Below are positions 1 to 64,000 of a DNA stretch of 64,000 bases, one piece after another. Source of the DNA: an uncultured Alphaproteobacteria bacterium (GTDB lineage Bacteria; Pseudomonadota; Alphaproteobacteria; Caulobacterales; Hyphomonadaceae); assembly GCA_903831255.1 (NCBI GenBank), contig CAIKWZ010000013.1, positions 124,001-188,000 of the forward strand, given 5' to 3'. The stretch's first letter is position 1. The number at the start of each line of letters is the position of its first letter. A model generated the notes under the pieces. It saw only the letters and a program-made list of their open reading frames with translations. It made no database searches and was not told where the DNA came from. The position numbers were made by a program, and so were the translations under genes.

Positions 1-666
1 GTCTACCGTCTCCTTGCTCAAAGGACCCTTTCCGCTGTCGCCGCGAACTGCTCTGTCGTCTGTGAGGCTCCCTTTGTTGAAGCGCCTGCAAGAAGCCTCA
101 TTGAAGCCGCGGCGCGTGGCGGCCCCTTCGCAGGAGTATGGCTTGGCGGTCGTCCCGATCAGCACAACATGTCGCGTTCAGACAGCAACGGAGCGGGCGC
201 GTCCCTGACCCCTCACCGCCCAGAGGCGCGATGTAATCAGGAGGCGCTGGATGGATGGCTTGAGCTCAATCATCTCACGGACGACGATGTTCCCAAGGCC
301 ACCGGCGCTGTGCTCCGACATATCGAGACCCAGAGGCGGGCTTGGGAGAACACCCTGCCCCGCGGCGACTTGTCCTTGGCGGGGTCTCGCTCAGGCTGCG
401 TGACGGTTCTTCCCTTCAAGTCGTGAGCCTCCGGCGAGCGCTTCTGGAGTCTCCTGAATAATCTCCAGGCAGTCTGCCTGGTTTGGCTTCGCTCTTCTGG
501 CTCGCACCTCCTGTCCGAAAAGGCAGCATGTACAGGTCCATGTAATCGTCGGTTGACGCCTTGAGGTCCAGCCGCTTTGAACCCGATCGCCTGCTTGTTA
601 GCGAGCCATGCGTTCATCAGTTCGTCTCGTAATCAGTCCTGATGATCGGGCTGACCCCTCTTCCTC
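1..666. other. Left-edge region without a convincing gene
   Basis: I find no reading frame here with recognisable protein features. The open frames on both strands (roughly 169-426 plus and 270-617 minus) overlap each other and show no family resemblance, no signal sequence and no clear ribosome binding site. A short perfect inverted repeat lies at 465-481 (7-bp arms CCAGGCA/TGCCTGG around a GTC loop). It sits between the edge and the 3' end of the minus-strand membrane protein gene. It could be a weak terminator for that gene or the remnant of a decayed gene. Confidence 0.4.
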
Positions 667-1275
667 CTAGATTGCAGATGCGTCCAGCGCGTGGCTTGTA
701 TTGACCGCCGGGGAACTGTCGAAGGCAGAGACCTTCACCTGAGCTCCGGCCAGACGCAGGTAAAGACGCCTGCGAGCGAGCAATGGCCACCAGTCATAGA
801 GAAAGATCTCCATCGGCCTCCAGTTCGCCACCCAACCGAGAATAAGCGCGCCTTCCGAAATAATGCCGGAAAACGGCTCAGCTCCAGGCAGCAAGGACAG
901 GGTGCGCCCTCCCAGTAAGCAGCCGCCGAGGACCAGAAGACCGATCAGAAGCGAGAGACGCCCTCTGCGAAACATCTCGGCCACGTCGCCCGACAGGGTT
1001 CTTGCCTTCTGTAAAAAGTGATTGGACAGCGCCAGACGAAGCTCCTCGACATGCTCAGGCCGAAGCTCGCTGGAAGGACCGTGAAAGAGGATGTGAATCG
1101 GCGCAGACAGAGGGAACTCGCGCGCCCATCCGACAATAAAGTCCTCAGCACTTCTGGAGAGATCCCTGAAGGGGACAGGAAAGGGGTCGAAGGGGTCGAA
1201 TAGCAACGTCAGACGCTCAAGTCGCAGCTCGATCACACAGGGCGAACCGTCGCGCGACAGACCAGTTTCCTTCAT
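667..1275 (-). CDS. Hypothetical membrane protein
   Basis: This is a 202-residue protein that I do not recognise as a named family. The N-terminal half (about 1-100) is soluble and rich in Leu, Pro and Phe. A hydrophobic segment lies at about 107-128 (with a GLLVLGGCLLGG core). A second, weaker one follows at about 137-155, before a Trp-rich stretch (FLYDWWPLLARRR) that probably sits at the membrane interface. It is transcribed divergently from the acyl-CoA synthetase gene across a 127-bp gap that holds an FNR/FixK-like box at 1333-1346, so the two genes may share control. No catalytic motif is visible. That the gene is real is likely from its length and coherent composition; its function is unknown. 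Confidence 0.6.
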   Translation of the reverse strand: MKETGLSRDGSPCVIELRLERLTLLFDPFDPFPVPFRDLSRSAEDFIVGWAREFPLSAPIHILFHGPSSELRPEHVEELRLALSNHFLQKARTLSGDVAEMFRRGRLSLLIGLLVLGGCLLGGRTLSLLPGAEPFSGIISEGALILGWVANWRPMEIFLYDWWPLLARRRLYLRLAGAQVKVSAFDSSPAVNTSHALDASAI

Positions 1276-1332
1276 CGCCCCACCATCCGATGCACGCCGT
1301 TACCTTGGAATGGGAACAGGGCCTTTCTCATC

Positions 1333-1346
1333 TTGATCAGGGTCAA
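1333..1346. promoter_or_regulatory. FNR/FixK/Dnr-type box upstream of the acyl-CoA synthetase
   Basis: The sequence TTGAT-CAGG-GTCAA matches the TTGAY-N4-GTCAA pattern of the CRP/FNR superfamily regulators FixK, Dnr and FnrL. It lies 57 bp upstream of the plus-strand start at 1403 and 58 bp upstream of the divergent minus-strand start at 1275. Two comparable boxes occur in the same island. The regulator itself is not encoded in this window. Confidence 0.6.
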
Positions 1347-1402
1347 TCCGATGGTCGGTCCATGACGATTAGTCCACGAGATCCAGGTATCTCAGGAGCG
1401 AC

Positions 1403-4045
1403 ATGACAACGCAAAATCTGCAGGCGCTCTTCGATCCTGTCTCAGTGGCCCTGGTCGGCGCCAGCGGCAGGGAAGGATCGGTAGGCGCCATTCTCGCCCG
1501 AAATCTGCTTTCAGGCGGGTTCAGGGGGATCGTTCATCTCATAAACCCAAATGCGCAGACGATAGAGGGCCGTCCCTGTCTGTCCTCAGTATCGGCGCTC
1601 CCCGGTCCGATTGATCTGGCGGTTGTGGCGACGCCTGCACCTGGCTTACCTCAGCTGATTGAGCAATTGGCCTCGCGGGGCTGTCGTTGTGCAATTGTGA
1701 TCTCGGCTGGCCTCGAACCTGAAGCGGCCGACGCCATGGTGTCTTCTGCTCAGACTTCAGGTCTTCGCATTCTTGGACCCAACTGTCTCGGCATGCTGTC
1801 TCCAGGCATTGGTCTCAATCTGAGCTTCAGTCACACTTCGCCTAAGCCGGGGTCGATCGCATTTCTCACCCAATCAGGAGCCATCGCAACGTCAATGATC
1901 GACTGGGCGCGCTCGAAGGACGTGGGCTTCTCCCGTATCGTGTCCCTTGGAGACATGCGCGATATCGACTTCGGCGATCTTCTCGACCATCTGGACGAAG
2001 ATAAAGCGACGTCATCCATCCTGATCTACGCGGAGACCATCACCTCGGCCCGCAAATTCGTCGCGGCCGGTCGCAAAACAGGTCGTCACAAGCCGATATT
2101 CATCCTGAAGGCGGGACGCAGTCATGCAGGGGCGCTCGCTGCGGCCTCCCACACCGGGGCGATGGCTGGCGCCGATGCTGTGCACGACGCGGTCTTCCCC
2201 CGCGCCGGGATGGTGCGAATCGATACTCTTCGTGATCTCTACGGGGTCGCGCTGGCCTTATCCCTCTCGATGAAGCGCGCATCGTCCGCCCTGACGATCG
2301 TGACGAACGGCGGCGGACTTGGAGTTCTGGCGGCAGACGCCTCCGCAGCCGCAGGGTTGAGCCTTCCGCCTCTGTCCAGCGCAACCATCGCCAGCCTCGA
2401 CGATCTGATGCCCCGGTCGTGGTCGCACGCCAATCCGATCGACATTCTCGGCGATGCTCATGCAGATCGCTATGACGCCGCAGTGCGTGCGGTCGCCGAC
2501 CAGGGATCCGACGCCTCGCTTCTCATCATGAACTGTCCCACGGGGGTCGCAGATCGGGAAGACGCCTCGCGAAAAGTCGCGAGCCTCAGGCGGAACTACG
2601 CCGGCGGGACGTGGATGTCATGCTGGACGGGCGAGGAAAGCGTTGGTCCATCAGGCAGACTGCTCGGTTCAGCCGGGATTGCGAATTTTGATACGCCCGA
2701 GGAGGCTGTCCGCGCCATTGAGCTTGTGGGCCTGCGATCTCGAGTTCTCGAGCTCAGCAGCCATACGCCGCCTCCGGCGCTCCGTCGGGACCCCTGCCGA
2801 TCCGCGAACGCCGGCGCCATTATTGAACGTGCGATGCAAGACGGGCGGACCACCCTCACCGAGGCCGAGGCAAAAGCCATACTCGACCTATTCGAAGTCC
2901 CCGTCAGCAAGGTCATGACAGCTCCAACGCCGGAGCTCGCCGCGCGGGCGGCGGCGGAAATCGGATTTCCCGTCGTTCTCAAGATCCTTTCGAGAGATGT
3001 CTCCCACAAGTCGGATGTCGGCGGCGTTCGCCTCGGACTGAGCAGCGCAAAGGAGACCCAAACGGCGGCGGAGGAGATGCTCGTCACCCTGTCCCAAAAG
3101 GCGGCAAACGCGAGAATTGAGGGCTTCACCATCCAGGCGATGATCCGCAAGCCCCTCGGCCATGAGATCATCATCGGGGCCGTCAGGGACCGGGCGTTTG
3201 GGCCGTGTCTTATGGTGGGTCAGGGAGGGGTCTCCACAGAGATTGTTCATGACCGGTCCCTCGGTCTTGCGCCGATCGATCGGGAGATGGGTCTCGAAAT
3301 GATTGCAAGAACGCGGATATCCCGATTGCTGGCCGGCTTTCGCCATGTCCCACCCGCCAGAACCGATGCGATCGCCGATGCTCTGTGCGCTTTGGGCGAC
3401 CTCATGATCTCCTGCCCCGAGATAGCAGAAATCGATGTCAATCCGCTTCTGGTCGATGCTGAGGGCGCTGTCGGCCTTGATGCACGTATTCGCCTGGGAG
3501 CGCCCGATGATCTTCGGCCCACACCCAGCGCAATCGTCCCGTGGCCAGAGGAGTTAGGCCGCACCCTCTCGGAGGCCGGGAGTGAGGTCACTGTTCGCGC
3601 CAGCCGTGTGAAGGATCTGGACCGGATTGTGACGTTCGATGGGGACTGGGTCTTCGACCCGGTGAGCGCCGGATCTCATACCTCTCTCGGCGCTTCCCCT
3701 TTCGAATCTTCCCGCCATGATGACTATTATCGGGAGGCGACGTTCCTGGCCTTTGGAAGCGGAGACCGCCTCCTTGGGGTCGGGCGAGTTCAGATCTCTC
3801 CCGAACGAGACCTGGCCCGGCATGATCTGAAGGCGGTCCCCGACTGTAGACAAACCATTCGCCAAGCCCTCGTTCGCGCATGCCTGCAATTCGCCAGCAG
3901 CCATGGCCTGAGCCAGCTTATTACCCTGACGGCCTCCGAAGGACCCGGCCGTCTGCTTGCCGACAGCCTCGGCGCCCGATATCAGCAGGCTGATGGGCTC
4001 CCGACAAACCTGATCGGGTTCATCCCCCTTCAGAGTGCGAGTTGA
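1403..4045 (+). CDS. Pat-like bifunctional acyl-CoA synthetase (ADP-forming) / GNAT domain protein
   Basis: An 880-residue protein with the architecture of the Salmonella Pat/YfiQ family. It has a CoA-binding Rossmann domain (about 8-130, starting DPVSVALVGASGREGSVG), succinyl-CoA-ligase-like domains (about 150-440), an ATP-grasp domain (about 480-700, with FPVVLKIL and HKSDVGGVRLGL) and a C-terminal GNAT-like domain (about 725-880). Family members either acetylate proteins such as acetyl-CoA synthetase or make acyl-CoA with ATP. The motif ASHTGAMAG keeps a histidine (about H250) at the position used for phosphoryl transfer in active ADP-forming synthetases. The GNAT acetyl-CoA loop lacks the usual glycines. 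It may therefore work as a ligase rather than as a protein acetyltransferase. The DUF4010 gene follows 14 bp downstream. Cytoplasmic. Confidence 0.85.
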   Translation: MTTQNLQALFDPVSVALVGASGREGSVGAILARNLLSGGFRGIVHLINPNAQTIEGRPCLSSVSALPGPIDLAVVATPAPGLPQLIEQLASRGCRCAIVISAGLEPEAADAMVSSAQTSGLRILGPNCLGMLSPGIGLNLSFSHTSPKPGSIAFLTQSGAIATSMIDWARSKDVGFSRIVSLGDMRDIDFGDLLDHLDEDKATSSILIYAETITSARKFVAAGRKTGRHKPIFILKAGRSHAGALAAASHTGAMAGADAVHDAVFPRAGMVRIDTLRDLYGVALALSLSMKRASSALTIVTNGGGLGVLAADASAAAGLSLPPLSSATIASLDDLMPRSWSHANPIDILGDAHADRYDAAVRAVADQGSDASLLIMNCPTGVADREDASRKVASLRRNYAGGTWMSCWTGEESVGPSGRLLGSAGIANFDTPEEAVRAIELVGLRSRVLELSSHTPPPALRRDPCRSANAGAIIERAMQDGRTTLTEAEAKAILDLFEVPVSKVMTAPTPELAARAAAEIGFPVVLKILSRDVSHKSDVGGVRLGLSSAKETQTAAEEMLVTLSQKAANARIEGFTIQAMIRKPLGHEIIIGAVRDRAFGPCLMVGQGGVSTEIVHDRSLGLAPIDREMGLEMIARTRISRLLAGFRHVPPARTDAIADALCALGDLMISCPEIAEIDVNPLLVDAEGAVGLDARIRLGAPDDLRPTPSAIVPWPEELGRTLSEAGSEVTVRASRVKDLDRIVTFDGDWVFDPVSAGSHTSLGASPFESSRHDDYYREATFLAFGSGDRLLGVGRVQISPERDLARHDLKAVPDCRQTIRQALVRACLQFASSHGLSQLITLTASEGPGRLLADSLGARYQQADGLPTNLIGFIPLQSAS

Positions 4046-4059
4046 CCTAAGGCGCGACC

Positions 4060-5349
4060 ATGCTGAACCAGTTCGCTGCAGTCCCGGAAGATCTTCTCGG
4101 TCTGGCTCAGCGCCTCGGGCTTGCGATCGCGATCGGCTTTCTCGTCGGCGTGGAGCGAGGGTGGAAGCAGCGACATGAGGCGGACGGAGCGCGCGTCGCC
4201 GGCCTGCGAACCTTCACCTTGTCCGGCTGTCTGGGGGGGCTCTCGGGAGCTCTGTTCCCTCTGGTGGGCCCTCTACCGACGGCCGCGCTAATTCTCGCTT
4301 TCGCGGCGACATTCGTTGTTTTTCACCTCAAGCACGCCGAAGCGGACAAAGACGCTTCTGCAACGTCGGTTATCGCCGGACTGCTGGTGTTCGCGCTTGG
4401 ACTCTACGCCGTGGTCGGAAATCCCGTCGCGGCCTCTGGCGCCGGGGTCGCCACGGCAGGAATTCTGGCCTTCAAAGACGCCCTGCATGGCTGGCTCCGA
4501 CGTCTGACATGGCCTGAAATACGTTCGGCCTTTCTCATTCTCGTAGCCACCTTCATCGCCCTTCCCCTGCTCCCGTCCGCGCCGATCGATCCATGGGGCG
4601 CGGTGAACCCCAGATCATTGTGGATGCTCACGATTCTGGTCGCTGTGGCCTCCTTCGGGGGCTACGCAGCCTTAAGGGCCCTTGGTCCCTCCTCGGGCCT
4701 GATCGCGGGAGCGATCGCAGGATCAATCGTTTCCTCAACCGCTGTGACCCTCGACGTCGCGCGGCGGGCTCACGCGGAACAAATCTCGACCTCTCAGGGT
4801 CTTCTCGCGGCCGCCCTTGCCTCAATTGTTATGATTGTTCGCGTCTGCCTGCTGACAGGAACGTTCTCCAGTCAGGCGCTGATGATGATTGCGCCTGCGG
4901 CTGCAGCCGCTGCCACCGTATTTGCGTTGACAGCCATTGGGGCCCTAATCCGGCATTCCGAGCCAGATGGGCGCACCGGATATGAAGCCATACACAGTCC
5001 CCTCGATCTTCGTGAGATAGGCCGCTTCGCACTTCTCCTGTGCACTGCGACCGTGTTGGCGAAAATCATCGCCGCCAACTTCGGATCTGCGGGACTGACA
5101 GCCTTCGCCGCCACCGCAGGGCTGGTGGACGTCGACGCCGTGACGCTGGCGGTCGCCGACCTCGTCCGCGCAGGCGGCGGGGCGGAGCAGGCTGCCGCAG
5201 CGATCCTCATTGCTGCAGGATCAAATACGATGTTCAAGGTCGTCGCAGCCTCGATCCCGGGACGCAGTCGCTTCCGCTTCTTGTTTTTCGGGATCAGCCT
5301 CGCAGCTCTCCTGGCAGGCGCGTCAGCCTGGCAAATCTTCACAGGATGA
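4060..5349 (+). CDS. DUF4010 / MgtC-like multi-pass membrane protein
   Basis: A 429-residue, very hydrophobic protein with roughly twelve membrane segments. The N-terminal 100 residues resemble the MgtC/SapB membrane domain (AIAIGFLVGVERGWKQRH, then an Arg-Thr-Phe turn and a Gly-rich helix). The remainder fits the DUF4010 family. In MgtC-type proteins this domain is linked to magnesium homeostasis or acid/intracellular survival, but the biochemical activity of DUF4010 proteins is not established. The gene starts 14 bp after the acyl-CoA synthetase stop and is almost certainly co-transcribed with it. The family call is fairly firm; the substrate or role is unknown. Confidence 0.8.
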   Translation: MLNQFAAVPEDLLGLAQRLGLAIAIGFLVGVERGWKQRHEADGARVAGLRTFTLSGCLGGLSGALFPLVGPLPTAALILAFAATFVVFHLKHAEADKDASATSVIAGLLVFALGLYAVVGNPVAASGAGVATAGILAFKDALHGWLRRLTWPEIRSAFLILVATFIALPLLPSAPIDPWGAVNPRSLWMLTILVAVASFGGYAALRALGPSSGLIAGAIAGSIVSSTAVTLDVARRAHAEQISTSQGLLAAALASIVMIVRVCLLTGTFSSQALMMIAPAAAAAATVFALTAIGALIRHSEPDGRTGYEAIHSPLDLREIGRFALLLCTATVLAKIIAANFGSAGLTAFAATAGLVDVDAVTLAVADLVRAGGGAEQAAAAILIAAGSNTMFKVVAASIPGRSRFRFLFFGISLAALLAGASAWQIFTG

Positions 5350-5383
5350 CCCAGGTGAGGCCAATCCGGCCACACAAGGCAGG

Positions 5384-5425
5384 TTGACACACGTCAACAC
5401 TTATCCCGACCGCGGAGCCTATCTC
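5384..5425 (+). promoter_or_regulatory. FNR/FixK-type box with a -10-like element
   Basis: TTGAC-ACAC-GTCAA at 5384-5397 is a perfect palindrome of the FNR/FixK type. A TATCTC element at 5420-5425 lies at the distance expected for a class II promoter, where the box is centred near -41.5. Transcription would then start close to 5432, about 80 bases before the proposed lipoprotein start. The TTG inside the box is in frame with the downstream gene but is unlikely to be its start. Confidence 0.6.
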
Positions 5426-5512
5426 CCCTTGGTGCAGGGAGCGAACAGGGCGAGCAGCCCGTCATTCTCTCCTCGAGCAGCAGTCTGGCGGACGGCGGGG
5501 CGGGAGATCTCA

Positions 5513-7285
5513 TTGGACGGATCAGGAGTAAGCCACCTTCGAGGCGCAGGCGGGACTGGCCTTCTGCTGGCGCTTTTTCTTTCAACGTCCTGCACAAGCG
5601 CGCCCCCGTCCCAAATCGACGCGCTTCATCTCGATATCGCGGACTGCTACAGAGACATTGAAGTCACCGCGCCCCCGGACGTTGCAGAAGCGGTCTGCTC
5701 CCGGGCCCTCAGCGCCTCAAGCATAGATATTCAATCCTATGCGTTTGCAAACCTTCATCTTGGCGAGGCGCGACTTCGTTCCAAGTCGTATGACCGAGCC
5801 GCAGAGCCGCTGCGACTTGCAGCGGAGCTTTTTGCCGGACGGTCGACTGGCGCCCGCCGGCGCGCTCTTCACGACCTTGCCCAGGCCCTATCTGGCTCAC
5901 TCAAATCTCCGGAGGCGATCGCAGCTCTTGATGAGGCGCTTCAGCTGCCTGGCCCAAGAACGCATATTCTGTTCGATCGCGCAGAGGCGATGCTCGCGAG
6001 TGGTCGCGTTGTGGAGGCGAGCGCCGACTTTCGATCCGTGATCGCCGGCGCTCGACGCACTGATGCGGGCGAGAAGCATCTCGCCGCCCGCGCGGGCGTC
6101 CATCTGGGTGATCTCGCTCTTCAGGAATCAACGCCGGAAAGCCTGCAGAGGGCCAAAGAGGCCTTTGAGGCAGCGAGGCGAGACGACCCTGACAGTCCGA
6201 GTGCGGCTACCGGACTGGGCCGAACCAGCCTCGCCCTTGCGGGCCTCTCCTCGGATGGCCCATCGGCTTCCGATCACCTTTCCGACGCCCTGCGAGCCTT
6301 CGAACTGGCCGAGCGGCTCGCCCCGCAGGACTCCGTTCCGGTCGCAGGTTCCGGACGCACGCTGATTCGCATGGGGCGGCTGGAAGAAGGCGCCCGTCGT
6401 TTGCAGCGCGCCCTCGAGCTGTCGCCCGACAGTATCCCTCTGCTGGTCGAGATTTCACGCGCTCTTGCAAGTTCCGGCCGACTTGCGGAAGCGGAGACGC
6501 CCCTGCAGCGAGCCCTCATACTTGCTCCTCCGGACGCCGCCCTGCGGGTCGAGCTCGCGCGTATCCAGCTTGCTCAGGGACGCCCCGATGACGCTCTGAT
6601 CAGTTTCGAGGGCGCCGCGCGCCTCGATCCCAGTCTGGCATCCTCGTTCCTCGGTGTCGGAAGCATATTGTTCAATAAAGGCTCGGCGCACTTTCCTGCC
6701 GCCCGGACGCAGCTGCTTGAGGCTGAACGGCTAGCCTCCCGCGGCCGAGATACCCCAACTCGCGGACAGGCCCTTTACTTTCTTAGTCGGATCGAGACCG
6801 AGGGCTCTGCGTCCCCGCAGACCGCCGCCATCCGCCTGGCGGATGAAGCGGTATCGATCGACGGCCGAAATGGAGAGTATCGAGCTCAGGCATGCCTCGC
6901 CCGTATTCGGCTCCTGGACAAGGCGCGGGCGGGTTCACTCGGCGATACATCAGGTGTCTGCGCAGCTGCGGGAGCGGGCTCCCCCGCCCAGGCAAAACTC
7001 TTATCCGGCCTTCATCAACTTCGCCTCGCCCACTTTGCAAACGGCGATGACCGCAAGCGACGCTGGGAGAGCGCCTACAAATCGTTCTCCGAGGGGCTGG
7101 AAGGTCTCGGCGCCCCGGATAGCGAGGGAGGCCGGCAGCTGAAGTCCCGGCTCGAGATGGGTCAGGGGATGGCTTACTACTGCATAGGCTTCGCCGAAAT
7201 CGGTCGGCAAATGATGGAGCGCTCCGACAAGGAGGCGCGCGCCTTCTATGACACCTATCATGTCGCTCGGTGCAGCGACTACTGA
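5513..7285 (+). CDS. TPR-repeat lipoprotein
   Basis: I place the start at the TTG at 5513, which has GGGAG at 5502-5506 and gives a compact lipoprotein signal: a short charged N-terminus, a GLLLALFLSTS core and the lipobox cysteine at about residue 27. The mature part of the 590-residue product is a long array of helical TPR-like units (pattern A..LG.A.L....P). It includes a typical tandem TPR block at about 330-440 (LAPQDSVPVAGSGRTLIRMG and following). Such proteins are usually scaffolds on the inner face of the outer membrane or the outer face of the inner membrane. It is the first gene of a likely three-gene operon with the membrane protein at 7325 and the ATP-grasp protein at 8299. No enzymatic motif is seen and its partner is unknown. 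Confidence 0.75.
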   Translation: MDGSGVSHLRGAGGTGLLLALFLSTSCTSAPPSQIDALHLDIADCYRDIEVTAPPDVAEAVCSRALSASSIDIQSYAFANLHLGEARLRSKSYDRAAEPLRLAAELFAGRSTGARRRALHDLAQALSGSLKSPEAIAALDEALQLPGPRTHILFDRAEAMLASGRVVEASADFRSVIAGARRTDAGEKHLAARAGVHLGDLALQESTPESLQRAKEAFEAARRDDPDSPSAATGLGRTSLALAGLSSDGPSASDHLSDALRAFELAERLAPQDSVPVAGSGRTLIRMGRLEEGARRLQRALELSPDSIPLLVEISRALASSGRLAEAETPLQRALILAPPDAALRVELARIQLAQGRPDDALISFEGAARLDPSLASSFLGVGSILFNKGSAHFPAARTQLLEAERLASRGRDTPTRGQALYFLSRIETEGSASPQTAAIRLADEAVSIDGRNGEYRAQACLARIRLLDKARAGSLGDTSGVCAAAGAGSPAQAKLLSGLHQLRLAHFANGDDRKRRWESAYKSFSEGLEGLGAPDSEGGRQLKSRLEMGQGMAYYCIGFAEIGRQMMERSDKEARAFYDTYHVARCSDY

Positions 7286-7324
7286 TGCAGATGATCACAG
7301 GTCCGACCCGGGAGCGACCAAATC

Positions 7325-8164
7325 ATGATGAAGCCTAACGATTATTCGCGGGACAGGCAGAGAGCTCTGGACATCGAGGTCAGAATTCCGGCGTCGGGTC
7401 AGCAGCCCCCTGTGTGGGCGACCCGTCCGGACGAAGCCGGGCGATGGATCGTCGAACTTGCGGAATACGCTTTTCGGGAGGCCTTCGACGGGACGGTCAC
7501 GCCCGGACATGCCTATGCCGAAGCAGACGCCTTCGTTCAGTACCTGACGGCGATGGCCCATCCGACAGCCGCTAACAGGGAGGTGATCCGCGGGGATCTC
7601 AGAAGCCTGGTCAGCCGCCTTGAACATGACCTCTCAATCAAATTCGACTGCGGACAGCAGCGGCCATCGGTCAGCCTCGATCCCGACAGATCGTTTCTGG
7701 GGCACGAAACGTACCTTCCCGCTCGCCATGCGGGGGATCCTGCCTCCAACGGGGGACAGACCACCCTTCATATGCTTGAGGGACACAATAATGGATCCCC
7801 GGATAGCAACTCTCATCTGCCTCCCGAGGGTCGCCAGACAGGATCGGCTCTTATGTGGACCGGCGCCTGCCTTGGCGGGGCCCTGATTGCAGCCGCGTTT
7901 CTGGGTTGGAATGTCGTCGAGCTCAGAGAGGAGGTTCGGCAGACCCGTGACCTTCAGGCGACGGTCAATCGCCTTACAACCGACATGCGATTGCTCAGTT
8001 CGGCACGGTCCTTCGAGACGATGGAATGTCAGCGCTCCATTCGCGAGCACCGGACCATGATCACAAATCTCGCAAAACAGTGCACGCCCAAACAACCAGC
8101 GCCAACCCCGCCAGCTCCGCCGGCCCCTTACCCTAACTCTCCAGATCCGTTCGCCCCACGCTAA
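7325..8164 (+). CDS. Hypothetical single-pass membrane protein
   Basis: A 279-residue protein of no family I can name. Residues about 1-110 form a soluble region with Trp and acidic residues (WATRPDEAGRWIVELAEYAF). Residues 110-172 are polar and low in complexity. One membrane helix lies at about 174-195 (MWTGACLGGALIAAAFLGWN), followed by a short coiled-coil-like segment (about 196-245) and a Pro-rich tail. A possible topology is a cytoplasmic N-terminus with a periplasmic coiled coil and tail. It starts 39 bp after the TPR lipoprotein stop. The ATP-grasp gene follows 134 bp later, so the three probably act together. Its function is unknown. Confidence 0.6.
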   Translation: MMKPNDYSRDRQRALDIEVRIPASGQQPPVWATRPDEAGRWIVELAEYAFREAFDGTVTPGHAYAEADAFVQYLTAMAHPTAANREVIRGDLRSLVSRLEHDLSIKFDCGQQRPSVSLDPDRSFLGHETYLPARHAGDPASNGGQTTLHMLEGHNNGSPDSNSHLPPEGRQTGSALMWTGACLGGALIAAAFLGWNVVELREEVRQTRDLQATVNRLTTDMRLLSSARSFETMECQRSIREHRTMITNLAKQCTPKQPAPTPPAPPAPYPNSPDPFAPR

Positions 8165-8298
8165 AAGGCCGCCCACATCCCCGCAGCCGTCGCTGGTCTC
8201 TAAAAGTCTAGTTTCTGCTCTCGTCAGACCTGGGGAAGAGCGCTATGGGCGGTCTCCAGACATCCTCTCCAGCGGCGTGACAGACCTGAAAGGCGGAT

Positions 8299-9591
8299 AT
8301 GGAGACCGGACCGCCCAAGGCCGACCGTTCAGGCCCGGAGCTCAGAGCGGCGTCTCTGAACCTCGACTGCTTTTGTGAAACCCTCGACACCCGTCAGCTG
8401 GCCCTGGAGCTGGCGAGGGAAAGCGGGGATCCGGACTTCTACCAGGTCCATGTCGCCAGGCGGCCGCATCTGCTTTCCGGTGTGCCGGTGTTCGCTCCCC
8501 AATCAGCGCGCGACGCCATGCTGGAGACGATCACGGCCATCGAGGCGGTGGTTCGAACGCCCTCCTTTCAGGCTCGGGCACTCGAAAACACAGATATCCG
8601 CCTTGTTCGGGATCGTGGCCCGGTCGGGGTCTTTATGGGCTATGACTTCCATCTTCACGACGGACCGCCGAAACTTATCGAGATCAACACCAACGCAGGA
8701 GGCGCCTTCCTCAATGCCGCCAGCGCGCGCGCTCATAAGGCCTGTTGCGCGGAAATGGATCCCGCTTTGAACGAGGTCTGGTCCGAAGCGTTCGAAGAGA
8801 ACGTGATGGGAATGTTCCGTCAGGAGTGGGTGCGATCGGGCAGACTTCCGGAAGACCTTCAGCGCATCGCCATCGTCGATGATGATCCGTCCGGTCAGTT
8901 CCTCTATCCTGAGTTCCTGCTCGCCCGAAAACTCTTCGAACGGCATGGCGTCGAGGCCATGGTCATCGATCCCTCCGACCTGCAAGTAGACGCTACCGGC
9001 CTTACTGCAGGCGGCGTCCGCGTCGATCTGGTCTACAATCGCCTGACAGACTTCTCACTGAGCGAACCACGCCATGCCGTTCTGAGACGCGCATTGCTCG
9101 ATGACTGTGTGGCGATCACCCCGGATCCACGCGCGCATGCCCTCTATGCTGATAAACGCAATCTAGCCCTCCTCTCAGACCCAGAGTTCGGTTCAGACCT
9201 GAACGTCGAGGATCGACTGCGTTCCGCCTTGTCGACTATCCCCCGCGCCGTCCTCGTGACCCCTGAGACCTCTCAGGATCTGTGGCGGAGACGAGGGCAA
9301 GTGTTTTTCAAGCCCATATCGGGATACGGGGGCAAAGCTGTCTATCGCGGCGACAAAATCACCCGGCGGGTCTGGGAAGACATACTCCAGACCCCCTATA
9401 TCGCGCAGGATCTTGCCGCGCCGGGTGAAAGACGCATGCTGGTGGAGGGTGCGACCGTTGAACGGAAGATGGATGTGCGCATCTATACATATGACGGCGC
9501 CCCCCTCCTTGCGGCAGCCCGGCTCTACCAGGGTCAGACAACGAATTTCAGAACACCCGGGGGCGGTTTCGCACCGGTGTTTTTCGTCTGA
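8299..9591 (+). CDS. ATP-grasp-like enzyme with apparently permuted motif order
   Basis: A 430-residue protein with ATP-grasp signatures in an unusual order. The metal-binding element that normally ends the fold (PKLIEINTNAGGAFLNAA) is at about 133-150. The nucleotide-binding element (VFFKPISGYGGKAVYRGDKI) comes later, at about 336-355. It is followed by an ERKMDVRIYTYDG strand at about 390-402 and a terminal Gly-rich TTNFRTPGGGFAPVFF motif. This resembles circularly permuted ATP-grasp families. The family forms carbon-nitrogen bonds by way of acyl phosphates, but the substrate cannot be told from sequence. It is probably the last gene of the operon that begins with the TPR lipoprotein. That it is an ATP-grasp protein is likely; the exact reaction is unknown. 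Confidence 0.7.
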   Translation: METGPPKADRSGPELRAASLNLDCFCETLDTRQLALELARESGDPDFYQVHVARRPHLLSGVPVFAPQSARDAMLETITAIEAVVRTPSFQARALENTDIRLVRDRGPVGVFMGYDFHLHDGPPKLIEINTNAGGAFLNAASARAHKACCAEMDPALNEVWSEAFEENVMGMFRQEWVRSGRLPEDLQRIAIVDDDPSGQFLYPEFLLARKLFERHGVEAMVIDPSDLQVDATGLTAGGVRVDLVYNRLTDFSLSEPRHAVLRRALLDDCVAITPDPRAHALYADKRNLALLSDPEFGSDLNVEDRLRSALSTIPRAVLVTPETSQDLWRRRGQVFFKPISGYGGKAVYRGDKITRRVWEDILQTPYIAQDLAAPGERRMLVEGATVERKMDVRIYTYDGAPLLAAARLYQGQTTNFRTPGGGFAPVFFV

Positions 9592-9628
9592 CACCAGCCT
9601 TCCCTCCACTTGCCCTGCGTCGGAGCGG

Positions 9629-10837
9629 TCAGCCGAGAGGCGTCAGATTATTGCGGCCGATCGCCCCGATGCGCGTCACGCCTGCCTGTTGCATGACTGA
9701 CCGAAGTTCTTCGTCCATAATGTTCAGGACCGCCTCGACGCCCTCGGACCCGAATGCGGATAGTCCCCAGATGTAAGGGCGCCCCACACAGACGGCGCTG
9801 GCGCCAAGAGCCAGCGCCTTGAAAACGTCCGTCCCCCGGCGGATGCCGCCATCCAACAGAAGTGGAACACGGCGATTGATCTTTTCTGCAATGGCCGGCA
9901 GGGCGTCGAGAGTGCCAACCAGGCTCTCCTCGGCCCTGCCGCCGTGATTTGAAACGATGAGCCCGTCAGCGCCATAGGCAAGCGCCATCTCAGCGTCCTC
10001 AGGGGTCATGATCCCCTTCACGAGAACCTTCTTGTCGGTCCAATCCCGAAGGCGACGGATAAACTCCCAGGTCAGGGACGGATTGTTCAATGTCCTGGCT
10101 TCCCCGAGATCAAAGCGGTCGAACATCGCCTTACGCCTCACGAGATCGGCAAAGCCCGCCGAACGATCGTGACAGGAAGAACAGTCTCCCGGATCCATTC
10201 TGGCGAGACGTTCCTGCGTCTCCCGCCTCATACCGCCGGACAGGAGATCAGCGGTGAACACGATCGCGCTGGCTCCCGCTCTGTCAGCACGCGTCACCAG
10301 GGCCTTTGCGATGTCCATGTCATTCGTCGGATAAAGCTGAAACCAGATCGGACCCTGTCGATCTGCGATGACTGTTTCGATCGAGATATTGGTCATCGTA
10401 GAGAGTATCTGCAGCGCGCCGCGCGACCGAGCCGCTCGCGCCACAGGCCGCTCCGCCTCATGATGATAGGCACGCTGGCTCGCTACAGGGGCGAGGACCA
10501 CGGGAGACGCCCACGTCTCGCCGAGAAGCTTCGTAGTCAGATCTATTCTGGATACATCGATGAGACGACGGGCCCGGATTCCCCAGTTCCGGTAGGCCGC
10601 TCGGTTGGCGTCAATCGTACCGTCGTCAAGAACGCCCGTCTGAAGATAGCCGAAATGGGCCGGGCGCATGGTCCGTTCCGCAATCGGCAGAAAGTCAGAA
10701 ACATTCAACGCTTCCTTCGCCTCGAGGATATCCCGCGGCGAAACGCGGAGCGTTTGGGCCAGCGCTGCTCCTGAAATACCTCCCGCAGCCGCGCCGAGCG
10801 TCAGAAAGCGGAGGAAGCGTCTTCTGTAAGGATCCAC
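9629..10837 (-). CDS. FMN-dependent alpha-hydroxy-acid oxidase/dehydrogenase, Tat-exported, with CxxCH motif
   Basis: A member of the lactate oxidase / glycolate oxidase / LldD family, which oxidises L-2-hydroxy acids to 2-oxo acids with FMN. The start is placed at the GTG at 10837, preceded by GGAGAGG, giving 402 residues. The N-terminus then reads YRRRFLRFLTLGAAAGG and has an AQ cleavage-like end, a good twin-arginine signal. The catalytic signature SNHGGR and the phosphate-binding DGGIRRGTDVFKALALGA segment are intact. An extra CSSCH sequence (about Cys219-His223 from this start) sits in the variable loop before the catalytic region and could bind haem c. An upstream in-frame start at 10885 is possible but weaker. 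The gene is divergent from ftsH. Confidence 0.85.
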   Translation of the reverse strand: MDPYRRRFLRFLTLGAAAGGISGAALAQTLRVSPRDILEAKEALNVSDFLPIAERTMRPAHFGYLQTGVLDDGTIDANRAAYRNWGIRARRLIDVSRIDLTTKLLGETWASPVVLAPVASQRAYHHEAERPVARAARSRGALQILSTMTNISIETVIADRQGPIWFQLYPTNDMDIAKALVTRADRAGASAIVFTADLLSGGMRRETQERLARMDPGDCSSCHDRSAGFADLVRRKAMFDRFDLGEARTLNNPSLTWEFIRRLRDWTDKKVLVKGIMTPEDAEMALAYGADGLIVSNHGGRAEESLVGTLDALPAIAEKINRRVPLLLDGGIRRGTDVFKALALGASAVCVGRPYIWGLSAFGSEGVEAVLNIMDEELRSVMQQAGVTRIGAIGRNNLTPLG

Positions 10838-11012
10838 AATCGGCCTCTCCACCTGCGCTCTCCAACGCTCCGGCAAGCATCGCACCCCAAGCCGAGCGCG
10901 CGCAAATCGCGAAGACCTTTTCTCACGAGGCTCAGCTTCACGATGCGGGCCAACAAATCAAGATGGCCTCCGAAACAGAAGACGCATCAGGTTTTTGTGT
11001 AACCGCCTCCAG

Positions 11013-11026
11013 TTGACCTGACGCAA
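11013..11026. promoter_or_regulatory. Degenerate FNR/FixK-like box between the hydroxy-acid oxidase and ftsH genes
   Basis: TTGAC-CTGA-CGCAA keeps the left half-site and the TTG-N8-CAA core, but the right half deviates from GTCAA. It lies in the 223-bp divergent region. The match is weaker than the sites at 1333, 5384 and 13548 and is credible mainly because of them. Confidence 0.3.
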
Positions 11027-11060
11027 GACCAAGTCGGATCAAACAAAGGCCTATGGAGGC

Positions 11061-13010
11061 ATGGCTCTGCAAGCGTCCTCCGATCCTCGCCGCCGTCGTC
11101 AACCCAACCTCCCCTCATCTGATCCCTCCCAGGAGAGGGAGGGGGGGCTGGGGGTGTGGCTGATTATTGGGGCGGTTGCAGCTTTGTGGCTTCTCCCGGC
11201 GGCGCTGTCGCTTCTCAATCCCGTCCAGACGATCTCCTACGATACGTTTGAAAACTGGCTGAAGTCGGACCGCATTCAGAGCGTACGCGTGACGCCCGAC
11301 CGCATCGAGGGAACCGCAAAGGGAGCCAAAGGAGGAGAGGCTGAGGAAGAGTTCCTGACGCTTCGGGTCGATCCTGACCTCGCCAGGCAGTTCATCGACC
11401 GGGGAGTTCGGGTGGAGGGAGCCCCCTCCTCCGGCCTCCTGACGCGTATCCTTGGCTGGGTCGCGCCTGCGCTGATCTTCTATCTCGTTCTGATGCTTCT
11501 CAGCGCCCGTGCAGGCGGCGGCGGAGGGATCGCCAGCTACCTGTCCGTTGGACGTTCCCCAGCGAAACTCTATCGCGATACTGGATCAACGGTCGCATTT
11601 GACGACATAGCCGGGGTCGACGAGGCGAAGGCCGAGCTCCGTGAAGTTGTTGAGTTTCTGAAAAATCCGAAAGCGTTCGGCCGCCTGGGCGCCCGGTCGC
11701 CTAAGGGAATTCTTCTTGTGGGCCCTCCAGGAACCGGCAAGACCCTGATGGCCCGCGCCGTGGCTGGCGAAGCCGGAGTTCCTTTCTTCTCCATTTCGGG
11801 GTCGGAATTCGTTGAGATGTTTGTAGGGGTCGGCGCTGCGCGTGTCCGAGACCTTTTTGAGCAGGCGCGGCGTGCAGCTCCGAGCATCATCTTCATCGAC
11901 GAGCTGGATGCTCTGGGCCGTGCACGAGGCAGCGTCTTTATCGGCGGCTACGATGAGAAGGAACAGACGCTAAACCAGCTACTTGCCGAGATCGACGGCT
12001 TTGATCCAAGCTCAGGGGTAATTCTGCTGGCAGCCACCAATCGTCCTGAGATCCTCGACAAGGCTCTTCTACGAGCCGGGCGCTTTGACCGTCAGGTTCT
12101 CGTCGATCGTCCCGATCAGGGGGGACGACTGGCCATTTTGAAGGTTCACGCACGCAAGATCCGTCTGGCGCCGGACATGGATCTCGAGGCCGTCGCAGGC
12201 CTTACAACGGGATTTGTAGGCGCCGATCTCGCCAATCTCGTCAATGAGGCTGCAATCGCCGCCACACGACGAAGCGGAACGTTCGTCACCCTTGCCGACT
12301 TCGAGACTGCAATCGAGCGCATCGTCGCCGGCATCGAGAAACGCAGCCGAGTGCTTCGGCCCTCAGAGCGAAAGCGCGTCGCTGTTCATGAAATGGGACA
12401 TGCTCTGGTGGCGTCCGACCTCCCATCGGTCGATCCTGTTCAGAAGGTCTCGATCATTCCCAGAGGGCTCGGGGCCCTCGGCTACACCCTGCAACGCCCG
12501 TCGGAGGAGCGCTTCGTGCTCTCCCGTACCGATCTTGAAGAGCGACTGGCCGTTCTCCTCGGAGGACGGGCCGCTGAAGCCCTCGTGTATCACGAGGATG
12601 TCTCGACAGGAGCCGCTGACGACCTTCAGCATGCAACACAGATCGCCCTGGACATGGTCGAGCGCTATGGCATGACCGCTGAGATCGGCGAGCGCAGCCT
12701 GGCCTCCAAAGCCGATTCCCTCGCCAGTCCGTTTCCCGGCATGTCAGGAGCTTCTCAGGATACGCAGAGAGATGTCGACCTGGCGGTTCGAAAGCTCCTT
12801 CACAAGGCATCCGAAACGGCAGAGGGCATTCTCAGACGTCGTCGGCCCGACCTTGATCAGGGCGTGGAGCTCCTCCTTCGCAGCGAGACACTCAACGCAT
12901 CCCAGTTCCCGGCGCTCCTGAAGCGATCCGAAGCGAGGCCCCCTTCACCATCCGGACAAGCCGCAAACTCCAGCGCGACAGCTGCGCTCATCTCTTCGGG
13001 GGCATCATAA
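11061..13010 (+). CDS. ftsH: FtsH/Yme1-type ATP-dependent zinc metalloprotease (accessory copy)
   Basis: A 649-residue membrane AAA protease. Two membrane segments (about 31-53 and 126-148) flank a short periplasmic domain. The AAA module has Walker A GPPGTGKT (about 221-228), Walker B IIFIDE (about 276-281) and the arginine-finger region LLRAGRFDR. The zinc site reads HEMGH (about 443-447), where housekeeping FtsH usually has HEAGH, with a downstream Asp-rich segment supplying the third ligand. It degrades misassembled or unneeded membrane and cytosolic proteins. The neighbours (BON protein, universal stress protein, acyl-CoA synthetase) and the divergent motif suggest a second, stress-dedicated FtsH. 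An AAAGG lies 12 bases upstream of the ATG; a GGAGG directly abuts it. Confidence 0.9.
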
Positions 13011-13021
13011 ATGAACAGCGC

Positions 13022-13498
13022 CTATGTGGGCGTCTGTCCGGATCCTGCTCCGGCAACGGGCCATTGCCTGTCGATCCGATCGATCTGATCGAGAAGCTGC
13101 TCAAGACGGCGGCTCAGGCTGACAGCGTCGGAGCTAAAGACAGCGGCTGCTTCGTCAAGGCCAAAGTCCAGCGCGGACACCAGGAACAGCGCGCCTCTCA
13201 CGTCATCGGGCGCGATACGAAAGGGGCCTGTCGACGTTTCGGAAATCACCTTCGCCGCCTCGACCAGTCCAAGGCCGGCAGGTCCCGATCGGGCGGACGG
13301 GGCTGCCTCGACAATTGCCTGGAAGACTCGTGATCTCTTGATCGCGGATCGCTCGCTTTCACCATCGTTCCGACCCTGATCCAGACTGGCAAGACAGGTC
13401 TCAACAAAGGACGGCGCCTTGCAGGTCGGAACACCCAGAACAGATGCAAACGCCATCAGCTCCGTTGTAGCGGTTTCAGATCTCCATGCTTCCATCAT
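13022..13498 (-). CDS. Hypothetical protein
   Basis: A 158-residue, predominantly helical, soluble protein without recognisable domain, signal sequence or membrane segment. The C-terminal part (about 115-150: DEAAAVFSSDAVSLSRRLEQ and following) looks amphipathic. It is transcribed divergently from the BON-domain gene, and an FNR/FixK-type box (13548-13561) lies between them. Its 3' end lies close to the convergent ftsH stop (11 bp). It probably belongs to the same stress regulon; no function can be assigned. Confidence 0.55.
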   Translation of the reverse strand: MMEAWRSETATTELMAFASVLGVPTCKAPSFVETCLASLDQGRNDGESERSAIKRSRVFQAIVEAAPSARSGPAGLGLVEAAKVISETSTGPFRIAPDDVRGALFLVSALDFGLDEAAAVFSSDAVSLSRRLEQLLDQIDRIDRQWPVAGAGSGQTPT

Positions 13499-13547
13499 GT
13501 CACACCTCCACTCTCATTTTCCTTTCGCATGTCCGGCCCGTTCAAAG

Positions 13548-13561
13548 TTGATGAATGTCAA
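13548..13561. promoter_or_regulatory. FNR/FixK/Dnr-type box between divergent genes
   Basis: TTGAT-GAAT-GTCAA is a full match to the TTGAY-N4-GTCAA pattern. It is 49 bp upstream of the minus-strand hypothetical gene start and 71 bp upstream of the BON-domain gene start, so it could serve either or both. Confidence 0.6.
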
Positions 13562-13632
13562 CGCATGTCAGCCGGCATGAGAGAGAGTGCGAAGGCCGCA
13601 GTGTCCGCGGCTCCAACACTGGAGATACCGAC

Positions 13633-14280
13633 ATGGACGACAAGACAATCAAGACCCTGGTCATGGATGAATTGGAATGGGAGCCGTCCATAGACTCCAA
13701 TGATATCGGCGTGGCCGTTCAGGACGGAATCGTGAAGCTTTCCGGGTTTGTCGCCAACTACGCTCAGAAGCTGGATGCGGAAACCGCCGTCAAGCGCGTC
13801 AAAGGCGTCAGGGGTTATGTCGAGGATCTTGAGGTCAGACCCTTCGCACAGCCCTTTACCGATGAAGCTCTGGCGACGCGTATCGCCAATGTTATCGACT
13901 GGGACACGACCATCCCGAAAGGTCAGATCAAGGCCAAGGTCGAAAAGGGCTATGTCACGCTCAGCGGCCAGGTGGAGTGGCAGTATCAGCGCACAGCCGC
14001 GGAGAATGTCGTCCGTCCGCTTCAGGGCGTTCGCGGCGTCAGTAACCAGGTCACCGTCAAGGCCCGGGTTCAGGCGAATGATGTCAAAAAACGTATCGAA
14101 GACGCTCTGGCCCGTCAGGCGGAACTCGAGGCGTCTAAAATCCGGGTGACGATCGATGGCGGAAAGGTGCGCCTCGATGGAAAGGTAAGGGCGTGGTTCG
14201 AACGTGACCTTGCGGAGCGGGCAGCCTGGGCGGCGCCAGGCGTCACGATGGTGGAGGACAATGTCTCCGTCGGCCTCTGA
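13633..14280 (+). CDS. Triple BON-domain protein (OsmY-like)
   Basis: The start is placed at the ATG at 13633, with GGAGAT just upstream; a longer in-frame extension to 13555 would run back to the FNR-type box. The product is 215 residues and consists of three consecutive BON domains (about 1-70, 77-145 and 147-215). Each begins with a short helix and ends in a VKGVRGV.N or equivalent strand. BON domains bind phospholipid surfaces and occur in osmotic-shock proteins such as OsmY. No signal peptide is visible, so it is probably cytoplasmic, as with many BON proteins of stress clusters. A 10-bp hairpin follows 10 nt after the stop. Confidence 0.85.
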   Translation: MDDKTIKTLVMDELEWEPSIDSNDIGVAVQDGIVKLSGFVANYAQKLDAETAVKRVKGVRGYVEDLEVRPFAQPFTDEALATRIANVIDWDTTIPKGQIKAKVEKGYVTLSGQVEWQYQRTAAENVVRPLQGVRGVSNQVTVKARVQANDVKKRIEDALARQAELEASKIRVTIDGGKVRLDGKVRAWFERDLAERAAWAAPGVTMVEDNVSVGL

Positions 14281-14289
14281 CGGATGACC

Positions 14290-14315
14290 GGAGGCCGCCT
14301 GAAAGGGCGGCCTCC
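14290..14315. terminator. Hairpin between convergent BON and universal stress protein genes
   Basis: A perfect 10-bp inverted repeat (GGAGGCCGCC / GGCGGCCTCC, loop TGAAAG) begins 10 nt after the BON gene stop and lies in the gap between convergent genes. There is no clear T-tract, so it may end transcription weakly or mainly protect the 3' end. Confidence 0.5.
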
Positions 14316-14468
14316 CTCGTCGGCCAGGGAACCTGCTCCTGCCAGCCCTGGCGCCTCGGGGCTCCATGACCGCCGTCCTGCTCAAGCAGGGGCGCCGCAG
14401 GCGCCGATGGAAGGTTTCGCGACGCCGTCCCTTCACGTCCCGGCGAGGCTCGCCGTCTCAATGAGATC

Positions 14469-15317
14469 TCAATGAGAGAAGCAAACCGCAAGACGTGTCG
14501 TCTGCAGGATTTTTCGGGTCACGCCCCCCATCAAGCGCTCACGCCAGGGCGAACGACCAAACGCGCCCATCACGATCAGATCGGCTCCAAATCCGTCAGC
14601 TGTGCTCAGGATACCTTCGGCCACTCCATCGGAAGTCGCCGGACATTCCGGCCCCTCAATCTTCACGCCATGCCGTGACAGGTGAGTGCACAATCGAAGA
14701 AGGCCGCCATTATCAGTTCCATCCAGTCTGTCCTCCGGTCCGGAGTGCATGACGAGAACAGCCTGCGCCCGGATCAACAGCGGCAGGGCGTCATGCGCCG
14801 CCCGGGACGCTTCTCGGGATCCGTTCCAGCACAGAAGAATTCTCTTGCCGATCATCGACCATCCTGGACGCCGGGGAAGCATGAGACATGGACGACCCGA
14901 CCCCATCAAACCGCCTGTGAGAACACTCTCGTCCAGCGACGCGCCATCCCCGTCGGCTGGCTGACCAAAGATCAGGAGATCGCTGCTGCGCGCCAGCGAC
15001 GCAACCAGTCGCGAGACGTCGGCATGAGGGGCCTCAAGGACGCTTATCGCGCGTCGGGAGTGTGAAGGAGCGTCGCCCTCTTCAAGGGCTTCCATCAACC
15101 GACCAGCGTCGTCTCTTGCCAACCGTCGCGCCTGCTCGTGCGCGTCCGCCATTGCGGGAGATCCGCCCCCTACCGTCATGGCGGTCATCTCCGCTATGAC
15201 GCACACGGACAGATCCGCCTCGGAAGCAGAGGCGATTTCGCCAGCACATACCGCCCGTGCGATCCCACTGTCCGTTCCATCCGCGAACACCAGGATATCT
15301 CTCCAGACCATCGGCAC
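14469..15317 (-). CDS. Tandem universal stress protein (UspA family)
   Basis: A 282-residue protein made of two Usp domains (about 1-150 and 155-282). The second carries a near-canonical ATP-binding signature, GAFGRSPWRERLMGGVTRKIL in outline (G-x2-G-x9-G-x-[ST]), and begins with the usual KRILLCWNGSREA strand. The first domain lacks this signature. Tandem Usp proteins with one ATP-binding half are common in stress clusters and respond to hypoxia or starvation, but their molecular target is generally unknown. The gene is divergent from the cyclase-family gene. A TTG-N8-CAA element at 15374-15387 lies 57 bp upstream. Confidence 0.85.
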   Translation of the reverse strand: MPMVWRDILVFADGTDSGIARAVCAGEIASASEADLSVCVIAEMTAMTVGGGSPAMADAHEQARRLARDDAGRLMEALEEGDAPSHSRRAISVLEAPHADVSRLVASLARSSDLLIFGQPADGDGASLDESVLTGGLMGSGRPCLMLPRRPGWSMIGKRILLCWNGSREASRAAHDALPLLIRAQAVLVMHSGPEDRLDGTDNGGLLRLCTHLSRHGVKIEGPECPATSDGVAEGILSTADGFGADLIVMGAFGRSPWRERLMGGVTRKILQTTRLAVCFSH

Positions 15318-15373
15318 ACCTCTCCACGAATTGGCGCAGGGAAGCCTTCTATTCCCTGACGGAATAGCTGGCC

Positions 15374-15387
15374 TTGCGATCGAACAA
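15374..15387. promoter_or_regulatory. Weak FNR-like TTG-N8-CAA element
   Basis: Only the outer core of an FNR/FixK box is kept (TTGCG-ATCG-AACAA). It lies in the 238-bp divergent gap between the universal stress protein and cyclase genes. Such a core is expected by chance now and then; I report it because stronger boxes occur in the same island. Confidence 0.2.
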
Positions 15388-15555
15388 GCGGATCGCGCTC
15401 TCTGCTTCGGTCCTGCGCGGATGATTCTGAGGCTTCCGCTGATTGCAATTCAGCCTCACGCTTCTGGATTGAAGGTCTGCAGGATGTCGGGCAAAGTCGC
15501 CGTCCTGAGGCAGTCGACGACATTCGGCTGGCCATCCTCGTCCGGAGCATGCCGA

Positions 15556-16335
15556 ATGGCTCGTCACATCATCGACCTGTCGATCGCTCTTGAAGTCGGC
15601 GTTCCCTCGGACCCTCCGGGCATGGAGCCGAAAATCACATATCGCTCCCATGCGGAAACGGTCGGGGACATGGCCCGCTCTTTTCCCGGACTTACGCGAG
15701 CGGATATGCCGGATGGAGAAGGATGGGCGGTGGAGACGGTCGAGATCTCGACCCATAACGGCACCCACATGGATGCACCCTGGCATTTCCACTCGACAAC
15801 AGATCACGGCGCGAGGCGTGCTCCCTCAATTGACGAGACGCCGCTGGAGTACTGCTTCAAACCAGGGGTGAAACTCGACTTCCGTCACCTTCCCGACGGC
15901 CATGTCGCAGGACCGAAAGATATTGAAGCTGAGCTCAGACGAATAGGATACGAATTACAGCCTCTCGATATCGTTCTGGTGAACACGAGGGCGGGAGAGA
16001 TTTTCGGTCATCCCGACTACATCCATGCTGGCTGCGGCATGGGACGAGAGGCCACACTCTACCTGACTGAACGAGGCGTCCGCGTCGTGGGCACCGACGC
16101 CTGGTCGTGGGACGCACCCTTTAGCCATACCGCACGCCGCTGGGCGGAAAAGCGAGATCCCGCTATCATCTGGGAGGGCCATAAGGCGGGCCGCGAGATC
16201 CCTTATTGGCAAATGGAGAAGCTCGCGAACCTGTCGTCGCTCCCTGCATTCGGCTACGAGATCGCCTGTTTCCCGGTCAAGATAAAGGGGGCCTCTGCAG
16301 GCTGGTCGAGGGTCGTCGCTATTCTTGAAGCCTGA
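15556..16335 (+). CDS. Cyclase-family / kynurenine-formamidase-like metal-dependent hydrolase
   Basis: A 259-residue protein starting at the ATG at 15556, with GGAG at 15544-15547. A longer in-frame start at 15178 would overlap the divergent usp gene and adds no recognisable sequence. The family motif HNGTHMDAPWHF (about residues 65-76) supplies the metal-binding His-x-Gly-Thr-His-x-Asp ligands. The mid-protein segment VLVNTRAGEIFG and the later WSWDAPF stretch are also typical. Members hydrolyse amide, lactone or cyclic substrates such as N-formylkynurenine or isatin. The substrate here is unknown. No signal peptide, so cytoplasmic, unlike the secreted homologue at 34083. Confidence 0.8.
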   Translation: MARHIIDLSIALEVGVPSDPPGMEPKITYRSHAETVGDMARSFPGLTRADMPDGEGWAVETVEISTHNGTHMDAPWHFHSTTDHGARRAPSIDETPLEYCFKPGVKLDFRHLPDGHVAGPKDIEAELRRIGYELQPLDIVLVNTRAGEIFGHPDYIHAGCGMGREATLYLTERGVRVVGTDAWSWDAPFSHTARRWAEKRDPAIIWEGHKAGREIPYWQMEKLANLSSLPAFGYEIACFPVKIKGASAGWSRVVAILEA

Positions 16336-16655
16336 GTTGTCCCCAACCCTGCTGCTCGAACAGGGCAAACGGCGGCTCCGCAGATCCGCATTGGGCAAAG
16401 CGCCCGAAGGACAGGTCCGGAGGCCGCGCCTTGCCTTCAGCCGAAAGATGGCCGCCGCCAGACTTTAGATGACACGCATCAGGATTCCCGAAGCCTAAAT
16501 CGGCCCCCGACGCCGCGGCGCCGGGCATGCCCGCTGATCGCCCGGATCATTCCGGTCGACAATTTGCGACAAAGAACTGCGAAGCTGGCAAAGGCTGGTT
16601 ACAGGTCTGGCGTCTGTTCGCCGCACAGACATCTAACTCGAGAGGAAAGCCAACC

Positions 16656-16922
16656 GTGCGGTGGAGACATTATCTGGTTATGGGGCTGACCTGCCTGACA
16701 CCTGCAGGAGGCGCGATCACGGGCCAGCCCCCATCGTTATGACGTCATGCCGGGCCGCCGGTTTATCGCCCAGGATGCAAACTTCTGTATCTCGATCGCC
16801 GCGGCTCGTTCATTCAGGAGCCGAGGACCGTCTCGCGAACGAAGACTGATTCTCATGCCTTTGAGATCCTGACGAGTTTACGTCGACGGGAGGTCTCGTC
16901 ATTGATCGGATATCTTGAGTAG
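16656..16922 (+). pseudogene. Possible decayed small secreted protein with an in-frame TGA
   Basis: This lies in the 638-bp gap between two genes. A GTG at 16656 is preceded by GAGAGGAAA and encodes a short signal-peptide-like sequence (RWRHYLVMGLTCLTPAGG) before a TGA at 16740-16742. The same frame stays open for another 59 codons, to a TAG at 16920. Either this is a coincidence, or a short secreted protein has been interrupted by one nonsense mutation. I see nothing else in the 16336-16973 gap. Confidence 0.2.
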
Positions 16923-16973
16923 CACTGCGACCATCACCCTTCGGAAGTTATCGCCTCACCGGGAGACTTGATT

Positions 16974-17972
16974 TTGAAAACGTTGGAAACTCTTGCGACG
17001 ACGGTCATTTTCGCGTGCGCGCTCGCGTCAGCCTGTGAGAAGGGCGTGGCGCAGATTTCTCCGGCCGTCGAAGATCCTTTAACGCGGCAAACCCTCTCCG
17101 CTGCGGGCGGTCACGTCTCTGTTGGCCCGACGACCGCCGGTGTGAACGCCGGATCCGCTACAAAGTGCGCTTCGCCATCCACGCAGTTCGCCGAGGCGCT
17201 TATCGGTACAGTCACGGATGAAGACGGGGGACGCTGGTCGGCTCCTGCTGCAACGCAACTGGGAGACACTGGTGTGGATCTTTTCAACGACTGCACAGGG
17301 AAAGGGGTCAACGCCGACTATGCTTCCCAGCTGGAGACGGTTGTCGTGAACCCTGACGGCGTGGAAGTGACTGCTTTCGTTCATGCAGACAACTACTTTG
17401 AACTCTATGTGAACGGCACATTCGTCTGTCGCGATCCGATTGCTTTCACTCCGTTCAACTCGACGGCATGCCGGTTCAAGGCCACGTATCCGATGACGCT
17501 CGCCCTGCGCGCCGTGGACTGGGAGGAGCATCTCGGCGTCGGCATGGAGTACGCCAGATACAATGTCGGCGACGGAGGCGTCGTCGCCTCCTTCAGCGAC
17601 GGAACTCTCACCGATGAAAGCTGGAAGGCGGAGGCGTTCTACTTTGCACCGCTCGACAGCACGGCTTGCCTGAAGTTCGGACCGTCGGGAGACCGCGATT
17701 CCAGCGCATGCGCCATCAAGCCTGCCTGCGCAAACAGCCGGAATGTCAGCGCCTGCAAAGCTGTCCATTTCTCCGAACCTGCAGACTGGGCGACGGCGGG
17801 TTTCAATGACTCGGCATGGCCCTCAGCAACGGTCTATACCCGAAAGCAGTTCGGACCGAAGGCGGCGTATACCGAACTCGAAGACAAATTCGGGGCTGCG
17901 AAGTTTCTCTGGTCGCGAAACATCAAGACCGACAATGTCGTTCTGCTTCGCAAGACTGTTGAAGCTCCATAG
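16974..17972 (+). CDS. Cysteine-rich secreted hypothetical protein
   Basis: I choose the TTG at 16974, eight bases after GGGAG; the TTG at 16968 is too close to it. The product is 332 residues. An export signal (MKTLETLATTVIFACALASA) ends either at a weak lipobox cysteine (about residue 21) or at VAQ. After the VAQ site the protein has eight cysteines, which could form four disulfides. Beta-rich segments such as VHADNYFELYVNGTFVCRD (about 135-155) and FNDSAWPSATVYT (about 280-292) recall the jelly-roll carbohydrate-binding modules attached to glycoside hydrolases. I do not recognise the whole protein. It is a single-gene unit followed by a terminator-like hairpin at 18199. Confidence 0.6.
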   Translation: MKTLETLATTVIFACALASACEKGVAQISPAVEDPLTRQTLSAAGGHVSVGPTTAGVNAGSATKCASPSTQFAEALIGTVTDEDGGRWSAPAATQLGDTGVDLFNDCTGKGVNADYASQLETVVVNPDGVEVTAFVHADNYFELYVNGTFVCRDPIAFTPFNSTACRFKATYPMTLALRAVDWEEHLGVGMEYARYNVGDGGVVASFSDGTLTDESWKAEAFYFAPLDSTACLKFGPSGDRDSSACAIKPACANSRNVSACKAVHFSEPADWATAGFNDSAWPSATVYTRKQFGPKAAYTELEDKFGAAKFLWSRNIKTDNVVLLRKTVEAP

Positions 17973-18198
17973 GGAAACCTTGGCTTCATCCCGTATTCGA
18001 GCCGTCATGGCGATCAGGGCGCCTGTAAACCTGCCCGACTGATAACGTCAGTGGCCGATGCTCCTGCCCAACTTCGTCAATGGCGCAGCGGGAATACCGG
18101 ACAGCTCGCAGGGTGAGCGCATGCACGATGTCCTGTGGTCATCCGGGGAGCGTCAGGCCAGGTCCGCGAGACTAAGAACTTTCCATTCTGCAGTCGCC
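17973..18198. other. Intergenic stretch after the cysteine-rich protein gene
   Basis: The 388-bp gap between this gene and tRNA-Gln contains no convincing gene. An open frame at 18058-18264 has no recognisable features. The only structure is the hairpin at 18199-18225, listed separately. Confidence 0.4.
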
Positions 18199-18225
18199 CG
18201 CCCTCACGGGAGGGCGAACGCTTTT
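18199..18225 (+). terminator. Rho-independent terminator-like hairpin
   Basis: Seven-bp arms (CGCCCTC / GAGGGCG) around an ACGG loop are followed after five bases by TTTT at 18222-18225. It lies 227 bp downstream of the cysteine-rich protein gene and reads in the plus direction. Confidence 0.4.
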
Positions 18226-18360
18226 CAACGGTGCTGGTTTCGCCTGCGGCGAGGCAAGGTTTGATCCGGATTGCAAGGAGGCCGAGCCTCTGAACCCTGG
18301 CGAAAACGCAAAGGCTACGACCACGCCTGACGGTCAGTTGGCGGGAGCGGATGTTCCCTG

Positions 18361-18432
18361 GCTGGGGCGCTAGGATTCGAACCTAGGGATGGCGGTACCA
18401 AAAACCGCTGCCTTACCACTTGGCTACGCCCC
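18361..18432 (-). tRNA. tRNA-Gln (anticodon TTG)
   Basis: On the minus strand the sequence folds as a cloverleaf. It has a 7-bp acceptor stem TGGGGCG/CGCCCCA with discriminator G, a D-loop with GGTAA, an anticodon stem GCGGT/ACCGC with loop TTTTGGT (anticodon TTG), and a T-arm CTAGG-TTCGAAT-CCTAG. The length is 72 nt. The U1-A72 pair and G73 are usual for glutamine tRNA. The 3' CCA is not encoded, so it must be added after transcription. Confidence 0.95.
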
Positions 18433-18804
18433 AGCAGGAAGTCGGGACAGTTACGCAATTCGCGTTCCGAACGCAACAGGCAGAAAACGGCTTTGATTCA
18501 GGGATTCCGGCTTGAGGCCGCCGACCTTTCCTGCGCCGACCGGAGCGAGGTGGCTAAATGAAGTCTTTGCCCGGCTGAACTCTCCTGAGGCCGGCCGAGG
18601 TCACGTCATGGAACGACCAGATATCCCCACAGCGTCGGGAGGCGACATCCCGCTCCGCCTGCCCTATCAACGGTCGACGGATGGCCCCCGGCCGCCCCGG
18701 AGACGGGCCCCTTGATCAAACCGCGCCGCCCTTCCCGCCGCTGACGTCAAATCCGTGCGGCCCGAGCCGTCGAAAGCGCCTCAAAAGAGCCTTGGCGCCG
18801 ATGA
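18433..18804. other. Gap between the two tRNA genes
   Basis: About 370 bp with no supported gene. An open frame at 18512-18715 lacks a credible start context or family features. The right end grades into the tRNA-Pro promoter. Confidence 0.4.
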
Positions 18805-18833
18805 TTGCGCCCAACGCTGAAAGTCGCTATAGC
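18805..18833 (+). promoter_or_regulatory. Sigma70-type promoter of tRNA-Pro
   Basis: A TTGCGC element (18805-18810) and a TATAGC element (18828-18833) are separated by 17 bp. They end 11 bp before the first base of tRNA-Pro, the arrangement expected for a tRNA promoter. Confidence 0.6.
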
Positions 18834-18844
18834 CCCCGCTCCGC

Positions 18845-18921
18845 CGGAGTATAGCTCAGCCTGGTAGAGCGCTTGCTTCGGGAGCAAGAGGTCGTTGGTT
18901 CGAATCCAGCTACTCCGACCA
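18845..18921 (+). tRNA. tRNA-Pro (anticodon CGG)
   Basis: A 77-nt cloverleaf with acceptor stem CGGAGTA/TACTCCG, D-arm TAGCTCAGCCTGGTAGAGCG, anticodon stem CTTGC/GCAAG with loop TTCGGGA (anticodon CGG, reading CCG), T-arm TTGG-TTCGAAT-CCAG, and an encoded CCA end. It is a plain, intact gene. Confidence 0.97.
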
Positions 18922-19095
18922 GCCGTTTTCTGAAGATCACGGATTGGTCCCGGCGGAGGCCCTGAACAAGGGGGCGGTTGCCGACGATCCGCCAGTCTTG
19001 TCTGAAAGCCTAGGCAGGTCAAAGCCGGCAGGTTCCAAATTATTCCGATTGCCGATAAGATGTTACTTCTACCTTGAAGGGTCGGGAGAAGCGGA

Positions 19096-20856
19096 ATGAA
19101 GACTTTCTTCCTGAGTTTCCTGGGCGGCCTTGCCGCCCTGCTCCTCTTCTTCGTCATTCTTCCTCTCGTCCTGGTTGTCTCCTTCCTTCCCAAGGATGGA
19201 CCCCAAACGGCGTCAGGAGCTCACGTTCTTCATATCGACCTTCGCGGGGGATATCCCGATCAGCCGATCTCCAGCGATTTCGGGGCGCTGTTTCCGGAAA
19301 TGTCGTTCGTAGAGCTGCTGCTTAAGCTGAACTCGGCGGTCGACGACCCTCAGATTCGGGGCGTCTTTATCCGGGCCTCCGAAGTCGACATCGGCTCCTC
19401 TCGCGCGGAAGAACTGCGAGAGGCCCTGCTGAGACTGAAGGGCGCAGGAAAATTCGTGATGGCCCACTCTCAGGGATTTCTGGTCTCGGGCCCCTCAGCC
19501 TATCGAGCCGTCTCAGCAGCTGACGAAATCTGGATGCAGCCGGGAGCATCCTTCGAAGTGCCCGGCATGTCCATGGAAACCCTGTTTCTCGGCGACGCAT
19601 TCAAGCGGTTCAACCTGACGGCTGAGATCGAACAGTTCCACGAGTTCAAGAACGCGCCCGACGTCTACAAGCAGTCCGACTTCTCTTCACCTCACAAGGA
19701 GGCGATGACCGCGCTCGCCTCAAGCATCTGGAAGCACTCCGTCGTGGATATGGCGACGGATCGCAAGATGGATCCGGCCAAGATGAAAGGCCTTCTGGAA
19801 GCAAGTCCGTACGGTGCAGATCAGGAGCTGAGCCTTGGTCTCGTGGACAAGATCGGATGGCCGGAAGACGCTGCAGACGCAGCTCGAAAGCGGGGTGATG
19901 GAGACCTCGTGGATATTGACAACTATCACCCTTCGGGAGGCTCGGACGGGGACACGGTGATCGCAATCGTCGGCGGCGAGGGCAACATCGTCAACGGATC
20001 GGGCGGTGCGCCGGATCTGCTTTCGCTGAATACGGCGCAGTTCGCTTCGGATACGGTCGCAGCGAGCCTCATCGCCATTGAGGATGATCCCGACGTCGAC
20101 GCCGTAGTGTTCCGGGTGGATTCCGGCGGGGGCTCAGCGACCGCTTCAGATCAGGTTTGGAGAGCTGTTCAAAGACTGCAGGAGAAGGGAAAGAAGGTTG
20201 TGGTCTCGATGGGATCTGCGGCCGCCTCGGGAGGCTATTATGTGGCCGCAGGCGCCGACGCGATCGTAGCTTCGCGATCGACCATCACCGGTTCGATCGG
20301 CGTCTTTGGAGGCAAAATGGCCATCGCCGACGGCCTGAGACTGGTCGGGGTCAATCCCGCCTCCATCACTGTCGGGGGAGACTACGCATCCTTCAATTCC
20401 GCCGAACGGCTGTCGGATGTCCAACGGGAGAAGCTCCGGTCCATGCTCGGGGAGACCTATGATCGGTTCACGACCCTGGTGTCGGATGGCCGAAATCTGC
20501 CGATCGAGACGGTACGATCGATTGCACGCGGACGCGTCTGGTCCGGAGAGGACGCCCTGGAGCTGGGCCTGATCGATGAAACAGGCGATCTGATCGACGC
20601 CATCGCGAAGGCGAAGGAGCTGGCGGGGCTGAAACCGGAAGACAAGGCCCGGATCCGGCTGGACTTCCACCGCGGATCGCCGTTCGGATTGTTCGGAGAG
20701 GCCTTCACGGCTGCTCAGATTGCGGGGTCTCTTCCCGCCGCCGAAACAGTCGCTTCAGTGCTTGGAGAGGAGAGGACAAAGGCCCTTCTCCAGCATCTGG
20801 AACGAAGCCAGTCTCAGGGTGTCCAGCTGACGTCGCCGGTCATTATCGAGCGCTGA
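19096..20856 (+). CDS. sppA: Signal peptide peptidase SppA, 67K type
   Basis: A 586-residue membrane-anchored serine protease that degrades signal peptides after cleavage. One N-terminal membrane helix (about 8-31) is followed by two tandem S49 domains. The N-terminal domain holds the general-base lysine (about K185, in EFKNAPDVYKQSDFS). The C-terminal domain holds the nucleophile (about S378, in MGSAAASGGYY), preceded by the oxyanion strand VFRVDSGGGSA. This split Ser/Lys arrangement and length match the long E. coli-type SppA rather than the short Bacillus type. It has its own promoter region downstream of tRNA-Pro and converges with the MBL gene (16-bp gap). Confidence 0.93.
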   Translation: MKTFFLSFLGGLAALLLFFVILPLVLVVSFLPKDGPQTASGAHVLHIDLRGGYPDQPISSDFGALFPEMSFVELLLKLNSAVDDPQIRGVFIRASEVDIGSSRAEELREALLRLKGAGKFVMAHSQGFLVSGPSAYRAVSAADEIWMQPGASFEVPGMSMETLFLGDAFKRFNLTAEIEQFHEFKNAPDVYKQSDFSSPHKEAMTALASSIWKHSVVDMATDRKMDPAKMKGLLEASPYGADQELSLGLVDKIGWPEDAADAARKRGDGDLVDIDNYHPSGGSDGDTVIAIVGGEGNIVNGSGGAPDLLSLNTAQFASDTVAASLIAIEDDPDVDAVVFRVDSGGGSATASDQVWRAVQRLQEKGKKVVVSMGSAAASGGYYVAAGADAIVASRSTITGSIGVFGGKMAIADGLRLVGVNPASITVGGDYASFNSAERLSDVQREKLRSMLGETYDRFTTLVSDGRNLPIETVRSIARGRVWSGEDALELGLIDETGDLIDAIAKAKELAGLKPEDKARIRLDFHRGSPFGLFGEAFTAAQIAGSLPAAETVASVLGEERTKALLQHLERSQSQGVQLTSPVIIER

Positions 20857-20872
20857 GTTCGGGCCTGTTGAT

Positions 20873-21766
20873 TCAGGACGTGAGGGTGTAGCGCGCCTGC
20901 AGTCCGTCCCCGGTCGCAGCGACCCGCCCAGCCTCGACCAGGTGAATCATGTGCGCCAGAACGGAATGGCAAGCCGCCGGATGAAGCCGGGGATCGACAT
21001 CCCGATAGATGACGGCGACCATCTCGGGGATACGAGTATCTCCCGCGGCGAGGCGATCGACGATCGCCTGCTCTCGCGCCATACGATGGCGAACATACGC
21101 GTCCAGGAAAGGCTCCGGCTGAGTGATGGGGGGGCCATGAGTCGGCCAGATGGTGGCGAACCCCCTCGCCCGGACTTTGGACAGACTGGCGAGATAATCT
21201 CCCATCCGACCGTCCGGAGGGGAGATGACTGTCGTCGACCACCCCATCACGTGATCGCCTGAAAACAGCGCGTTCTCTTCGAGCAGGGCAAAACAGACGT
21301 GGTTGGATGTATGACCCGGCGTCTCAATCGCCTCGATCGTCCAGCCAGGACCGCGAAGGAGGGCGCCGTCCTCCAGAGCGATATCGGGCCTGAAGAGGCT
21401 GTCTTCATCCGCCTCCATCTCGATCTCGGCTCGTCCTGAGACATTCCGGCCAGAGGCGAACACCTTGCATCCCGCCCAGTCCGCCAGCGGATGAGCGAGC
21501 GGGGAGTGGTCCGCATGGGAGTGAGTGACCAGCACATGGGTGATCCGCTCGCCCTCAAGAGAGCGCTTGAGCGCTTCGAAATGCTCTTCAATCATCGGAC
21601 CGGGATCAATCACAGCGACCTCACCCTCGCCGATGACGTAGACGCCAGTTCCTCGGAAGGTGAAAGGTCCCGGATTGGGAGCCAGAAGCCTCCTGACGCG
21701 CGGCGTCAGGCGCATCATCTCGCCATAGGGGGCGTCGAGGTCACGAACATAAGGAATGCCCGACAT
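20873..21766 (-). CDS. Metallo-beta-lactamase-fold hydrolase
   Basis: A 297-residue MBL-fold protein. The metal ligands are visible: HSHADH (about 102-107, THSHADHSPLAHPL), a later TPGHTSNH segment, and LFSGDHVMGW. The C-terminal winged-helix-like region (about 225-290) is typical of the glyoxalase-II-like / LACTB2-like subgroup, whose members act as thioester hydrolases or ribonucleases. The substrate here cannot be told. It lies 25 bp downstream of the ATP-grasp-like gene at 21792, in the same direction, so the two are probably co-transcribed. Confidence 0.85.
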   Translation of the reverse strand: MSGIPYVRDLDAPYGEMMRLTPRVRRLLAPNPGPFTFRGTGVYVIGEGEVAVIDPGPMIEEHFEALKRSLEGERITHVLVTHSHADHSPLAHPLADWAGCKVFASGRNVSGRAEIEMEADEDSLFRPDIALEDGALLRGPGWTIEAIETPGHTSNHVCFALLEENALFSGDHVMGWSTTVISPPDGRMGDYLASLSKVRARGFATIWPTHGPPITQPEPFLDAYVRHRMAREQAIVDRLAAGDTRIPEMVAVIYRDVDPRLHPAACHSVLAHMIHLVEAGRVAATGDGLQARYTLTS

Positions 21767-21791
21767 GGAAAGCTCCGTTCAGCCGGCTGGC

Positions 21792-22727
21792 TCAGGGCGC
21801 GAAGGCGTCCGCGAACGCACGAGCCAGGCGCCTCGTGGCCTTCAGCTTCTGGCCCAGCGGCAAGGCCACTGGCGGCCCCATGTCCGTCTTGTTGGCGTCG
21901 ACGATGTAAATCCTGCCGTCTTCCTGATTTCGCAGGACATCAACCCCGCCCCAGTCAAGCCGGATCTCCGAGGTGAAGCGTCGGATCAGATCGATCTCAG
22001 CGGGTGAATACACATCCTGAGGCCGCACCATATCCACGCTGACATTCTCGTTCGCGAAGCGCCGGGCAACCGGACGGCGCTTGCGGAAGACCAGCACGGG
22101 CTCTCCCGCCACGGTGCAGGTCCTCAGATCCTCAACCAACCCGTCTCCGGCCTCGTTGTTGATCAGCTTCTGATAGGACCGGCCTATCTGCGGCTCCAGG
22201 GGGCCGTAGACCACCCGCCCGTCATGGGCGGCGTTGATCTCTGACTTATCAACCATCGGTCCGGTGTGATGCCTGGGATCCAGGGCGAGATCGTATCCCG
22301 CCACCCGGCCGAAAGCCGCCGAAACGGTCGATTTGGAAATGTCCCGAGCATTGAAGTTCACGGTCCGCACACGCCGCACGCGACCGCTCAGATCAGGCAG
22401 GACTGGTGAGCAGGTGGTCGAATCATCGAACTGAACCACGATGTCCGCATTTTGCGGGCTGTCGACCAGACGAGCGCCGGCGCAATGCATCACAGGCCAG
22501 ATGAGGTACCACGGGCGCGGCTTGTCTGGAAAAAACGCGATGGTCGGCCGCCTATGACCCGTCAATCGCCTCTGAAGACGCCACACCTGCGCCGTCGCGT
22601 AAAAACAGAGCCACGCGAATATGTCGTGCAGCAATTTAAGATCGAGGGACAGCCGGTGGCCCGTCTTCTTGACGAGGACAATGTTGTCCTCAACCACAAA
22701 ATCAGAGGTCCAGAGCCAGTTAGCCAA
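21792..22727 (-). CDS. Hypothetical protein with ATP-grasp-like C-terminus
   Basis: A 311-residue protein. The N-terminal region (about 1-110) contains a hydrophobic stretch (LLHDIFAWLCFYATAQVW) and a segment resembling a pre-ATP-grasp domain. The C-terminal third has the strand pattern of the ATP-grasp active site (about 265-295: RLDWGGVDVLRNQEDGRIYI, then VDANKTDMGPP, with Asp and Asn in the metal-binding positions). The central nucleotide-binding loop is poorly conserved, so activity is uncertain. The substrate is unknown. It precedes the MBL-fold gene by 25 bp and is probably in an operon with it. Confidence 0.6.
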   Translation of the reverse strand: MANWLWTSDFVVEDNIVLVKKTGHRLSLDLKLLHDIFAWLCFYATAQVWRLQRRLTGHRRPTIAFFPDKPRPWYLIWPVMHCAGARLVDSPQNADIVVQFDDSTTCSPVLPDLSGRVRRVRTVNFNARDISKSTVSAAFGRVAGYDLALDPRHHTGPMVDKSEINAAHDGRVVYGPLEPQIGRSYQKLINNEAGDGLVEDLRTCTVAGEPVLVFRKRRPVARRFANENVSVDMVRPQDVYSPAEIDLIRRFTSEIRLDWGGVDVLRNQEDGRIYIVDANKTDMGPPVALPLGQKLKATRRLARAFADAFAP

Positions 22728-22875
22728 GGCTGACCTCCCGAATTCGACGCCCGGCGGCTACGGATAAAACGCCGAAGCCGCCAAGATCTGACGATGCCTG
22801 GTCAAACCTTTCAAGTTCGGATCCCAAACCATCGCCAGCTGTCATGCCAGGTCCCTTTTTGCGCCGCTGGGCCCC

Positions 22876-23307
22876 TCAGCTCCTGGGCCGCAGACCGCGC
22901 AGATACGCTACCATCGTTGAGAGGTCATACCCCGCTCCTGCGGCATATCCCACAATCGTCTCCGCTTCCAGCCTCCCCGACACCCCCTCCGCCAGGGCCC
23001 AGGCGGTGATGGACCTCGTGCCGGAGCGGCAATAGGCGAGGGTTGCGCCTTGCGACTGCGCGAAGGTCCTGACCGCCGCGACAGCCTCAGGGGTCGGCTG
23101 GCCGACGAAGGGGGCGTGGAGATAGGTCAACCCCGCCGCCTCAGCGAGAGAGCGCACCTCCTCGGACGATAGCTGGTCAGGGGCCTCCCCATCCGGGCGA
23201 TTATTGATCAGAGCGCTGAAACCCAGCCCGGGAAGATCGGCGATATCGTCCGCGGAAATCTGCGGAGCCACAGAGAAGGCTTCCGTCACGCGCCTGATGT
23301 CCGCCAT
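22876..23307 (-). CDS. TIGR01244/DUF442 family phosphatase- or sulfurtransferase-like protein
   Basis: A 143-residue protein covering nearly the whole DUF442 (beta-lactamase-hydrolase-like) family. Typical segments are FSVAPQISADDIADL near the N-terminus, GFSALINNRPDGEAP at about 30-44, and the active-site loop AYCRSGTRSITAWA at about 91-104. The Cys of the loop is the presumed nucleophile of this dual-specificity-phosphatase-like fold. In other bacteria the domain is fused to or next to sulfide-oxidising persulfide dioxygenases (Blh); none is nearby here. Cytoplasmic. A stand-alone gene. Confidence 0.8.
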   Translation of the reverse strand: MADIRRVTEAFSVAPQISADDIADLPGLGFSALINNRPDGEAPDQLSSEEVRSLAEAAGLTYLHAPFVGQPTPEAVAAVRTFAQSQGATLAYCRSGTRSITAWALAEGVSGRLEAETIVGYAAGAGYDLSTMVAYLRGLRPRS

Positions 23308-23415
23308 GTTCGCTTATCCCCTCCCGGCGGACGGCCGATGGGCGACTATCGCTTCACCGCCTGATCCGTTATCTAGGCGGATATAACCTCAACCTGTTCT
23401 ATGGCGTAAGCACCT

Positions 23416-24396
23416 TTGTCCGACGCGTCATCCTCCTCAGCCCTATCGCGCTTCATCGGGCGGTTTCCGTGGGCATACGCAGCGCGCCGGCTTCTGTCGG
23501 CGATCCCGACCATGCTCGCGATCATCACCATCGCCTTCTTCATGATGCGGGCCGCTCCCGGTAATCCCTACTCGACCGACCGGAAGCTGACCCCGGAGGT
23601 GGAAGCGAATCTCAAGGCGAGCCTCGGTCTCGATCGCCCTCTGCACGAGCAGTACCTGCAGTATCTCAGCCGGGTTGCGACCGGGGACCTTGGTCCCTCC
23701 ATGAAGAACAAGGACAAATCTGTCTCGGAACTCATCGGAGAGGGCCTTCCGGTCAGCTTCACCATCGGCGCGCTGTCGATGTCGCTCGCGATATTCCTGG
23801 GTGTCGGCTTCGGCGTGATCGCTGCTGTCCGACAGAACTCGCCAGCCGATTATTCCGCCATGGGGCTGGCCATGGTGGGAATATCAATCCCGACCTTCGT
23901 GACCGGCCCGCTCCTGTCTCTTATCCTCGGTGTCTGGCTCGGCTGGTTCGCCGCCGGCGGCCTCGATCTGGGACGAATGACCTTCAACAACCTCTTTCTG
24001 CCGGTGATCACACTCGCTCTCCCGCAGATCGCCATCATCTCGCGCCTTATGCGGGCGTCCATGATCGAGACCCTTCGCTCCAATCATATTCGAACAGCCC
24101 GATCCAAGGGCCTCAGCGACGCCGCCATCCTCTTGCGTCATGCGGCGCCCACCGCCATCCTTCCGGTGGTGTCCTATCTTGGCCCCGCCATCGTCGGGAT
24201 CATCACCGGCTCCGTCGTGGTCGAACGCGTCTTCGGCCTGCCCGGGATCGGGCAATCCTTCATCGACGGCGCCATGACGCGGGATTATCCGCGGGTAATG
24301 GGGACAGTGATCCTCTATGGCGGTCTGATTATCCTGTTCAATCTCATCGCCGATCTTCTCTACGCCCTGCTCGATCCGAAGGTGCGATACGAATGA
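23416..24396 (+). CDS. Peptide/nickel ABC transporter permease (OppB/DppB type)
   Basis: A 326-residue inner-membrane permease with six predicted membrane segments. It has the family's N-terminal LLSAIPTMLAIITIAFFMMR helix followed by the RAAPGNPY motif. The C-terminal EAA-like loop (HIRTARSKGLSDAAILLRHA) contacts the ATPase. The start is a TTG, because no in-frame ATG lies near the conserved N-terminus. A TATAAC element at 23382-23387 would place transcription about 20 bases before it. OppC follows 10 bp downstream. The transporter imports di- or oligopeptides; the exact substrate is unknown. Confidence 0.9.
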   Translation: MSDASSSSALSRFIGRFPWAYAARRLLSAIPTMLAIITIAFFMMRAAPGNPYSTDRKLTPEVEANLKASLGLDRPLHEQYLQYLSRVATGDLGPSMKNKDKSVSELIGEGLPVSFTIGALSMSLAIFLGVGFGVIAAVRQNSPADYSAMGLAMVGISIPTFVTGPLLSLILGVWLGWFAAGGLDLGRMTFNNLFLPVITLALPQIAIISRLMRASMIETLRSNHIRTARSKGLSDAAILLRHAAPTAILPVVSYLGPAIVGIITGSVVVERVFGLPGIGQSFIDGAMTRDYPRVMGTVILYGGLIILFNLIADLLYALLDPKVRYE

Positions 24397-24406
24397 GGCG
24401 CGCATC

Positions 24407-25309
24407 ATGACCCCCTTTCTGGCCCCCTCAGAGAGCGAGGCCCTGCTCAAAGGCGCCGTCGTCAAGGGACGCTCGCTCTGGGACGACTCCTTAAGACGCC
24501 TCCTCGCCAATCGCGCCGCCATGGCGGGGTTCGTGGTGCTCGGGCTGATCACTCTGATCGCCGTCGTCGGCCCCTTTGTCTGGCCCCATGACTTCGCCAC
24601 ACAGTATCGCGATCGCCTCGCAATCGGGCCCACATTCGAAAATCTGCATCTTCTGGGCACCGACATCTACGGACGCGATCTGGTCGCCCGGGTCATGACC
24701 GGCCTGAGGATCTCTCTTGCAGTCGGTGCGATCGCCACCTTCGTCAGTCTCGTCATCGGCGTCGCCTGGGGCGCCGTCGCCGGGTTCGCCGGAGGCCGGA
24801 CCGATCAGGTGATGATGCGGATTGTCGACATCATCTACGCCATGCCCTTCATCTTCTTCGTTATCCTGGTGACGGTGGTCTTTGGTCGCCACATCTTCCT
24901 GATCTTCCTCGCCATCGGTGCGGTCGAATGGATGACGATGGCGCGGATCGTCCGCGGCCAGACCCTGATGCTGAAGCAGAAGGAGTTCGTGGAGGCGGCG
25001 CGCGCTGCAGGGGTGCAGCCCCTCGGACTGGTCGTCCGTCACATTCTGCCCAACCTTCTGGGACCCGTGGCCGTCTACGTGACGCTCACCATGCCCGTGG
25101 TGATCCTGCAGGAAAGCTTCCTGTCCTTCATAGGACTTGGCGTTCAGGAGCCTCTGACGTCTCTCGGGCGGCTGATTTCAGAGGGACAGCGCGAGCTTTC
25201 GACCCCGTGGATGCTTCTGGCGCCTGCCGTCACCATGGTGGTGACGCTCTTTTCGCTGAACTTCATCGGCGACGGCCTCAGAGACGCACTCGACCCGAAG
25301 GACCGCTGA
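24407..25309 (+). CDS. Peptide/nickel ABC transporter permease (OppC/DppC type)
   Basis: A 300-residue second permease of the transporter, starting 10 bp after OppB. It shows the typical N-terminal segment before helix 1 (LRRLLANRAAMAGFVVLGLI), a periplasmic loop with LLGTDIYGRDLVARV, five further helices, and a textbook EAA motif (EFVEAARAAGVQPLGLVVRH, about 192-211). The matching ATPases (OppD/OppF) do not follow, and a 378-bp non-coding stretch comes next. Confidence 0.92.
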   Translation: MTPFLAPSESEALLKGAVVKGRSLWDDSLRRLLANRAAMAGFVVLGLITLIAVVGPFVWPHDFATQYRDRLAIGPTFENLHLLGTDIYGRDLVARVMTGLRISLAVGAIATFVSLVIGVAWGAVAGFAGGRTDQVMMRIVDIIYAMPFIFFVILVTVVFGRHIFLIFLAIGAVEWMTMARIVRGQTLMLKQKEFVEAARAAGVQPLGLVVRHILPNLLGPVAVYVTLTMPVVILQESFLSFIGLGVQEPLTSLGRLISEGQRELSTPWMLLAPAVTMVVTLFSLNFIGDGLRDALDPKDR

Positions 25310-25687
25310 TCGGGGAATTTCCCGGCGCGCCGCCGGAGCGCGGACATGTGGCGACAACCACGCGACACGGGTCGATCTCGGTCATGTGGATGAGGGACCG
25401 ACAACACCCTGCTGCAAATACCATGGACGCGACGCGGCGACCCGGGGATCCAGCTCTCGGGACCACAGAGCATCTGCGCGCGGCCCGTGCGCAAAGAACG
25501 ACCTGGATATCGCAATCTGCGGCAGCCGAGGACCTGGGCGACCGGGACCAACCGAAGCCTCGCTTCCAGAACGATTGGTTCCGGAAACGCAGTCCCGATA
25601 AGATCGACGCCATTCAGAGGACATCGTGGGGCAATGTCCCAACCTCATGTCAGGCGCAGACGGTCCGCCCGCCTGGTCGACAGCGGG
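25310..25687. other. Non-coding stretch downstream of the permease genes
   Basis: About 380 bp with no credible gene. Several overlapping open frames exist on both strands, but none shows family features, a signal peptide or a plausible start context. The position is where OppD/OppF ATPase genes often lie, so a past deletion is possible, but no remnant ATPase motif is visible. Confidence 0.4.
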
Positions 25688-26332
25688 TCAGAGGACGCCA
25701 CCGGAACGCGCGCGACACCCTCCGCCGGGAGCGCGTTCAAGGCGGCCGGCCTGATCGCCAGCGTCACGAAGGGCCACAAGGAGCGCTGCGTCAGGACGCA
25801 TGAGAAAAGATGAGCTCGCAAGAATCGTTCGGTCGGGTCCGAGGAGTTCGATCAGCAGACCTTCGCCCGTCTGCTCCAAACTCCGCGCCAGACGAGCCTC
25901 GCCCTCCCTCCGATCCGGCCAGGTCCAGGCCATGACCATGCCTGACTGGAGGGTCGCACGAACGCTCAGCTCGTCAATTGAAGGTCCCGATCCCAGAGTG
26001 CGGTCGGCGACACGCGAAACGAGGATCTGCACAGACACAGGCCTCGTCAGTCCCTCAGGGAGAAGCCCGGAGTACTCGAGCATCAGGCCGGGCGGAGCGA
26101 AGTGATCGGACTCAAGCCGTCGCTCCGGCGCCGGCGCCCAGGCCAGAGGGGCCTCGTCCCGCGAGCCGCCGGACACGGTCGCTATGATCTCGCCATAATC
26201 GCCAGCGCGGCTCACATAGCAGGATACGAGGTCAGCCCAGGCAGGCTCCCCCGCCCAGGCGAAAGCCAGGCATGCAAATAGCCCACCAATCGCCGACCTT
26301 GCGCCCATAGCCTCAGCGTCCCGTGTAATCAC
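25688..26332 (-). CDS. Secreted hypothetical protein
   Basis: A 214-residue exported protein of unknown family. A signal peptide is visible (about 9-34: MGARSAIGGLFACLAFAW then an AWA end). The mature part is beta-rich, ending in an Arg/Gly-rich tail. The GTG start overlaps the stop of the upstream gene (26329) by four bases (GTGA), which implies translational coupling; an internal ATG at 26308 is an alternative start and gives a cleaner signal peptide. The pair probably works as a periplasmic complex. Confidence 0.6.
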   Translation of the reverse strand: MITRDAEAMGARSAIGGLFACLAFAWAGEPAWADLVSCYVSRAGDYGEIIATVSGGSRDEAPLAWAPAPERRLESDHFAPPGLMLEYSGLLPEGLTRPVSVQILVSRVADRTLGSGPSIDELSVRATLQSGMVMAWTWPDRREGEARLARSLEQTGEGLLIELLGPDRTILASSSFLMRPDAALLVALRDAGDQAGRLERAPGGGCRARSGGVL

Positions 26333-26856
26333 TCCCGCCGTTCAGCCCGAAAACTGGTCCGGCCCTCGAGCTTGATCATGTAGCTGCCGAGCGCCGCGCG
26401 TCGGATCTCCGCACTCCAGGGCCCCTTCCCCAAGCCGCCCAGACGGATGTCGTCGGTCTGACGCCAGACCTGACCGTTCTCCATCACGAGGCGCATGCGT
26501 CCGTCCGATCCGACCTCAAGGCGATCAACGCGAAGACTGAGAGCCTCCATCGGCGCGGCGCCCTTCGCTCCGCCGGACAGGACCCCGGCGGTCAGGGCGG
26601 GAACCGATGGCAGTTTCAGCCCGAACGCCTCAGTCTCAACTTTTCGGATCTGATCGCGCGTGACAACCGCGAGACGCCCGTCTGTCTCCTCAGACCGGAG
26701 GCGTTTAGCCTCCCTGTCGAAACAGGCGAGACGCTCTGCATCCTCGGAGATGGAAAGACACGCCAGAACCGGATCAAGGGGCCTTTCCTGCGCCGCAGCG
26801 ATCGGCGCGAGCAGCAAAAGTCCACCCCAGCAGGCGAGCGCTGACAGAATTTTCAT
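26329..26856 (-). CDS. Secreted hypothetical protein, upstream partner of the 25688 gene
   Basis: A 175-residue protein with a clean signal peptide (MKILSALACWGGLLLLAPIAAA, cleaved before QERP). Near the mature N-terminus is a cysteine pair in the pattern ACLSISEDAERLACFDREA, a motif I have seen at the start of many uncharacterised alphaproteobacterial periplasmic proteins. The C-terminal part is beta-rich (WRQTDDIRLGG and following). It is coupled to the next gene by a 4-bp overlap and diverges from the peptide-binding lipoprotein gene. Function unknown. Confidence 0.6.
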   Translation of the reverse strand: MKILSALACWGGLLLLAPIAAAQERPLDPVLACLSISEDAERLACFDREAKRLRSEETDGRLAVVTRDQIRKVETEAFGLKLPSVPALTAGVLSGGAKGAAPMEALSLRVDRLEVGSDGRMRLVMENGQVWRQTDDIRLGGLGKGPWSAEIRRAALGSYMIKLEGRTSFRAERRE

Positions 26857-26943
26857 CGGAAATTCCAGCTATCGAAGACACCGGCGGCGTCAGGCACTTT
26901 CAATTTCGGTCACTCTGACGCTAGTTTCCCCTAAAGGAAAGCC

Positions 26944-26965
26944 TGGGGCCGTGACCGCGGCCCCA
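26944..26965 (+). promoter_or_regulatory. Hairpin directly upstream of the binding-protein RBS
   Basis: Eight-bp arms TGGGGCCG / CGGCCCCA enclose the loop TGACCG and end three bases before the strong RBS AAAGGAGAG (26968-26976). It could modulate translation or protect the mRNA 5' end. There is no T-tract. Confidence 0.4.
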
Positions 26966-26983
26966 CAAAGGAGAGTTCGCACC

Positions 26984-28612
26984 ATGGCCCACAGGTTCGC
27001 AGCCCTTAGCGGGATCCTGGCCGCTGCCGTTCTTGCGCTCGGAGCGTGCGGCGAGACGGAACCGAGAACGCCGGCCGCCGAACAACTGCGGCGCGGCATC
27101 GGCGCCAATCCTGACAGTCTTGATCCCCAACAGGCGGAAGGCACCTGGGCCAACGACGTGATCGGGGACATGTTCATCGGACTGTTTACCGAGGACGCGG
27201 CAGCGCGGCCGGTACCCGGGGTGGCGGAGAGCTGGACCGTTTCCGAGGATGGTCTCGTGTGGACCTTCAAGCTGAAACAGACCAACTGGTCAGACGGCAC
27301 GCCGCTGACAGCGAACGACTTCGTCTTCGGGTTCCGAAGACTGCTCGACCCCAAGACGGTCGGCGCCGTCTACGCGTCAATCCAGTACGGCATCAAGAAC
27401 GCCCGGGACGTCAATGGCGGGCGACTGCCGACCGATCAGCTCGGGGTTCGAGCGATTGACGACTACACGCTGGAGCTCACCCTTGAGAACCCCATGCCCT
27501 ACCTGCCTGGCGTCCTGAAGCACTACACGGCGTATCCGATCCCGGAGCATGTCGTGACGGTTCATGGCGAGGACTGGACAGACCCGGAAAATCTTGTGGT
27601 GAACGGGCCCTATAAGCTGGCGGAATGGCGATCGGGAGACTTTATCAGATCCGTAAAGAATGAGGCCTTCTCAGGCGCATCCGAACTCTGCTTCAGCGAG
27701 ATCGTCTACTTTCCAATTTCTGACCATGACCAGATGGTGCGCCGTGCCCAGGCGGGCGAAATCGACATGAACAACTCTTTCCCGAGCGGTCAGCTCGAAG
27801 AAACCCGAAAAAAGCTTCCCGGCTGGCCGCGGATCGCCCCCATGATGGCGACTACCTATGTTGTCGCCAACACAACCCGAGAGCCGTTCAATAATCCCCG
27901 GGTCCGCGAGGCGCTCGCTCTTGCAATGGACCGGGAGTACATCGTCGCCAACATCCTCAAGGGTGGCCAGCTGCCAGCCTACGGCTTTGTCCCGTCCGGC
28001 ATGAACGGATATCCAGAGGGCGCACGCTTCACATGGGCCGATCTGCCGCGAGAGCAGCGCCTCCAGAAAGCCAAGCAGCTGCTTGAAGAGGCCGGCTTCG
28101 GGCCGGACGCCCCGTTTGCGTTCGAGTACGCTCATCGCGCGTCTGGCGACAATCCCCGCATCGCGCCCGTGCTACAGGCGAACTGGTCGGACATCGCCCC
28201 CTGGGTCAAACCGGAAATCCGCCAGGTCGAGACACAGGCCCTCTACAATCAGCTTCAGTCCAAGGACTACGCCGTCGCCGATACCGGCTGGGTCGCAGAC
28301 TACAACGACGCCTACAATTTCCTCTACCTTCTCGACAGCCGGACGGGCCCGATGAACTACGGCGCCTACGCCAACCCCGCCTATGACGCGCTCCTCGATC
28401 AGTCGAGCAAGGAACTCGATCCTGCGGCACGTGCAGGACTTCTCAAGCAGGCCGAGCAGATCCTGCTGAACGACGCCGCGATCCTGCCTCTCCTCATACG
28501 AGTTACTCAGGACATCGTGGATCCGAATATCTCCGGGTATGAGGACAATGCCGAAGACATCCACCGTTCGCGCTACATGTGTCGTAAAGCCCCGGCGCCG
28601 ACCGCCGGCTGA
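26984..28612 (+). CDS. Peptide-binding lipoprotein of ABC transporter (OppA/MppA-like)
   Basis: The start is the ATG at 26984 behind a strong AAAGGAGAG; longer in-frame starts would overlap the divergent gene. The product is 542 residues with a lipoprotein signal (LAAAVLALGAC, Cys at about 22) and a full SBP_bac_5 domain. Recognisable parts are IGANPDSLDPQQAEGTWAN, the segment LVWTFKLKQTNWSDGTPLTA, and VVNGPYKLAEW. The long-chain OppA class binds peptides in the periplasm and delivers them to the OppBC channel. The OppB/OppC genes lie 1.7 kb upstream, so it is probably their partner. Confidence 0.9.
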   Translation: MAHRFAALSGILAAAVLALGACGETEPRTPAAEQLRRGIGANPDSLDPQQAEGTWANDVIGDMFIGLFTEDAAARPVPGVAESWTVSEDGLVWTFKLKQTNWSDGTPLTANDFVFGFRRLLDPKTVGAVYASIQYGIKNARDVNGGRLPTDQLGVRAIDDYTLELTLENPMPYLPGVLKHYTAYPIPEHVVTVHGEDWTDPENLVVNGPYKLAEWRSGDFIRSVKNEAFSGASELCFSEIVYFPISDHDQMVRRAQAGEIDMNNSFPSGQLEETRKKLPGWPRIAPMMATTYVVANTTREPFNNPRVREALALAMDREYIVANILKGGQLPAYGFVPSGMNGYPEGARFTWADLPREQRLQKAKQLLEEAGFGPDAPFAFEYAHRASGDNPRIAPVLQANWSDIAPWVKPEIRQVETQALYNQLQSKDYAVADTGWVADYNDAYNFLYLLDSRTGPMNYGAYANPAYDALLDQSSKELDPAARAGLLKQAEQILLNDAAILPLLIRVTQDIVDPNISGYEDNAEDIHRSRYMCRKAPAPTAG

Positions 28613-28638
28613 GGCCGCTGCCCGCGGCGCCTTCGTTC

Positions 28639-29484
28639 TCAGCTGGCCGGAGAGCTCTCGGGCTCTCCGCGCCCCCGGAGAGCGAAGGAGACCTCATCGA
28701 TCAGAGATTTGATGAGGGAGGCGTTCGCGCCCATGTCCGACCCAGCCTGACGGGATGCGGCGCGCACATCGATCCTGGAGCCGGTTTCATCCGGAGAAAT
28801 GCGCACGGCGATGTCGGAGGGGAGACCATACCAGCGGGAGTAATGAACCGCCTCCACCTGACCTCCAGGCGGATCATTCAGCATCACCGCCCACCCAAGG
28901 CGCTCGGCGGCCTCAGCTACGGCGAGCGTCGCTTCCGGAGGGGGAGCTCCCACGCGCACAGGGTTCAGATCGTAGACCTCGGACTGCGCATCGGCGAATG
29001 AACGCCCAGCCCAGGCCCCGGCCTCCTCGGGAAAGACCGCGTCGTCACGAATCGGGGCAGCGCCTGCCGCCTCCCGCACGTCCAGCGCGCGCACCGTGAA
29101 GGACACCGGCTGCGTCCAATCGGTCTGGACATCATGCAGCGGCGGAAGGCTTGCTCGCTCGAGATCGAACGCCTGAAGCCTCAGGACACCGATCAGACAG
29201 ACCAGAGCGAGCGCTACCGCCGGCGCTGCACCCCTCCTCGGCGGCGACACGAGATTGGCAAGAAGAGCGCCAAGCGCCACCACTCCTCCCGCAGAGAAGA
29301 CCCACATTGAGGCTCTGGAGAGCCCCCTCATCGCGAAGCCGATGTCGGCCAGCCCCGAACGATAAAGCGCGGGCCCCGCCAAAAGTATGCCGCAACCGAC
29401 CAGGAACAGCGCCGCAGCCGCCCAGAGCAGATAAAGGCGCGCCCCACGCAGGGGCGGAGGCGCGCCGGATCCGGGAGCGGTCAT
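28639..29484 (-). CDS. DUF1499 family membrane protein
   Basis: A 281-residue protein with three N-terminal membrane segments (about 15-38, 58-76 and 84-104). A DUF1499 domain follows (about 140-270: FADAQSEVYDLNPVRV, LGWAVMLNDPPGGQVEAV and DIAVRISPDETGSRIDVRAA). The function of DUF1499 proteins is not established. The start ATG overlaps the acyl-CoA ligase stop by four bases (ATGA), so the two genes are translationally coupled. An 8-bp hairpin near its 3' end (28648-28669) may act as terminator for the convergent oppA gene. Confidence 0.8.
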   Translation of the reverse strand: MTAPGSGAPPPLRGARLYLLWAAAALFLVGCGILLAGPALYRSGLADIGFAMRGLSRASMWVFSAGGVVALGALLANLVSPPRRGAAPAVALALVCLIGVLRLQAFDLERASLPPLHDVQTDWTQPVSFTVRALDVREAAGAAPIRDDAVFPEEAGAWAGRSFADAQSEVYDLNPVRVGAPPPEATLAVAEAAERLGWAVMLNDPPGGQVEAVHYSRWYGLPSDIAVRISPDETGSRIDVRAASRQAGSDMGANASLIKSLIDEVSFALRGRGEPESSPAS

Positions 29485-31214
29485 CCCGCCGCCTGAATGG
29501 TGGGGAGAATGTAGCCCTTAAAAGTGTCGCGAAGCTGCAGCTTGTTGATCTTTCCCGTCGCCCCGAGGGGGATCTTCTCGACGAACGCAACATCGTCGGG
29601 CATCCACCATTTTGCAATCTTGCCGTCCAGGAAGGTGAGTATCTCCTCGCGGGAAGCGTTTTCGCCGGGCTTCAGCTCGATGATGAGCAATGGACGTTCA
29701 TCCCACTTCGGATGCGCCAGACCGATGGCGGCGGCGTTGGCCACGGCCGGATGACCGACTGCGATGTTCTCGATGTCGATCGAGGATATCCACTCGCCGC
29801 CGGACTTGATCACATCCTTCGCGCGGTCGGTGATCTGCATGAACCCGAGCGGACAGATGTTGGCCACGTCGCCGGTGTCAAAGAAGCCGTCCTTATCGAG
29901 AATGTTCCCCCCGACGCCTTTGAAATAGCCGTTGGCGACGGCCCACCCACGAACCACGAGATGACCGGACGTCTTCCCGTCGCGCGCCACATCCGCGCCG
30001 TTGTCGTCGACGATCTTCATCTGAACGCCGAAAGGCGGACGACCCTGCTTCAGCTTGTAGCGAACCACTTCGTCTCGTCCCTTGGCGACAATCTCAGGGG
30101 TCATCGAGCCGAGAGACCCCATGGGGCTCATTTCCGTCATGCCCCACGCATGCACGACCTCAACCTGATAATTCTCCTCGAACGCCCTGAGAATTCTCTC
30201 CGGAACGGCTGAGCCGCCGATCACGACGCGACCCAGATGAGGCAGCGACAGGGAGTTGGCCTCAAGATGCTGAAGCAGCATCAGCCAGACCGTCGGAACA
30301 GCGGCGGAGAATGTCACCTTCTCGGTGTCCAGAAGCTCGAAGATCGAGGCTCCATCCATCTTGGCGCCCGGCATGATAATGCTTGCGCCGGTCAGGGGAC
30401 CGCAGAAGGTGATGCCCCAGGCGTTGGCGTGGAACATGGGGACGACGGGAAGAACGACATCGCCAGCTCCAAGCGCGAGGCCGTCCTTCTGGAGCGCCAT
30501 GAGCGCGTGCAGGACGTTTGAGCGATGAGAGTAGAGGACGCCCTTGGGATCTCCGGTCGTCCCTGACGTGTAGCAAAGACCGCAGGCGGTGCGCTCATCG
30601 AAGTCGCCCCAGACCACGTCCCGAGACTTGCCCGCGATATACGTTTCATAAGCGACAAGATTGGGGATGGAGGTTTCCTTCGGCATGTGCGCCTCGTCCG
30701 TCAGGAGCACATAGCGCCGCACGGTCGGGCACTTCGAATGAATGGCCTCAACAATCGGCAGGAAGGTCGTGTCGAAGAAAAGGTGCGTGTCTTCGGCGTG
30801 ATTGATGATCCACGCGATCTGCTCAGGGAAGAGCCGCGGGTTCACCGTGTGCAGAACCCCGCCGATGCACATGGCGCCATACCAGGTCTCCATATGACGG
30901 CCGGTGTTCCAGGCAAGAGTGGCGATTCGATCGCCCATCTTCATCCCGTCTTCCAGCAGAGCGGACGAGCACTGCTTCGCCCGGTCGTAGATCTCGGCGT
31001 AAGTCTGACGGATGATCGGCCCCTCAACCGTTCGCGTCACAATCTCGCGGAACCCGTGATTGACCCGTGCGTGCTCGAGGATCTTGTCCACCGTCAGGGG
31101 GAAATCCTGCATCAGGCCGTAAAGGGGGGCCTGAGTCCCGGACGACGTCCCTGCGCCGACGGGCGGAGCCGCCTTAACCGGGGAGGGCTTCTTCCCGCCA
31201 AAACCGAACACCAT
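29481..31214 (-). CDS. Medium/long-chain fatty-acyl-CoA ligase (AMP-forming)
   Basis: A 577-residue ANL-superfamily enzyme that activates a carboxylic acid to its CoA thioester through an acyl-AMP. The P-loop is [11 protein letters not shown] (about 215-225). The A5 region is [12 protein letters not shown], the A8 hinge is [13 protein letters not shown], and the catalytic lysine is in [12 protein letters not shown] near the C-terminus. The sequence is closest to the FadD/DmdB-like group of alphaproteobacteria. The N-terminus has an extra 30-residue Gly/Pro/Lys-rich segment. It is coupled to DUF1499 downstream. An inverted repeat 200 bp upstream (31414-31439) may be an operator. Confidence 0.9.
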
Positions 31215-31604
31215 TCACTCTTCTCCCTTGTCGAACCGCCGCATCGAAACGAGGACATTAGACGCCGCCCCTGCCGGCTGCAATTCATCCGGCGGCCCCA
31301 ATACCGACCCTTTCCTCATTTTTGATCGGGAAAGCTCAGATTCAAGCCGCTGCAGCGACTTCAGCCGCCGGATATTCGCCTCCCGCCGTTCCCGGTCACA
31401 AATTCCAACCGACTGTCGCTTCATTGTGACCAAGCGACACGCCTCCCCGCCCATTTTTCTCTCGACGCCTGCGGGCCGGGACCCTATGTCACCGCCTTCC
31501 GCAATCTGGCTCGAGTTTCCCCTAAGGAAGGGGCGCTCGTTCAGGGGCGGACACCAAACGGCGGGCTTTTGCGAAACAGGGGCTCGCGGAGAAGGCGTAT
31601 GACG
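31215..31604. other. Intergenic region between acyl-CoA ligase and pckG
   Basis: No convincing gene. A minus-strand open frame at 31215-31454 ends just before the ligase start, but it has no signal, family features or clear RBS. The region holds an 8-bp inverted repeat (31414-31439) and, at its right end, the pckG promoter. Confidence 0.45.
31414..31439. promoter_or_regulatory. Candidate operator upstream of the acyl-CoA ligase
   Basis: TGTCGCTT (31414-31421) and AAGCGACA (31432-31439) form a perfect inverted repeat with a 10-bp centre, 200 bp upstream of the ligase start. The symmetry is like binding sites of TetR- or GntR-type dimers that control fatty-acid genes. No regulator gene is adjacent. 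Confidence 0.35.
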
Positions 31605-31633
31605 TTGGACTCATCCGATGCGTGACCTATAGT
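31605..31633 (+). promoter_or_regulatory. Sigma70-like promoter of pckG
   Basis: TTGGAC (31605-31610) and TATAGT (31628-31633) are separated by 17 bp. Transcription would start near 31640, leaving a leader of about 100 bases before the pckG start. Confidence 0.55.
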
Positions 31634-31741
31634 CCCGCGATCGCGATGAGGGTCTCCGGCGGAAGTCGGGGTCCCGAGACTGGATGGGCGGTTTTAAGGA
31701 ACTGAACGGGGCCGCTCCCGTCTCGTGCGAACGGCAGGTTG

Positions 31742-33631
31742 ATGGGATTGGTCTTCATGAAGATGACGGACGAGGCTCAGGTGGTCGCCAGACAGACAGG
31801 TTCACGGGACGCAGGCGCCCTCAGCATTCCGGGTCTGGAATCCCCTCCGACCCAGCATGCGCGACTGATCGCATGGGTCAGAGAGATTGCAGCCCTCACA
31901 CAACCCGATCGCGTCTACTGGTGCGACGGATCGGACGCGGAGTGGGAGCGGCTCACAGGCGAGCTGATCGAGGCTGGCACCCTCAAACGTCTTAATCCCG
32001 CCAAGAGACCGAATTCTTTCTACGCCGCCTCAGATCCCAAGGACGTCGCGCGCGTTGAGAGCCGGACATTCATCTGTTCGAAGCGTGAAGAGGACGCCGG
32101 CCCGACCAATAACTGGCGGGACCCGGAAGAAATGCGGGCTCTGCTGAACGGCCTGTTCGAAGGATGCATGCGCGGGCGAACCCTTTACGTCGTGCCTTTC
32201 TGCATGGGGCCCCTCGGCTCGAAAATCTCGGCGCTGGGTGTTGAAATCACCGACAGCGCCTATGTGGCGATTTCGATGCGGGTCATGACCCGCATGGGTC
32301 GAGATGCGCTGGAGCTTCTGGGTGAGGACGGGTTCTTCGTGCCGGCCGTTCACACGCTCGGCGCGCCCCTCGCGCCCGGCCAGAAGGATGTGCCCTGGCC
32401 CTGCAACGACGAAAAGTACATCGTGCATTATCCGGAAACCCGGGAAATCTGGTCTTACGGGTCGGGCTATGGCGGAAACGCACTCCTTGGGAAAAAGTGC
32501 TACGCCCTGCGCATCGCCTCTGTCATGGCGCGGGACAATGGCTGGCTCGCCGAGCACATGCTGATTCTCAAACTGACGAACCCTGAGGGACGATCATCCT
32601 TCGTGGCGGCCGCATTCCCTTCAGCCTGCGGCAAAACCAACCTCGCCATGCTTGAGCCGACCATTCCGGGCTGGAAAGCTGAAACGGTGGGCGACGACAT
32701 CTGCTGGATGCGCTTCGGAGACGATGGTCGCCTGTACGCGATCAACCCGGAAGCGGGCTTCTTCGGCGTCGCCCCCGGAACCTCAGCCGCCACCAACCGC
32801 AATGCTCTCGAGAGCTGCTCAAAGAACACGGTCTTCACCAATGTGGCGCTGACAGAGGACGGAGACGTCTGGTGGGAAGGCCTGTCCAAGGAGCCTCCGC
32901 CGAATCTGACTGACTGGCGCGGACGGAAATGGTCGCCTTCTTCAGGCGAGCCGGCAGCTCATCCGAACGCTCGTTTCGCCTGCCCGGCGGATCAGTGTCC
33001 GGTGATCGCTTCAGAATGGGCCGATCCGAAGGGTGTCCCGATTTCCGCTATCCTGTTCGGGGGGCGACGCGCGTCGGCTGTCCCGCTCGTCACGGAAGCG
33101 TTCGACTGGGAACACGGCGTGTTCATGGGATCGACGGTCGCGTCTGAGGGAACGGCCGCCGCTGAGAACAGAGTGGGCGAACTGCGGCGCGACCCCTTCG
33201 CGATGCTTCCGTTCTGCGGATACAATATGGGAGACTACTTCGCCCACTGGCTCAGGATCGGCGCCACAGCATCCGACCCGGCTAAGCTGCCGAGAATCTT
33301 TTTCGTGAACTGGTTCCGGAAGGACACGAACGGAAAGTTCATCTGGCCCGGATTCGGAGAGAACAGCCGGGTTCTCAAGTGGATCGTCGGACGGCTTGAG
33401 GGAACGGCCCACGCCAACGAGACCGCTATCGGCCGGGTTCCTGCAAAGTCCTCGCTCGATGTCGGGGGGCTCGGCCTTTCGGATGATCAGCTCGAAACCC
33501 TCCTCACCGTAAATCATGACGTCTGGAGAGAAGAGGCCTCGCTCATTCCGGCCTTCTTCGAACGGTTCGGCGATCATCTTCCCAAGGAGCTCTGGGACCA
33601 GCACGACGCCCTGACCCGTCGATTGGGCTGA
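31742..33631 (+). CDS. pckG: Phosphoenolpyruvate carboxykinase (GTP)
   Basis: A GTP-type PEPCK converting oxaloacetate and GTP to phosphoenolpyruvate, GDP and CO2, the entry step of gluconeogenesis. The product is about 629 residues, the usual length for the family. The P-loop and the reactive cysteine are in [15 protein letters not shown] (about residue 292-306). Other diagnostic parts are the [18 protein letters not shown] stretch (about 242-259) and [21 protein letters not shown] in outline. I use the ATG at 31742 (AGG three to four bases upstream); ATGs at 31757 and 31763 are possible. It has its own promoter and converges with the YjbR-like gene. Confidence 0.92.
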
Positions 33632-33697
33632 TATCTCTCACGCTTCTGCAGCCGTCTCCGCACACGTCTGCGACGGAGGCGGATCTCTGAACTTGCC

Positions 33698-34063
33698 TCA
33701 AAGGCCCAGCTCAAGACGGGTTCGAGCCGGCAGGGCGGCTGTGACGAGGCGATAGGACATATCGATCAGGGACGCGGTCTCCTCCCAGTCAACGCTATCA
33801 CAGCTGACCTGCAACCAGGTCAGACCGCGCGAGGCGAGATACGGCGCCGGCCTGTAGCCCGCTGCATTCCGCAGGGCCTCAAAGGCGATTGGGGAGACTT
33901 TGACTGAAACGCCCCACCCTCCTTCGCGGAGAGCGGCGCCGATCGCAAAGACCCTCGGCCCCACCTTCCAGACCGTGGCTCCGCCCCACTGAATGACGCG
34001 ATAAGCCCCCGGTCGCGCTGCGCAAACCCGGTCGAACGAATCGGCGGCGACAGCGCCGGACAC
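33698..34063 (-). CDS. MmcQ/YjbR family protein
   Basis: The start is placed at the GTG at 34063, seven bases after GGGGAG. A longer frame would run back over the stop of the upstream cyclase gene. The product is 121 residues and covers a YjbR (CyaY-like fold) domain. It has the WGGATVWKVGPRVFAI segment and the conserved LASRGLTWLQVSCDS motif, ending in a helix (SYRLVTAALPARTR). The family binds DNA in some cases, but its role is not established. It starts 20 bp after the cyclase-family gene and is probably co-transcribed. Confidence 0.8.
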   Translation of the reverse strand: MSGAVAADSFDRVCAARPGAYRVIQWGGATVWKVGPRVFAIGAALREGGWGVSVKVSPIAFEALRNAAGYRPAPYLASRGLTWLQVSCDSVDWEETASLIDMSYRLVTAALPARTRLELGL

Positions 34064-34082
34064 GGACAGCTCCCCAACGACG

Positions 34083-35018
34083 TTATCGGATCGCCACCGG
34101 ATTGATGACCATCTGAACAGTTCCCTGCATGCGGGGAGCGCCAAGAACGAACAGGAACTCCTTGACGCCGTCAGCCGCAAGCTCAGCGGTGTTCAGCGTC
34201 TCAAGAATGTGAACGCCGTTCTTGGCCAGGAGGGTCTGGTGAACGACGAATGGTCGCGAAGCTGTCTCGAAGGGAATCGCCTCAAGCGCTACGGTATCCG
34301 AGCCGATCGCGACCACGCCGAGGTCGGCAAGGAACTGGGCGCCTTCCGCTCCAAGCCCCGGCTCCTGGCTTCTGAACATGTCAGGATCGATTCCGGCCAT
34401 CTTGAGCCAACCGGTGTGAAAAATCACAACGTCGCCTTTCCGGACCCTGATCTTTTGCGCCTTCATAGCCGCTTCGATCTCAGCCCGATTGTAGACATCG
34501 CCGACCTCAAGCATCGGTTTGCCGAAATGCTTCGCCATGTCGATCAGGACGCCCCGGGTAACGATCGGCGGAATAGACGCCAGATCGAGCACATAAGAGG
34601 ACGCCACGAGCGAACCGGGAACCCCATTGTAATAGTGATGATCGACCCCGAGATGAGCCAGGCCGTCGATCTGCGTTCCAATCCCCATCGAGGTTGTCAC
34701 CCGTTCGTCCCAGGCGGTCACACGCTCAGACCCGTTGGAGGTGAAGTCCGATCCGCCCGAAGACAGACGCTCGACCTTGTAGGTTCTGTTCCCGTAGGCG
34801 GGCGTCTCAGGCCCGGTTGGAACTCCCAGAGCGTAGACCTTTCCTGTCGTCACCAGGCGCGCTGCAGTCTTCACGCCGGCGGGAGAGAGGTTATTGAGCG
34901 CTCCAAGCGTGTCGGCTTCTCCATACCGCGAAGTCCACCATGACGGCTCCTGAGCGACAGCGCTCTCCGATACGCATGTCATTATCAACGCCAGCGCCAT
35001 GCGCTTCATGATCGACAT
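34083..35018 (-). CDS. Secreted cyclase-family hydrolase
   Basis: The start is the ATG at 35018, preceded by GGGAGG. The 311-residue product begins with a signal peptide (MSIMKRMALALIMTCVSES, cleaved after AVAQ). It belongs to the Cyclase/DUF superfamily of kynurenine-formamidase-like hydrolases. The metal motif is modified: QIDGLAHLGVDHHYYNG stands where cytosolic members have HxGTHxDxPxH. The large-subgroup signatures TSRYGEADTLGALNNLSP and DVVIFHTGWLK are clear. Exported members of this group are little studied. The YjbR-like gene follows in the same operon. Confidence 0.8.
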   Translation of the reverse strand: MSIMKRMALALIMTCVSESAVAQEPSWWTSRYGEADTLGALNNLSPAGVKTAARLVTTGKVYALGVPTGPETPAYGNRTYKVERLSSGGSDFTSNGSERVTAWDERVTTSMGIGTQIDGLAHLGVDHHYYNGVPGSLVASSYVLDLASIPPIVTRGVLIDMAKHFGKPMLEVGDVYNRAEIEAAMKAQKIRVRKGDVVIFHTGWLKMAGIDPDMFRSQEPGLGAEGAQFLADLGVVAIGSDTVALEAIPFETASRPFVVHQTLLAKNGVHILETLNTAELAADGVKEFLFVLGAPRMQGTVQMVINPVAIR

Positions 35019-35125
35019 TCCCGCCTCCCTTTGTGCGGAGCGCCTCCTGCCTTTCGGCAGCGACGCTCGTCTTTCCTTTAGGATGTCAGCCTGCCATGGG
35101 CGTGACAACTTCGCCAAGTCTTCGT

Positions 35126-35803
35126 TCACGGATAAAGGCGTCCGCTCCGCCAGGGCGCATCCGGGGTCTCCCGCAGAAACTCAAGACGATCGTGAAGCCT
35201 GAAGGGCCGATCCCGCCAGAACTCAATACGGGTTGGGGTGAGACGATAGCCGCGCCAGTGCGGCGGGCGGGGCGTTCGCCCGAGGCCATAGGCGGCGGCA
35301 AAGCGGGCGATGCGCGCTTCAAGCTCGAAACGTCCCTCCAGCGGTTTGGACTGCTGCGAAGCCCAGGCGCCTATCTGACTGTCCTTGGCGCGGCTCGCGA
35401 AATAGGCGTCCGCCTCCGCCTCAGCAGCGTCAAGAACAGGCCCGGAGACACGAACCTGCCGGCGGAGGGACTTCCAGTGGAAGCACAGCGCAGCCACCGG
35501 ATTGCTTTCCAGCTGCAGGCCCTTTCGGCTTTCGGAGTTGGTGTAAAAGACGAAGCCGTTCTGAGAGACGTCCTTGAGCAGGACCATGCGAACATCCGGC
35601 GCGCCCAGTTCATCAGCGGTGGCCAGCGCCATGGCGTTGGGATCGTTGGGCTCCCGGCGCCGGGCCTCCTCAAGCCACTCCGCAAACAACCCAAAGGGGT
35701 CAGTACGGGCAAACAGGGCGGGGTCGTCGGGCGAGGACGCGGCGGACGCCGCATACTCCTCCGCCGAGGGAGTTGAGGGAATCAGTCCGGGTCGATCAGT
35801 CAT
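35126..35803 (-). CDS. pdxH: Pyridoxamine/pyridoxine 5'-phosphate oxidase
   Basis: A 225-residue FMN enzyme that oxidises pyridoxine or pyridoxamine 5'-phosphate to pyridoxal 5'-phosphate. FMN-binding segments are visible: [18 protein letters not shown] (about 71-88), [11 protein letters not shown], and the [13 protein letters not shown] region. The C-terminal signature [15 protein letters not shown] with the terminal WRSGRLYP is a family hallmark. The start ATG is unambiguous. It diverges from aroC across 172 bp. Its 3' end lies 107 bp from the cyclase gene start. Confidence 0.95.
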
Positions 35804-35975
35804 GCGGCGTTCCCTTTCGAGCTCAGCGCTCCTCGCCTCAGGCTAGTGCCGAGCGTTTGCCTGCGCCAGTGCGACGCGTTTCCGCGCGCCGCCGGAGACG
35901 AATCGTCCTCCCTCCCCCCTTTCCGGGAGCCGGACGACTGTTCAAAGGAAGTTTTTTGCGCTTCAAGCTGGGCTC

Positions 35976-37079
35976 ATGTCGCACAATACCTACGGTCATC
36001 TGTTTCGCGTCACCACCTGGGGGGAGAGCCACGGCCCCTCGATCGGCTGCGTCATCGACGGCTGCCCTCCGGGCATCGGACTTACAACCGAAGACATTCA
36101 GCCATGGCTCGATCGCCGCAAACCAGGAACCTCCCGATTCGTTACTCAGAGACGAGAGGACGATGAGGTGTCGATTCTCTCCGGGGTCTTTGAGGACGAT
36201 GAGATCCGGCGTCTTCACGGCGGGCCGGTCACGACAGGAACCCCGATCTCGCTGCTGATCCAGAACACCGATCAGAGATCCCGCGACTATCAGGACATTC
36301 GCGAACTTTACAGACCCGGACACGCCGACTTCACCTATGACCGAAAGTACGGCCTCAGGGACTACAGGGGCGGTGGGCGCTCTTCGGCTCGCGAGACAGC
36401 TTCACGGGTGGCCGCCGGCGCTGTCGCACGCAAGGTTCTCGGGCCCTCAATCCGCCTGCGCGCCGCTGTGATCCAGCTCGGGCCCCATCGGATCAACCGC
36501 GACAACTGGAACTGGGAGACGTGCGAAAGCAATCCGTTCTGGTGTCCGGATGCAAGCGCAGCGCCTCTTTGGGAAGAGTATCTCGACAGCATTCGCAAGA
36601 AGGGATCCTCGTGCGGGGCAATCATCGAGGCCGTCGCGGACGGCGTCCCGCCAGGCTGGGGCGCCCCCATTTACGGCAAGCTCGACGCCGACCTCGCCTC
36701 GGCCTTCATGTCTATCAACGCGGTCAAAGGAGTGGAGATCGGCGCCGGCTTCGAGGCGGCCGCCCTCAGCGGCGAGGACAATGCCGACGAGATGAGGATG
36801 TCCGGAGGAGATGTGCGTTTCCTCTCGAACAACAATGGCGGCATCCTCGGAGGCATTTCGACCGGCCAACCCATTGTGGTGCGCATGGCCGTGAAGCCGA
36901 CTTCGTCAATCCTCACCCCCCGTCAGACCGTCACCGCCTCGGGAGCGGAGACGGATATCCGCACGCGAGGACGTCATGATCCCTGCGTCGGCGTCCGGGC
37001 GGCGCCGGTGGCGGAGGCGATGCTCGCAGCCGTTCTGGCGGACCACAAACTCCGCCACACTGGCCAGACCGGGCGCTGA
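35976..37079 (+). CDS. aroC: Chorismate synthase
   Basis: A 367-residue enzyme that makes chorismate from EPSP, the last step of the shikimate pathway, using reduced FMN. The three signature regions are present: [18 protein letters not shown] near the N-terminus, [19 protein letters not shown] at about 130-148, and [12 protein letters not shown] near the C-terminus. The length is normal. The ATG at 35976 is the start required by the conserved [21 protein letters not shown]-terminus. It converges with tlyA; the intervening 384 bp hold the candidate small gene and hairpins described below. Confidence 0.97.
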
Positions 37080-37140
37080 GCGGGATCTCCGCTCCCTCAA
37101 GGCGCGACATTCCGTCCAAAAAAAGAACCGCTAACGGGAG

Positions 37141-37170
37141 TTGCCAGCCCGTAACATTCGCCCCTATAAC
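37141..37170 (+). promoter_or_regulatory. Sigma70-like promoter in the aroC-tlyA gap
   Basis: TTGCCA (37141-37146) and TATAAC (37165-37170) lie 18 bp apart, in the form CTATAAC favoured by alphaproteobacterial housekeeping sigma. It points away from aroC into a stretch with no annotated gene. The predicted transcription start is near 37177. Confidence 0.5.
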
Positions 37171-37189
37171 GCGAACGTCCACTCTCAAA

Positions 37190-37291
37190 ATGGGGATTTG
37201 GCTCGCCGACGCTGACAGGAAAGATCCGGCGAGGCGAGCTGGATTCATGGAGGATTTCTTTTCGGGTCGAACCTCACGCAAGGCTGATTAG
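37190..37291 (+). CDS. Candidate 33-residue small protein or leader of a structured RNA
   Basis: An ATG at 37190 opens a 33-codon frame ending with TAG at 37291. It encodes a hydrophilic peptide, GIWLADADRK at the start and GRTSRKAD at the end, with no membrane segment. It begins about 13 bases downstream of the predicted transcription start of the promoter at 37141, has no clear RBS, and could be translated almost leaderless. The same stretch can form stems (GCTCGCC with GGCGAGC), so the transcript may instead be a non-coding RNA ending near the hairpin at 37352-37383. Neither reading is proven. Confidence 0.25.
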   Translation: MGIWLADADRKDPARRAGFMEDFFSGRTSRKAD

Positions 37292-37351
37292 CCCTGCGGT
37301 GCGGCCCCGTACGAAGCAGGCCCGTCCCCCCAACCCAGGGCCTGACGAGGG

Positions 37352-37383
37352 CGGGCAGGGAAAGCGCAAGCCTTCCCTGCCCG
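37352..37383. terminator. Strong hairpin with GCAA tetraloop between convergent genes
   Basis: Eleven-bp arms (CGGGCAGGGAA / TTCCCTGCCCG) continue, after one mismatch, into GC-GCAA-GC, closing with a GNRA tetraloop. It sits between convergent aroC and tlyA. There is no T-tract on either strand, so it is either a bidirectional terminator of the GC-rich kind or part of a structured RNA from the promoter at 37141. A nearby CAGGCCC / GGGCCTG pair offers alternative folding. Confidence 0.45.
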
Positions 37384-37463
37384 TCTGGGGACGCCCCCTT
37401 CCCAGGCGAATCGGACAGGCGTTTTCTCCCCGGCCGGCCAGAGTTCCGGATCATCGGTTATCG

Positions 37464-38270
37464 TCACGCCTGTCCTTGTGAGGCGGCGTCAACACTGGTG
37501 TCAGCCTCCAGTCGCCTTGCATGAAAGAGATGCTCGACATTTCCGTCTCCGCCGCGGATCGGGCTCTCCTCCCATGAACAGATCCTCCACCCCTCCCCCA
37601 TGAGCCAGCCCGTGAGGCTCTCTCGAGCCAGGCCGACCGCATGTTGATCCGTCACCACGCCGCCCTTGCCCACGAAGCCGCGCCCAACCTCAAACTGGGG
37701 CTTGAACAGGGCTATCAGGTCTGCATCAGGCGACGCGAGTTTCAGAGGCGCCGCCAGCAGTTTGGACAGGCTGATGAAGCTCGCATCACACACGACCAGC
37801 GAGGGGCGAGAACAGCCGACGGCCTCCCACCGCGGATCATCCAGGGATCTGGCGTCGACGCCCTCGAGACTGATCACACGCGGATCCGACCTCATCCTCG
37901 GATGAAGCTGGTCGCGACCCACATCCACACAGACAACCTGATGCGCGCCCGCGGACAGCAGCACATCCGTGAAACCGCCGGTCGATGCGCCGATATCGAG
38001 ACAGATACGTCCCGCAGGCGACAGATCGAACGCTGAAAGAGCGTGAGCGAGCTTCACCCCGCCGCGCGAGACCCAGGGATGCGCCGGCTCGGCGTCTATC
38101 CGGCTCATGGCGGTCACCGGGAGGCCGGGCTTCAGACTGATGCGACCGTCGACCTCGACCTTACCGGCCTCAATCGAGGCGCGCGCCTGCGCGCGAGAAG
38201 GGGCAAGCCCGCGTCTCACGATCTCCGCATCCAGCCGGCGGCGCTCGTCTCCCTGATCCGGCTGGGTCAA
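37464..38270 (-). CDS. tlyA: TlyA-type rRNA (cytidine-2'-O)-methyltransferase
   Basis: I place the start at the TTG at 38270, seven bases after GGAG, giving 268 residues; an ATG at 38321 is an alternative. An S4 RNA-binding domain (about 8-70: RRLDAEIVRRGLAPSRAQAR, then VEVDGRISLKPG) precedes a FtsJ-like methyltransferase domain. The SAM site is CLDIGASTGGFTDVLLSAGA and the acidic motif is VVCVDVGRDQLHPR. The family 2'-O-methylates 16S and/or 23S rRNA; older annotations call it haemolysin. It follows the usual architecture and length. Confidence 0.9.
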   Translation of the reverse strand: MTQPDQGDERRRLDAEIVRRGLAPSRAQARASIEAGKVEVDGRISLKPGLPVTAMSRIDAEPAHPWVSRGGVKLAHALSAFDLSPAGRICLDIGASTGGFTDVLLSAGAHQVVCVDVGRDQLHPRMRSDPRVISLEGVDARSLDDPRWEAVGCSRPSLVVCDASFISLSKLLAAPLKLASPDADLIALFKPQFEVGRGFVGKGGVVTDQHAVGLARESLTGWLMGEGWRICSWEESPIRGGDGNVEHLFHARRLEADTSVDAASQGQA

Positions 38271-38460
38271 TTCTTCGCTCCGATACGCCGCGATGCCGAC
38301 GTTCCATCTCCGTGACGACATGAAGCGGCGTCTCGTCAATAGGCATCAGTTCGGACCACTTTGACGTTTCTCCATGCAAGTTCCATAAGGCGTCTCATCG
38401 ACCGGTCCGGGCCAGCAGCCGGAGACGGCCGTCGCAACACGCCTGAACAGGTCCGCGCCG

Positions 38461-39477
38461 ATGCCCCTTACTCCTGTTGAACGCAACAACATGTCCGAAC
38501 CGAACGCAGAGGCGTTCATCTTCGGATTTGAGTTTCATTCCGGGCAACGCCCTCGCCAGATCGCGTGGCCGGAGGTCAGGGAGATCGCCGCCGCCGCCTC
38601 CACAGGCTGGCGCTGGCTGCATTTCAACAGGCTCGCAGGCGCTACAGAGACCTGGCTTGAAGAACGAAGCGGCCTCGATGAAACGGTCATCTCGGCGCTC
38701 CTGCAGAACGAAACCCGCCCAAGATGCGTGGCGCACGGCGAAGGCCTTCTGCTCAACCTCAGAGGTGTGAACTACAACCCCGGCGCTGAACCTGAAGACA
38801 TGATCTCGGTCCGCATCTGGGCCACCGGGTCGCTAATCGTATCCATGAGGTCCTATCCTGTACGGGCGGTTCAGGAGATCCGAGAGGACGTTGCGCACAG
38901 CGATAGTCCCCTGACGCCGGGAGGCCTGCTCGTCCGGATCTGCGCTCAACTTGTGGACAACATGGACCCGATCGTCGAGCAGCTTCGTGACGACGCGGAT
39001 CAGTATGAAGAGCAGCTCCTGTCGCCGAACGCCCGCCTCCCCCGTAACGCACTTGCAGAATTCCGGGGGGCGATCCTCCTCCTGAGGCGCTACATACAGC
39101 CCCAGAAGGAGGCCGTAGCGCAGCTGCTTCGGGAGAACTCCTCGCTCATAGACGCCAGTCAGGCGATTTTGCTCAGGGAGGCGGGCGACCACATCACCCG
39201 GATCTCGGAAGAGCTGGACACAATCCGCGAGCGCGCCGCCGTTCTTCAGGACCAGGTGGCCGGCCATCGACAGGAAATCCTCAACCGACGCCTCCTTGCA
39301 CTTTCCATTGTATCGTCCGTCTTCCTGCCTCTGACCTTCCTCACCGGACTGCTCGGAATGAATGTGGCGGGGATCCCGTTCGCGGGCGAAGCCTGGGCGT
39401 TTCCGATTATCGTCATTCTGCTGACGATGGTGGCGGGCAGCCTTCTGGGGGTTCTGAAGCTTCTGAGGTGGATGTAA
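38461..39477 (+). CDS. ZntB-like CorA-family metal transporter
   Basis: A 338-residue inner-membrane protein of the CorA superfamily. A long cytoplasmic N-terminal domain (about 1-270) with a coiled region (ITRISEELDTIRERAAVLQD) ends in two membrane helices. The first helix finishes with the signature GLLGMNVAGIPF (about 303-314), in which GMN is the pore motif; the second lies at about 320-337. The absence of a strong acidic loop and the overall likeness favour the ZntB zinc/proton group over magnesium CorA. The start at 38461 or the ATG at 38491 are both possible. The GNAT gene follows 13 bp later. Confidence 0.85.
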   Translation: MPLTPVERNNMSEPNAEAFIFGFEFHSGQRPRQIAWPEVREIAAAASTGWRWLHFNRLAGATETWLEERSGLDETVISALLQNETRPRCVAHGEGLLLNLRGVNYNPGAEPEDMISVRIWATGSLIVSMRSYPVRAVQEIREDVAHSDSPLTPGGLLVRICAQLVDNMDPIVEQLRDDADQYEEQLLSPNARLPRNALAEFRGAILLLRRYIQPQKEAVAQLLRENSSLIDASQAILLREAGDHITRISEELDTIRERAAVLQDQVAGHRQEILNRRLLALSIVSSVFLPLTFLTGLLGMNVAGIPFAGEAWAFPIIVILLTMVAGSLLGVLKLLRWM

Positions 39478-39490
39478 TGCGGGTTCCGAG

Positions 39491-40018
39491 ATGATCATCA
39501 CACCCAGAGCCGGCTTTCAGGTCGTCGACGCATCGCCACGAGATGTCGCCGGCATCTGCGACATTTATAATCAGGCGGTGCGGGAAACCTATTCAATCTG
39601 GTCTGAGACGGAGACGACGCCGGAGCTCCGAAGACGCTGGATGGAGACACGCCGCGCTGACGGCTTTCCGGTGCTCGTGGCGCGATCCTCAGGAGCGGAT
39701 GAAATCGTCCTTGGGTACGGAAGCTTCGGCACGTTTCGCGACTTTCCCGGTTTTTCCAAAACGGTCGAACATTCCGTGTACGTCGCCCCCGAAGCGCAGG
39801 GACAAGGCGTGGGACGCGCCCTCCTCGGCGCCCTGATCAACGCCGCCCGCCAACGCGGGCTGTCCGCAATGGTCGGCGCAATCGATTCGACGAACGAAGC
39901 CTCTCTGGCGCTCCATGCAAAGCTCGGCTTCGAGGAGCAGGGACGGCTGACGGGCGTCGGCCATAAGTTCGGCCGGCGTCTCGATCTGGTGTTCATGGTC
40001 CGACAGGTCGATAGCTGA
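39491..40018 (+). CDS. GNAT N-acetyltransferase (phosphinothricin acetyltransferase-like)
   Basis: A 175-residue protein with a complete GNAT domain. The acetyl-CoA loop is intact (EAQGQGVGRALLGALINAA, about 97-115). The strand before it (KTVEHSVYVAP) and the downstream motif (GFEEQGRLTGVGHKFGR) match the PAT/YncA group, which acetylates amines such as phosphinothricin, methionine sulfone or other amino-acid derivatives. Which substrate applies here is unknown. It is co-directional with and 13 bp after the ZntB-like gene, and converges with dxs. Confidence 0.85.
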   Translation: MIITPRAGFQVVDASPRDVAGICDIYNQAVRETYSIWSETETTPELRRRWMETRRADGFPVLVARSSGADEIVLGYGSFGTFRDFPGFSKTVEHSVYVAPEAQGQGVGRALLGALINAARQRGLSAMVGAIDSTNEASLALHAKLGFEEQGRLTGVGHKFGRRLDLVFMVRQVDS

Positions 40019-40027
40019 GGGGCGTCC

Positions 40028-41941
40028 TCAGGCGATGATGCGCCGAAGCGCCTCTTCATCACCCCGTCCGAGCGCCTTTATGGCTGAAGCAGCGATGGAT
40101 CTCGCGTCGAGACCGGCGTCCTCATACATTCTCTCGGGACGATCCTGATCCTGAAAGCGATCGGGAAGATGAAGGGTCCGAATGCGCAGTCCCGAATCCA
40201 GCAATCCATGTGCAGCAAGATGCTGAAGGACAAAGGCGCCAAATCCGCCCATCGCTCCCTCCTCGATCGTAAGCAGCACCTCATGATTACGCGCCAGATC
40301 GGAAACGAGTTCCGTATCCAGAGGCTTCGCGAACCGAGCATCGGCGACCGTGGTGGAAAGCCCCTGAGCCGCCAGCATGTCGGCGGCCGACAATGCCTCC
40401 TGCAACCGCGCCCCATAAGACAGGATTGCGATCGAAGCCCCCTCACGGACAACCCGTCCCTTGCCGATTTCGAGAGGCTGCGCGTCAATGAGCTGCGGCA
40501 GACCGAGGCCCTCCCCCCGAGGATAGCGGAACGCTGAGGGACGATCGTCGATGATGTGAGCGGTCGCAACCATGCGCTGCAATTCCGTCTCGTCGGCCGC
40601 CGCCATCAGGATGAACCCAGGCAGAGCCCCCAGGTAGCCGATGTCGAATGAGCCGGCATGGGTTGGACCGTCAGCACCCACAAGACCGGCCCGATCCAGT
40701 GCGAAACGCACCGGCAGGCGCTGAATAGCGACATCATGGACGACGCTGTCATAGCCTCTCTGAAGAAAGGTCGAATAGATCGCAGCGAAGGGCTTCACTC
40801 CGTCAGCCGCAAGGCCTGCCGCAAACGTGACGGCGTGCTGCTCGGCTATGCCGACATCGAAGCATCGGTCCGGAAATCTCTCGGCGAAAAGATCAAGGCC
40901 GGTTCCCGAAGGCATCGCCGCCGTGATGGCGACAACGGACGGATCCTTTTCCGCCACCCGAATGAGTTCGCGCGCGAACACGGAGGTATAGGACGGGGGT
41001 CCGGCCTTGGCCTTGGCCTGCTCGCCCGTCACCACGTTGAACTTCGACACCCCATGATACTTGTCATCAGCGTTTTCAGCCGGGGCGTAACCGTGTCCCT
41101 TCTGGGTCACGACATGCACAAGCACGGGACCGTTGTCCATGTCGCGGACATTTTCGAAAACAGGGATCAGCGCGCTGAGATCGTGACCGTCGATCGGCCC
41201 CACATAGTAGAATCCCAGGGCGTCAAACATGTCGCCCCCGAGGGCGAAATTGCGGGCATAATGCTCGGCCTTCTTGGCAGGCCCTTCCAGACCGATGGCG
41301 CGAACCATCGATTTCGCGGCCTTGCGCAGGGTCCGATAGCCCTTGGAGGAGACCGTCCGGGACAGATAGTGGCTAAGGGCCCCCACAGGAGGGGCGATGG
41401 ACATGTCGTTGTCGTTGAGAACAACGATCATACGGGTGTTCATGCCGCCCGCATTGTTCATCGCCTCATAGATCATGCCGGCGGTCATCGCGCCGTCTCC
41501 GACAACGGCGATCACCCGGTTGTCACGTCCTGCAAGATCCCGGGCGACGGCGAAGCCTGCGGCCGCAGAAACGGACGTACCCGCATGCGCGGCCCCGAAC
41601 GGATCATACTCACTCTCATCGCGCTTCGTGAAACCCGAGAGCCCTCCGCCCGTCCGCAGCGTGCGAATACGGTCGCGTCGTCCGGTCAGGATCTTGTGGG
41701 GGTAGGCCTGATGCCCGACATCCCACACAAGACGATCACGCGGCGTATCGAAGACGGCGTGCAGGGCGACCGTCAGCTCCACAACCCCGAGCCCTGCTCC
41801 CAGATGCCCGCCGGTCACGGAGACCGCACTTACGGTCTCTGCGCGCAGCTCGTCTGCGATCTGCTTCAACTCGTTCCGCGAGCGCCCCCTGAGGTCGGCC
41901 GGAGTGCGGATCTGATCAAGAAGAGGTGTCTGGCTGGTCAT
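40028..41941 (-). CDS. dxs: 1-deoxy-D-xylulose-5-phosphate synthase
   Basis: A 637-residue thiamine-diphosphate enzyme that condenses pyruvate and glyceraldehyde 3-phosphate, the first step of the MEP isoprenoid pathway. The TPP-binding motif is [18 protein letters not shown] (about 147-164). The conserved histidine segment [16 protein letters not shown], the [17 protein letters not shown] region (catalytic Glu) and the C-terminal transketolase domain are all present. It follows ispA by 31 bp, and the set xseB-ispA-dxs on one strand is the typical alphaproteobacterial arrangement. Confidence 0.97.
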
Positions 41942-41972
41942 TCAGGCATCTGTTCAACAACTGCACATCGCT

Positions 41973-42896
41973 TTAATGGCGACGATTGAGCACAAAGTCG
42001 ACCGTCTGAACCAGCAAAGACGCTCGCGTCCCAAAAGAGGACAGATGCTGCTTTGCCTGTGCGGCGAGAAAAATCACTCTTTCCCGAGCGCCCTCGACAC
42101 CCAGGAGGGTCACGAAGTTAACCTTTCCCGCATCCTTGTCCTTTTCGACCGCCTTTCCAAGCGTTTCCTCATCCCCCTCAACATCAAGAAGGTCGTCGAC
42201 GATCTGAAAGGCAAGACCGAGATCCGTGGTGAAGCCCGCAACGGCCTGACGCTCATGGTCATGAGCCCCGCCCAGCAGCGCCCCCACTTCCCCGGCGAAG
42301 GTGATCATGGCCCCGGTCTTCAGTCTTTGCATCCGGGTGAGAACCTGAAGGGGATCCTCGCCATCGATCTCGGGGCGCATGTCGATCATCTGACCGCCGA
42401 CCATTCCGCGGGGGCCGGCGGCATGCGCCATCCGTTCGATCAGCCGACATCGCATGACCGCATCCCGGTGAGTCTCGGGCGACGCCATGATCTCGAATGC
42501 GAGGGTTAGGAGAGCGTCACCCGCCAGAACGGCGGTGGCCTCGTCGAAGGCCTTATGGACCGTGGGCTGACCGCGGCGGATATCGTCATCATCCATGCAC
42601 GGCAGATCGTCATGAATCAGCGAGTAGGCATGAACACACTCGATGGCCGCCGCCGCCCGCAGCAGCGCCTTCTCAGGGGCCCCGAACATGCGGCCGACCT
42701 CGATGGCGATGAAGGGTCGTATGCGTTTACCCCGTCCCAGCGCCCCATGCCTCATCGCCCTCATCAACTGAGCTTCCGGCCCCGCAGCGGACGGAATCAG
42801 CTGGTCGATCGCCACCGTGATGCGATCTCCAACCTCGTTGAGGCGGCGTTCAAAAACAGGGTCTACGGCGATTTTCAACGCATATCTTCCCTGCAC
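41973..42896 (-). CDS. ispA: Farnesyl/geranyl diphosphate synthase
   Basis: A 307-residue trans-prenyltransferase of the FPP synthase type, extending dimethylallyl diphosphate with isopentenyl diphosphate. The first aspartate-rich motif, HDDLPCMDDDDIRRGQPTVH (about 95-114), has the two-residue insertion typical of bacterial FPP synthases. The second reads DDLLDVEGDEETLGK (about 240). The N-terminal RRLNEVGDRIT segment and GKRIRPFI are also usual. It sits between xseB and dxs and supplies precursors for quinones, undecaprenyl phosphate and hopanoids. Confidence 0.95.
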   Translation of the reverse strand: MQGRYALKIAVDPVFERRLNEVGDRITVAIDQLIPSAAGPEAQLMRAMRHGALGRGKRIRPFIAIEVGRMFGAPEKALLRAAAAIECVHAYSLIHDDLPCMDDDDIRRGQPTVHKAFDEATAVLAGDALLTLAFEIMASPETHRDAVMRCRLIERMAHAAGPRGMVGGQMIDMRPEIDGEDPLQVLTRMQRLKTGAMITFAGEVGALLGGAHDHERQAVAGFTTDLGLAFQIVDDLLDVEGDEETLGKAVEKDKDAGKVNFVTLLGVEGARERVIFLAAQAKQHLSSFGTRASLLVQTVDFVLNRRH

Positions 42897-42917
42897 AACG
42901 GAGAGCTCAACAATGTC

Positions 42918-43169
42918 TCAGGCCTCATCGACAAGCTCTACTCCCCTTGGACCTTCAGGTCCGAGAACAATCTTTTCAACTTTGAGCTCGGCAGCCTTAA
43001 GTTTTTGTTCGCAGTGAGCCTTCAATGCGGCGCCACGCTCATAAATGCGGATCGAATCCTCCAAAGGCACGTCCCCGGCTTCGAGACGATCGACGATCCT
43101 CTCCAGAGCGGTCAGCGCGTCCTCAAAACTCATCGTCGCAATATCCGGGGCGTCAGCGGACTGAGGCAT
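42918..43169 (-). CDS. xseB: Exodeoxyribonuclease VII small subunit
   Basis: The start is the ATG at 43169, with GGAGA five bases upstream; a longer frame to 43400 would overlap the phosphatase gene. The product is 83 residues: a helical hairpin with the family motif [20 protein letters not shown] (about 14-33), [20 protein letters not shown] and a C-terminal Lys/Glu-rich helix. It pairs with the catalytic XseA subunit (not in this window) to degrade single-stranded DNA. It is followed by ispA 21 bp later, the normal operon order. Confidence 0.93.
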
Positions 43170-43245
43170 CGGCGTCTCCATGCTCCCAAAGAAATCCCTT
43201 CGCGAAGACCGCACTCGATGCATGGCCGTCGGAGGGAAGGACCGG

Positions 43246-43866
43246 CTATCTTCTGCGCTCGTATACGCGAAATGACCAGTAGGCGTCTCCACCATCACGC
43301 ACACAGGCCCAGCCGCGTCGAGCCAGCGGCCGCCGAAGCATTCGGTTGAACCACCCGTGCGCCGCGAGCACGACATCACGCCCATCAGACGCCGTTTCAA
43401 TCAGAACGTCCGCCGCCTTGCGAGCCCGAGCTCGCGTCTCGACGGCTGATTCCTGCCCTCCCGAATGCCCGAGCAACCATGCGAGGCGCGCGATCTTGTT
43501 CCACGTCTTGGGCAGATAACGACGACGGTCCGACCACTCCGGAGGCGGCAGGGGGGCCTCGTTGAAAATCTCATTTGTCGCAATGCTTCGCCCCGGGGCG
43601 ATCATCGACGCTGTCTCAATGGCGCGCGGACGGACACTCGACAAGACGACGGCATCAATCGCGCGTCGGACCAACTCTTCAGGGCAGGACTGACCCGCGG
43701 CGAGCGATCCGATCTCGTAGAGCGCCCACCAGTCCTTGTACGCCCGCCAGTCCAGCGGCGGTCCCGCTTCACGATCCAAAGCAGGACGCCCGTGACGCAC
43801 GACCAGGATCCTCCCAGGCCGGGGGGCGCGCCTCGTTCGTTCCTTTTCGAGGGATACGTCCGTCAT
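43246..43866 (-). CDS. Histidine phosphatase (phosphoglycerate mutase-like) family protein
   Basis: The start is placed at the ATG at 43866 (about 206 residues); an upstream ATG at 43905 is weaker. The catalytic phosphohistidine motif is [12 protein letters not shown] (about 22-33), with the second active-site histidine in [12 protein letters not shown] near the C-terminus. The [11 protein letters not shown] segment between them is typical of the superfamily. Members dephosphorylate small molecules or proteins; the substrate here is unknown. It lies 76 bp upstream of xseB and may be co-transcribed. Confidence 0.85.
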
Positions 43867-44006
43867 TTCGCGTCCAGCCCAAAGCCCGCCTTCCCCCCAG
43901 GGCAACGGGGGAGGAGCGGCCTCCTGCTTACTTCAACCCCGACAAAAACGGAAATCCCATTCATGCCCGATACGCCAAGCGCTCTGCGCCCCGCCATCCG
44001 CACCCA

Positions 44007-44876
44007 TCAGAGGGCGCGCCATAGGCGCGGAGCGGCGCACTCGGCCCCGTCGGCGCGACGGCAGGCGTAGAGGCTGAACAGAACCGTCTCAGCCCGGCCG
44101 ATCAGATGATCGAACGGCACAAAGCCGACCGCCGGCTCACCGCCTGAGATGGCGCGGCAATTCCACGCGTCGGGGAAGGCTGCCGCCATGCCGGGATGGC
44201 CAGATGACGCGCGGCTGTCCTCAGAGTTGTCGCGATTATCTCCCATCATGAAGACATGTCCTTCCGGGACCCTGAAGATCGGGGTCCGGTCGAGACATTC
44301 GTTGTCGGAAAACTCGTGAATGAGATGGGTTCCCTTCTCGCCCGGGAGGGTTTCGCGATACTCCGCGGCCGTCCGCAGCATGCGTGAGCTGTCGCCCTGG
44401 ACGTAGCTGAAGGTTCGGACCAGCTCCCGCTTCACTTCCTCGCCGTTCAGAAACAGGAGACCGTCCTTGTATTGAACGGTATCGCCCGGCAGCCCGACAA
44501 TCCGCTTGATCATCACCTTATTGCTGGAGGGATGCTGGAAGACAATGACGTCGCCGCGGCGAGGCGCGGATCCCATCACGCGGTTGGAGGGATCGCCTTC
44601 GTCATCGCCAATAAACCACGAGCCGATGTTGAAGGGCACTGAATGCCGGTTATAGCCGTACGAGAATTTTGAGACCGCGACCCGGTCTCCCACCTGAAGC
44701 GCCGGCACCATGCTTTCTGAGGGGATCGAGCGCAGCTCATAGACGAAGGTTGAAAACACGAGCCAGAAGGGCACAAAGACCGCTATCGTAAAAACCGTCT
44801 CGCGGATCTCGTGAATAATCTTCTCAACCCAGGTCTTGGACCCGGTCGCCTGCTCGGTTGTCGTGTCGTTGGCCAT
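44007..44876 (-). CDS. lepB: Signal peptidase I
   Basis: A 289-residue membrane serine protease that removes signal peptides from exported pre-proteins. One N-terminal membrane helix (about 27-48) is followed by the catalytic serine (about S55, in SIPSESM) and lysine (about K124, in KRIVGLPGD). The later motif GDNRDNSEDSR is diagnostic. The C-terminal part (about 230-289) is family-typical. The gene has an isolated position, with its own 96-bp upstream gap from the MBL gene at 44973, and no partner operon genes. Confidence 0.95.
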   Translation of the reverse strand: MANDTTTEQATGSKTWVEKIIHEIRETVFTIAVFVPFWLVFSTFVYELRSIPSESMVPALQVGDRVAVSKFSYGYNRHSVPFNIGSWFIGDDEGDPSNRVMGSAPRRGDVIVFQHPSSNKVMIKRIVGLPGDTVQYKDGLLFLNGEEVKRELVRTFSYVQGDSSRMLRTAAEYRETLPGEKGTHLIHEFSDNECLDRTPIFRVPEGHVFMMGDNRDNSEDSRASSGHPGMAAAFPDAWNCRAISGGEPAVGFVPFDHLIGRAETVLFSLYACRRADGAECAAPRLWRAL

Positions 44877-44972
44877 GCCGTGAACCCTGAACCCACACTG
44901 ATATATCCCGACAGCGCCGGCAGGCCCCGCCCAGGATAGACGGCTCCATACGCACCGCCTGAGGGGGGGACG

Positions 44973-46025
44973 TCAAGACACCCGTCTGTATAGAGTGATC
45001 CCATCGGAGGTTTCGGCGATCACCTGCCCTCTTCCAATGAGACAGTTCAGGTGAGCGATCGTCTCACCGGTGGCCATCCCCAGGGTGTCGCGGTCGATGG
45101 CGCGCGCGAACATCGCGCCGAAAAGGTCGATGGCGCGTTTCGGCGGATCCAGCCGGAGGAGCACCCGCTCCAGGGCGGTCTCGTGGCCGGCCATGAGCGC
45201 CTCAAGCCGCTTGTGAGCGCCGAAGAAGGGCTCGTTATGGGCGGGAAGAACAAGACAGTCGGCCGGAAGCAGATCCCGCAACTTGCGACAGGACTGAAGC
45301 CAGTCCGCCAGCGGATCCGCCGAAGGTTCTGTCGGGAAAACAGACACGTTCGAGGAAATTCGCGGAAGAATCTGGTCCCCGGAGATGAACACATTGAGGT
45401 CCGGTTGCCAGAGACAGGCGTGATCCGGAGAATGACCGCATCCGGTCACAACCCGCCAGAACCGGCCGCCGATCTTGATCTCCTGCCCGTCCTCAAGACG
45501 GCGATAGGCGTCAGGAAGCTGGGAGACGCCTTTCCCGAAGCCGCCGAAACGGTCCACATAGCGATCGAGATCCTCCTGATCCCAGCCTGCCGCACGATAA
45601 AATCTCACCCCGGCCTCAGGCGCCTCGCGTCCCGTGTCGGCGACGAGCATCCGACAGGTGATGTACTCCAGCCGGGTCATGAGAAGCTCGCACCCGAACT
45701 TTCGCGTCATCCAGCCGGCGAGGCCCACATGGTCGGGATGCATATGGGTGACGATCACGCGACGTACCGGACGTCCCTCCAGGTTTTCGGAGAATATCGT
45801 CCTCCAGAGCGCCTTGGTCTCACTGGTCTGAACGCCCGTGTCGACCACGGTCCAGCCGTCTCCGTCCTCGATCAGCCAAAGATTGATCCATTTCAGCGCG
45901 AAGGGCAGCGGCATGCGCACCCACCGAACGCCGGGCGCCACCTCGATCGCGGCTCCAGGCGCCGGCGGCTCTGCAAACGGATAATCATACCGCGCCCGGG
46001 GAGTCTTGCCTTCAAAGCCGTCCAT
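44973..46025 (-). CDS. Metallo-beta-lactamase-fold hydrolase
   Basis: A 350-residue MBL-fold enzyme. The metal ligand cluster is THMHPDHVGLAGWM (about 92-105), followed by TGCGHSPDH (about 214-222) and an ISGDQILPRISS motif. The C-terminal winged domain (about 265-350) ends with a short helix-turn region (ALERVLLRLDPPKRAIDLFG). It is homologous to, but clearly different from, the 297-residue MBL protein at 20873. Hydrolases of this kind act on thioesters or polyketide-like substrates; the specific target is unknown. It is upstream of lepB on the same strand with a 96-bp gap, and diverges from the YceI gene. Confidence 0.85.
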   Translation of the reverse strand: MDGFEGKTPRARYDYPFAEPPAPGAAIEVAPGVRWVRMPLPFALKWINLWLIEDGDGWTVVDTGVQTSETKALWRTIFSENLEGRPVRRVIVTHMHPDHVGLAGWMTRKFGCELLMTRLEYITCRMLVADTGREAPEAGVRFYRAAGWDQEDLDRYVDRFGGFGKGVSQLPDAYRRLEDGQEIKIGGRFWRVVTGCGHSPDHACLWQPDLNVFISGDQILPRISSNVSVFPTEPSADPLADWLQSCRKLRDLLPADCLVLPAHNEPFFGAHKRLEALMAGHETALERVLLRLDPPKRAIDLFGAMFARAIDRDTLGMATGETIAHLNCLIGRGQVIAETSDGITLYRRVS

Positions 46026-46240
46026 CGAGACCGATCCTTCCGCTGCTCCAGATCACTCTACCCGCCCCCGGCGATCCGGCAAACCGCTCCGGAGCGCCTG
46101 AAGGATCATGGCAGTCATTTCCGGTTCGTCGGCGTTCAGTCTGGACGATCCCTTGCAGGGCGCCTATTTGGAAAGTTGCGTCATCCCGGCTGTAGCCTTC
46201 CTTTCGGAGACCGGCCCGAAGTCTTGATCAGGAGATCCCC

Positions 46241-46852
46241 ATGCTGAAGACCCTTCTCGCAGCCTCGCTCGCCGCCATCGCTTTTGCAGCCCCAGCCTCA
46301 GCCCAGGCGCCGAGCGCGACCTATCTCGTGGACAAGACCCACGCCAGCCTCACGTGGAAACTCACTCATCAGGGTCTCTCGAACTATACCGCCCGCTTTA
46401 CCTCCTTCGAGGCGGAGCTCTTCTTCAATGAAGCGGACGTATCGAAGTCTAAGCTCACCGTTAAAGTCGACCCTAAGACCGTCGAAACCGATTTTGCGAA
46501 GACCCGCCCTGCCGGGAACACGACCGACTTCAACGATGAGATCGCCAGCGGCGCCAATTTCATGAACTCAGCAAAATTCCCATCCATCACCTTCGTGTCA
46601 AAATCGATCTCGAAGACGGGAGAGAAAACCGGAAAACTGACCGGAGACCTCACCTTCCTCGGCGTGACCAAACCCGTCACTCTGGACGTCGTCTACGTCG
46701 GCAATCGGAACGACCCGCGGGCGAACAAGCACAAGATCGGATTTTCTGCGACGGGGAAGATCAAGCGCTCCGACTTCGGCATGAAGTACGGAATTCCCAT
46801 GATCGGCGATGACGTGCAGCTGATGATCGAGGCTGAGTTTGTTCAGAAATAG
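46241..46852 (+). CDS. YceI family periplasmic protein
   Basis: A 203-residue exported protein. A clean signal peptide (MLKTLLAASLAAIAFAAPAS, cleaved near AQA) precedes a full YceI lipocalin-like barrel. Typical segments are YLVDKTHASLTWKLTHQG (about 27-44), FMNSAKFPSITFVSKS, and LTGDLTFLGVTKPVTLDV. YceI proteins bind polyisoprenoids such as ubiquinone precursors. An RBS (AGGAGA) precedes the ATG. It lies 146 bp before the cytochrome b561-YceI fusion gene, matching the YceI/YceJ pairing seen in E. coli, here in the reverse order. A strong hairpin follows its stop. Confidence 0.93.
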   Translation: MLKTLLAASLAAIAFAAPASAQAPSATYLVDKTHASLTWKLTHQGLSNYTARFTSFEAELFFNEADVSKSKLTVKVDPKTVETDFAKTRPAGNTTDFNDEIASGANFMNSAKFPSITFVSKSISKTGEKTGKLTGDLTFLGVTKPVTLDVVYVGNRNDPRANKHKIGFSATGKIKRSDFGMKYGIPMIGDDVQLMIEAEFVQK

Positions 46853-46862
46853 ACATCGACAG

Positions 46863-46886
46863 GGCGGGCGGGTTCTCCCGTCCGCC
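46863..46886 (+). terminator. Hairpin after the YceI gene
   Basis: A 10-bp stem (GGCGGGCGGG / CCCGTCCGCC, one G-T pair) with a TTCT loop starts 10 nt after the YceI stop. It lacks a T-tract. It may be a partial terminator or attenuator between yceI and the downstream fusion gene. Confidence 0.5.
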
Positions 46887-46998
46887 GCTATCGGATAGAC
46901 GAGCCGCGGCCTTGCCCCTGAGGTCGCGGATTTACGTGACGGGCGAGGAATGCAACCTTGACCTCCGACGACCACGCAAACCGACCTCGGGACCCATC

Positions 46999-48249
46999 AT
47001 GACCGCCGGATCCGCCACACGCTATACTCGCGTCGCCATCGCTCTTCACTGGGTGACCGCCGCCGCGATACTCGCCCTCATCGCTGTCGGGTGGATCATG
47101 GGCGACATGCCCAAGGGAGAAGCGCAGTTCGCCACCGTGCAGCTCCACAAGTCCTTCGGCATCCTTGTTCTCCTGCTGTCCGTCGCCCGGGTCGCGTGGC
47201 GGCTGATGAACCCTCCTCCGCCCGCTCCGCCGATGCCCGCCCTGCAGGGCGCCATCGCCAGGGGGGTGCATATCGCCTTCTACGCTCTCATCATCCTGAT
47301 GCCCCTTTCGGGCTGGATCATGGTGTCCGCCTCACCGCGCGGCATCGCTACCGAGCTCTTCGGCATGGTCCCATGGCCGCATATTCCCGGTCTCGCCGAC
47401 CTGACCCCCGATACGAAACGCGCACTTCATGAGCCGCTGGAATTTGTTCACTCCAAGCTTGCCTGGGTGATCATCGTCCTCCTTGCGCTGCATGTCGGCG
47501 GCGCCCTCAAACATCACTTTGTCGACAAGGACGGCCTGCTTGCGCGAATGGCTCCAGGCCTCTTCGGCCAGGCCGAACCGCCATCGGCTCCCGGACGGGG
47601 CGCCGCGATCGCGTTCGGCGCGACGCTGCTTCTGTTCATTCTGATCGCCGGGGCAGGATATCTGAGCCGCCCGCAAGGCGCCGCCCCGACGGGGGAGACG
47701 GCGCAGACCCTGGAGGCGACCCAGTCCGGTCCTGAGGCGCCCGCCTGGACGGTCGATCCTGCAAAAAGCTCCCTTCGCTTTCGGGGCTCTTACATGGGCC
47801 GTCCGTTCGAGGGGGGATTTGAAACCTGGAGCAGCCAGATCCGTTTTGATCCTGACCGACCCGAGGCCGCGCGCATCCGCGTCACGGTGGCGACTGGATC
47901 GGCACGAACAGGGGAAGCCTATTATGACGAGAACCTTCCCCAGGGAGACTGGTTCGATGCGGGGACTTTCCCAGACGCCGTGTTCGAGGTGAACGAAGGC
48001 GTATTCAAGATCGGTCCCAACGAATACGAAGCGACAGGCATCCTGACCCTTAAGGGCGTCGTCCATCCGGTTCGCCTGCCCTTCCGCGTCGACATCACGG
48101 GAACGACGGCCCGCGCCACAGGCGGGGCCTCGCTCAAGCGAACGGCGCTGGGCATCGGCCGGGAGACGCTCACCGAGGCGCGAAATGACGAGGAGTTTGT
48201 GTCCGATGATGTCGAGCTGATCATCGACCTCACGGCAGTGCGTCAGTAA
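46999..48249 (+). CDS. Cytochrome b561 - YceI domain fusion protein
   Basis: The start is the ATG at 46999, giving 416 residues. Residues about 1-180 form a four-helix cytochrome b561 domain. Helix-borne histidines serve as haem ligands: LHWVTAAAILAL, QLHKSFGILVLLLS and VHIAFYALIILMPL, plus a fourth helix with LEFVHSKLAWVIIVLLALHV. A further membrane segment (about 196-216) and a linker lead to a complete periplasmic YceI barrel (about 240-415). The natural fusion supports the view that YceI lipid-binding proteins and b561 cytochromes cooperate in membrane quinone redox chemistry. A separate YceI protein is encoded just upstream. Confidence 0.9.
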   Translation: MTAGSATRYTRVAIALHWVTAAAILALIAVGWIMGDMPKGEAQFATVQLHKSFGILVLLLSVARVAWRLMNPPPPAPPMPALQGAIARGVHIAFYALIILMPLSGWIMVSASPRGIATELFGMVPWPHIPGLADLTPDTKRALHEPLEFVHSKLAWVIIVLLALHVGGALKHHFVDKDGLLARMAPGLFGQAEPPSAPGRGAAIAFGATLLLFILIAGAGYLSRPQGAAPTGETAQTLEATQSGPEAPAWTVDPAKSSLRFRGSYMGRPFEGGFETWSSQIRFDPDRPEAARIRVTVATGSARTGEAYYDENLPQGDWFDAGTFPDAVFEVNEGVFKIGPNEYEATGILTLKGVVHPVRLPFRVDITGTTARATGGASLKRTALGIGRETLTEARNDEEFVSDDVELIIDLTAVRQ

Positions 48250-48384
48250 TCGCCCCCAAAGCGCCGCGCCGCCGGGAGCGATCGTTCCTTCCCCAGGGGC
48301 AACGGATCGCCTGCGCCCGCTCGAGGTCCGGTCCGGACGGGCCGCAGGGGAGAGCGATCGTCCGGCCTTGCGAAGAGAACACCC

Positions 48385-49377
48385 ATGCCCCTCCCCCCTC
48401 GGCATTTCCTAGGCTCACCTCACCCTTACCCTAACGTCAGCGATCACGAGATCCGCGAGGCGGCTCGACGACTGCTTTCCGGCGGCCTCATCGGCATGCC
48501 CACTGAAACGGTCTATGGGCTTGCCGCGGACGCCACGAACGGTCTCGCCGTAGCGGCCATCTACGCGGCGAAAGGGCGACCGAGCTTCAATCCGCTGATC
48601 TGCCATGTCGAGGGACCCGAGATGGCCGCAACCTGCGCCAGGCTCGATGCGAGGGCGCTTCTACTTATGGATCGCTTCTGGCCAGGCCCGCTCAGTCTGG
48701 TGCTTCCTCGGAGCGAAACATGTCCTGTCAGCGAACTTGCGACCGCGGGCCTCTCCTCCATCGGTCTTCGATCGCCCGCTCATCCTGTCGCTCTTGATCT
48801 GATCCGTCGCGTCGGGCGGCCCCTCGCAGCTCCGTCCGCCAACCGCTCTGAAGAACTCTCCCCGACCATGGCGCGACACGTGATCGAGGGACTGGGTGAG
48901 AAGGCGCCAATGGTTCTCGACGGAGGAACATGCCTCGCAGGAATCGAATCAACGATCGTCTCACTCATCGGGCCCGAGCCGGTGATGCTGCGCCCCGGCG
49001 CCGTGGAGAGAGATTCGATCGAAGCGCTCATCGGACCTCTGTCGGCGCCCCAACCGTCTCTCGGAGTGATCTCGCCGGGGATGATGAGACGGCACTATGC
49101 GCCGCGCGCACGCCTTCGACTGCATGCGACGAGCGTCGCGCCCGGAGAAGCCTTTCTTGCGTTCGGCCCTTCTCCTGCAGGCATTATCGCAACGTTGAAC
49201 CTCTCCGAGACCTCACGACTGGATGAGGCTGCGGCCAATCTCTTCTCGATGCTGCGCGAGCTCGATTCAAAATTTGAAGCCATCGCGATCGCGCCAATTC
49301 CGAACGAAGGACTTGGCGAAGGAATCAACGATCGGATCAAACGAGCATCTGCACATCTTTTTGAAGATGGTGTATGA
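48385..49377 (+). CDS. L-threonylcarbamoyladenylate synthase (Sua5/TsaC family)
   Basis: A 330-residue enzyme that makes threonylcarbamoyl-AMP from threonine, bicarbonate and ATP, needed for the t6A37 modification of tRNAs. The N-terminal TsaC/YrdC domain (about 20-200) has PTETVYGLAADATN, KGRPSFNPLICHV and the later SANRSEELSPT region. The C-terminal Sua5 domain (about 235-330) classes it with the long Sua5 type. The closing SPGMMRRHYAPRARLRLHA element before the Sua5 domain is characteristic. The stop is followed at once by a 9-bp inverted repeat (49382-49419). Confidence 0.9.
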   Translation: MPLPPRHFLGSPHPYPNVSDHEIREAARRLLSGGLIGMPTETVYGLAADATNGLAVAAIYAAKGRPSFNPLICHVEGPEMAATCARLDARALLLMDRFWPGPLSLVLPRSETCPVSELATAGLSSIGLRSPAHPVALDLIRRVGRPLAAPSANRSEELSPTMARHVIEGLGEKAPMVLDGGTCLAGIESTIVSLIGPEPVMLRPGAVERDSIEALIGPLSAPQPSLGVISPGMMRRHYAPRARLRLHATSVAPGEAFLAFGPSPAGIIATLNLSETSRLDEAAANLFSMLRELDSKFEAIAIAPIPNEGLGEGINDRIKRASAHLFEDGV

Positions 49378-49381
49378 GAGA

Positions 49382-49419
49382 TTCGCTGAGTCGTTTTCCT
49401 GAGGGATCATCTCAGCGAA
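49382..49419. promoter_or_regulatory. Inverted repeat between the Sua5 gene and the small basic protein gene
   Basis: TTCGCTGAG (49382-49390) and CTCAGCGAA (49411-49419) form a perfect 9-bp inverted repeat with a 20-bp centre. The gap also contains a near-direct repeat: CTGAGGGATCATC (49399-49411) and CTGAGGGACCATC (49452-49464). It may terminate the Sua5 gene or bind a regulator of the histone-like gene. Confidence 0.4.
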
Positions 49420-49477
49420 CAATTGGATGATCGCTCACTTCGAGACATCATCTGAGGGACCATCAAGGAGACTTAGA

Positions 49478-49609
49478 ATGGCTACTGCGAAAAAACCCGC
49501 TGCGAAGAAGCCGGCTGCGAAGCCTGCTGCAAAGCCCGCCGCGAAGACAGCCCCCGCCAAAAAAGCGGCTCCGGCTCCTGCGAAGAAAGCTGCTCCGAAG
49601 AAGAAGTAA
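49478..49609 (+). CDS. Small Ala/Lys/Pro-rich histone H1-like protein
   Basis: A 43-residue, highly basic peptide beginning at the ATG at 49478, seven bases after AAGGAG. It consists almost wholly of Ala, Lys and Pro in AAKK/PAAK repeats, like the tails of eukaryotic histone H1 and bacterial AlgP or Hc1-type proteins. Such tails bind DNA or nucleic acids without specificity. There is no globular domain. The gene has a repeat-rich upstream region and is followed by a 14-bp terminator hairpin, so it is an independent transcription unit. The role, presumably chromatin-like, is inferred. Confidence 0.75.
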   Translation: MATAKKPAAKKPAAKPAAKPAAKTAPAKKAAPAPAKKAAPKKK

Positions 49610-49698
49610 TTTCTTCCTCTTCGGCGATCGGGGCCCTGGTCATCAGCCTTGCTGATCCCGCCCCGAGAGCAGAAAACTTCGAACTTGAGTTGAATTCC

Positions 49699-49729
49699 TC
49701 GCGCCCATCTGATCCTCAGATGGGCGCGA
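49699..49729 (+). terminator. Perfect 14-bp hairpin, likely terminator of the histone-like gene
   Basis: TCGCGCCCATCTGA (49699-49712) and TCAGATGGGCGCGA (49716-49729) form an uninterrupted 14-bp stem with a three-base loop. CTCTTTCT follows. It lies 89 bp downstream of the small basic protein gene. No other gene is near enough to claim it. The rest of the 49610-50071 gap shows no credible gene. Confidence 0.65.
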
Positions 49730-49998
49730 ACTCTTTCTGGGACACCTTCAGACACTGAGACGTCCGACCAGAGCTCGCAGGTCGCCCCGAGGACGTTGCA
49801 TCCCGAGCACGCAAAGCCCTCCCATCCCACTCTCCTCTCGCACAGCCGGCGCCTCCTCACCCCGCCGCTGCAGAGGCTCCCTCTCGAAGAGCCGACGCAG
49901 CCAGCGCGCGGAGCGGTATGAGCACCAGAGTTAACCAACAATCGCCCAGGGCCCGTCATCCGCACCCGTTGAGCTCAAGCATCGGGGTAATTTTGATT

Positions 49999-50007
49999 TG
50001 TGGATAA
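49999..50007 (-). promoter_or_regulatory. Perfect DnaA box (single)
   Basis: The minus strand reads TTATCCACA, the strong consensus DnaA box. It lies 65 bp upstream of the SPFH-domain gene, within a possible promoter (TTGTGG and TAATCT, 17 bp apart). A single box can occur by chance, and there is no cluster of boxes or AT-rich unwinding element here. Confidence 0.35.
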
Positions 50008-50071
50008 GTTGACGAAAGGCTAATCTAGACAGCGCTGCAATCGGCAATAAGCGCTCCGGGGACTTCAGGTT

Positions 50072-50827
50072 ATGGAATTCGTCGCGATCCTTGGCGTAGT
50101 AATACTCGCTCTTGTCTTGATCGCCCTGATCTACAGGGCCGCGAGAACATTCGAGGCTGGCGCCCACGCAACCTTCATCACAACCAAGGGTGGGGACTAT
50201 CACGGCGCCCTGCGCGAACCGACGACGGTCTGGAACCCCTCGATCCGCGTTCTTCGAGACCGCCATGCCCCCGACATCAGTTTCATCACCTGCGACGCCT
50301 CCGGGCAGGACTATTTCGAGAAGTCGCTGGTCGTCCGACGCTCGGGAGAGATTTCTCTGAGGGTCAACACCTGCGCACCGCGTCCCTTTATCTCCCGCTC
50401 ATCGGAAAACCGACAATTGAGGGTCAAGGCCCGCGTGGCGTTCCAGCTCGACATCGACCGCATCCAGATCCCGGTCCAGATGCAGTCGTTCGGGGCTCTT
50501 CTCGGCGCTCGGATCGAAAACCTGTTCGACAACGCCATTGGCGAATACGAGAACCAGGATGTTCGCTCGCGGCAGGGCGAAATCGAAGCCAAGGTTCTCC
50601 AGCAACTCCAGGACATCGAGTTCCGCCCGACCCGACGCATCCCTCCGGCATGCCCCTCGGCATTCGCGTCTATGAGGCGGCCATGTCGATCGAACCTGTG
50701 GCGAACGCCTCGACGGACGGGGAAGCCGCCGGCGCACGCGGGGCCATGTCCTACTCGACCGAGGAGCTTGATGAGCTCGCCGACATGCTCGAGAAGGCCC
50801 ATCCGGCGACTGTCGATACGATCATGA
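50072..50827 (+). pseudogene. SPFH/flotillin-like protein, 5' part of a frameshifted gene
   Basis: The frame opens with an N-terminal membrane helix (about 1-22: MEFVAILGVVILALVLIALIY). It continues as an SPFH-type domain to about residue 185 (VRRSGEISLRVNTCAPRPF, then QQLQDIEFRP). After the ccg at 50627-50629 the frame turns into Arg/Pro/Ser-rich nonsense. The other frame, starting with DPTHPSG and MPLGIRVYEAAMSIEP, resumes normal-looking family sequence. Adding one base near 50629 would join the halves into a protein of about 342 residues. A one-base deletion in the genome or a sequencing error explains this best; no programmed slippery site is evident. SPFH proteins organise membrane microdomains or protease complexes. 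Confidence 0.6.
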
Positions 50828-51099
50828 GGATGATGGAGCTTCAGACGCGGCACAACATCGTGGAGATGCTGTGCAAGTCGGGGGGCCTCGTCGCCTTTAC
50901 CGCGCCTGAACTCGGTCTGTCAGAGCGTCCGCTCGACCGGAAAATCAGCGGCGCCAATCGCATGACGCCTGTCCCTAAGGAAGAGATCGCGCCGGCGGCC
51001 AGCCCCTCGACGCCGGCAGCCGCATCGGCGGACACTCCGCCGCCCCCTGTCGACGCGGCCAGCGCCTACTACTCAAAAGGCGCTCCGAAGGCGAGCTGA
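50650..51099 (+). CDS. SPFH-associated protein, 3' part of the frameshifted gene
   Basis: From the first ATG in its frame (50650) this piece encodes 149 residues; in the intact gene it would be joined to the 5' part by way of DPTHPSG. It contains the end of the SPFH region (PLGIRVYEAAMSIEPVAN). A helical segment (YSTEELDELADMLEKAHPAT) and a helix with a predicted coiled coil (MRMMELQTRHNIVEMLC) follow. The C-terminal tail is rich in Pro and Ala. If translated alone it would lack the membrane anchor. It ends 14 bp before the convergent FAD-oxidase gene. Confidence 0.5.
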   Translation: MPLGIRVYEAAMSIEPVANASTDGEAAGARGAMSYSTEELDELADMLEKAHPATVDTIMRMMELQTRHNIVEMLCKSGGLVAFTAPELGLSERPLDRKISGANRMTPVPKEEIAPAASPSTPAAASADTPPPPVDAASAYYSKGAPKAS

Positions 51100-51113
51100 G
51101 ACGAACGGCTCTG

Positions 51114-52538
51114 TCAGAGAACGCGGCCGGGGTTCATCAGCCCGCGGGGATCCAGCGCCGCTTTGATCGCCCTCATCATATCCATCTCCACCGGAGACTT
51201 CCTCGCGGCCAGCTCGTCTCGCTTAAGGCGGCCGATGCCATGCTCGGCCGATATGGAGCCGTTGAGGTCGCATACCAGATCATGCACCGCCCTAGAGACG
51301 ATCAGCCCCTCCCCCTCGAGGAAGGCGTCCTGATCGGCCCCGGGCGGGGGGGTCACATTATAGTGCATGTTCCCGTCCCCGACGTGGCCGAAGGCGATAA
51401 TGTCCGCCCCCGGCGCGAGGCGGCGCACCAGACCCTCAGCCCTCGACATGAATTCGGGCAGACGTGAGACGGGCACCGAGACGTCATGTTTGAGCGCCTT
51501 GCCGTGAGCCCGCTCTGCGACAGCGATGTTCTCTCTGATCTTCCAGAGCATGCGAGCCTGCGCCTCGCTTTCGGCGATCACCGCATCTGAGATAAGACCG
51601 GCCTCGGCGGCAGCCCCCAGACAGCCCTCTATCACGTCTCGCGCTCCTTCGGGCCGCGCCAGCGAAATCTCCATCAGAACTCTCCACGGCGCGGAGCTTG
51701 GCAGGGGATCACGAACTCCGGGAATGTGCTTCATCACGAGGTCGAGCCCAAAAGCGGGGATGAGCTCGAAACCTGTGACGGCGCCCCCGGTGTAGGCTTT
51801 GGCGAGGGCCAGACAGGCGACGGCGTCCTCACACGAGCCGACCACGGCCCATGCCGTCTGACGCAGCGCCGGTGCAGGAAAAAGCTTCAGGCTCGCCGCA
51901 GTGACGACACCGAGCGTACCTTCGCCGCCTATGAAAAGGTGCTTGAGGTCGTAACCGGTATTGTCCTTCCGGAGCCCTCGCAATCCATTCCAGATCCGCC
52001 CATCCGGCAGCACCGCCTCGATGCCCAGAACCAGATCGCGCATCATGCCGTAACGAAGAACCGCCACCCCGCCGGCGTTGGTCGACACCAGCCCGCCGAT
52101 GGTCGCCACACCCTCCGCCCCCAGAGACAGCGGAAAGAAACGTCCATGAGCGGCAGCCGTCTCCTGAGCGCGTGTCAGGATCACACCGGCCTCAAGGATC
52201 ATCGAGTCGTTCAGCGGATCTACCTCGCGGACCTTGTCCATACGGCGCATCGAGATCAGAACCTCGCCATAAGGCACCCCTCCGTTCACCAGGCCCGAGT
52301 TTCCGCCCTGGGGCGTCATTGGAAAGCCCATAGCCGAGCAGATTGAAACCGCCGCAGCCGCTTCGGCGGTGGAGGCCGGCTTGACGAGAACCGGCGTAGC
52401 CCCCTTCCAGCGGCCTCGCCAGTCGGTGATCAGCGGCTCAAGTTCGTGAGCGTCCGTGGAAACGCCTCGAGGCCCGAGGGCGTCGGTCAGACGCCTTACC
52501 AGCTCGTCCGCGTTCCTGTGAGGCTCCAGGTCGACCAT
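51114..52538 (-). CDS. FAD-linked D-2-hydroxyacid dehydrogenase (GlcD/D2HGDH-like)
   Basis: The start is the ATG at 52538 (with AGGAG upstream), giving 474 residues; a longer in-frame start lacks family sequence. The FAD_binding_4 domain (about 45-225) has PQGGNSGLVNGGVPYGEVLI and the LGAEGVATIGGLVSTNAGG segment. The FAD-oxidase C domain (about 230-474) has FGHVGDGNMHYNVTPP and ISAEHGIGRLKRDELAA, the metal- and substrate-binding signatures. Enzymes of this group oxidise D-lactate, D-2-hydroxyglutarate or glycolate; which one applies cannot be decided from sequence. It complements the L-specific type oxidase at 9629, but the two are far apart. Confidence 0.9.
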   Translation of the reverse strand: MVDLEPHRNADELVRRLTDALGPRGVSTDAHELEPLITDWRGRWKGATPVLVKPASTAEAAAAVSICSAMGFPMTPQGGNSGLVNGGVPYGEVLISMRRMDKVREVDPLNDSMILEAGVILTRAQETAAAHGRFFPLSLGAEGVATIGGLVSTNAGGVAVLRYGMMRDLVLGIEAVLPDGRIWNGLRGLRKDNTGYDLKHLFIGGEGTLGVVTAASLKLFPAPALRQTAWAVVGSCEDAVACLALAKAYTGGAVTGFELIPAFGLDLVMKHIPGVRDPLPSSAPWRVLMEISLARPEGARDVIEGCLGAAAEAGLISDAVIAESEAQARMLWKIRENIAVAERAHGKALKHDVSVPVSRLPEFMSRAEGLVRRLAPGADIIAFGHVGDGNMHYNVTPPPGADQDAFLEGEGLIVSRAVHDLVCDLNGSISAEHGIGRLKRDELAARKSPVEMDMMRAIKAALDPRGLMNPGRVL

Positions 52539-52801
52539 TCCGCACTCTCCTTCAACAGGTGAGCTCCCGATAGGAGACCTCAAAGACGCATCTCCCCGGC
52601 TTTCCAGCCGCCGCCCAGGGCGGGGGCGCCGCTCCGGCTCGACGAAACCGTCACTCGCCTGACACGATCCAGAGACGGCCAAACCCGCACGCGGTCAAGC
52701 CGCCGCCTCAGGGGCGCGCCGGCCGCTCTGGCAAAGCGCGACTTGACGGACGCCTCGCGCAGGGCTCCAACCTTTGCAAACGTACATTCGGGAGATGCGA
52801 C

Positions 52802-53584
52802 ATGGCCTATTCACCCTTCAACCTGTCCGGAAAGGTCGCCCTGGTCACCGGGGGCAACCGGGGAATCGGGCTTGGCATGGCGGATGCTCTCGCCCAGGCG
52901 GGCGCCCATGTCGCCATCTGGGGAACTCACGCCGGAAATAATGCGAAGGCGGTCCAGAGCCTTCTCGCCCACGGGGGACAGGCCGCCGCCTGGACGGTCG
53001 ATGTCTCGGATGAAACAGCCGTCGCACAAGCTATGCGCGATGTGGTCTCGACCTTCGGTCGTGTCGACAGCGTATTTGCGAACGCTGGCATCGGGGGCGG
53101 CGCGAAGTCGTTCTCGGAGTTTCCGACGGAGACCTATCGCCGTGTTCTCTCGGTCAATCTCGACGGCGTCTTCTTTACTCTGCGTGAGGCCTGCAAGCAC
53201 ATGGTTGAACGCGCCAGCGCCGGAGACCCGGGAGGCTCGCTTGCCGGCGTGGCTTCCCTCGCCGCCATCGAGGGAGCGGCTCGCAACGAAGCCTATGCCG
53301 CAACCAAGGGCGCGGTGATGTCGATGATCAAGTCGATCGCCGTCGAACACGCCCGGTTCGGGATCCGGGCGAACTCCATTCTCCCGGGATGGATCGCCAC
53401 CGACATGACACAAGGAGCCCAGGACAGCTCCGCCTTCGCTGAAAAAGTCCTGCCGCGCGTTCCGGCGCGCCGCTGGGGGCAACCAGCGGACTTCGGAGGC
53501 GTCGCCGTTTATCTGACGTCCGACGCGTCATCCTACCATTCAGGCGACAGCTTTGTGATCGACGGCGCCTACTCCATCTTCTGA
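52802..53584 (+). CDS. Short-chain dehydrogenase/reductase
   Basis: A 260-residue classical SDR. The nucleotide-binding motif TGGNRGIGLGMA (about 16-27) and the acidic NAD(P) strand are clear. The NAGIG motif (about 95-99) and the active site YAATKGAVM (Tyr about 165) are present. The C-terminal FVIDGAYSIF end is typical. The residue after the glycine-rich loop, with Trp-Gly-Thr in the following strand, gives no certain cofactor preference. Substrate unknown. It diverges from the FAD-dehydrogenase gene (263-bp gap), and the M16 peptidase gene follows 37 bp later. Confidence 0.88.
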   Translation: MAYSPFNLSGKVALVTGGNRGIGLGMADALAQAGAHVAIWGTHAGNNAKAVQSLLAHGGQAAAWTVDVSDETAVAQAMRDVVSTFGRVDSVFANAGIGGGAKSFSEFPTETYRRVLSVNLDGVFFTLREACKHMVERASAGDPGGSLAGVASLAAIEGAARNEAYAATKGAVMSMIKSIAVEHARFGIRANSILPGWIATDMTQGAQDSSAFAEKVLPRVPARRWGQPADFGGVAVYLTSDASSYHSGDSFVIDGAYSIF

Positions 53585-53621
53585 TCTCCGTTTCGTCTCA
53601 CACCAGGGGGAGCACCCGTCC

Positions 53622-56489
53622 ATGTCCGGCTTCGGATCCGAATTTCGCCGCTTTCTGTTCGGCGCCGCTGCGGCCCTGTCCGCCTGCATGGCGCTGGCCT
53701 CCTGCCAGCCGGCAGGCGGACGCGCCGATATCCAGAGCGTGACCATCCCGCCTCTCGAGCCGGCCTTCCGCCAGCTTGAGAACGGGCTCAGGGTCTACTC
53801 CCTGCCCGATCCGACCACCGCGAGCGTGACGGTTCAGGTCTGGTATGATGTCGGGAGCAAGGATGATCCGCCTGGACGTTCTGGATTTGCGCATCTCTTC
53901 GAGCATCTGATGTTCAAATCGACCCGCAATATGCCGCCTGAGTTCTTTGACCGTCTCACCGAGGATGCCGGCGGATACAACAACGCCTCGACCTGGAACG
54001 ACTTCACCAACTACTACGAGACGGTTCCGGCCAATCACCTCGAACGGGTTCTCTGGGGAGAGGCGGAAAGGATGGGCTCGCTTGTCGTGGACGAAGCCAA
54101 TTTTCGATCCGAACGCGACGTGGTCAAGGAAGAGCTCCGACAGAACGTCCTATCCCAGCCCTATGGCAAACTGTTCGCGCTCTATATCGCCCAGTCGACT
54201 TTCGACGTTCATCCCTACGGCCGGCCTGGCATTGGATCCATAGAAGACCTCGACGCTGCGACAATCGAGGATGTTCGGGCTTTCCACGCCGCCTACTACC
54301 GGCCGGACAACGCCGTCATGGTGGTGTCTGGCAATTTCGATCAGACTCAGCTGGACGCATGGGTCGACCGATACTTCGCAGGCATAAAGACGCCTGACCG
54401 TCCGATCCCCCGCGTCACGGCGATCGAACCCGAGCGCAGCCAGCCGAGGGACTACACGGTTTTCGAGCCCAATGTCCCGCTTCCCGCCATTGCGATGTCC
54501 TGGCCTTCACCCGCCGCCGACAGCAAAGATATCGCGGCGTGGTCGCTTCTGGACGCGATCCTGACCCGCGGGCAGTCGTCCCGGCTCTATCAATCGCTGG
54601 TCTACGATCAGAAGGCTGCCGCAGAGGTGTTCTCAAGTTTCGAAGTCACTCAACACCCAGGCGTGTATTCCCTCGGCGTCATCCTCAGTGAGGGCAAGAG
54701 CGCAGAAGACGGTCTCAGCCTCCTGAAAGCCGAACTCGCCCGCCTGCGTGACGGCGGGGTGACTGAAGCGGAGATCGCCGAAGCGCGAAACGAGCTTATT
54801 GCGGAAGCGCTTCAGTCGCGGGAGACCGCCGAAGGCCGAGCCTTCGAGCTCGCCCGTTCCGTCATCGTTTTCAAGGATCCGAAAGCCTCCGACTTGCTGC
54901 TCTCCAGACTGCAGGATGTGACAATTGCAGACGTTGCGCGCATTGCCGGAGAAATCCTTCGCGACGATCGCGTAACCACCATCCGCTATCTCCCAGAGGC
55001 TCTCCAGAATGGCGCCGAGGAGGCTGTGTTCGCCGATGCGCCGGGGATCCAGGCGACGCGGCTCGATATTCCTCAGGGAGAGATCCCGTCCTACCAACTG
55101 GCGTCAGAGGCTCAGCGTCAGGCGCCTCCGACGGCCGGCGCGCCGGTCGCTGCGAGCATTCCGGACGCCCAGACGAAAACTCTCTCTAATGGGCTCAAAA
55201 TCATCGTCGCGTCCAAGCCCGGACTGCCGCTCGTCAGCGCCAGCCTGAAACTGCCGGCGGGCGCGGCGCTTGACCCGTCGGGCAAGGCAGGTCTAGCCGC
55301 CATGACGGCCGATCTGGCCACGCGCGGCGCCGCCGAGCGCAGCGCAACTGACATTTCCCGCCAGATCGAAAGCCTTGGAGCGGCGATTTCGGCTGGAGCG
55401 GGTCCGGATGCGACAGATGTCTCCATCATGGCCCGAACGGACAATGCAAGCGATGTGTTCGCGATCATGTCTGACGTCGTTCGGGTCCCCACATTCGGTA
55501 CAGATGAGCTGGATCGGGCTCAACGCGAAACGCTGGACGGACTGATGGTCGCTCTTCGTCAGCCGTCATCGGTCGGGCGCTTCGCCATGAACCGCCTCAT
55601 CTTCGGCGAAGACGGATATGGTTCAACGCCCTCCCCCGGCAGCATACAGTCGCTCTCCCGAGAGGACATCGCAGCGTTCCACTCACGCTTCTGGCGCCCG
55701 GAAGGGGCCGTCCTGGTTATCGCCGGCGGTATTGAGGCCGAAGCCGCCTTCCGGCTTGCCGAAGCGGCTTTCGGCGACTGGAGGCCCGAGGGAGCGGCAG
55801 ATAAGCCCGAGGATCAGGCCGCGCCCGCACCGCTGAAGCCCCGCACTGTGGTGATCGACATACCGGAGATCGGACAAGCGGCGGTGCTGATGGGCGGCGT
55901 CGGGCCGGCGAGGCTGGATAAGGACTACTTTTCGGCCCTGGTTGCGAACGACGTTCTCGGAGGGGGATACTCCGCTCGCCTGAACTCCGAGATCCGCATC
56001 AAAAGAGGATTGTCCTACGGGGCGCGATCGCAAGTGTCGTCCCGGCAGAAGGCCGGACCCATCATCGCCTCGGCGCAGACACGAAACGACGCCGTCCCGC
56101 AGGTGGTCGACCTCATGACTGCAGAACTGCGACGGCTCGGCAGCGAGCCGATCAGCGAAGCGGAGCTGACAGCAAGAAAGGCGGTCCTCGTCGGGGCCTT
56201 CGGACGCGATGTGGAGACAACCGGCGGACTGGCCGCTCAGCTCTCATCTCTCGCCCAGTTCGGACTGCCTCCGGAAAGCCTCTCGGACGTCTCGGAAGCC
56301 GTGGTGACGGTCTCAGCCGCTGAGGCCGGAGCAGCAGCCAAAGCCCATTATGATCCGTCGCGATCCAACCTCATCATCGTGGGGGACGCTAAGATCTTCT
56401 GGGATGAGATCATCCGCATACGTCCCGACGCCCAGCGCATCAGCATCGAGGCTCTTGACCTCGACCGGGCGTCTCTGACAGCCCAGTGA
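53622..56489 (+). CDS. M16-family zinc peptidase, two halves in one chain
   Basis: A 955-residue secreted protein with a lipoprotein-like signal (FLFGAAAALSACMALASC, lipobox Cys at about 27). The N-terminal half (about 45-470) carries the inverted zinc motif HLFEH (about 89-93, in GFAHLFEHLMFKS), with the later acidic residue and the RNYYETVP-like region of the active domain. The C-terminal half (about 520-950) is a second M16 unit without the zinc motif, so this is a fusion of catalytic and inactive subunits that are often separate genes. It degrades peptides, probably in the periplasm. A long hairpin (56494-56526) separates it from the convergent aspC. Confidence 0.93.
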   Translation: MSGFGSEFRRFLFGAAAALSACMALASCQPAGGRADIQSVTIPPLEPAFRQLENGLRVYSLPDPTTASVTVQVWYDVGSKDDPPGRSGFAHLFEHLMFKSTRNMPPEFFDRLTEDAGGYNNASTWNDFTNYYETVPANHLERVLWGEAERMGSLVVDEANFRSERDVVKEELRQNVLSQPYGKLFALYIAQSTFDVHPYGRPGIGSIEDLDAATIEDVRAFHAAYYRPDNAVMVVSGNFDQTQLDAWVDRYFAGIKTPDRPIPRVTAIEPERSQPRDYTVFEPNVPLPAIAMSWPSPAADSKDIAAWSLLDAILTRGQSSRLYQSLVYDQKAAAEVFSSFEVTQHPGVYSLGVILSEGKSAEDGLSLLKAELARLRDGGVTEAEIAEARNELIAEALQSRETAEGRAFELARSVIVFKDPKASDLLLSRLQDVTIADVARIAGEILRDDRVTTIRYLPEALQNGAEEAVFADAPGIQATRLDIPQGEIPSYQLASEAQRQAPPTAGAPVAASIPDAQTKTLSNGLKIIVASKPGLPLVSASLKLPAGAALDPSGKAGLAAMTADLATRGAAERSATDISRQIESLGAAISAGAGPDATDVSIMARTDNASDVFAIMSDVVRVPTFGTDELDRAQRETLDGLMVALRQPSSVGRFAMNRLIFGEDGYGSTPSPGSIQSLSREDIAAFHSRFWRPEGAVLVIAGGIEAEAAFRLAEAAFGDWRPEGAADKPEDQAAPAPLKPRTVVIDIPEIGQAAVLMGGVGPARLDKDYFSALVANDVLGGGYSARLNSEIRIKRGLSYGARSQVSSRQKAGPIIASAQTRNDAVPQVVDLMTAELRRLGSEPISEAELTARKAVLVGAFGRDVETTGGLAAQLSSLAQFGLPPESLSDVSEAVVTVSAAEAGAAAKAHYDPSRSNLIIVGDAKIFWDEIIRIRPDAQRISIEALDLDRASLTAQ

Positions 56490-56493
56490 GCTC

Positions 56494-56526
56494 CCCGCCC
56501 CTCCCTCAGTTTGAGGTGGGGGCGGG
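56494..56526. terminator. Bidirectional terminator-like hairpin between M16 and aspC genes
   Basis: Arms CCCGCCCC and GGGGCGGG, extended inward to about 14 pairs with one mismatch, close on a GTT loop. It fills the 40-bp gap between two convergent genes. No long T-tract is present. Confidence 0.5.
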
Positions 56527-56529
56527 CGA

Positions 56530-57903
<1,374 letters not shown>

Positions 57904-57916
57904 TTACCCTTCCTTC

Positions 57917-59851
57917 ATGTCAGCAGTCCCCTCCGATACGCCCGTCAGCGAGCCCGCGTCCGCTCCAGCCGCAGTGGGTGAGACCCGGCGCATGGCCGGG
58001 GTCGATGTGATCCGCGATCAACTCAGACGGCTGCCCGCCCGCCCGGGCGTCTACCGGATGTATGGGGAGAGCGAAGACCTCCTTTATGTCGGCAAGGCCA
58101 GAAACCTCAGAAACCGGGTGGGTAGTTACGCGAAGATCGGCGGCCATACCCAGCGGATCGCCCGCATGATTTCGCTGACACGCTCGATGGAGTTCGTGGT
58201 CACTCAGTCCGAGACGGAGGCGCTGCTTCTCGAAGCCAATCTGATCAAGCGCCTGAAACCGCGCTTCAACATCATCCTCAGAGATGACAAGTCGTTTCCC
58301 CACATTCTGATCCGTGAGGACCATGAGGCTCCGCAGATCCTGAAGCATCGGGGAGCGAAGCGCACAAAAGGGCGCTATTTCGGCCCCTTCGCGTCGGCAG
58401 GGGCGGTCGACCGCACTCTCGACACGCTTCAGAAGGCGTTTCTTCTGAGAACCTGCACCGATAGCATTTATGCAAGCCGGTCGCGCCCCTGCATGCTTCA
58501 TCAGATGGGGCGCTGCTCGGCCCCCTGCACCGGGGTGATCTCACTTCAGGATTACGCCCGGCTCGCAGAACAGGCGGGCGAGTTCCTGGACGGACGCGCG
58601 GATGAACTTCAGAAGCGACTGAGCGAGGACATGGAGCGCGCCGCCGAGGGCATGGATTATGAACGCGCAGCCAAGCTGCGCGACCGGATCAAGGCTCTCG
58701 CCGCAGTTCGCGCTTCTCAGGGGGTCAATCCCGAAGGGCTCGTAGAGGCGGATGTCTTCGCCATCCACAGCGACGCCGGCCAATCCTGCATTCAGGCCTT
58801 TTTCTTCCGAGCCGGCCAGAACTGGGGAGCCACCGCTTATTATCCCAGGCATGAAGCCGACGACCTTCCCGCCTCAGTGCTCACCGCGTTTATCGCCCAG
58901 TTCTATGACGAGCGCCCGGCCCCAGGGCTCATTCTTCTTTCCCACGACATCGAGGACCCGGAACTGCTTCGGGACGCCCTCGAAATGCGGGCCGAGCGTC
59001 GTATCGACATCCGCACCCCTCAGAGAGGCGAGAAGCGCGACATCGTCGCTCAGGCCGCCCTCAACGCACGCGAAGCCCTGGGACGAAGGCTGGCCGAAAC
59101 TCAGAGCCAGACCCGCATTCTGGCCGCCGTCCAGAAAATCTTCGACCTGCCTCATCCGCCAACACGGATCGAGGTTTACGACAACTCGCACATCCAGGGA
59201 ACAAACGCCGTAGGCGCCATGATCGTGGCTGGACCGGAGGGTTTTGAAAAGACGTCATACAGAACGTTCAACTTCAAAGATGCTGATCTCGAACCAGGCG
59301 ACGACTATGGAATGATGAGAGAGGTGATGCGCCGCCGCTTCGCCCGACTGAAGAAAGAGGCCGAAGACTCTCCACCAGGCAAACGTCCGGAGACCTGGCC
59401 TGACCTCGTCCTCATAGACGGCGGACCGGGACAGCTCTCGGCTGCGCGCGAGACCCTTGAGACGCTCGGCTTCGTCCCCAGCGATCTCAATCTGGCGGCC
59501 ATCTCCAAGGGCCCGGACCGGAATGCCGGACGCGAACAGTTCTTCCGGCCGGACAAGGCGCCCTTTCAGCTGCCGCCGTCGGACCCGGCCCTTTACTACC
59601 TCCAGCGATTGCGCGACGAGGCTCATCGCTTCGCGATCGGCTCCCATCGGGCCCGACGCTCCCAGACCCTGAGCGAAAATCCGCTGGACGATATTCCCGG
59701 CATCGGGCCTGCGAGAAAGAAGGCCCTGCTCCATCGCTTCGGATCAGCGCGCGGCGTCTCGAGAGCGACAGAGGCGGACCTCGAGACCGTCGAGGGGATC
59801 AACGCCGCCCTGGCCAGTCGTATCTTCGCTCATTTTCAGGCCACCGGTTGA
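57917..59851 (+). CDS. uvrC: UvrABC system protein C
   Basis: The start is placed at the ATG at 57917 (644 residues); a TTG at 57851 would add 22 residues without family likeness. The GIY-YIG endonuclease domain (about 28-110) shows GVYRMYGESEDLLYVGKARN. The UVR motif is DYERAAKLRDRIKALAA (about 230-246), the RNase-H-like second nuclease domain contains VLIDGGPGQLSAARE (about 500-515), and the C-terminal helix-hairpin-helix pair is present (LDDIPGIGPARKKALLHRFG). It makes the two incisions during nucleotide excision repair. It stands alone. Confidence 0.96.
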   Translation: MSAVPSDTPVSEPASAPAAVGETRRMAGVDVIRDQLRRLPARPGVYRMYGESEDLLYVGKARNLRNRVGSYAKIGGHTQRIARMISLTRSMEFVVTQSETEALLLEANLIKRLKPRFNIILRDDKSFPHILIREDHEAPQILKHRGAKRTKGRYFGPFASAGAVDRTLDTLQKAFLLRTCTDSIYASRSRPCMLHQMGRCSAPCTGVISLQDYARLAEQAGEFLDGRADELQKRLSEDMERAAEGMDYERAAKLRDRIKALAAVRASQGVNPEGLVEADVFAIHSDAGQSCIQAFFFRAGQNWGATAYYPRHEADDLPASVLTAFIAQFYDERPAPGLILLSHDIEDPELLRDALEMRAERRIDIRTPQRGEKRDIVAQAALNAREALGRRLAETQSQTRILAAVQKIFDLPHPPTRIEVYDNSHIQGTNAVGAMIVAGPEGFEKTSYRTFNFKDADLEPGDDYGMMREVMRRRFARLKKEAEDSPPGKRPETWPDLVLIDGGPGQLSAARETLETLGFVPSDLNLAAISKGPDRNAGREQFFRPDKAPFQLPPSDPALYYLQRLRDEAHRFAIGSHRARRSQTLSENPLDDIPGIGPARKKALLHRFGSARGVSRATEADLETVEGINAALASRIFAHFQATG

Positions 59852-59955
59852 ACGGTCATGTCGGATCCCGGTTCAGCAGACATTCATGAAGTCTGGTCGA
59901 AGGTGTCCCTTGCCCCGGATGCCGCGTTCCCACCTGAAAAGGCCACAGCGCTATC

Positions 59956-60531
59956 ATGAGATACCGATGGATACCGCCTCTGGTCGTCGCCTGCGCCTTG
60001 ACGAGCGCAGGCGCCCACTCCCAGTCCGCACCTGAGGCGCCCCGATCCGCGGCTACGAACCCATCCGCCACAATGCCGGTCAGCGAGCTGAGTCCCGGGG
60101 CGAAAATCGTCGCGGCGACGCTCAAGTCAGGCCTTCTGAGATCGCGAAACAGCGCGCAGGAAACCTCGCGACCGATGCCGCCGGAAATCCTCGAGAAGCT
60201 GACGCCGTTCTTTCCGAGGGACCTGCTCGAATCTGTCCGCTACTCGGTCGGCGACGTCACTCCGAGCGGTCTTGCCGGGTTCGCCATTCGAAACGGCAAT
60301 GCGGCCGCCGTGACCTTGATCGACACCGTTGTCTTCCGTCACGCCGATTATGTCTCGGATCTCACGCTTTGGGCGCATGAGCTTCATCATGTCGAGCAGT
60401 ATCGAACGTGGGGCGTGGACGGTTTCGCCGCGCGCTACGCCTTTTCCTGGGCGCAGGTGGAAGTCGAGGCCCGGCATCGAGCCGACGCGTTCAGGACCTG
60501 GCGAGAAACCGCCTCAGCCGCCATTCGGTAA
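59956..60531 (+). CDS. Periplasmic HELHH-motif protein (putative metallopeptidase-like)
   Basis: A 191-residue exported protein of unknown function. A signal peptide (MRYRWIPPLVVACALTSAGA, cleaved near HSQ) precedes a soluble domain. In it, the segment WAHELHHVEQYRTWG (about 138-152) has the zinc-binding pattern HExxH, followed by a Glu/Gln-rich helix and FAARYAFSWAQVEVEARHR. This is the arrangement of DUF4157-like putative metallopeptidases associated with toxin or polymorphic systems, but I see no toxin partner nearby. Whether it cleaves anything is unproven. It is a separate unit between uvrC and the amidohydrolase gene. Confidence 0.7.
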   Translation: MRYRWIPPLVVACALTSAGAHSQSAPEAPRSAATNPSATMPVSELSPGAKIVAATLKSGLLRSRNSAQETSRPMPPEILEKLTPFFPRDLLESVRYSVGDVTPSGLAGFAIRNGNAAAVTLIDTVVFRHADYVSDLTLWAHELHHVEQYRTWGVDGFAARYAFSWAQVEVEARHRADAFRTWRETASAAIR

Positions 60532-60650
60532 GACAATCACATCTCCGATGCGGGACCCTCGAGTTAATCCTTGTCCGGGTCGCCTCTCACTCCTACACAA
60601 TTGTGGTGGCGAGACCGGCGGGAGACCGGCCGCGGGGAGGACCGAAGATC

Positions 60651-61721
60651 ATGATGCCGACGGGCGCCGATACGCCGAGCCGTGAAGAGATTCTGGAGCC
60701 AGGTCTGAGGATCATCGATCCCCATCACCACCTTTGGGACCGCCGTTCGATCCTTCCGTCGCTTCCTCCCGCCACGCACCCCTTCGAACAGATCGTACGG
60801 AGATCGACCGTTTATCTCCTCGATGAACTGAATGCTGATCTTGCTCTGGGCCATCGGGTCGAGGCGACCGTCTATCTCGAATGCGGCGCCATGTATCGCG
60901 CGGACGGGCCTGACGAACTGAAGTCAATCGGCGAGACCGAATTTGTGAACGGGATCGCGGCGATGTCCGCCAGCGGTGCGTATGGTCCAGCCCGCGCCTG
61001 CCTCGGGATCGTCGGTCACGTCGATCTCACGCTTGGCGCCCGCGCCGGAGAAATTCTGGACGCTCACATGACGGCCGCCCCGACGCGATTCCGCGGGATC
61101 CGGCATAGCGCGTCCTGGGACGCTGATCCGCGCGTCCTCGGACCGCTTGTTCGTCGACCGGCTGGGGTCTTTCTCGACAAACGTTTCAGGGAAGGATTTG
61201 CGGAACTCTCCGGAAGAGGACTGTCCTTCGACGCCTGGCTGCTCGAACCCCAGCTCGAGGACCTGATCGATCTGGCCCGCACGTTTCCGGACACATCGAT
61301 CGTGCTGGATCACGTCGGCACGCCGCTTGGCATCGCCTCCTACGAAAATCGACGGGACGAGCGGTTTCAGATATGGCGAGACGCCATCCTCGCCCTCGCC
61401 GCCTGTCCAAACGTGAACGTCAAGCTGGGCGGCCTCGCCATGCCCTTCTGCGGCTTTCCATCCTGCCTCTCGAGCCCACGAGCGCCCTCGAGCCAGCTTG
61501 CGAACGAGTGGAGGCCCTATATCGAGACCTGCATCGAGGCCTTCGGCGTCAAGCGCGCCATGTTCGAAAGCAACTTCCCGGTCGATGAGGTCAGTTGCTC
61601 CTATGAAAGGCTCTGGAACGCATTCAAGATCATTACGTCCGGCGCTTCAGAGACTGAGAAGGCGGATCTCTACTTCAATACGGCCAATCGTTTCTACAGA
61701 CTTGGCCTCTCTCCAGCCTAA
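60651..61721 (+). CDS. Amidohydrolase 2 family metal-dependent hydrolase
   Basis: The start is the ATG at 60651 behind GGGGAGG (356 residues); a longer frame overlaps the preceding gene. The zinc-ligand motif is DPHHHLWDRR (about 24-33). Later segments typical of the family are the RFRGIRHSASWDADP stretch (about 140-154), the DHVGTPLGIA loop (about 220-229) and the C-terminal MFESNFPVDEVS motif (about 303-315), whose Asp binds metal. These TIM-barrel enzymes hydrolyse lactones or decarboxylate aromatic acids. Seventeen bases downstream comes the acyl-CoA dehydrogenase gene, so it probably belongs to a small catabolic operon. Confidence 0.88.
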   Translation: MMPTGADTPSREEILEPGLRIIDPHHHLWDRRSILPSLPPATHPFEQIVRRSTVYLLDELNADLALGHRVEATVYLECGAMYRADGPDELKSIGETEFVNGIAAMSASGAYGPARACLGIVGHVDLTLGARAGEILDAHMTAAPTRFRGIRHSASWDADPRVLGPLVRRPAGVFLDKRFREGFAELSGRGLSFDAWLLEPQLEDLIDLARTFPDTSIVLDHVGTPLGIASYENRRDERFQIWRDAILALAACPNVNVKLGGLAMPFCGFPSCLSSPRAPSSQLANEWRPYIETCIEAFGVKRAMFESNFPVDEVSCSYERLWNAFKIITSGASETEKADLYFNTANRFYRLGLSPA

Positions 61722-61738
61722 GGCCCAGGAGCCGGGTG

Positions 61739-62905
61739 ATGAATTTCGATCTGGACGATGATCACAGGCTAACGCAGGACCTCACCGCGCGTTTCGTGCG
61801 AGAGGCGCTGACGCCTCTGGAGACAAAAGTCCTTGAACGCGACGCGGCTGGCAAAGGCGCTCATCTGACTGAGGAAGAGACGCGAGGCGTCGACGCACTG
61901 GCGCAGAAGATGGGCCTATGGGGGCTCGATGCGCCGGCCGATGTGGGCGGTATGGACCTTCCCACGACGGCGATGGTCGGGGTCAATATAGAGATGGGCC
62001 GGACATGCACGCCCTACCACCTGCCCCCGGACAGCCCGAACCTGCGCATGCTGATGGCGACCGTCAACGAGGACCAGAGGGCTCGCTATCTCCTCCCCTA
62101 TGTGAGGGACGGGCTCGTGTCCGCGATCGGCATCTCGGAGCCCGGCGCCGGGGCGGATCCAGCCGCAATGATCACAACTGCGGTTCGTAACGGTTCGGAT
62201 TACCTCATCAACGGGAGAAAGATCTGGATATCCCGAGCCGCGGAGGCGGACTTCACCATCCTTATGGCCGTTACCGACAAGGCGCGAGGCGTAAAGGGCG
62301 GGGTCTCCGCCTTTCTGGTGGATCGCGATACTCCGGGGTTCAACGTGCTTCGTCGTATCCCCATGATCGGCGGTCAGTTCACCTATGAAATCGCCCTCGA
62401 GGACTGCCGCGTCCCGGCCGCCAACCTTCTCGGGAGAGAGGGAGAGGGGTTCGCCCCAATGCAGCTTCGCCTGTCGACACGACGGCTGCAGATGGCTGCA
62501 TGGTGCATCGGGATGGCGAGCCGAGCGCTCGAAATGATGATCGAGTACGCCCCTCAGCGCTCAACATTCGGCCAAAGTCTCGCCAATCGGCAGGCCATCC
62601 AGTGGTGGATCGCCGATGGCGCCGCGAAAGTGCGTGCGGCGCGACTGATGACATACGAAACGGCCTGGAAGCTCGATCAGGGCCGGGACGTGCGAACCGA
62701 CGTCTCGATGGTGAAAGTCTACGCCACGGAGATGGCCTGGGAGATCCTCGACAATGCGATGCAGACTTTCGGAGCGATGGGCATGACGAAAGATCTTCCC
62801 TTACAGCTCATGGCCGGACAGGTGCGCACCATGCGTATCTATGACGGTCCATCCGAGGTCCATCGCTGGGTGGTCGCGCGCGATCTGCTCGGCCTCAAGC
62901 GGTGA
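61739..62905 (+). CDS. Acyl-CoA dehydrogenase
   Basis: The start is the ATG at 61739 (AGGAG upstream), giving 388 residues. The typical fold is complete: an N-terminal helical domain, the substrate/FAD region SEPGAGADPAAM (about 131-142) with WISRAAEADF, and the C-terminal helical domain. The catalytic Glu is in YDGPSEVHRWVVARDLL (about 367-383). It introduces the first double bond in beta-oxidation of an acyl-CoA; chain length or branching cannot be told. It is translated right after the amidohydrolase and before the enoyl-CoA hydratase, with which it forms a short acyl-CoA catabolic operon. Confidence 0.92.
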   Translation: MNFDLDDDHRLTQDLTARFVREALTPLETKVLERDAAGKGAHLTEEETRGVDALAQKMGLWGLDAPADVGGMDLPTTAMVGVNIEMGRTCTPYHLPPDSPNLRMLMATVNEDQRARYLLPYVRDGLVSAIGISEPGAGADPAAMITTAVRNGSDYLINGRKIWISRAAEADFTILMAVTDKARGVKGGVSAFLVDRDTPGFNVLRRIPMIGGQFTYEIALEDCRVPAANLLGREGEGFAPMQLRLSTRRLQMAAWCIGMASRALEMMIEYAPQRSTFGQSLANRQAIQWWIADGAAKVRAARLMTYETAWKLDQGRDVRTDVSMVKVYATEMAWEILDNAMQTFGAMGMTKDLPLQLMAGQVRTMRIYDGPSEVHRWVVARDLLGLKR

Positions 62906-62945
62906 TCGCCGAACAGACAACGATGGTCCATCCGGAATCAACATC

Positions 62946-63728
62946 ATGACCTCAACGCCCGAGGGAGATTACTCCACAACGGTCAGCGACCACATCGCCC
63001 ATATCCGCCTGATGCGTCCGCCTCACAACATGATGACCCTCTGTCTCGCCACGAGCCTTGCGGAGACCCTTGAGGCGCTCGATGCGAGAGATGATGTGCG
63101 CGTTGTCGTCCTCTCCGCCGAGGGGCGAAGCTTCTGCGCAGGGGCGGACCTCTCAGGACGTCCAGGTCAGGCGGGGGAGGACAGCCCGGACAGAAACCCG
63201 CTTTATGACGCAGCCGTCAGGCTCGGCGCTACGAAGAACCCCATCATCGCCGCCGTTCAGGGGCCCGCGATCGGGGCTGGACTGGGGCTCGCTCTCATTG
63301 CGGATTTTCGTGTCGCTTCACCTGAGGCCCGCTTCGCCGCCAACTTCGTAAGGCTCGGCTTCCATCCGGGGTTCGGCCTGACCTACACGCTGCCGCAGGC
63401 CATCGGTCCCCAGCGGGCGCAGCTCATGTTCATGACCGGTCGGCGCATACGCCCCGAAGACGCCATGAACTGGGGACTGATCGACGCTCTGTCAGGAGCG
63501 GATGACCTCCTCGAGACAGCGATGACCCTGGCGCGCGATATCGCCGAGGGGGCGCCGCTGGCAGTGAGGGCGACACGAGCAAGTCTTCGTCCGGATCTCG
63601 CCGAACACATACGCCGTCATACTGACCACGAACATGCCGAGCAGGTCCGTCTTATGAAAACCGCCGATTTCGCCGAAGGCGTCCGGGCTGTCGCAGAGCG
63701 ACGGCCCGGACGCTTCACGGGTCGATAG
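62946..63728 (+). CDS. Enoyl-CoA hydratase/isomerase family protein
   Basis: The start is the ATG at 62946 (260 residues); the frame is open further upstream, but no family sequence lies there. The crotonase fold is recognised by SAEGRSFCAGADLSG (about 56-70, the first oxyanion-hole loop), VQGPAIGAGLGLALIADFR (about 104-122, the second) and EARFAANFVRLGFHPGFGLTYTL. One catalytic position is altered from the canonical Glu pair, so it may act on a related acyl-CoA (hydration, isomerisation or hydrolysis). It follows the acyl-CoA dehydrogenase by 40 bp in the same operon. Confidence 0.88.
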   Translation: MTSTPEGDYSTTVSDHIAHIRLMRPPHNMMTLCLATSLAETLEALDARDDVRVVVLSAEGRSFCAGADLSGRPGQAGEDSPDRNPLYDAAVRLGATKNPIIAAVQGPAIGAGLGLALIADFRVASPEARFAANFVRLGFHPGFGLTYTLPQAIGPQRAQLMFMTGRRIRPEDAMNWGLIDALSGADDLLETAMTLARDIAEGAPLAVRATRASLRPDLAEHIRRHTDHEHAEQVRLMKTADFAEGVRAVAERRPGRFTGR

Positions 63729-63741
63729 CGCCAGACGACCT

Positions 63742-64000
63742 TCAGGGGGTCGCGGCTTTTCGGCTCTCGATCCAGCGCTCGATGCGGGCCGTCAGCACCG
63801 GCAGGGGAAGACTTCCCCCGCCCAGAACCACGTCATGAAACGCCCGATAGTCGAAGGCGTCGCCAAGCGCCGTCTTCGCCTGATCGCGCAGTTGCTGGAT
63901 ACGGATCATGCCAATCTTGTAGGCTGTCGCCTGCCCTGGGGTCGATATATAGCGCCGCACTTCCGAACGAACCGCGCCTTCAGGGACTGGCGAGTTTTTC
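63742..64000 (-). CDS. DUF885 family protein (C-terminal part, runs off the edge)
   Basis: The minus-strand frame stays open from the window edge to the stop at 63742, so the start lies beyond 64000. The visible 85 or so C-terminal residues match the end of DUF885 proteins, putative secreted M3/M32-like carboxypeptidases: RRYISTPGQATAYKIGMIRI followed by an ALGDAFDYRAFHDVVLGGGS motif and a PLPVL segment. An internal GTG at 63960 is not the true start. The active-site motif is not in the window. It converges with the enoyl-CoA hydratase gene (13-bp gap). Confidence 0.9.
   Translation of the reverse strand, partial: KNSPVPEGAVRSEVRRYISTPGQATAYKIGMIRIQQLRDQAKTALGDAFDYRAFHDVVLGGGSLPLPVLTARIERWIESRKAATP

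Follow-up and report, generated by a model that had tools for sequence, protein, structure and literature searches.

The hFixL-FxkR-FixK cascade of Rhizobium etli and R. leguminosarum (PMC7888657, PMC4999443, each in the part available) shares with the system described here a FixL-like PAS hybrid kinase, an OmpR-type regulator, a FixK protein free of the cysteine cluster, a K-box-like direct repeat before fixK and the anaerobox TTGAT-N4-ATCAA at the target genes; the available text of PMC4999443 places this cascade in the Rhizobiaceae. A second relevant system is the lxa locus of Burkholderia cenocepacia (BCAM0275-BCAM0323), which combines universal stress protein (Usp) genes with heat-shock and BON genes in a single cluster and, in the accessible sections of two reports, has been linked to anoxic persistence, with a FixK/Anr-like regulator proposed (PMC6127331, PMC9104464). 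It comprises 50 genes, six of them for Usp proteins, compared with 20 called genes in ~25 kb and two Usp genes (one with a box) in the island considered below, and the two are likened by gene content. In the part of the Bradyrhizobium diazoefficiens FixK2 study at hand (PMC6515984), two of the four Usp rows seen in Table 2 are direct targets, as are a CBS-domain gene and the cbb3 oxidase genes fixO and fixP; cbb3 was not found here. A general comparison of alphaproteobacterial FNR, FixK and DNR regulons places Hsp20 under FixK and UspA under FNR, and reports variation in the extended regulons and, in some species, a regulator retained without its core regulon; an island of the present kind is absent from the part covered (PMC2908626). 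Single targets are also described: nrdZ, encoding an oxygen-independent ribonucleotide reductase, is lower in an fnr mutant of Sphingopyxis granuli (PMC7713065), and R. leguminosarum has an FnrN-dependent small heat-shock gene bearing an anaerobox (PMC11784457), the regulators being FnrN proteins with cysteines and the covered parts of both papers showing no clustered island. Among the matches listed in a title search, from which subscription literature was mostly excluded, none points to an island of this type governed by a FixK cascade where cbb3 is absent.

The window analysed here, a 64,000-nucleotide stretch from an uncultured member of the Hyphomonadaceae, contains three exact matches to TTGAY-N4-GTCAA, all on the plus strand, at 1333-1346 (TTGATCAGGGTCAA), 5384-5397 (TTGACACACGTCAA) and 13548-13561 (TTGATGAATGTCAA). 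The first-pass annotation had reported these three boxes, had judged them not to be due to chance and had noticed no comparable site in the remaining 48 kb. A pattern scan agrees on each point: the boxes lie where they had been placed, 0.10 matches are expected by chance in the window (standard deviation 0.36), a count of three was reached in none of 100 dinucleotide shuffles, and positions 15556-64000 contain no exact site. Genome-wide, TTGAYNNNNRTCAA (pattern TTGAY-N4-RTCAA) occurs at 17 sites in 3.32 Mb, the reversed-pattern control giving zero, and eight of the 17 fall within one 23-kb stretch (C13:114809-137561); for uniformly placed sites, the bound on finding eight in any stretch that wide is ~1e-10. 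Three of these eight are inside the window and five to its left, up to ~9 kb away. The island is larger than the 15 kb first given to it, reaching ~9 kb left of the window, and conserved sites are found on other contigs too.

Across the whole genome, spacers N1 to N9 yield 81 matches, 17 of them with N4 compared with an average of eight for the eight other spacers, and the nine exact sites outside the island are a background number; only the cluster is beyond chance. That exact N4 sites outside the island are no commoner than those with other spacers is what might be expected if chance or base composition had produced the cluster as well, but inside the island N4 gives eight matches and the 12 other spacers (N0-N3 and N5-N12) none, and the boxes are conserved in a sister species (G014) whose third codon positions have diverged, which excludes a near-identical strain. 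An artefact of this kind is hardly credible. In the sister species, all eight island boxes and a further box at the kinase locus occupy orthologous places, with the TTGA and TCAA columns identical in all nine pairs. Identity within the boxes is 116/126, against 190/360 in the 40 bp upstream and 243/360 in the 40 bp downstream (summed by hand), and third codon positions are 51-81% identical (computed for 10 of 13 gene pairs). The conservation of boxes in related genomes had been raised at the outset as a check; in G014 all eight island boxes are retained while the flanks diverged. Of the 17 genome sites, 14 are matched by a site at the orthologous position there, and the gene order from NrdJ to BON, where the G014 contig stops, is common to both species.

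All but one of the island boxes are intergenic between called genes, the exception being that before the DUF2267 gene, which falls within a weakly called ORF of 144 aa, without a Pfam match and uncalled in G014. Seven of the eight lie 59.5-104.5 bp upstream of called starts, at conserved distances, and the box of the TPR gene is 122.5 bp from its called start, the start codon being uncertain. In a class II promoter the -10 element is expected at bases 22-27 behind the box, and an A+T peak is present at these bases in both species. For a -10-like match, offset 22-23 ranks first among 54 only in the genome under study, offsets 50 and 53 being equal or better in G014.

The box-preceded genes of the island encode a class II ribonucleotide reductase, Usp, Hsp20, a DUF2267 protein, a Pat-like acyl-CoA synthetase, a TPR protein and a BON protein. 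Within the window, the first putative FixK box is centred 63.5 bp before the start of the Pat-like ADP-forming acyl-CoA synthetase (1403..4045, plus strand; 880 aa, with CoA-binding and ATP-grasp domains in Pfam), the same distance as in G014. Residues 2-857 of this protein match the PDB protein acetyltransferase 9it0, and a high-scoring orthologue is present in 7 of 60 relatives, with one further partial copy at 33%. The MgtC/DUF4010 membrane protein gene (4060..5349, plus; Pfam), 15 bp downstream, is probably part of the same operon. The second putative box, identical in G014, precedes the TPR gene (5513..7285, plus; gene call and Pfam), which is followed on the same strand by called genes for unknown proteins of 279 aa (7325..8164; 92% identical in G014) and 430 aa (8299..9591), neither with a Pfam family over the cut-off. 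An FMN-dependent alpha-hydroxy-acid dehydrogenase/oxidase (9629..10852, minus; Pfam, NCBIfam matches below cut-off) and an FtsH-type protease (11154..13010, plus, with a second start candidate at 11061; Pfam, and NCBIfam FtsH_fam over cut-off) come next. The third putative box, again identical in G014, lies between the called gene for an unknown 158-aa protein without a Pfam match (13022..13498, minus) and the divergent gene for a triple-BON-domain protein of 215 aa (13633..14280, plus; Pfam), a protein identical in G014; a second Usp gene, usp2, lies at 14469..15311 on the minus strand (Pfam).

Two weaker relatives of the box listed in the first-pass annotation, at 11013-11026 and 15374-15387 (plus strand), have two and three mismatches and are not supported as regulon boxes, two-mismatch sites being no denser in the island (6.05 per 10 kb) than in the rest of the window (9.29); 11013 is indistinguishable from background, and 15374 was rejected. 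By eye, 13 of the 14 bases at 11013 recur in G014, within a block conserved before FtsH. The chances seem to us about even that the regulon consists of the box-bearing promoters only, with the FMN oxidase, FtsH, Usp2 and a cyclase as unrelated neighbours, a reading compatible with the FixK control proposed below that narrows its scope: the pattern scan gave no exact box at any of these four genes, and sites with two or three mismatches are near background density, while the retained NrdJ-to-BON gene order, the conserved 11013 block and the presence of Usp genes in lxa and among FixK2 targets, in the parts of those sources seen, speak for a broader membership. The island has a slightly lower G+C content (0.603-0.614 versus 0.622-0.629). 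Horizontal import, considered in view of this slightly lower G+C and the patchy distribution of the synthetase, is not claimed.

One convincing CRP/FNR protein was found in the genome at the thresholds used, and its gene is on another contig than the island. The protein matches HTH_Crp_2 (E 3.3e-16) and the structures of FNR-type proteins and FixK2 (E ~1e-20), its recognition helix LETVSR aligning to VETISR and LETVSR (FNR, FixK2) in the ExxSR form for TTGAT-N4-ATCAA. Unlike FnrN/FNR, it has no N-terminal cysteine cluster, Cys2 being the sole cysteine in the first 90 residues. With the FixK-like protein of R. etli p42f it shares 32% identity over 190 residues. The best NCBIfam model, the Caulobacterales FixK equivalog, which names one clade and does not define FixK at large, scores 115.5 bits; since this is below the cut-off of 300, the protein is called FixK-type here and not given the name of that equivalog. 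Between the two sister species 1 of 234 residues has changed, versus 44 of 235 third positions. Two weaker HTH_Crp_2 matches were rejected as CRP/FNR members, their frames reading by eye as ArsR-like and Lrp-like. No FNR (Fe-S) or Dnr protein was found in the genome at these thresholds, and a Dnr/NO or FNR reading was rejected because the single CRP/FNR protein lacks the FNR cysteine cluster and no such regulator accompanies it. The boxes had been described as FNR/FixK/Dnr-type and a FixK/Dnr/FnrL regulator gene had been suggested as something to look for; a FixK-type gene is indeed present, beside a FixL-like PAS kinase, and no protein was found to match the FNR and Dnr parts of that label.

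In the genome under study, fixK, the FixL-like PAS hybrid kinase gene (L027:4476-6014) and the OmpR-type response regulator gene (L027:6022-6804) form one 3-kb cluster, in which the arrangement differs from that of the Rhizobium cascade. The kinase has HisKA, HATPase and receiver domains besides its FixL-like PAS domain, the make-up of the hFixL type, with predicted haem and oxygen binding; the PAS domain matches FixL structures (E 1.5e-27) and retains GRxxTG and a candidate histidine that we take to be the haem ligand of FixL. It is 46% identical over 499 residues to a kinase of R. etli CFN 42 p42f that follows the FixK-like gene near cco genes, and the best 15 of 2603 matches in plasmid records are all from Rhizobium. 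The OmpR-type regulator is 42% identical to p42f RHE_RS29195, which from its position we take to be FxkR, and 28% identical to CtrA; because the best 15 plasmid regulators, several of them non-rhizobial, reach 44-50%, it is a candidate FxkR orthologue only. A K-box-like direct repeat lies ~110 bp before fixK, and in R. etli a pattern scan locates GTTACACACTGTTACA 101 bp upstream of fixK. The halves read GTTACA in Rhizobium versus GTCACA in the genus studied here. Scored against GTTACA-N4-GTTACA over 12 fixK promoters, there are 2/12 mismatches in the genome under study and in G014, three in six promoters and four in four, the last being no better than random stretches (300 from one locus gave 4-6 mismatches). 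The kinase-locus box precedes a divergent small-gene/Usp operon by 64 bp and the kinase by ~175 bp; since it is nearer to that operon, a FixK feedback loop on the kinase is doubtful.

CRP/FNR-family control of the stress island, as first proposed, is well supported as a prediction by the clustering, the spacer specificity, the conservation in G014 and the FixK-type regulator beside a FixL-like kinase. We consider it probable that the boxes are operators of a single FixK-type activator through which a low-oxygen relay switches on a survival island. A fall in oxygen would activate the hybrid kinase through its haem PAS domain, the kinase would phosphorylate the adjoining OmpR-type regulator, and this would bind the K-box-like repeat and raise the level of FixK. 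FixK, probably acting as a class II activator, would then bind the TTGAY-N4-RTCAA sites and turn on the class II ribonucleotide reductase with an SDR, a 104-aa protein, Usp, Hsp20 and the DUF2267 protein, and also the acyl-CoA synthetase with MgtC/DUF4010, the TPR genes and the BON protein, an equipment that may serve survival under microoxia or anoxia. Low oxygen is the likeliest signal on sequence grounds. FixK-type proteins are without an Fe-S sensor, so the signal is set by the upstream components; it could then be that the sites are true FixK sites responding to redox state, NO or growth arrest, or that FixK represses some of the genes, as the odd distances of the kinase and TPR boxes might suggest. 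Oxidation control is reported for Bradyrhizobium FixK2 in the available part of PMC9104804. We regard this alternative as unlikely, given the FixL-like PAS domain with its presumed haem histidine, the rhizobial hybrid kinases as nearest plasmid relatives and the conserved spacing of the other seven island boxes.

The proposed low-oxygen relay departs from the Rhizobium cascade in a further respect, in that no cbb3 operon was found in this genome, nor was cbb3 found in G014; every one of the 11 other relatives sampled that carry a close orthologue of fixK also has the oxidase. There are few classic FixK targets here: cytochrome bd genes carry a box in the genome under study, and CydA has no match in G014. 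The relay would thus seem to outlive its usual target oxidase, and, the component parts being of known kinds, this seems to be what is unusual here. More tentatively, at somewhat less than even chances, the hFixL-type kinase, OmpR-type relay and FixK may have been uncoupled from the lost cbb3, with the strongly constrained FixK retained mainly to run a compact island for dormancy or survival of anoxia, which would be an alphaproteobacterial equivalent, in function, of the DosR regulon of mycobacteria. The locus offers a compact case of global oxygen regulon rewiring, with kinase, relay, regulator and conserved operators in one small genome. If the relay is true, the cascade placed in the Rhizobiaceae by the available text of PMC4999443 extends to another alphaproteobacterial group, lxa-like survival islands are likewise extended, and FixK has been retained after the loss of its classic oxidase target. 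Against plasmid records, CoxA and ATP synthase subunit a of this genome reach at best 71% and 54%, in both cases with Rhizobiales, a mere hint that the bacterium lies outside the Rhizobiaceae; a Rhodobacterales CtrA model is passed, in keeping with an alphaproteobacterium.

Among other relatives, fixK was present with no box in the stretch examined around it in G001, G005, G008 and G020, and it lies among Usp genes with boxes in G010, G011 and G012, in G010 together with BON, SDR and synthetase genes. Among at least 80 named synthetase loci, a box within 300 bp upstream was seen in just 11 of 79. An SDR gene adjoining a P-type ATPase gene is also known elsewhere, in plasmid records, and in Agrobacterium the pair is near Usp genes.

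The pattern TTGAYNNNNRTCAA occurs in 17 places among the 3,321,201 bases (76 contigs) of the genome under study, G000, and its reversed form in none. Eight of the 17 sites fall on contig C13 within a stress-gene island of about 25 kb, a clustering with a bound of ~1e-10 under uniform placement. Within C13:114781-139555 the four-base spacer (N4) gives eight matches, while no match is obtained with any of the 12 alternative lengths between N0 and N12. Across the genome, spacers N1-N9 match in 81 places, 17 of them N4, and the other eight spacers average 8; since N4 matches outside the island are about as frequent as those with other spacers, sites there stand at background number and require separate support. 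The genome-wide comparison with chance thus bears out the island cluster and not the remaining sites. With up to one mismatch allowed the pattern is found 213 times versus 81 for its reverse; the results given here rest on exact sites, one-mismatch sites being left out. Within the window (C13:124001-188000) the first-pass annotation had correctly located three exact boxes, at 1333, 5384 and 13548, and was also right that they exceed chance (0.10 expected in the window, a count reached in 0 of 100 shuffles) and that the remaining ~48 kb of the window lack comparable sites (no exact N4 match).

Left of the window the island encodes, in order, NrdJ (a class II ribonucleotide reductase exceeding the TIGR02504 cut-off), an SDR, a 104-aa protein, Usp, Hsp20, a P-type cation ATPase, a DUF2267 protein and small unknowns; in the window follow a Pat-like acyl-CoA synthetase, an MgtC/DUF4010 protein, a TPR protein, two unknowns, an FMN hydroxy-acid oxidase, FtsH, an unknown, a triple-BON protein and Usp. 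Box centres lie 83.5 bp before NrdJ (C13:114809), 60.5 bp before the 104-aa ORF (117934), 59.5 bp before Usp (118966), 76.5 bp before Hsp20 (119605), 104.5 bp before the DUF2267 gene (122732), 63.5 bp before the synthetase (125333, window 1333), 122.5 bp before the TPR gene (129384, window 5384; start uncertain, 60.5 bp in the sister species, G014) and 78.5 bp before the BON gene (137548, window 13548), start codons being approximate because genes were called with a simple codon-bias script. By these calls seven of the eight boxes are intergenic and the eighth lies inside a weak ORF call, uncalled DNA making up 10-12% of the island. In both species A+T content peaks 22-27 bases behind the boxes, about where the -10 element of a class II promoter is expected; the best -10-like hexamer is at offset 22 in G000, not in G014.

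All eight island boxes are kept in G014, one of the seven relatives with a high-scoring synthetase, and gene order is the same from NrdJ to BON, where the G014 contig ends. Third-position identity of 51-81% (computed for 10 of 13 gene pairs) marks the two as well-separated species. When the pair at the kinase locus is pooled with the eight from the island, 116 of 126 box bases are identical, versus 190 of 360 in the upstream and 243 of 360 in the downstream flanks, and the TTGA and TCAA columns are identical in all nine pairs. A further block, TTGACYTGACGCAAGACC (window 11010-11050, before FtsH), is common to both and may be a promoter or a degenerate site. The BON protein (window 13633-14280) is identical despite 65 third-position changes, and FixK (L027:6924-7628) differs by one residue despite 44; other island proteins are 67-97% identical.

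The regulator gene that the first reading called for exists: an HTH_Crp_2 profile search yields one convincing gene in G000, of FixK type, and its protein as query (E ≤ 0.001) retrieves a single match from each of G000 and G014. The protein carries the ETVSR helix, and on inspection of the sequence no N-terminal cysteine cluster. Its neighbours encode an OmpR-type response regulator and a FixL-like PAS-kinase-receiver protein, whose PAS domain has FixL structures as nearest relatives and keeps GRxxTG and one histidine, presumably the haem ligand of FixL. The kinase has 2603 plasmid matches, those among the 15 listed all from Rhizobium; on R. etli CFN 42 p42f the matching kinase (46% identity over 499 residues) comes after a FixK-like gene, with cco genes in the vicinity. 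The response regulator shares 42% identity with p42f RHE_RS29195, presumed from its position to be FxkR, and 28% with CtrA; since the best 15 listed plasmid regulators, from several genera, reach 44-50%, it is no more than a possible FxkR orthologue.

The hFixL-FxkR-FixK cascade and its K-box, consensus GTTACA-N4-GTTACA, are described in excerpts of PMC7888657 and PMC4999443. Upstream of G000 fixK lies GTGACAAAGTGTGACA, with 2 of 12 positions mismatched to the K-box, as in the G014 promoter; six fixK promoters have three mismatches (G001, G002, G007, G008, G010, G020) and four have four (G005, G011, G012, G013). As 260-bp stretches drawn at random from locus L016 (300 in all) gave 4-6, eight of the 12 promoters scored (a 13th, G006, was left out) beat every control and four do not. 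An exact K-box stands 101 bp before the R. etli fixK-like gene. The PAS kinase would be the O2 sensor, relaying through the OmpR-type regulator and the K-box-like repeat to FixK, which would act on the island genes through the boxes; the oxygen response, FixK binding and a role of the island in survival are predictions from sequence.

The least expected result, obtained from two draft genomes, is a FixK without the high-affinity oxidase cbb3. A fixK orthologue at ≥54% identity occurs in 12 of 60 relatives, and 11 of these 12 have the cbb3 subunit CcoN, which was not found in searches of G014 or G000 (drafts with an estimated completeness of 99-100%). Three genus members lack such an orthologue; among them, CcoN is present in G009, reduced to a fragment in G004 and missing from G003. 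In genus members other than G010, G011 and G012, fixK lies near genes sized like a cbb3 operon, where the CcoN matches fall, and no box was found in the fetched fixK stretches of G001, G005, G008 and G020. With CcoN found in neither G000 nor G014, the stress island appears to be what FixK chiefly controls in this lineage. The single COX1-family gene of G000 is a CtaD/CoxA; its cytochrome bd locus has a box, with cydA on one side and a CydD-like gene on the other, and a search for CydA in G014 gave no match.

The best 80 listed named synthetase loci (1.41 Mb) contain 53 matches to the N4 pattern, versus 1-10 for any other spacer length between N0 and N10. Of the 79 loci with upstream sequence, 11 have a box no more than 300 bp before the synthetase, versus 0-3 for other spacers. 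A high-scoring synthetase is present in 7 of 60 relatives, and in G010, G011 and G012 fixK lies among Usp genes and boxes. Excerpts of earlier work list two of four Usp rows as FixK2 targets (PMC6515984), Hsp20 among members of FNR/FixK/DNR regulons (PMC2908626), an sHSP with an anaerobox (PMC11784457), Fnr-dependent nrdZ (PMC7713065) and the Burkholderia low-oxygen-activated locus lxa, compared there with DosR (PMC6127331, PMC9104464). The parts are known; what seems new is their combination with cbb3 loss.

Compared with the 20 sites and ten fetched neighbourhoods of G014, 14 of the 17 G000 sites have an orthologously placed partner: the eight of the island, the one at the kinase locus, one in the ctrA-fliI gap that overlaps the beginning of a 197-aa ORF, one at a locus of small genes on C25, and one each at F0 ATP synthase genes, at a dodecin-like gene and at a gene for a TonB receptor; C13:8362 and the sites on C55 and C61 have none there. 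The exact box L022:4985 (C33:97284), before atpI-like and atpB genes, is identical in G014, and oxygen control of ATP synthase is possible on this sequence. The conserved box L023:5044 (C42:13943) lies ~50 bp before the 66-aa dodecin-like gene, which is under the NCBIfam cut-off. Residues 2-857 of the synthetase (window 1403-4045) align with the Pat-like protein acetyltransferase PDB 9it0, though the protein keeps an SHTG motif; a Pfam search gave no match for its last 180 residues, whereas a GNAT domain is present in the homologue from G010, and the acetyltransferase part may be degenerate. Galactose genes (GH36, GH42, galK, galT; L017:4425-10777) adjoin the island's left end, galT being called at 240 aa versus 341 aa for the gene at its place in G014, which may be a gene-caller effect. 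On Agrobacterium salinitolerans plasmid pDG3-1g (L184:16100-23407), two Usp genes, an antiporter, an SDR and a P-type ATPase are clustered in a way that resembles part of the island.
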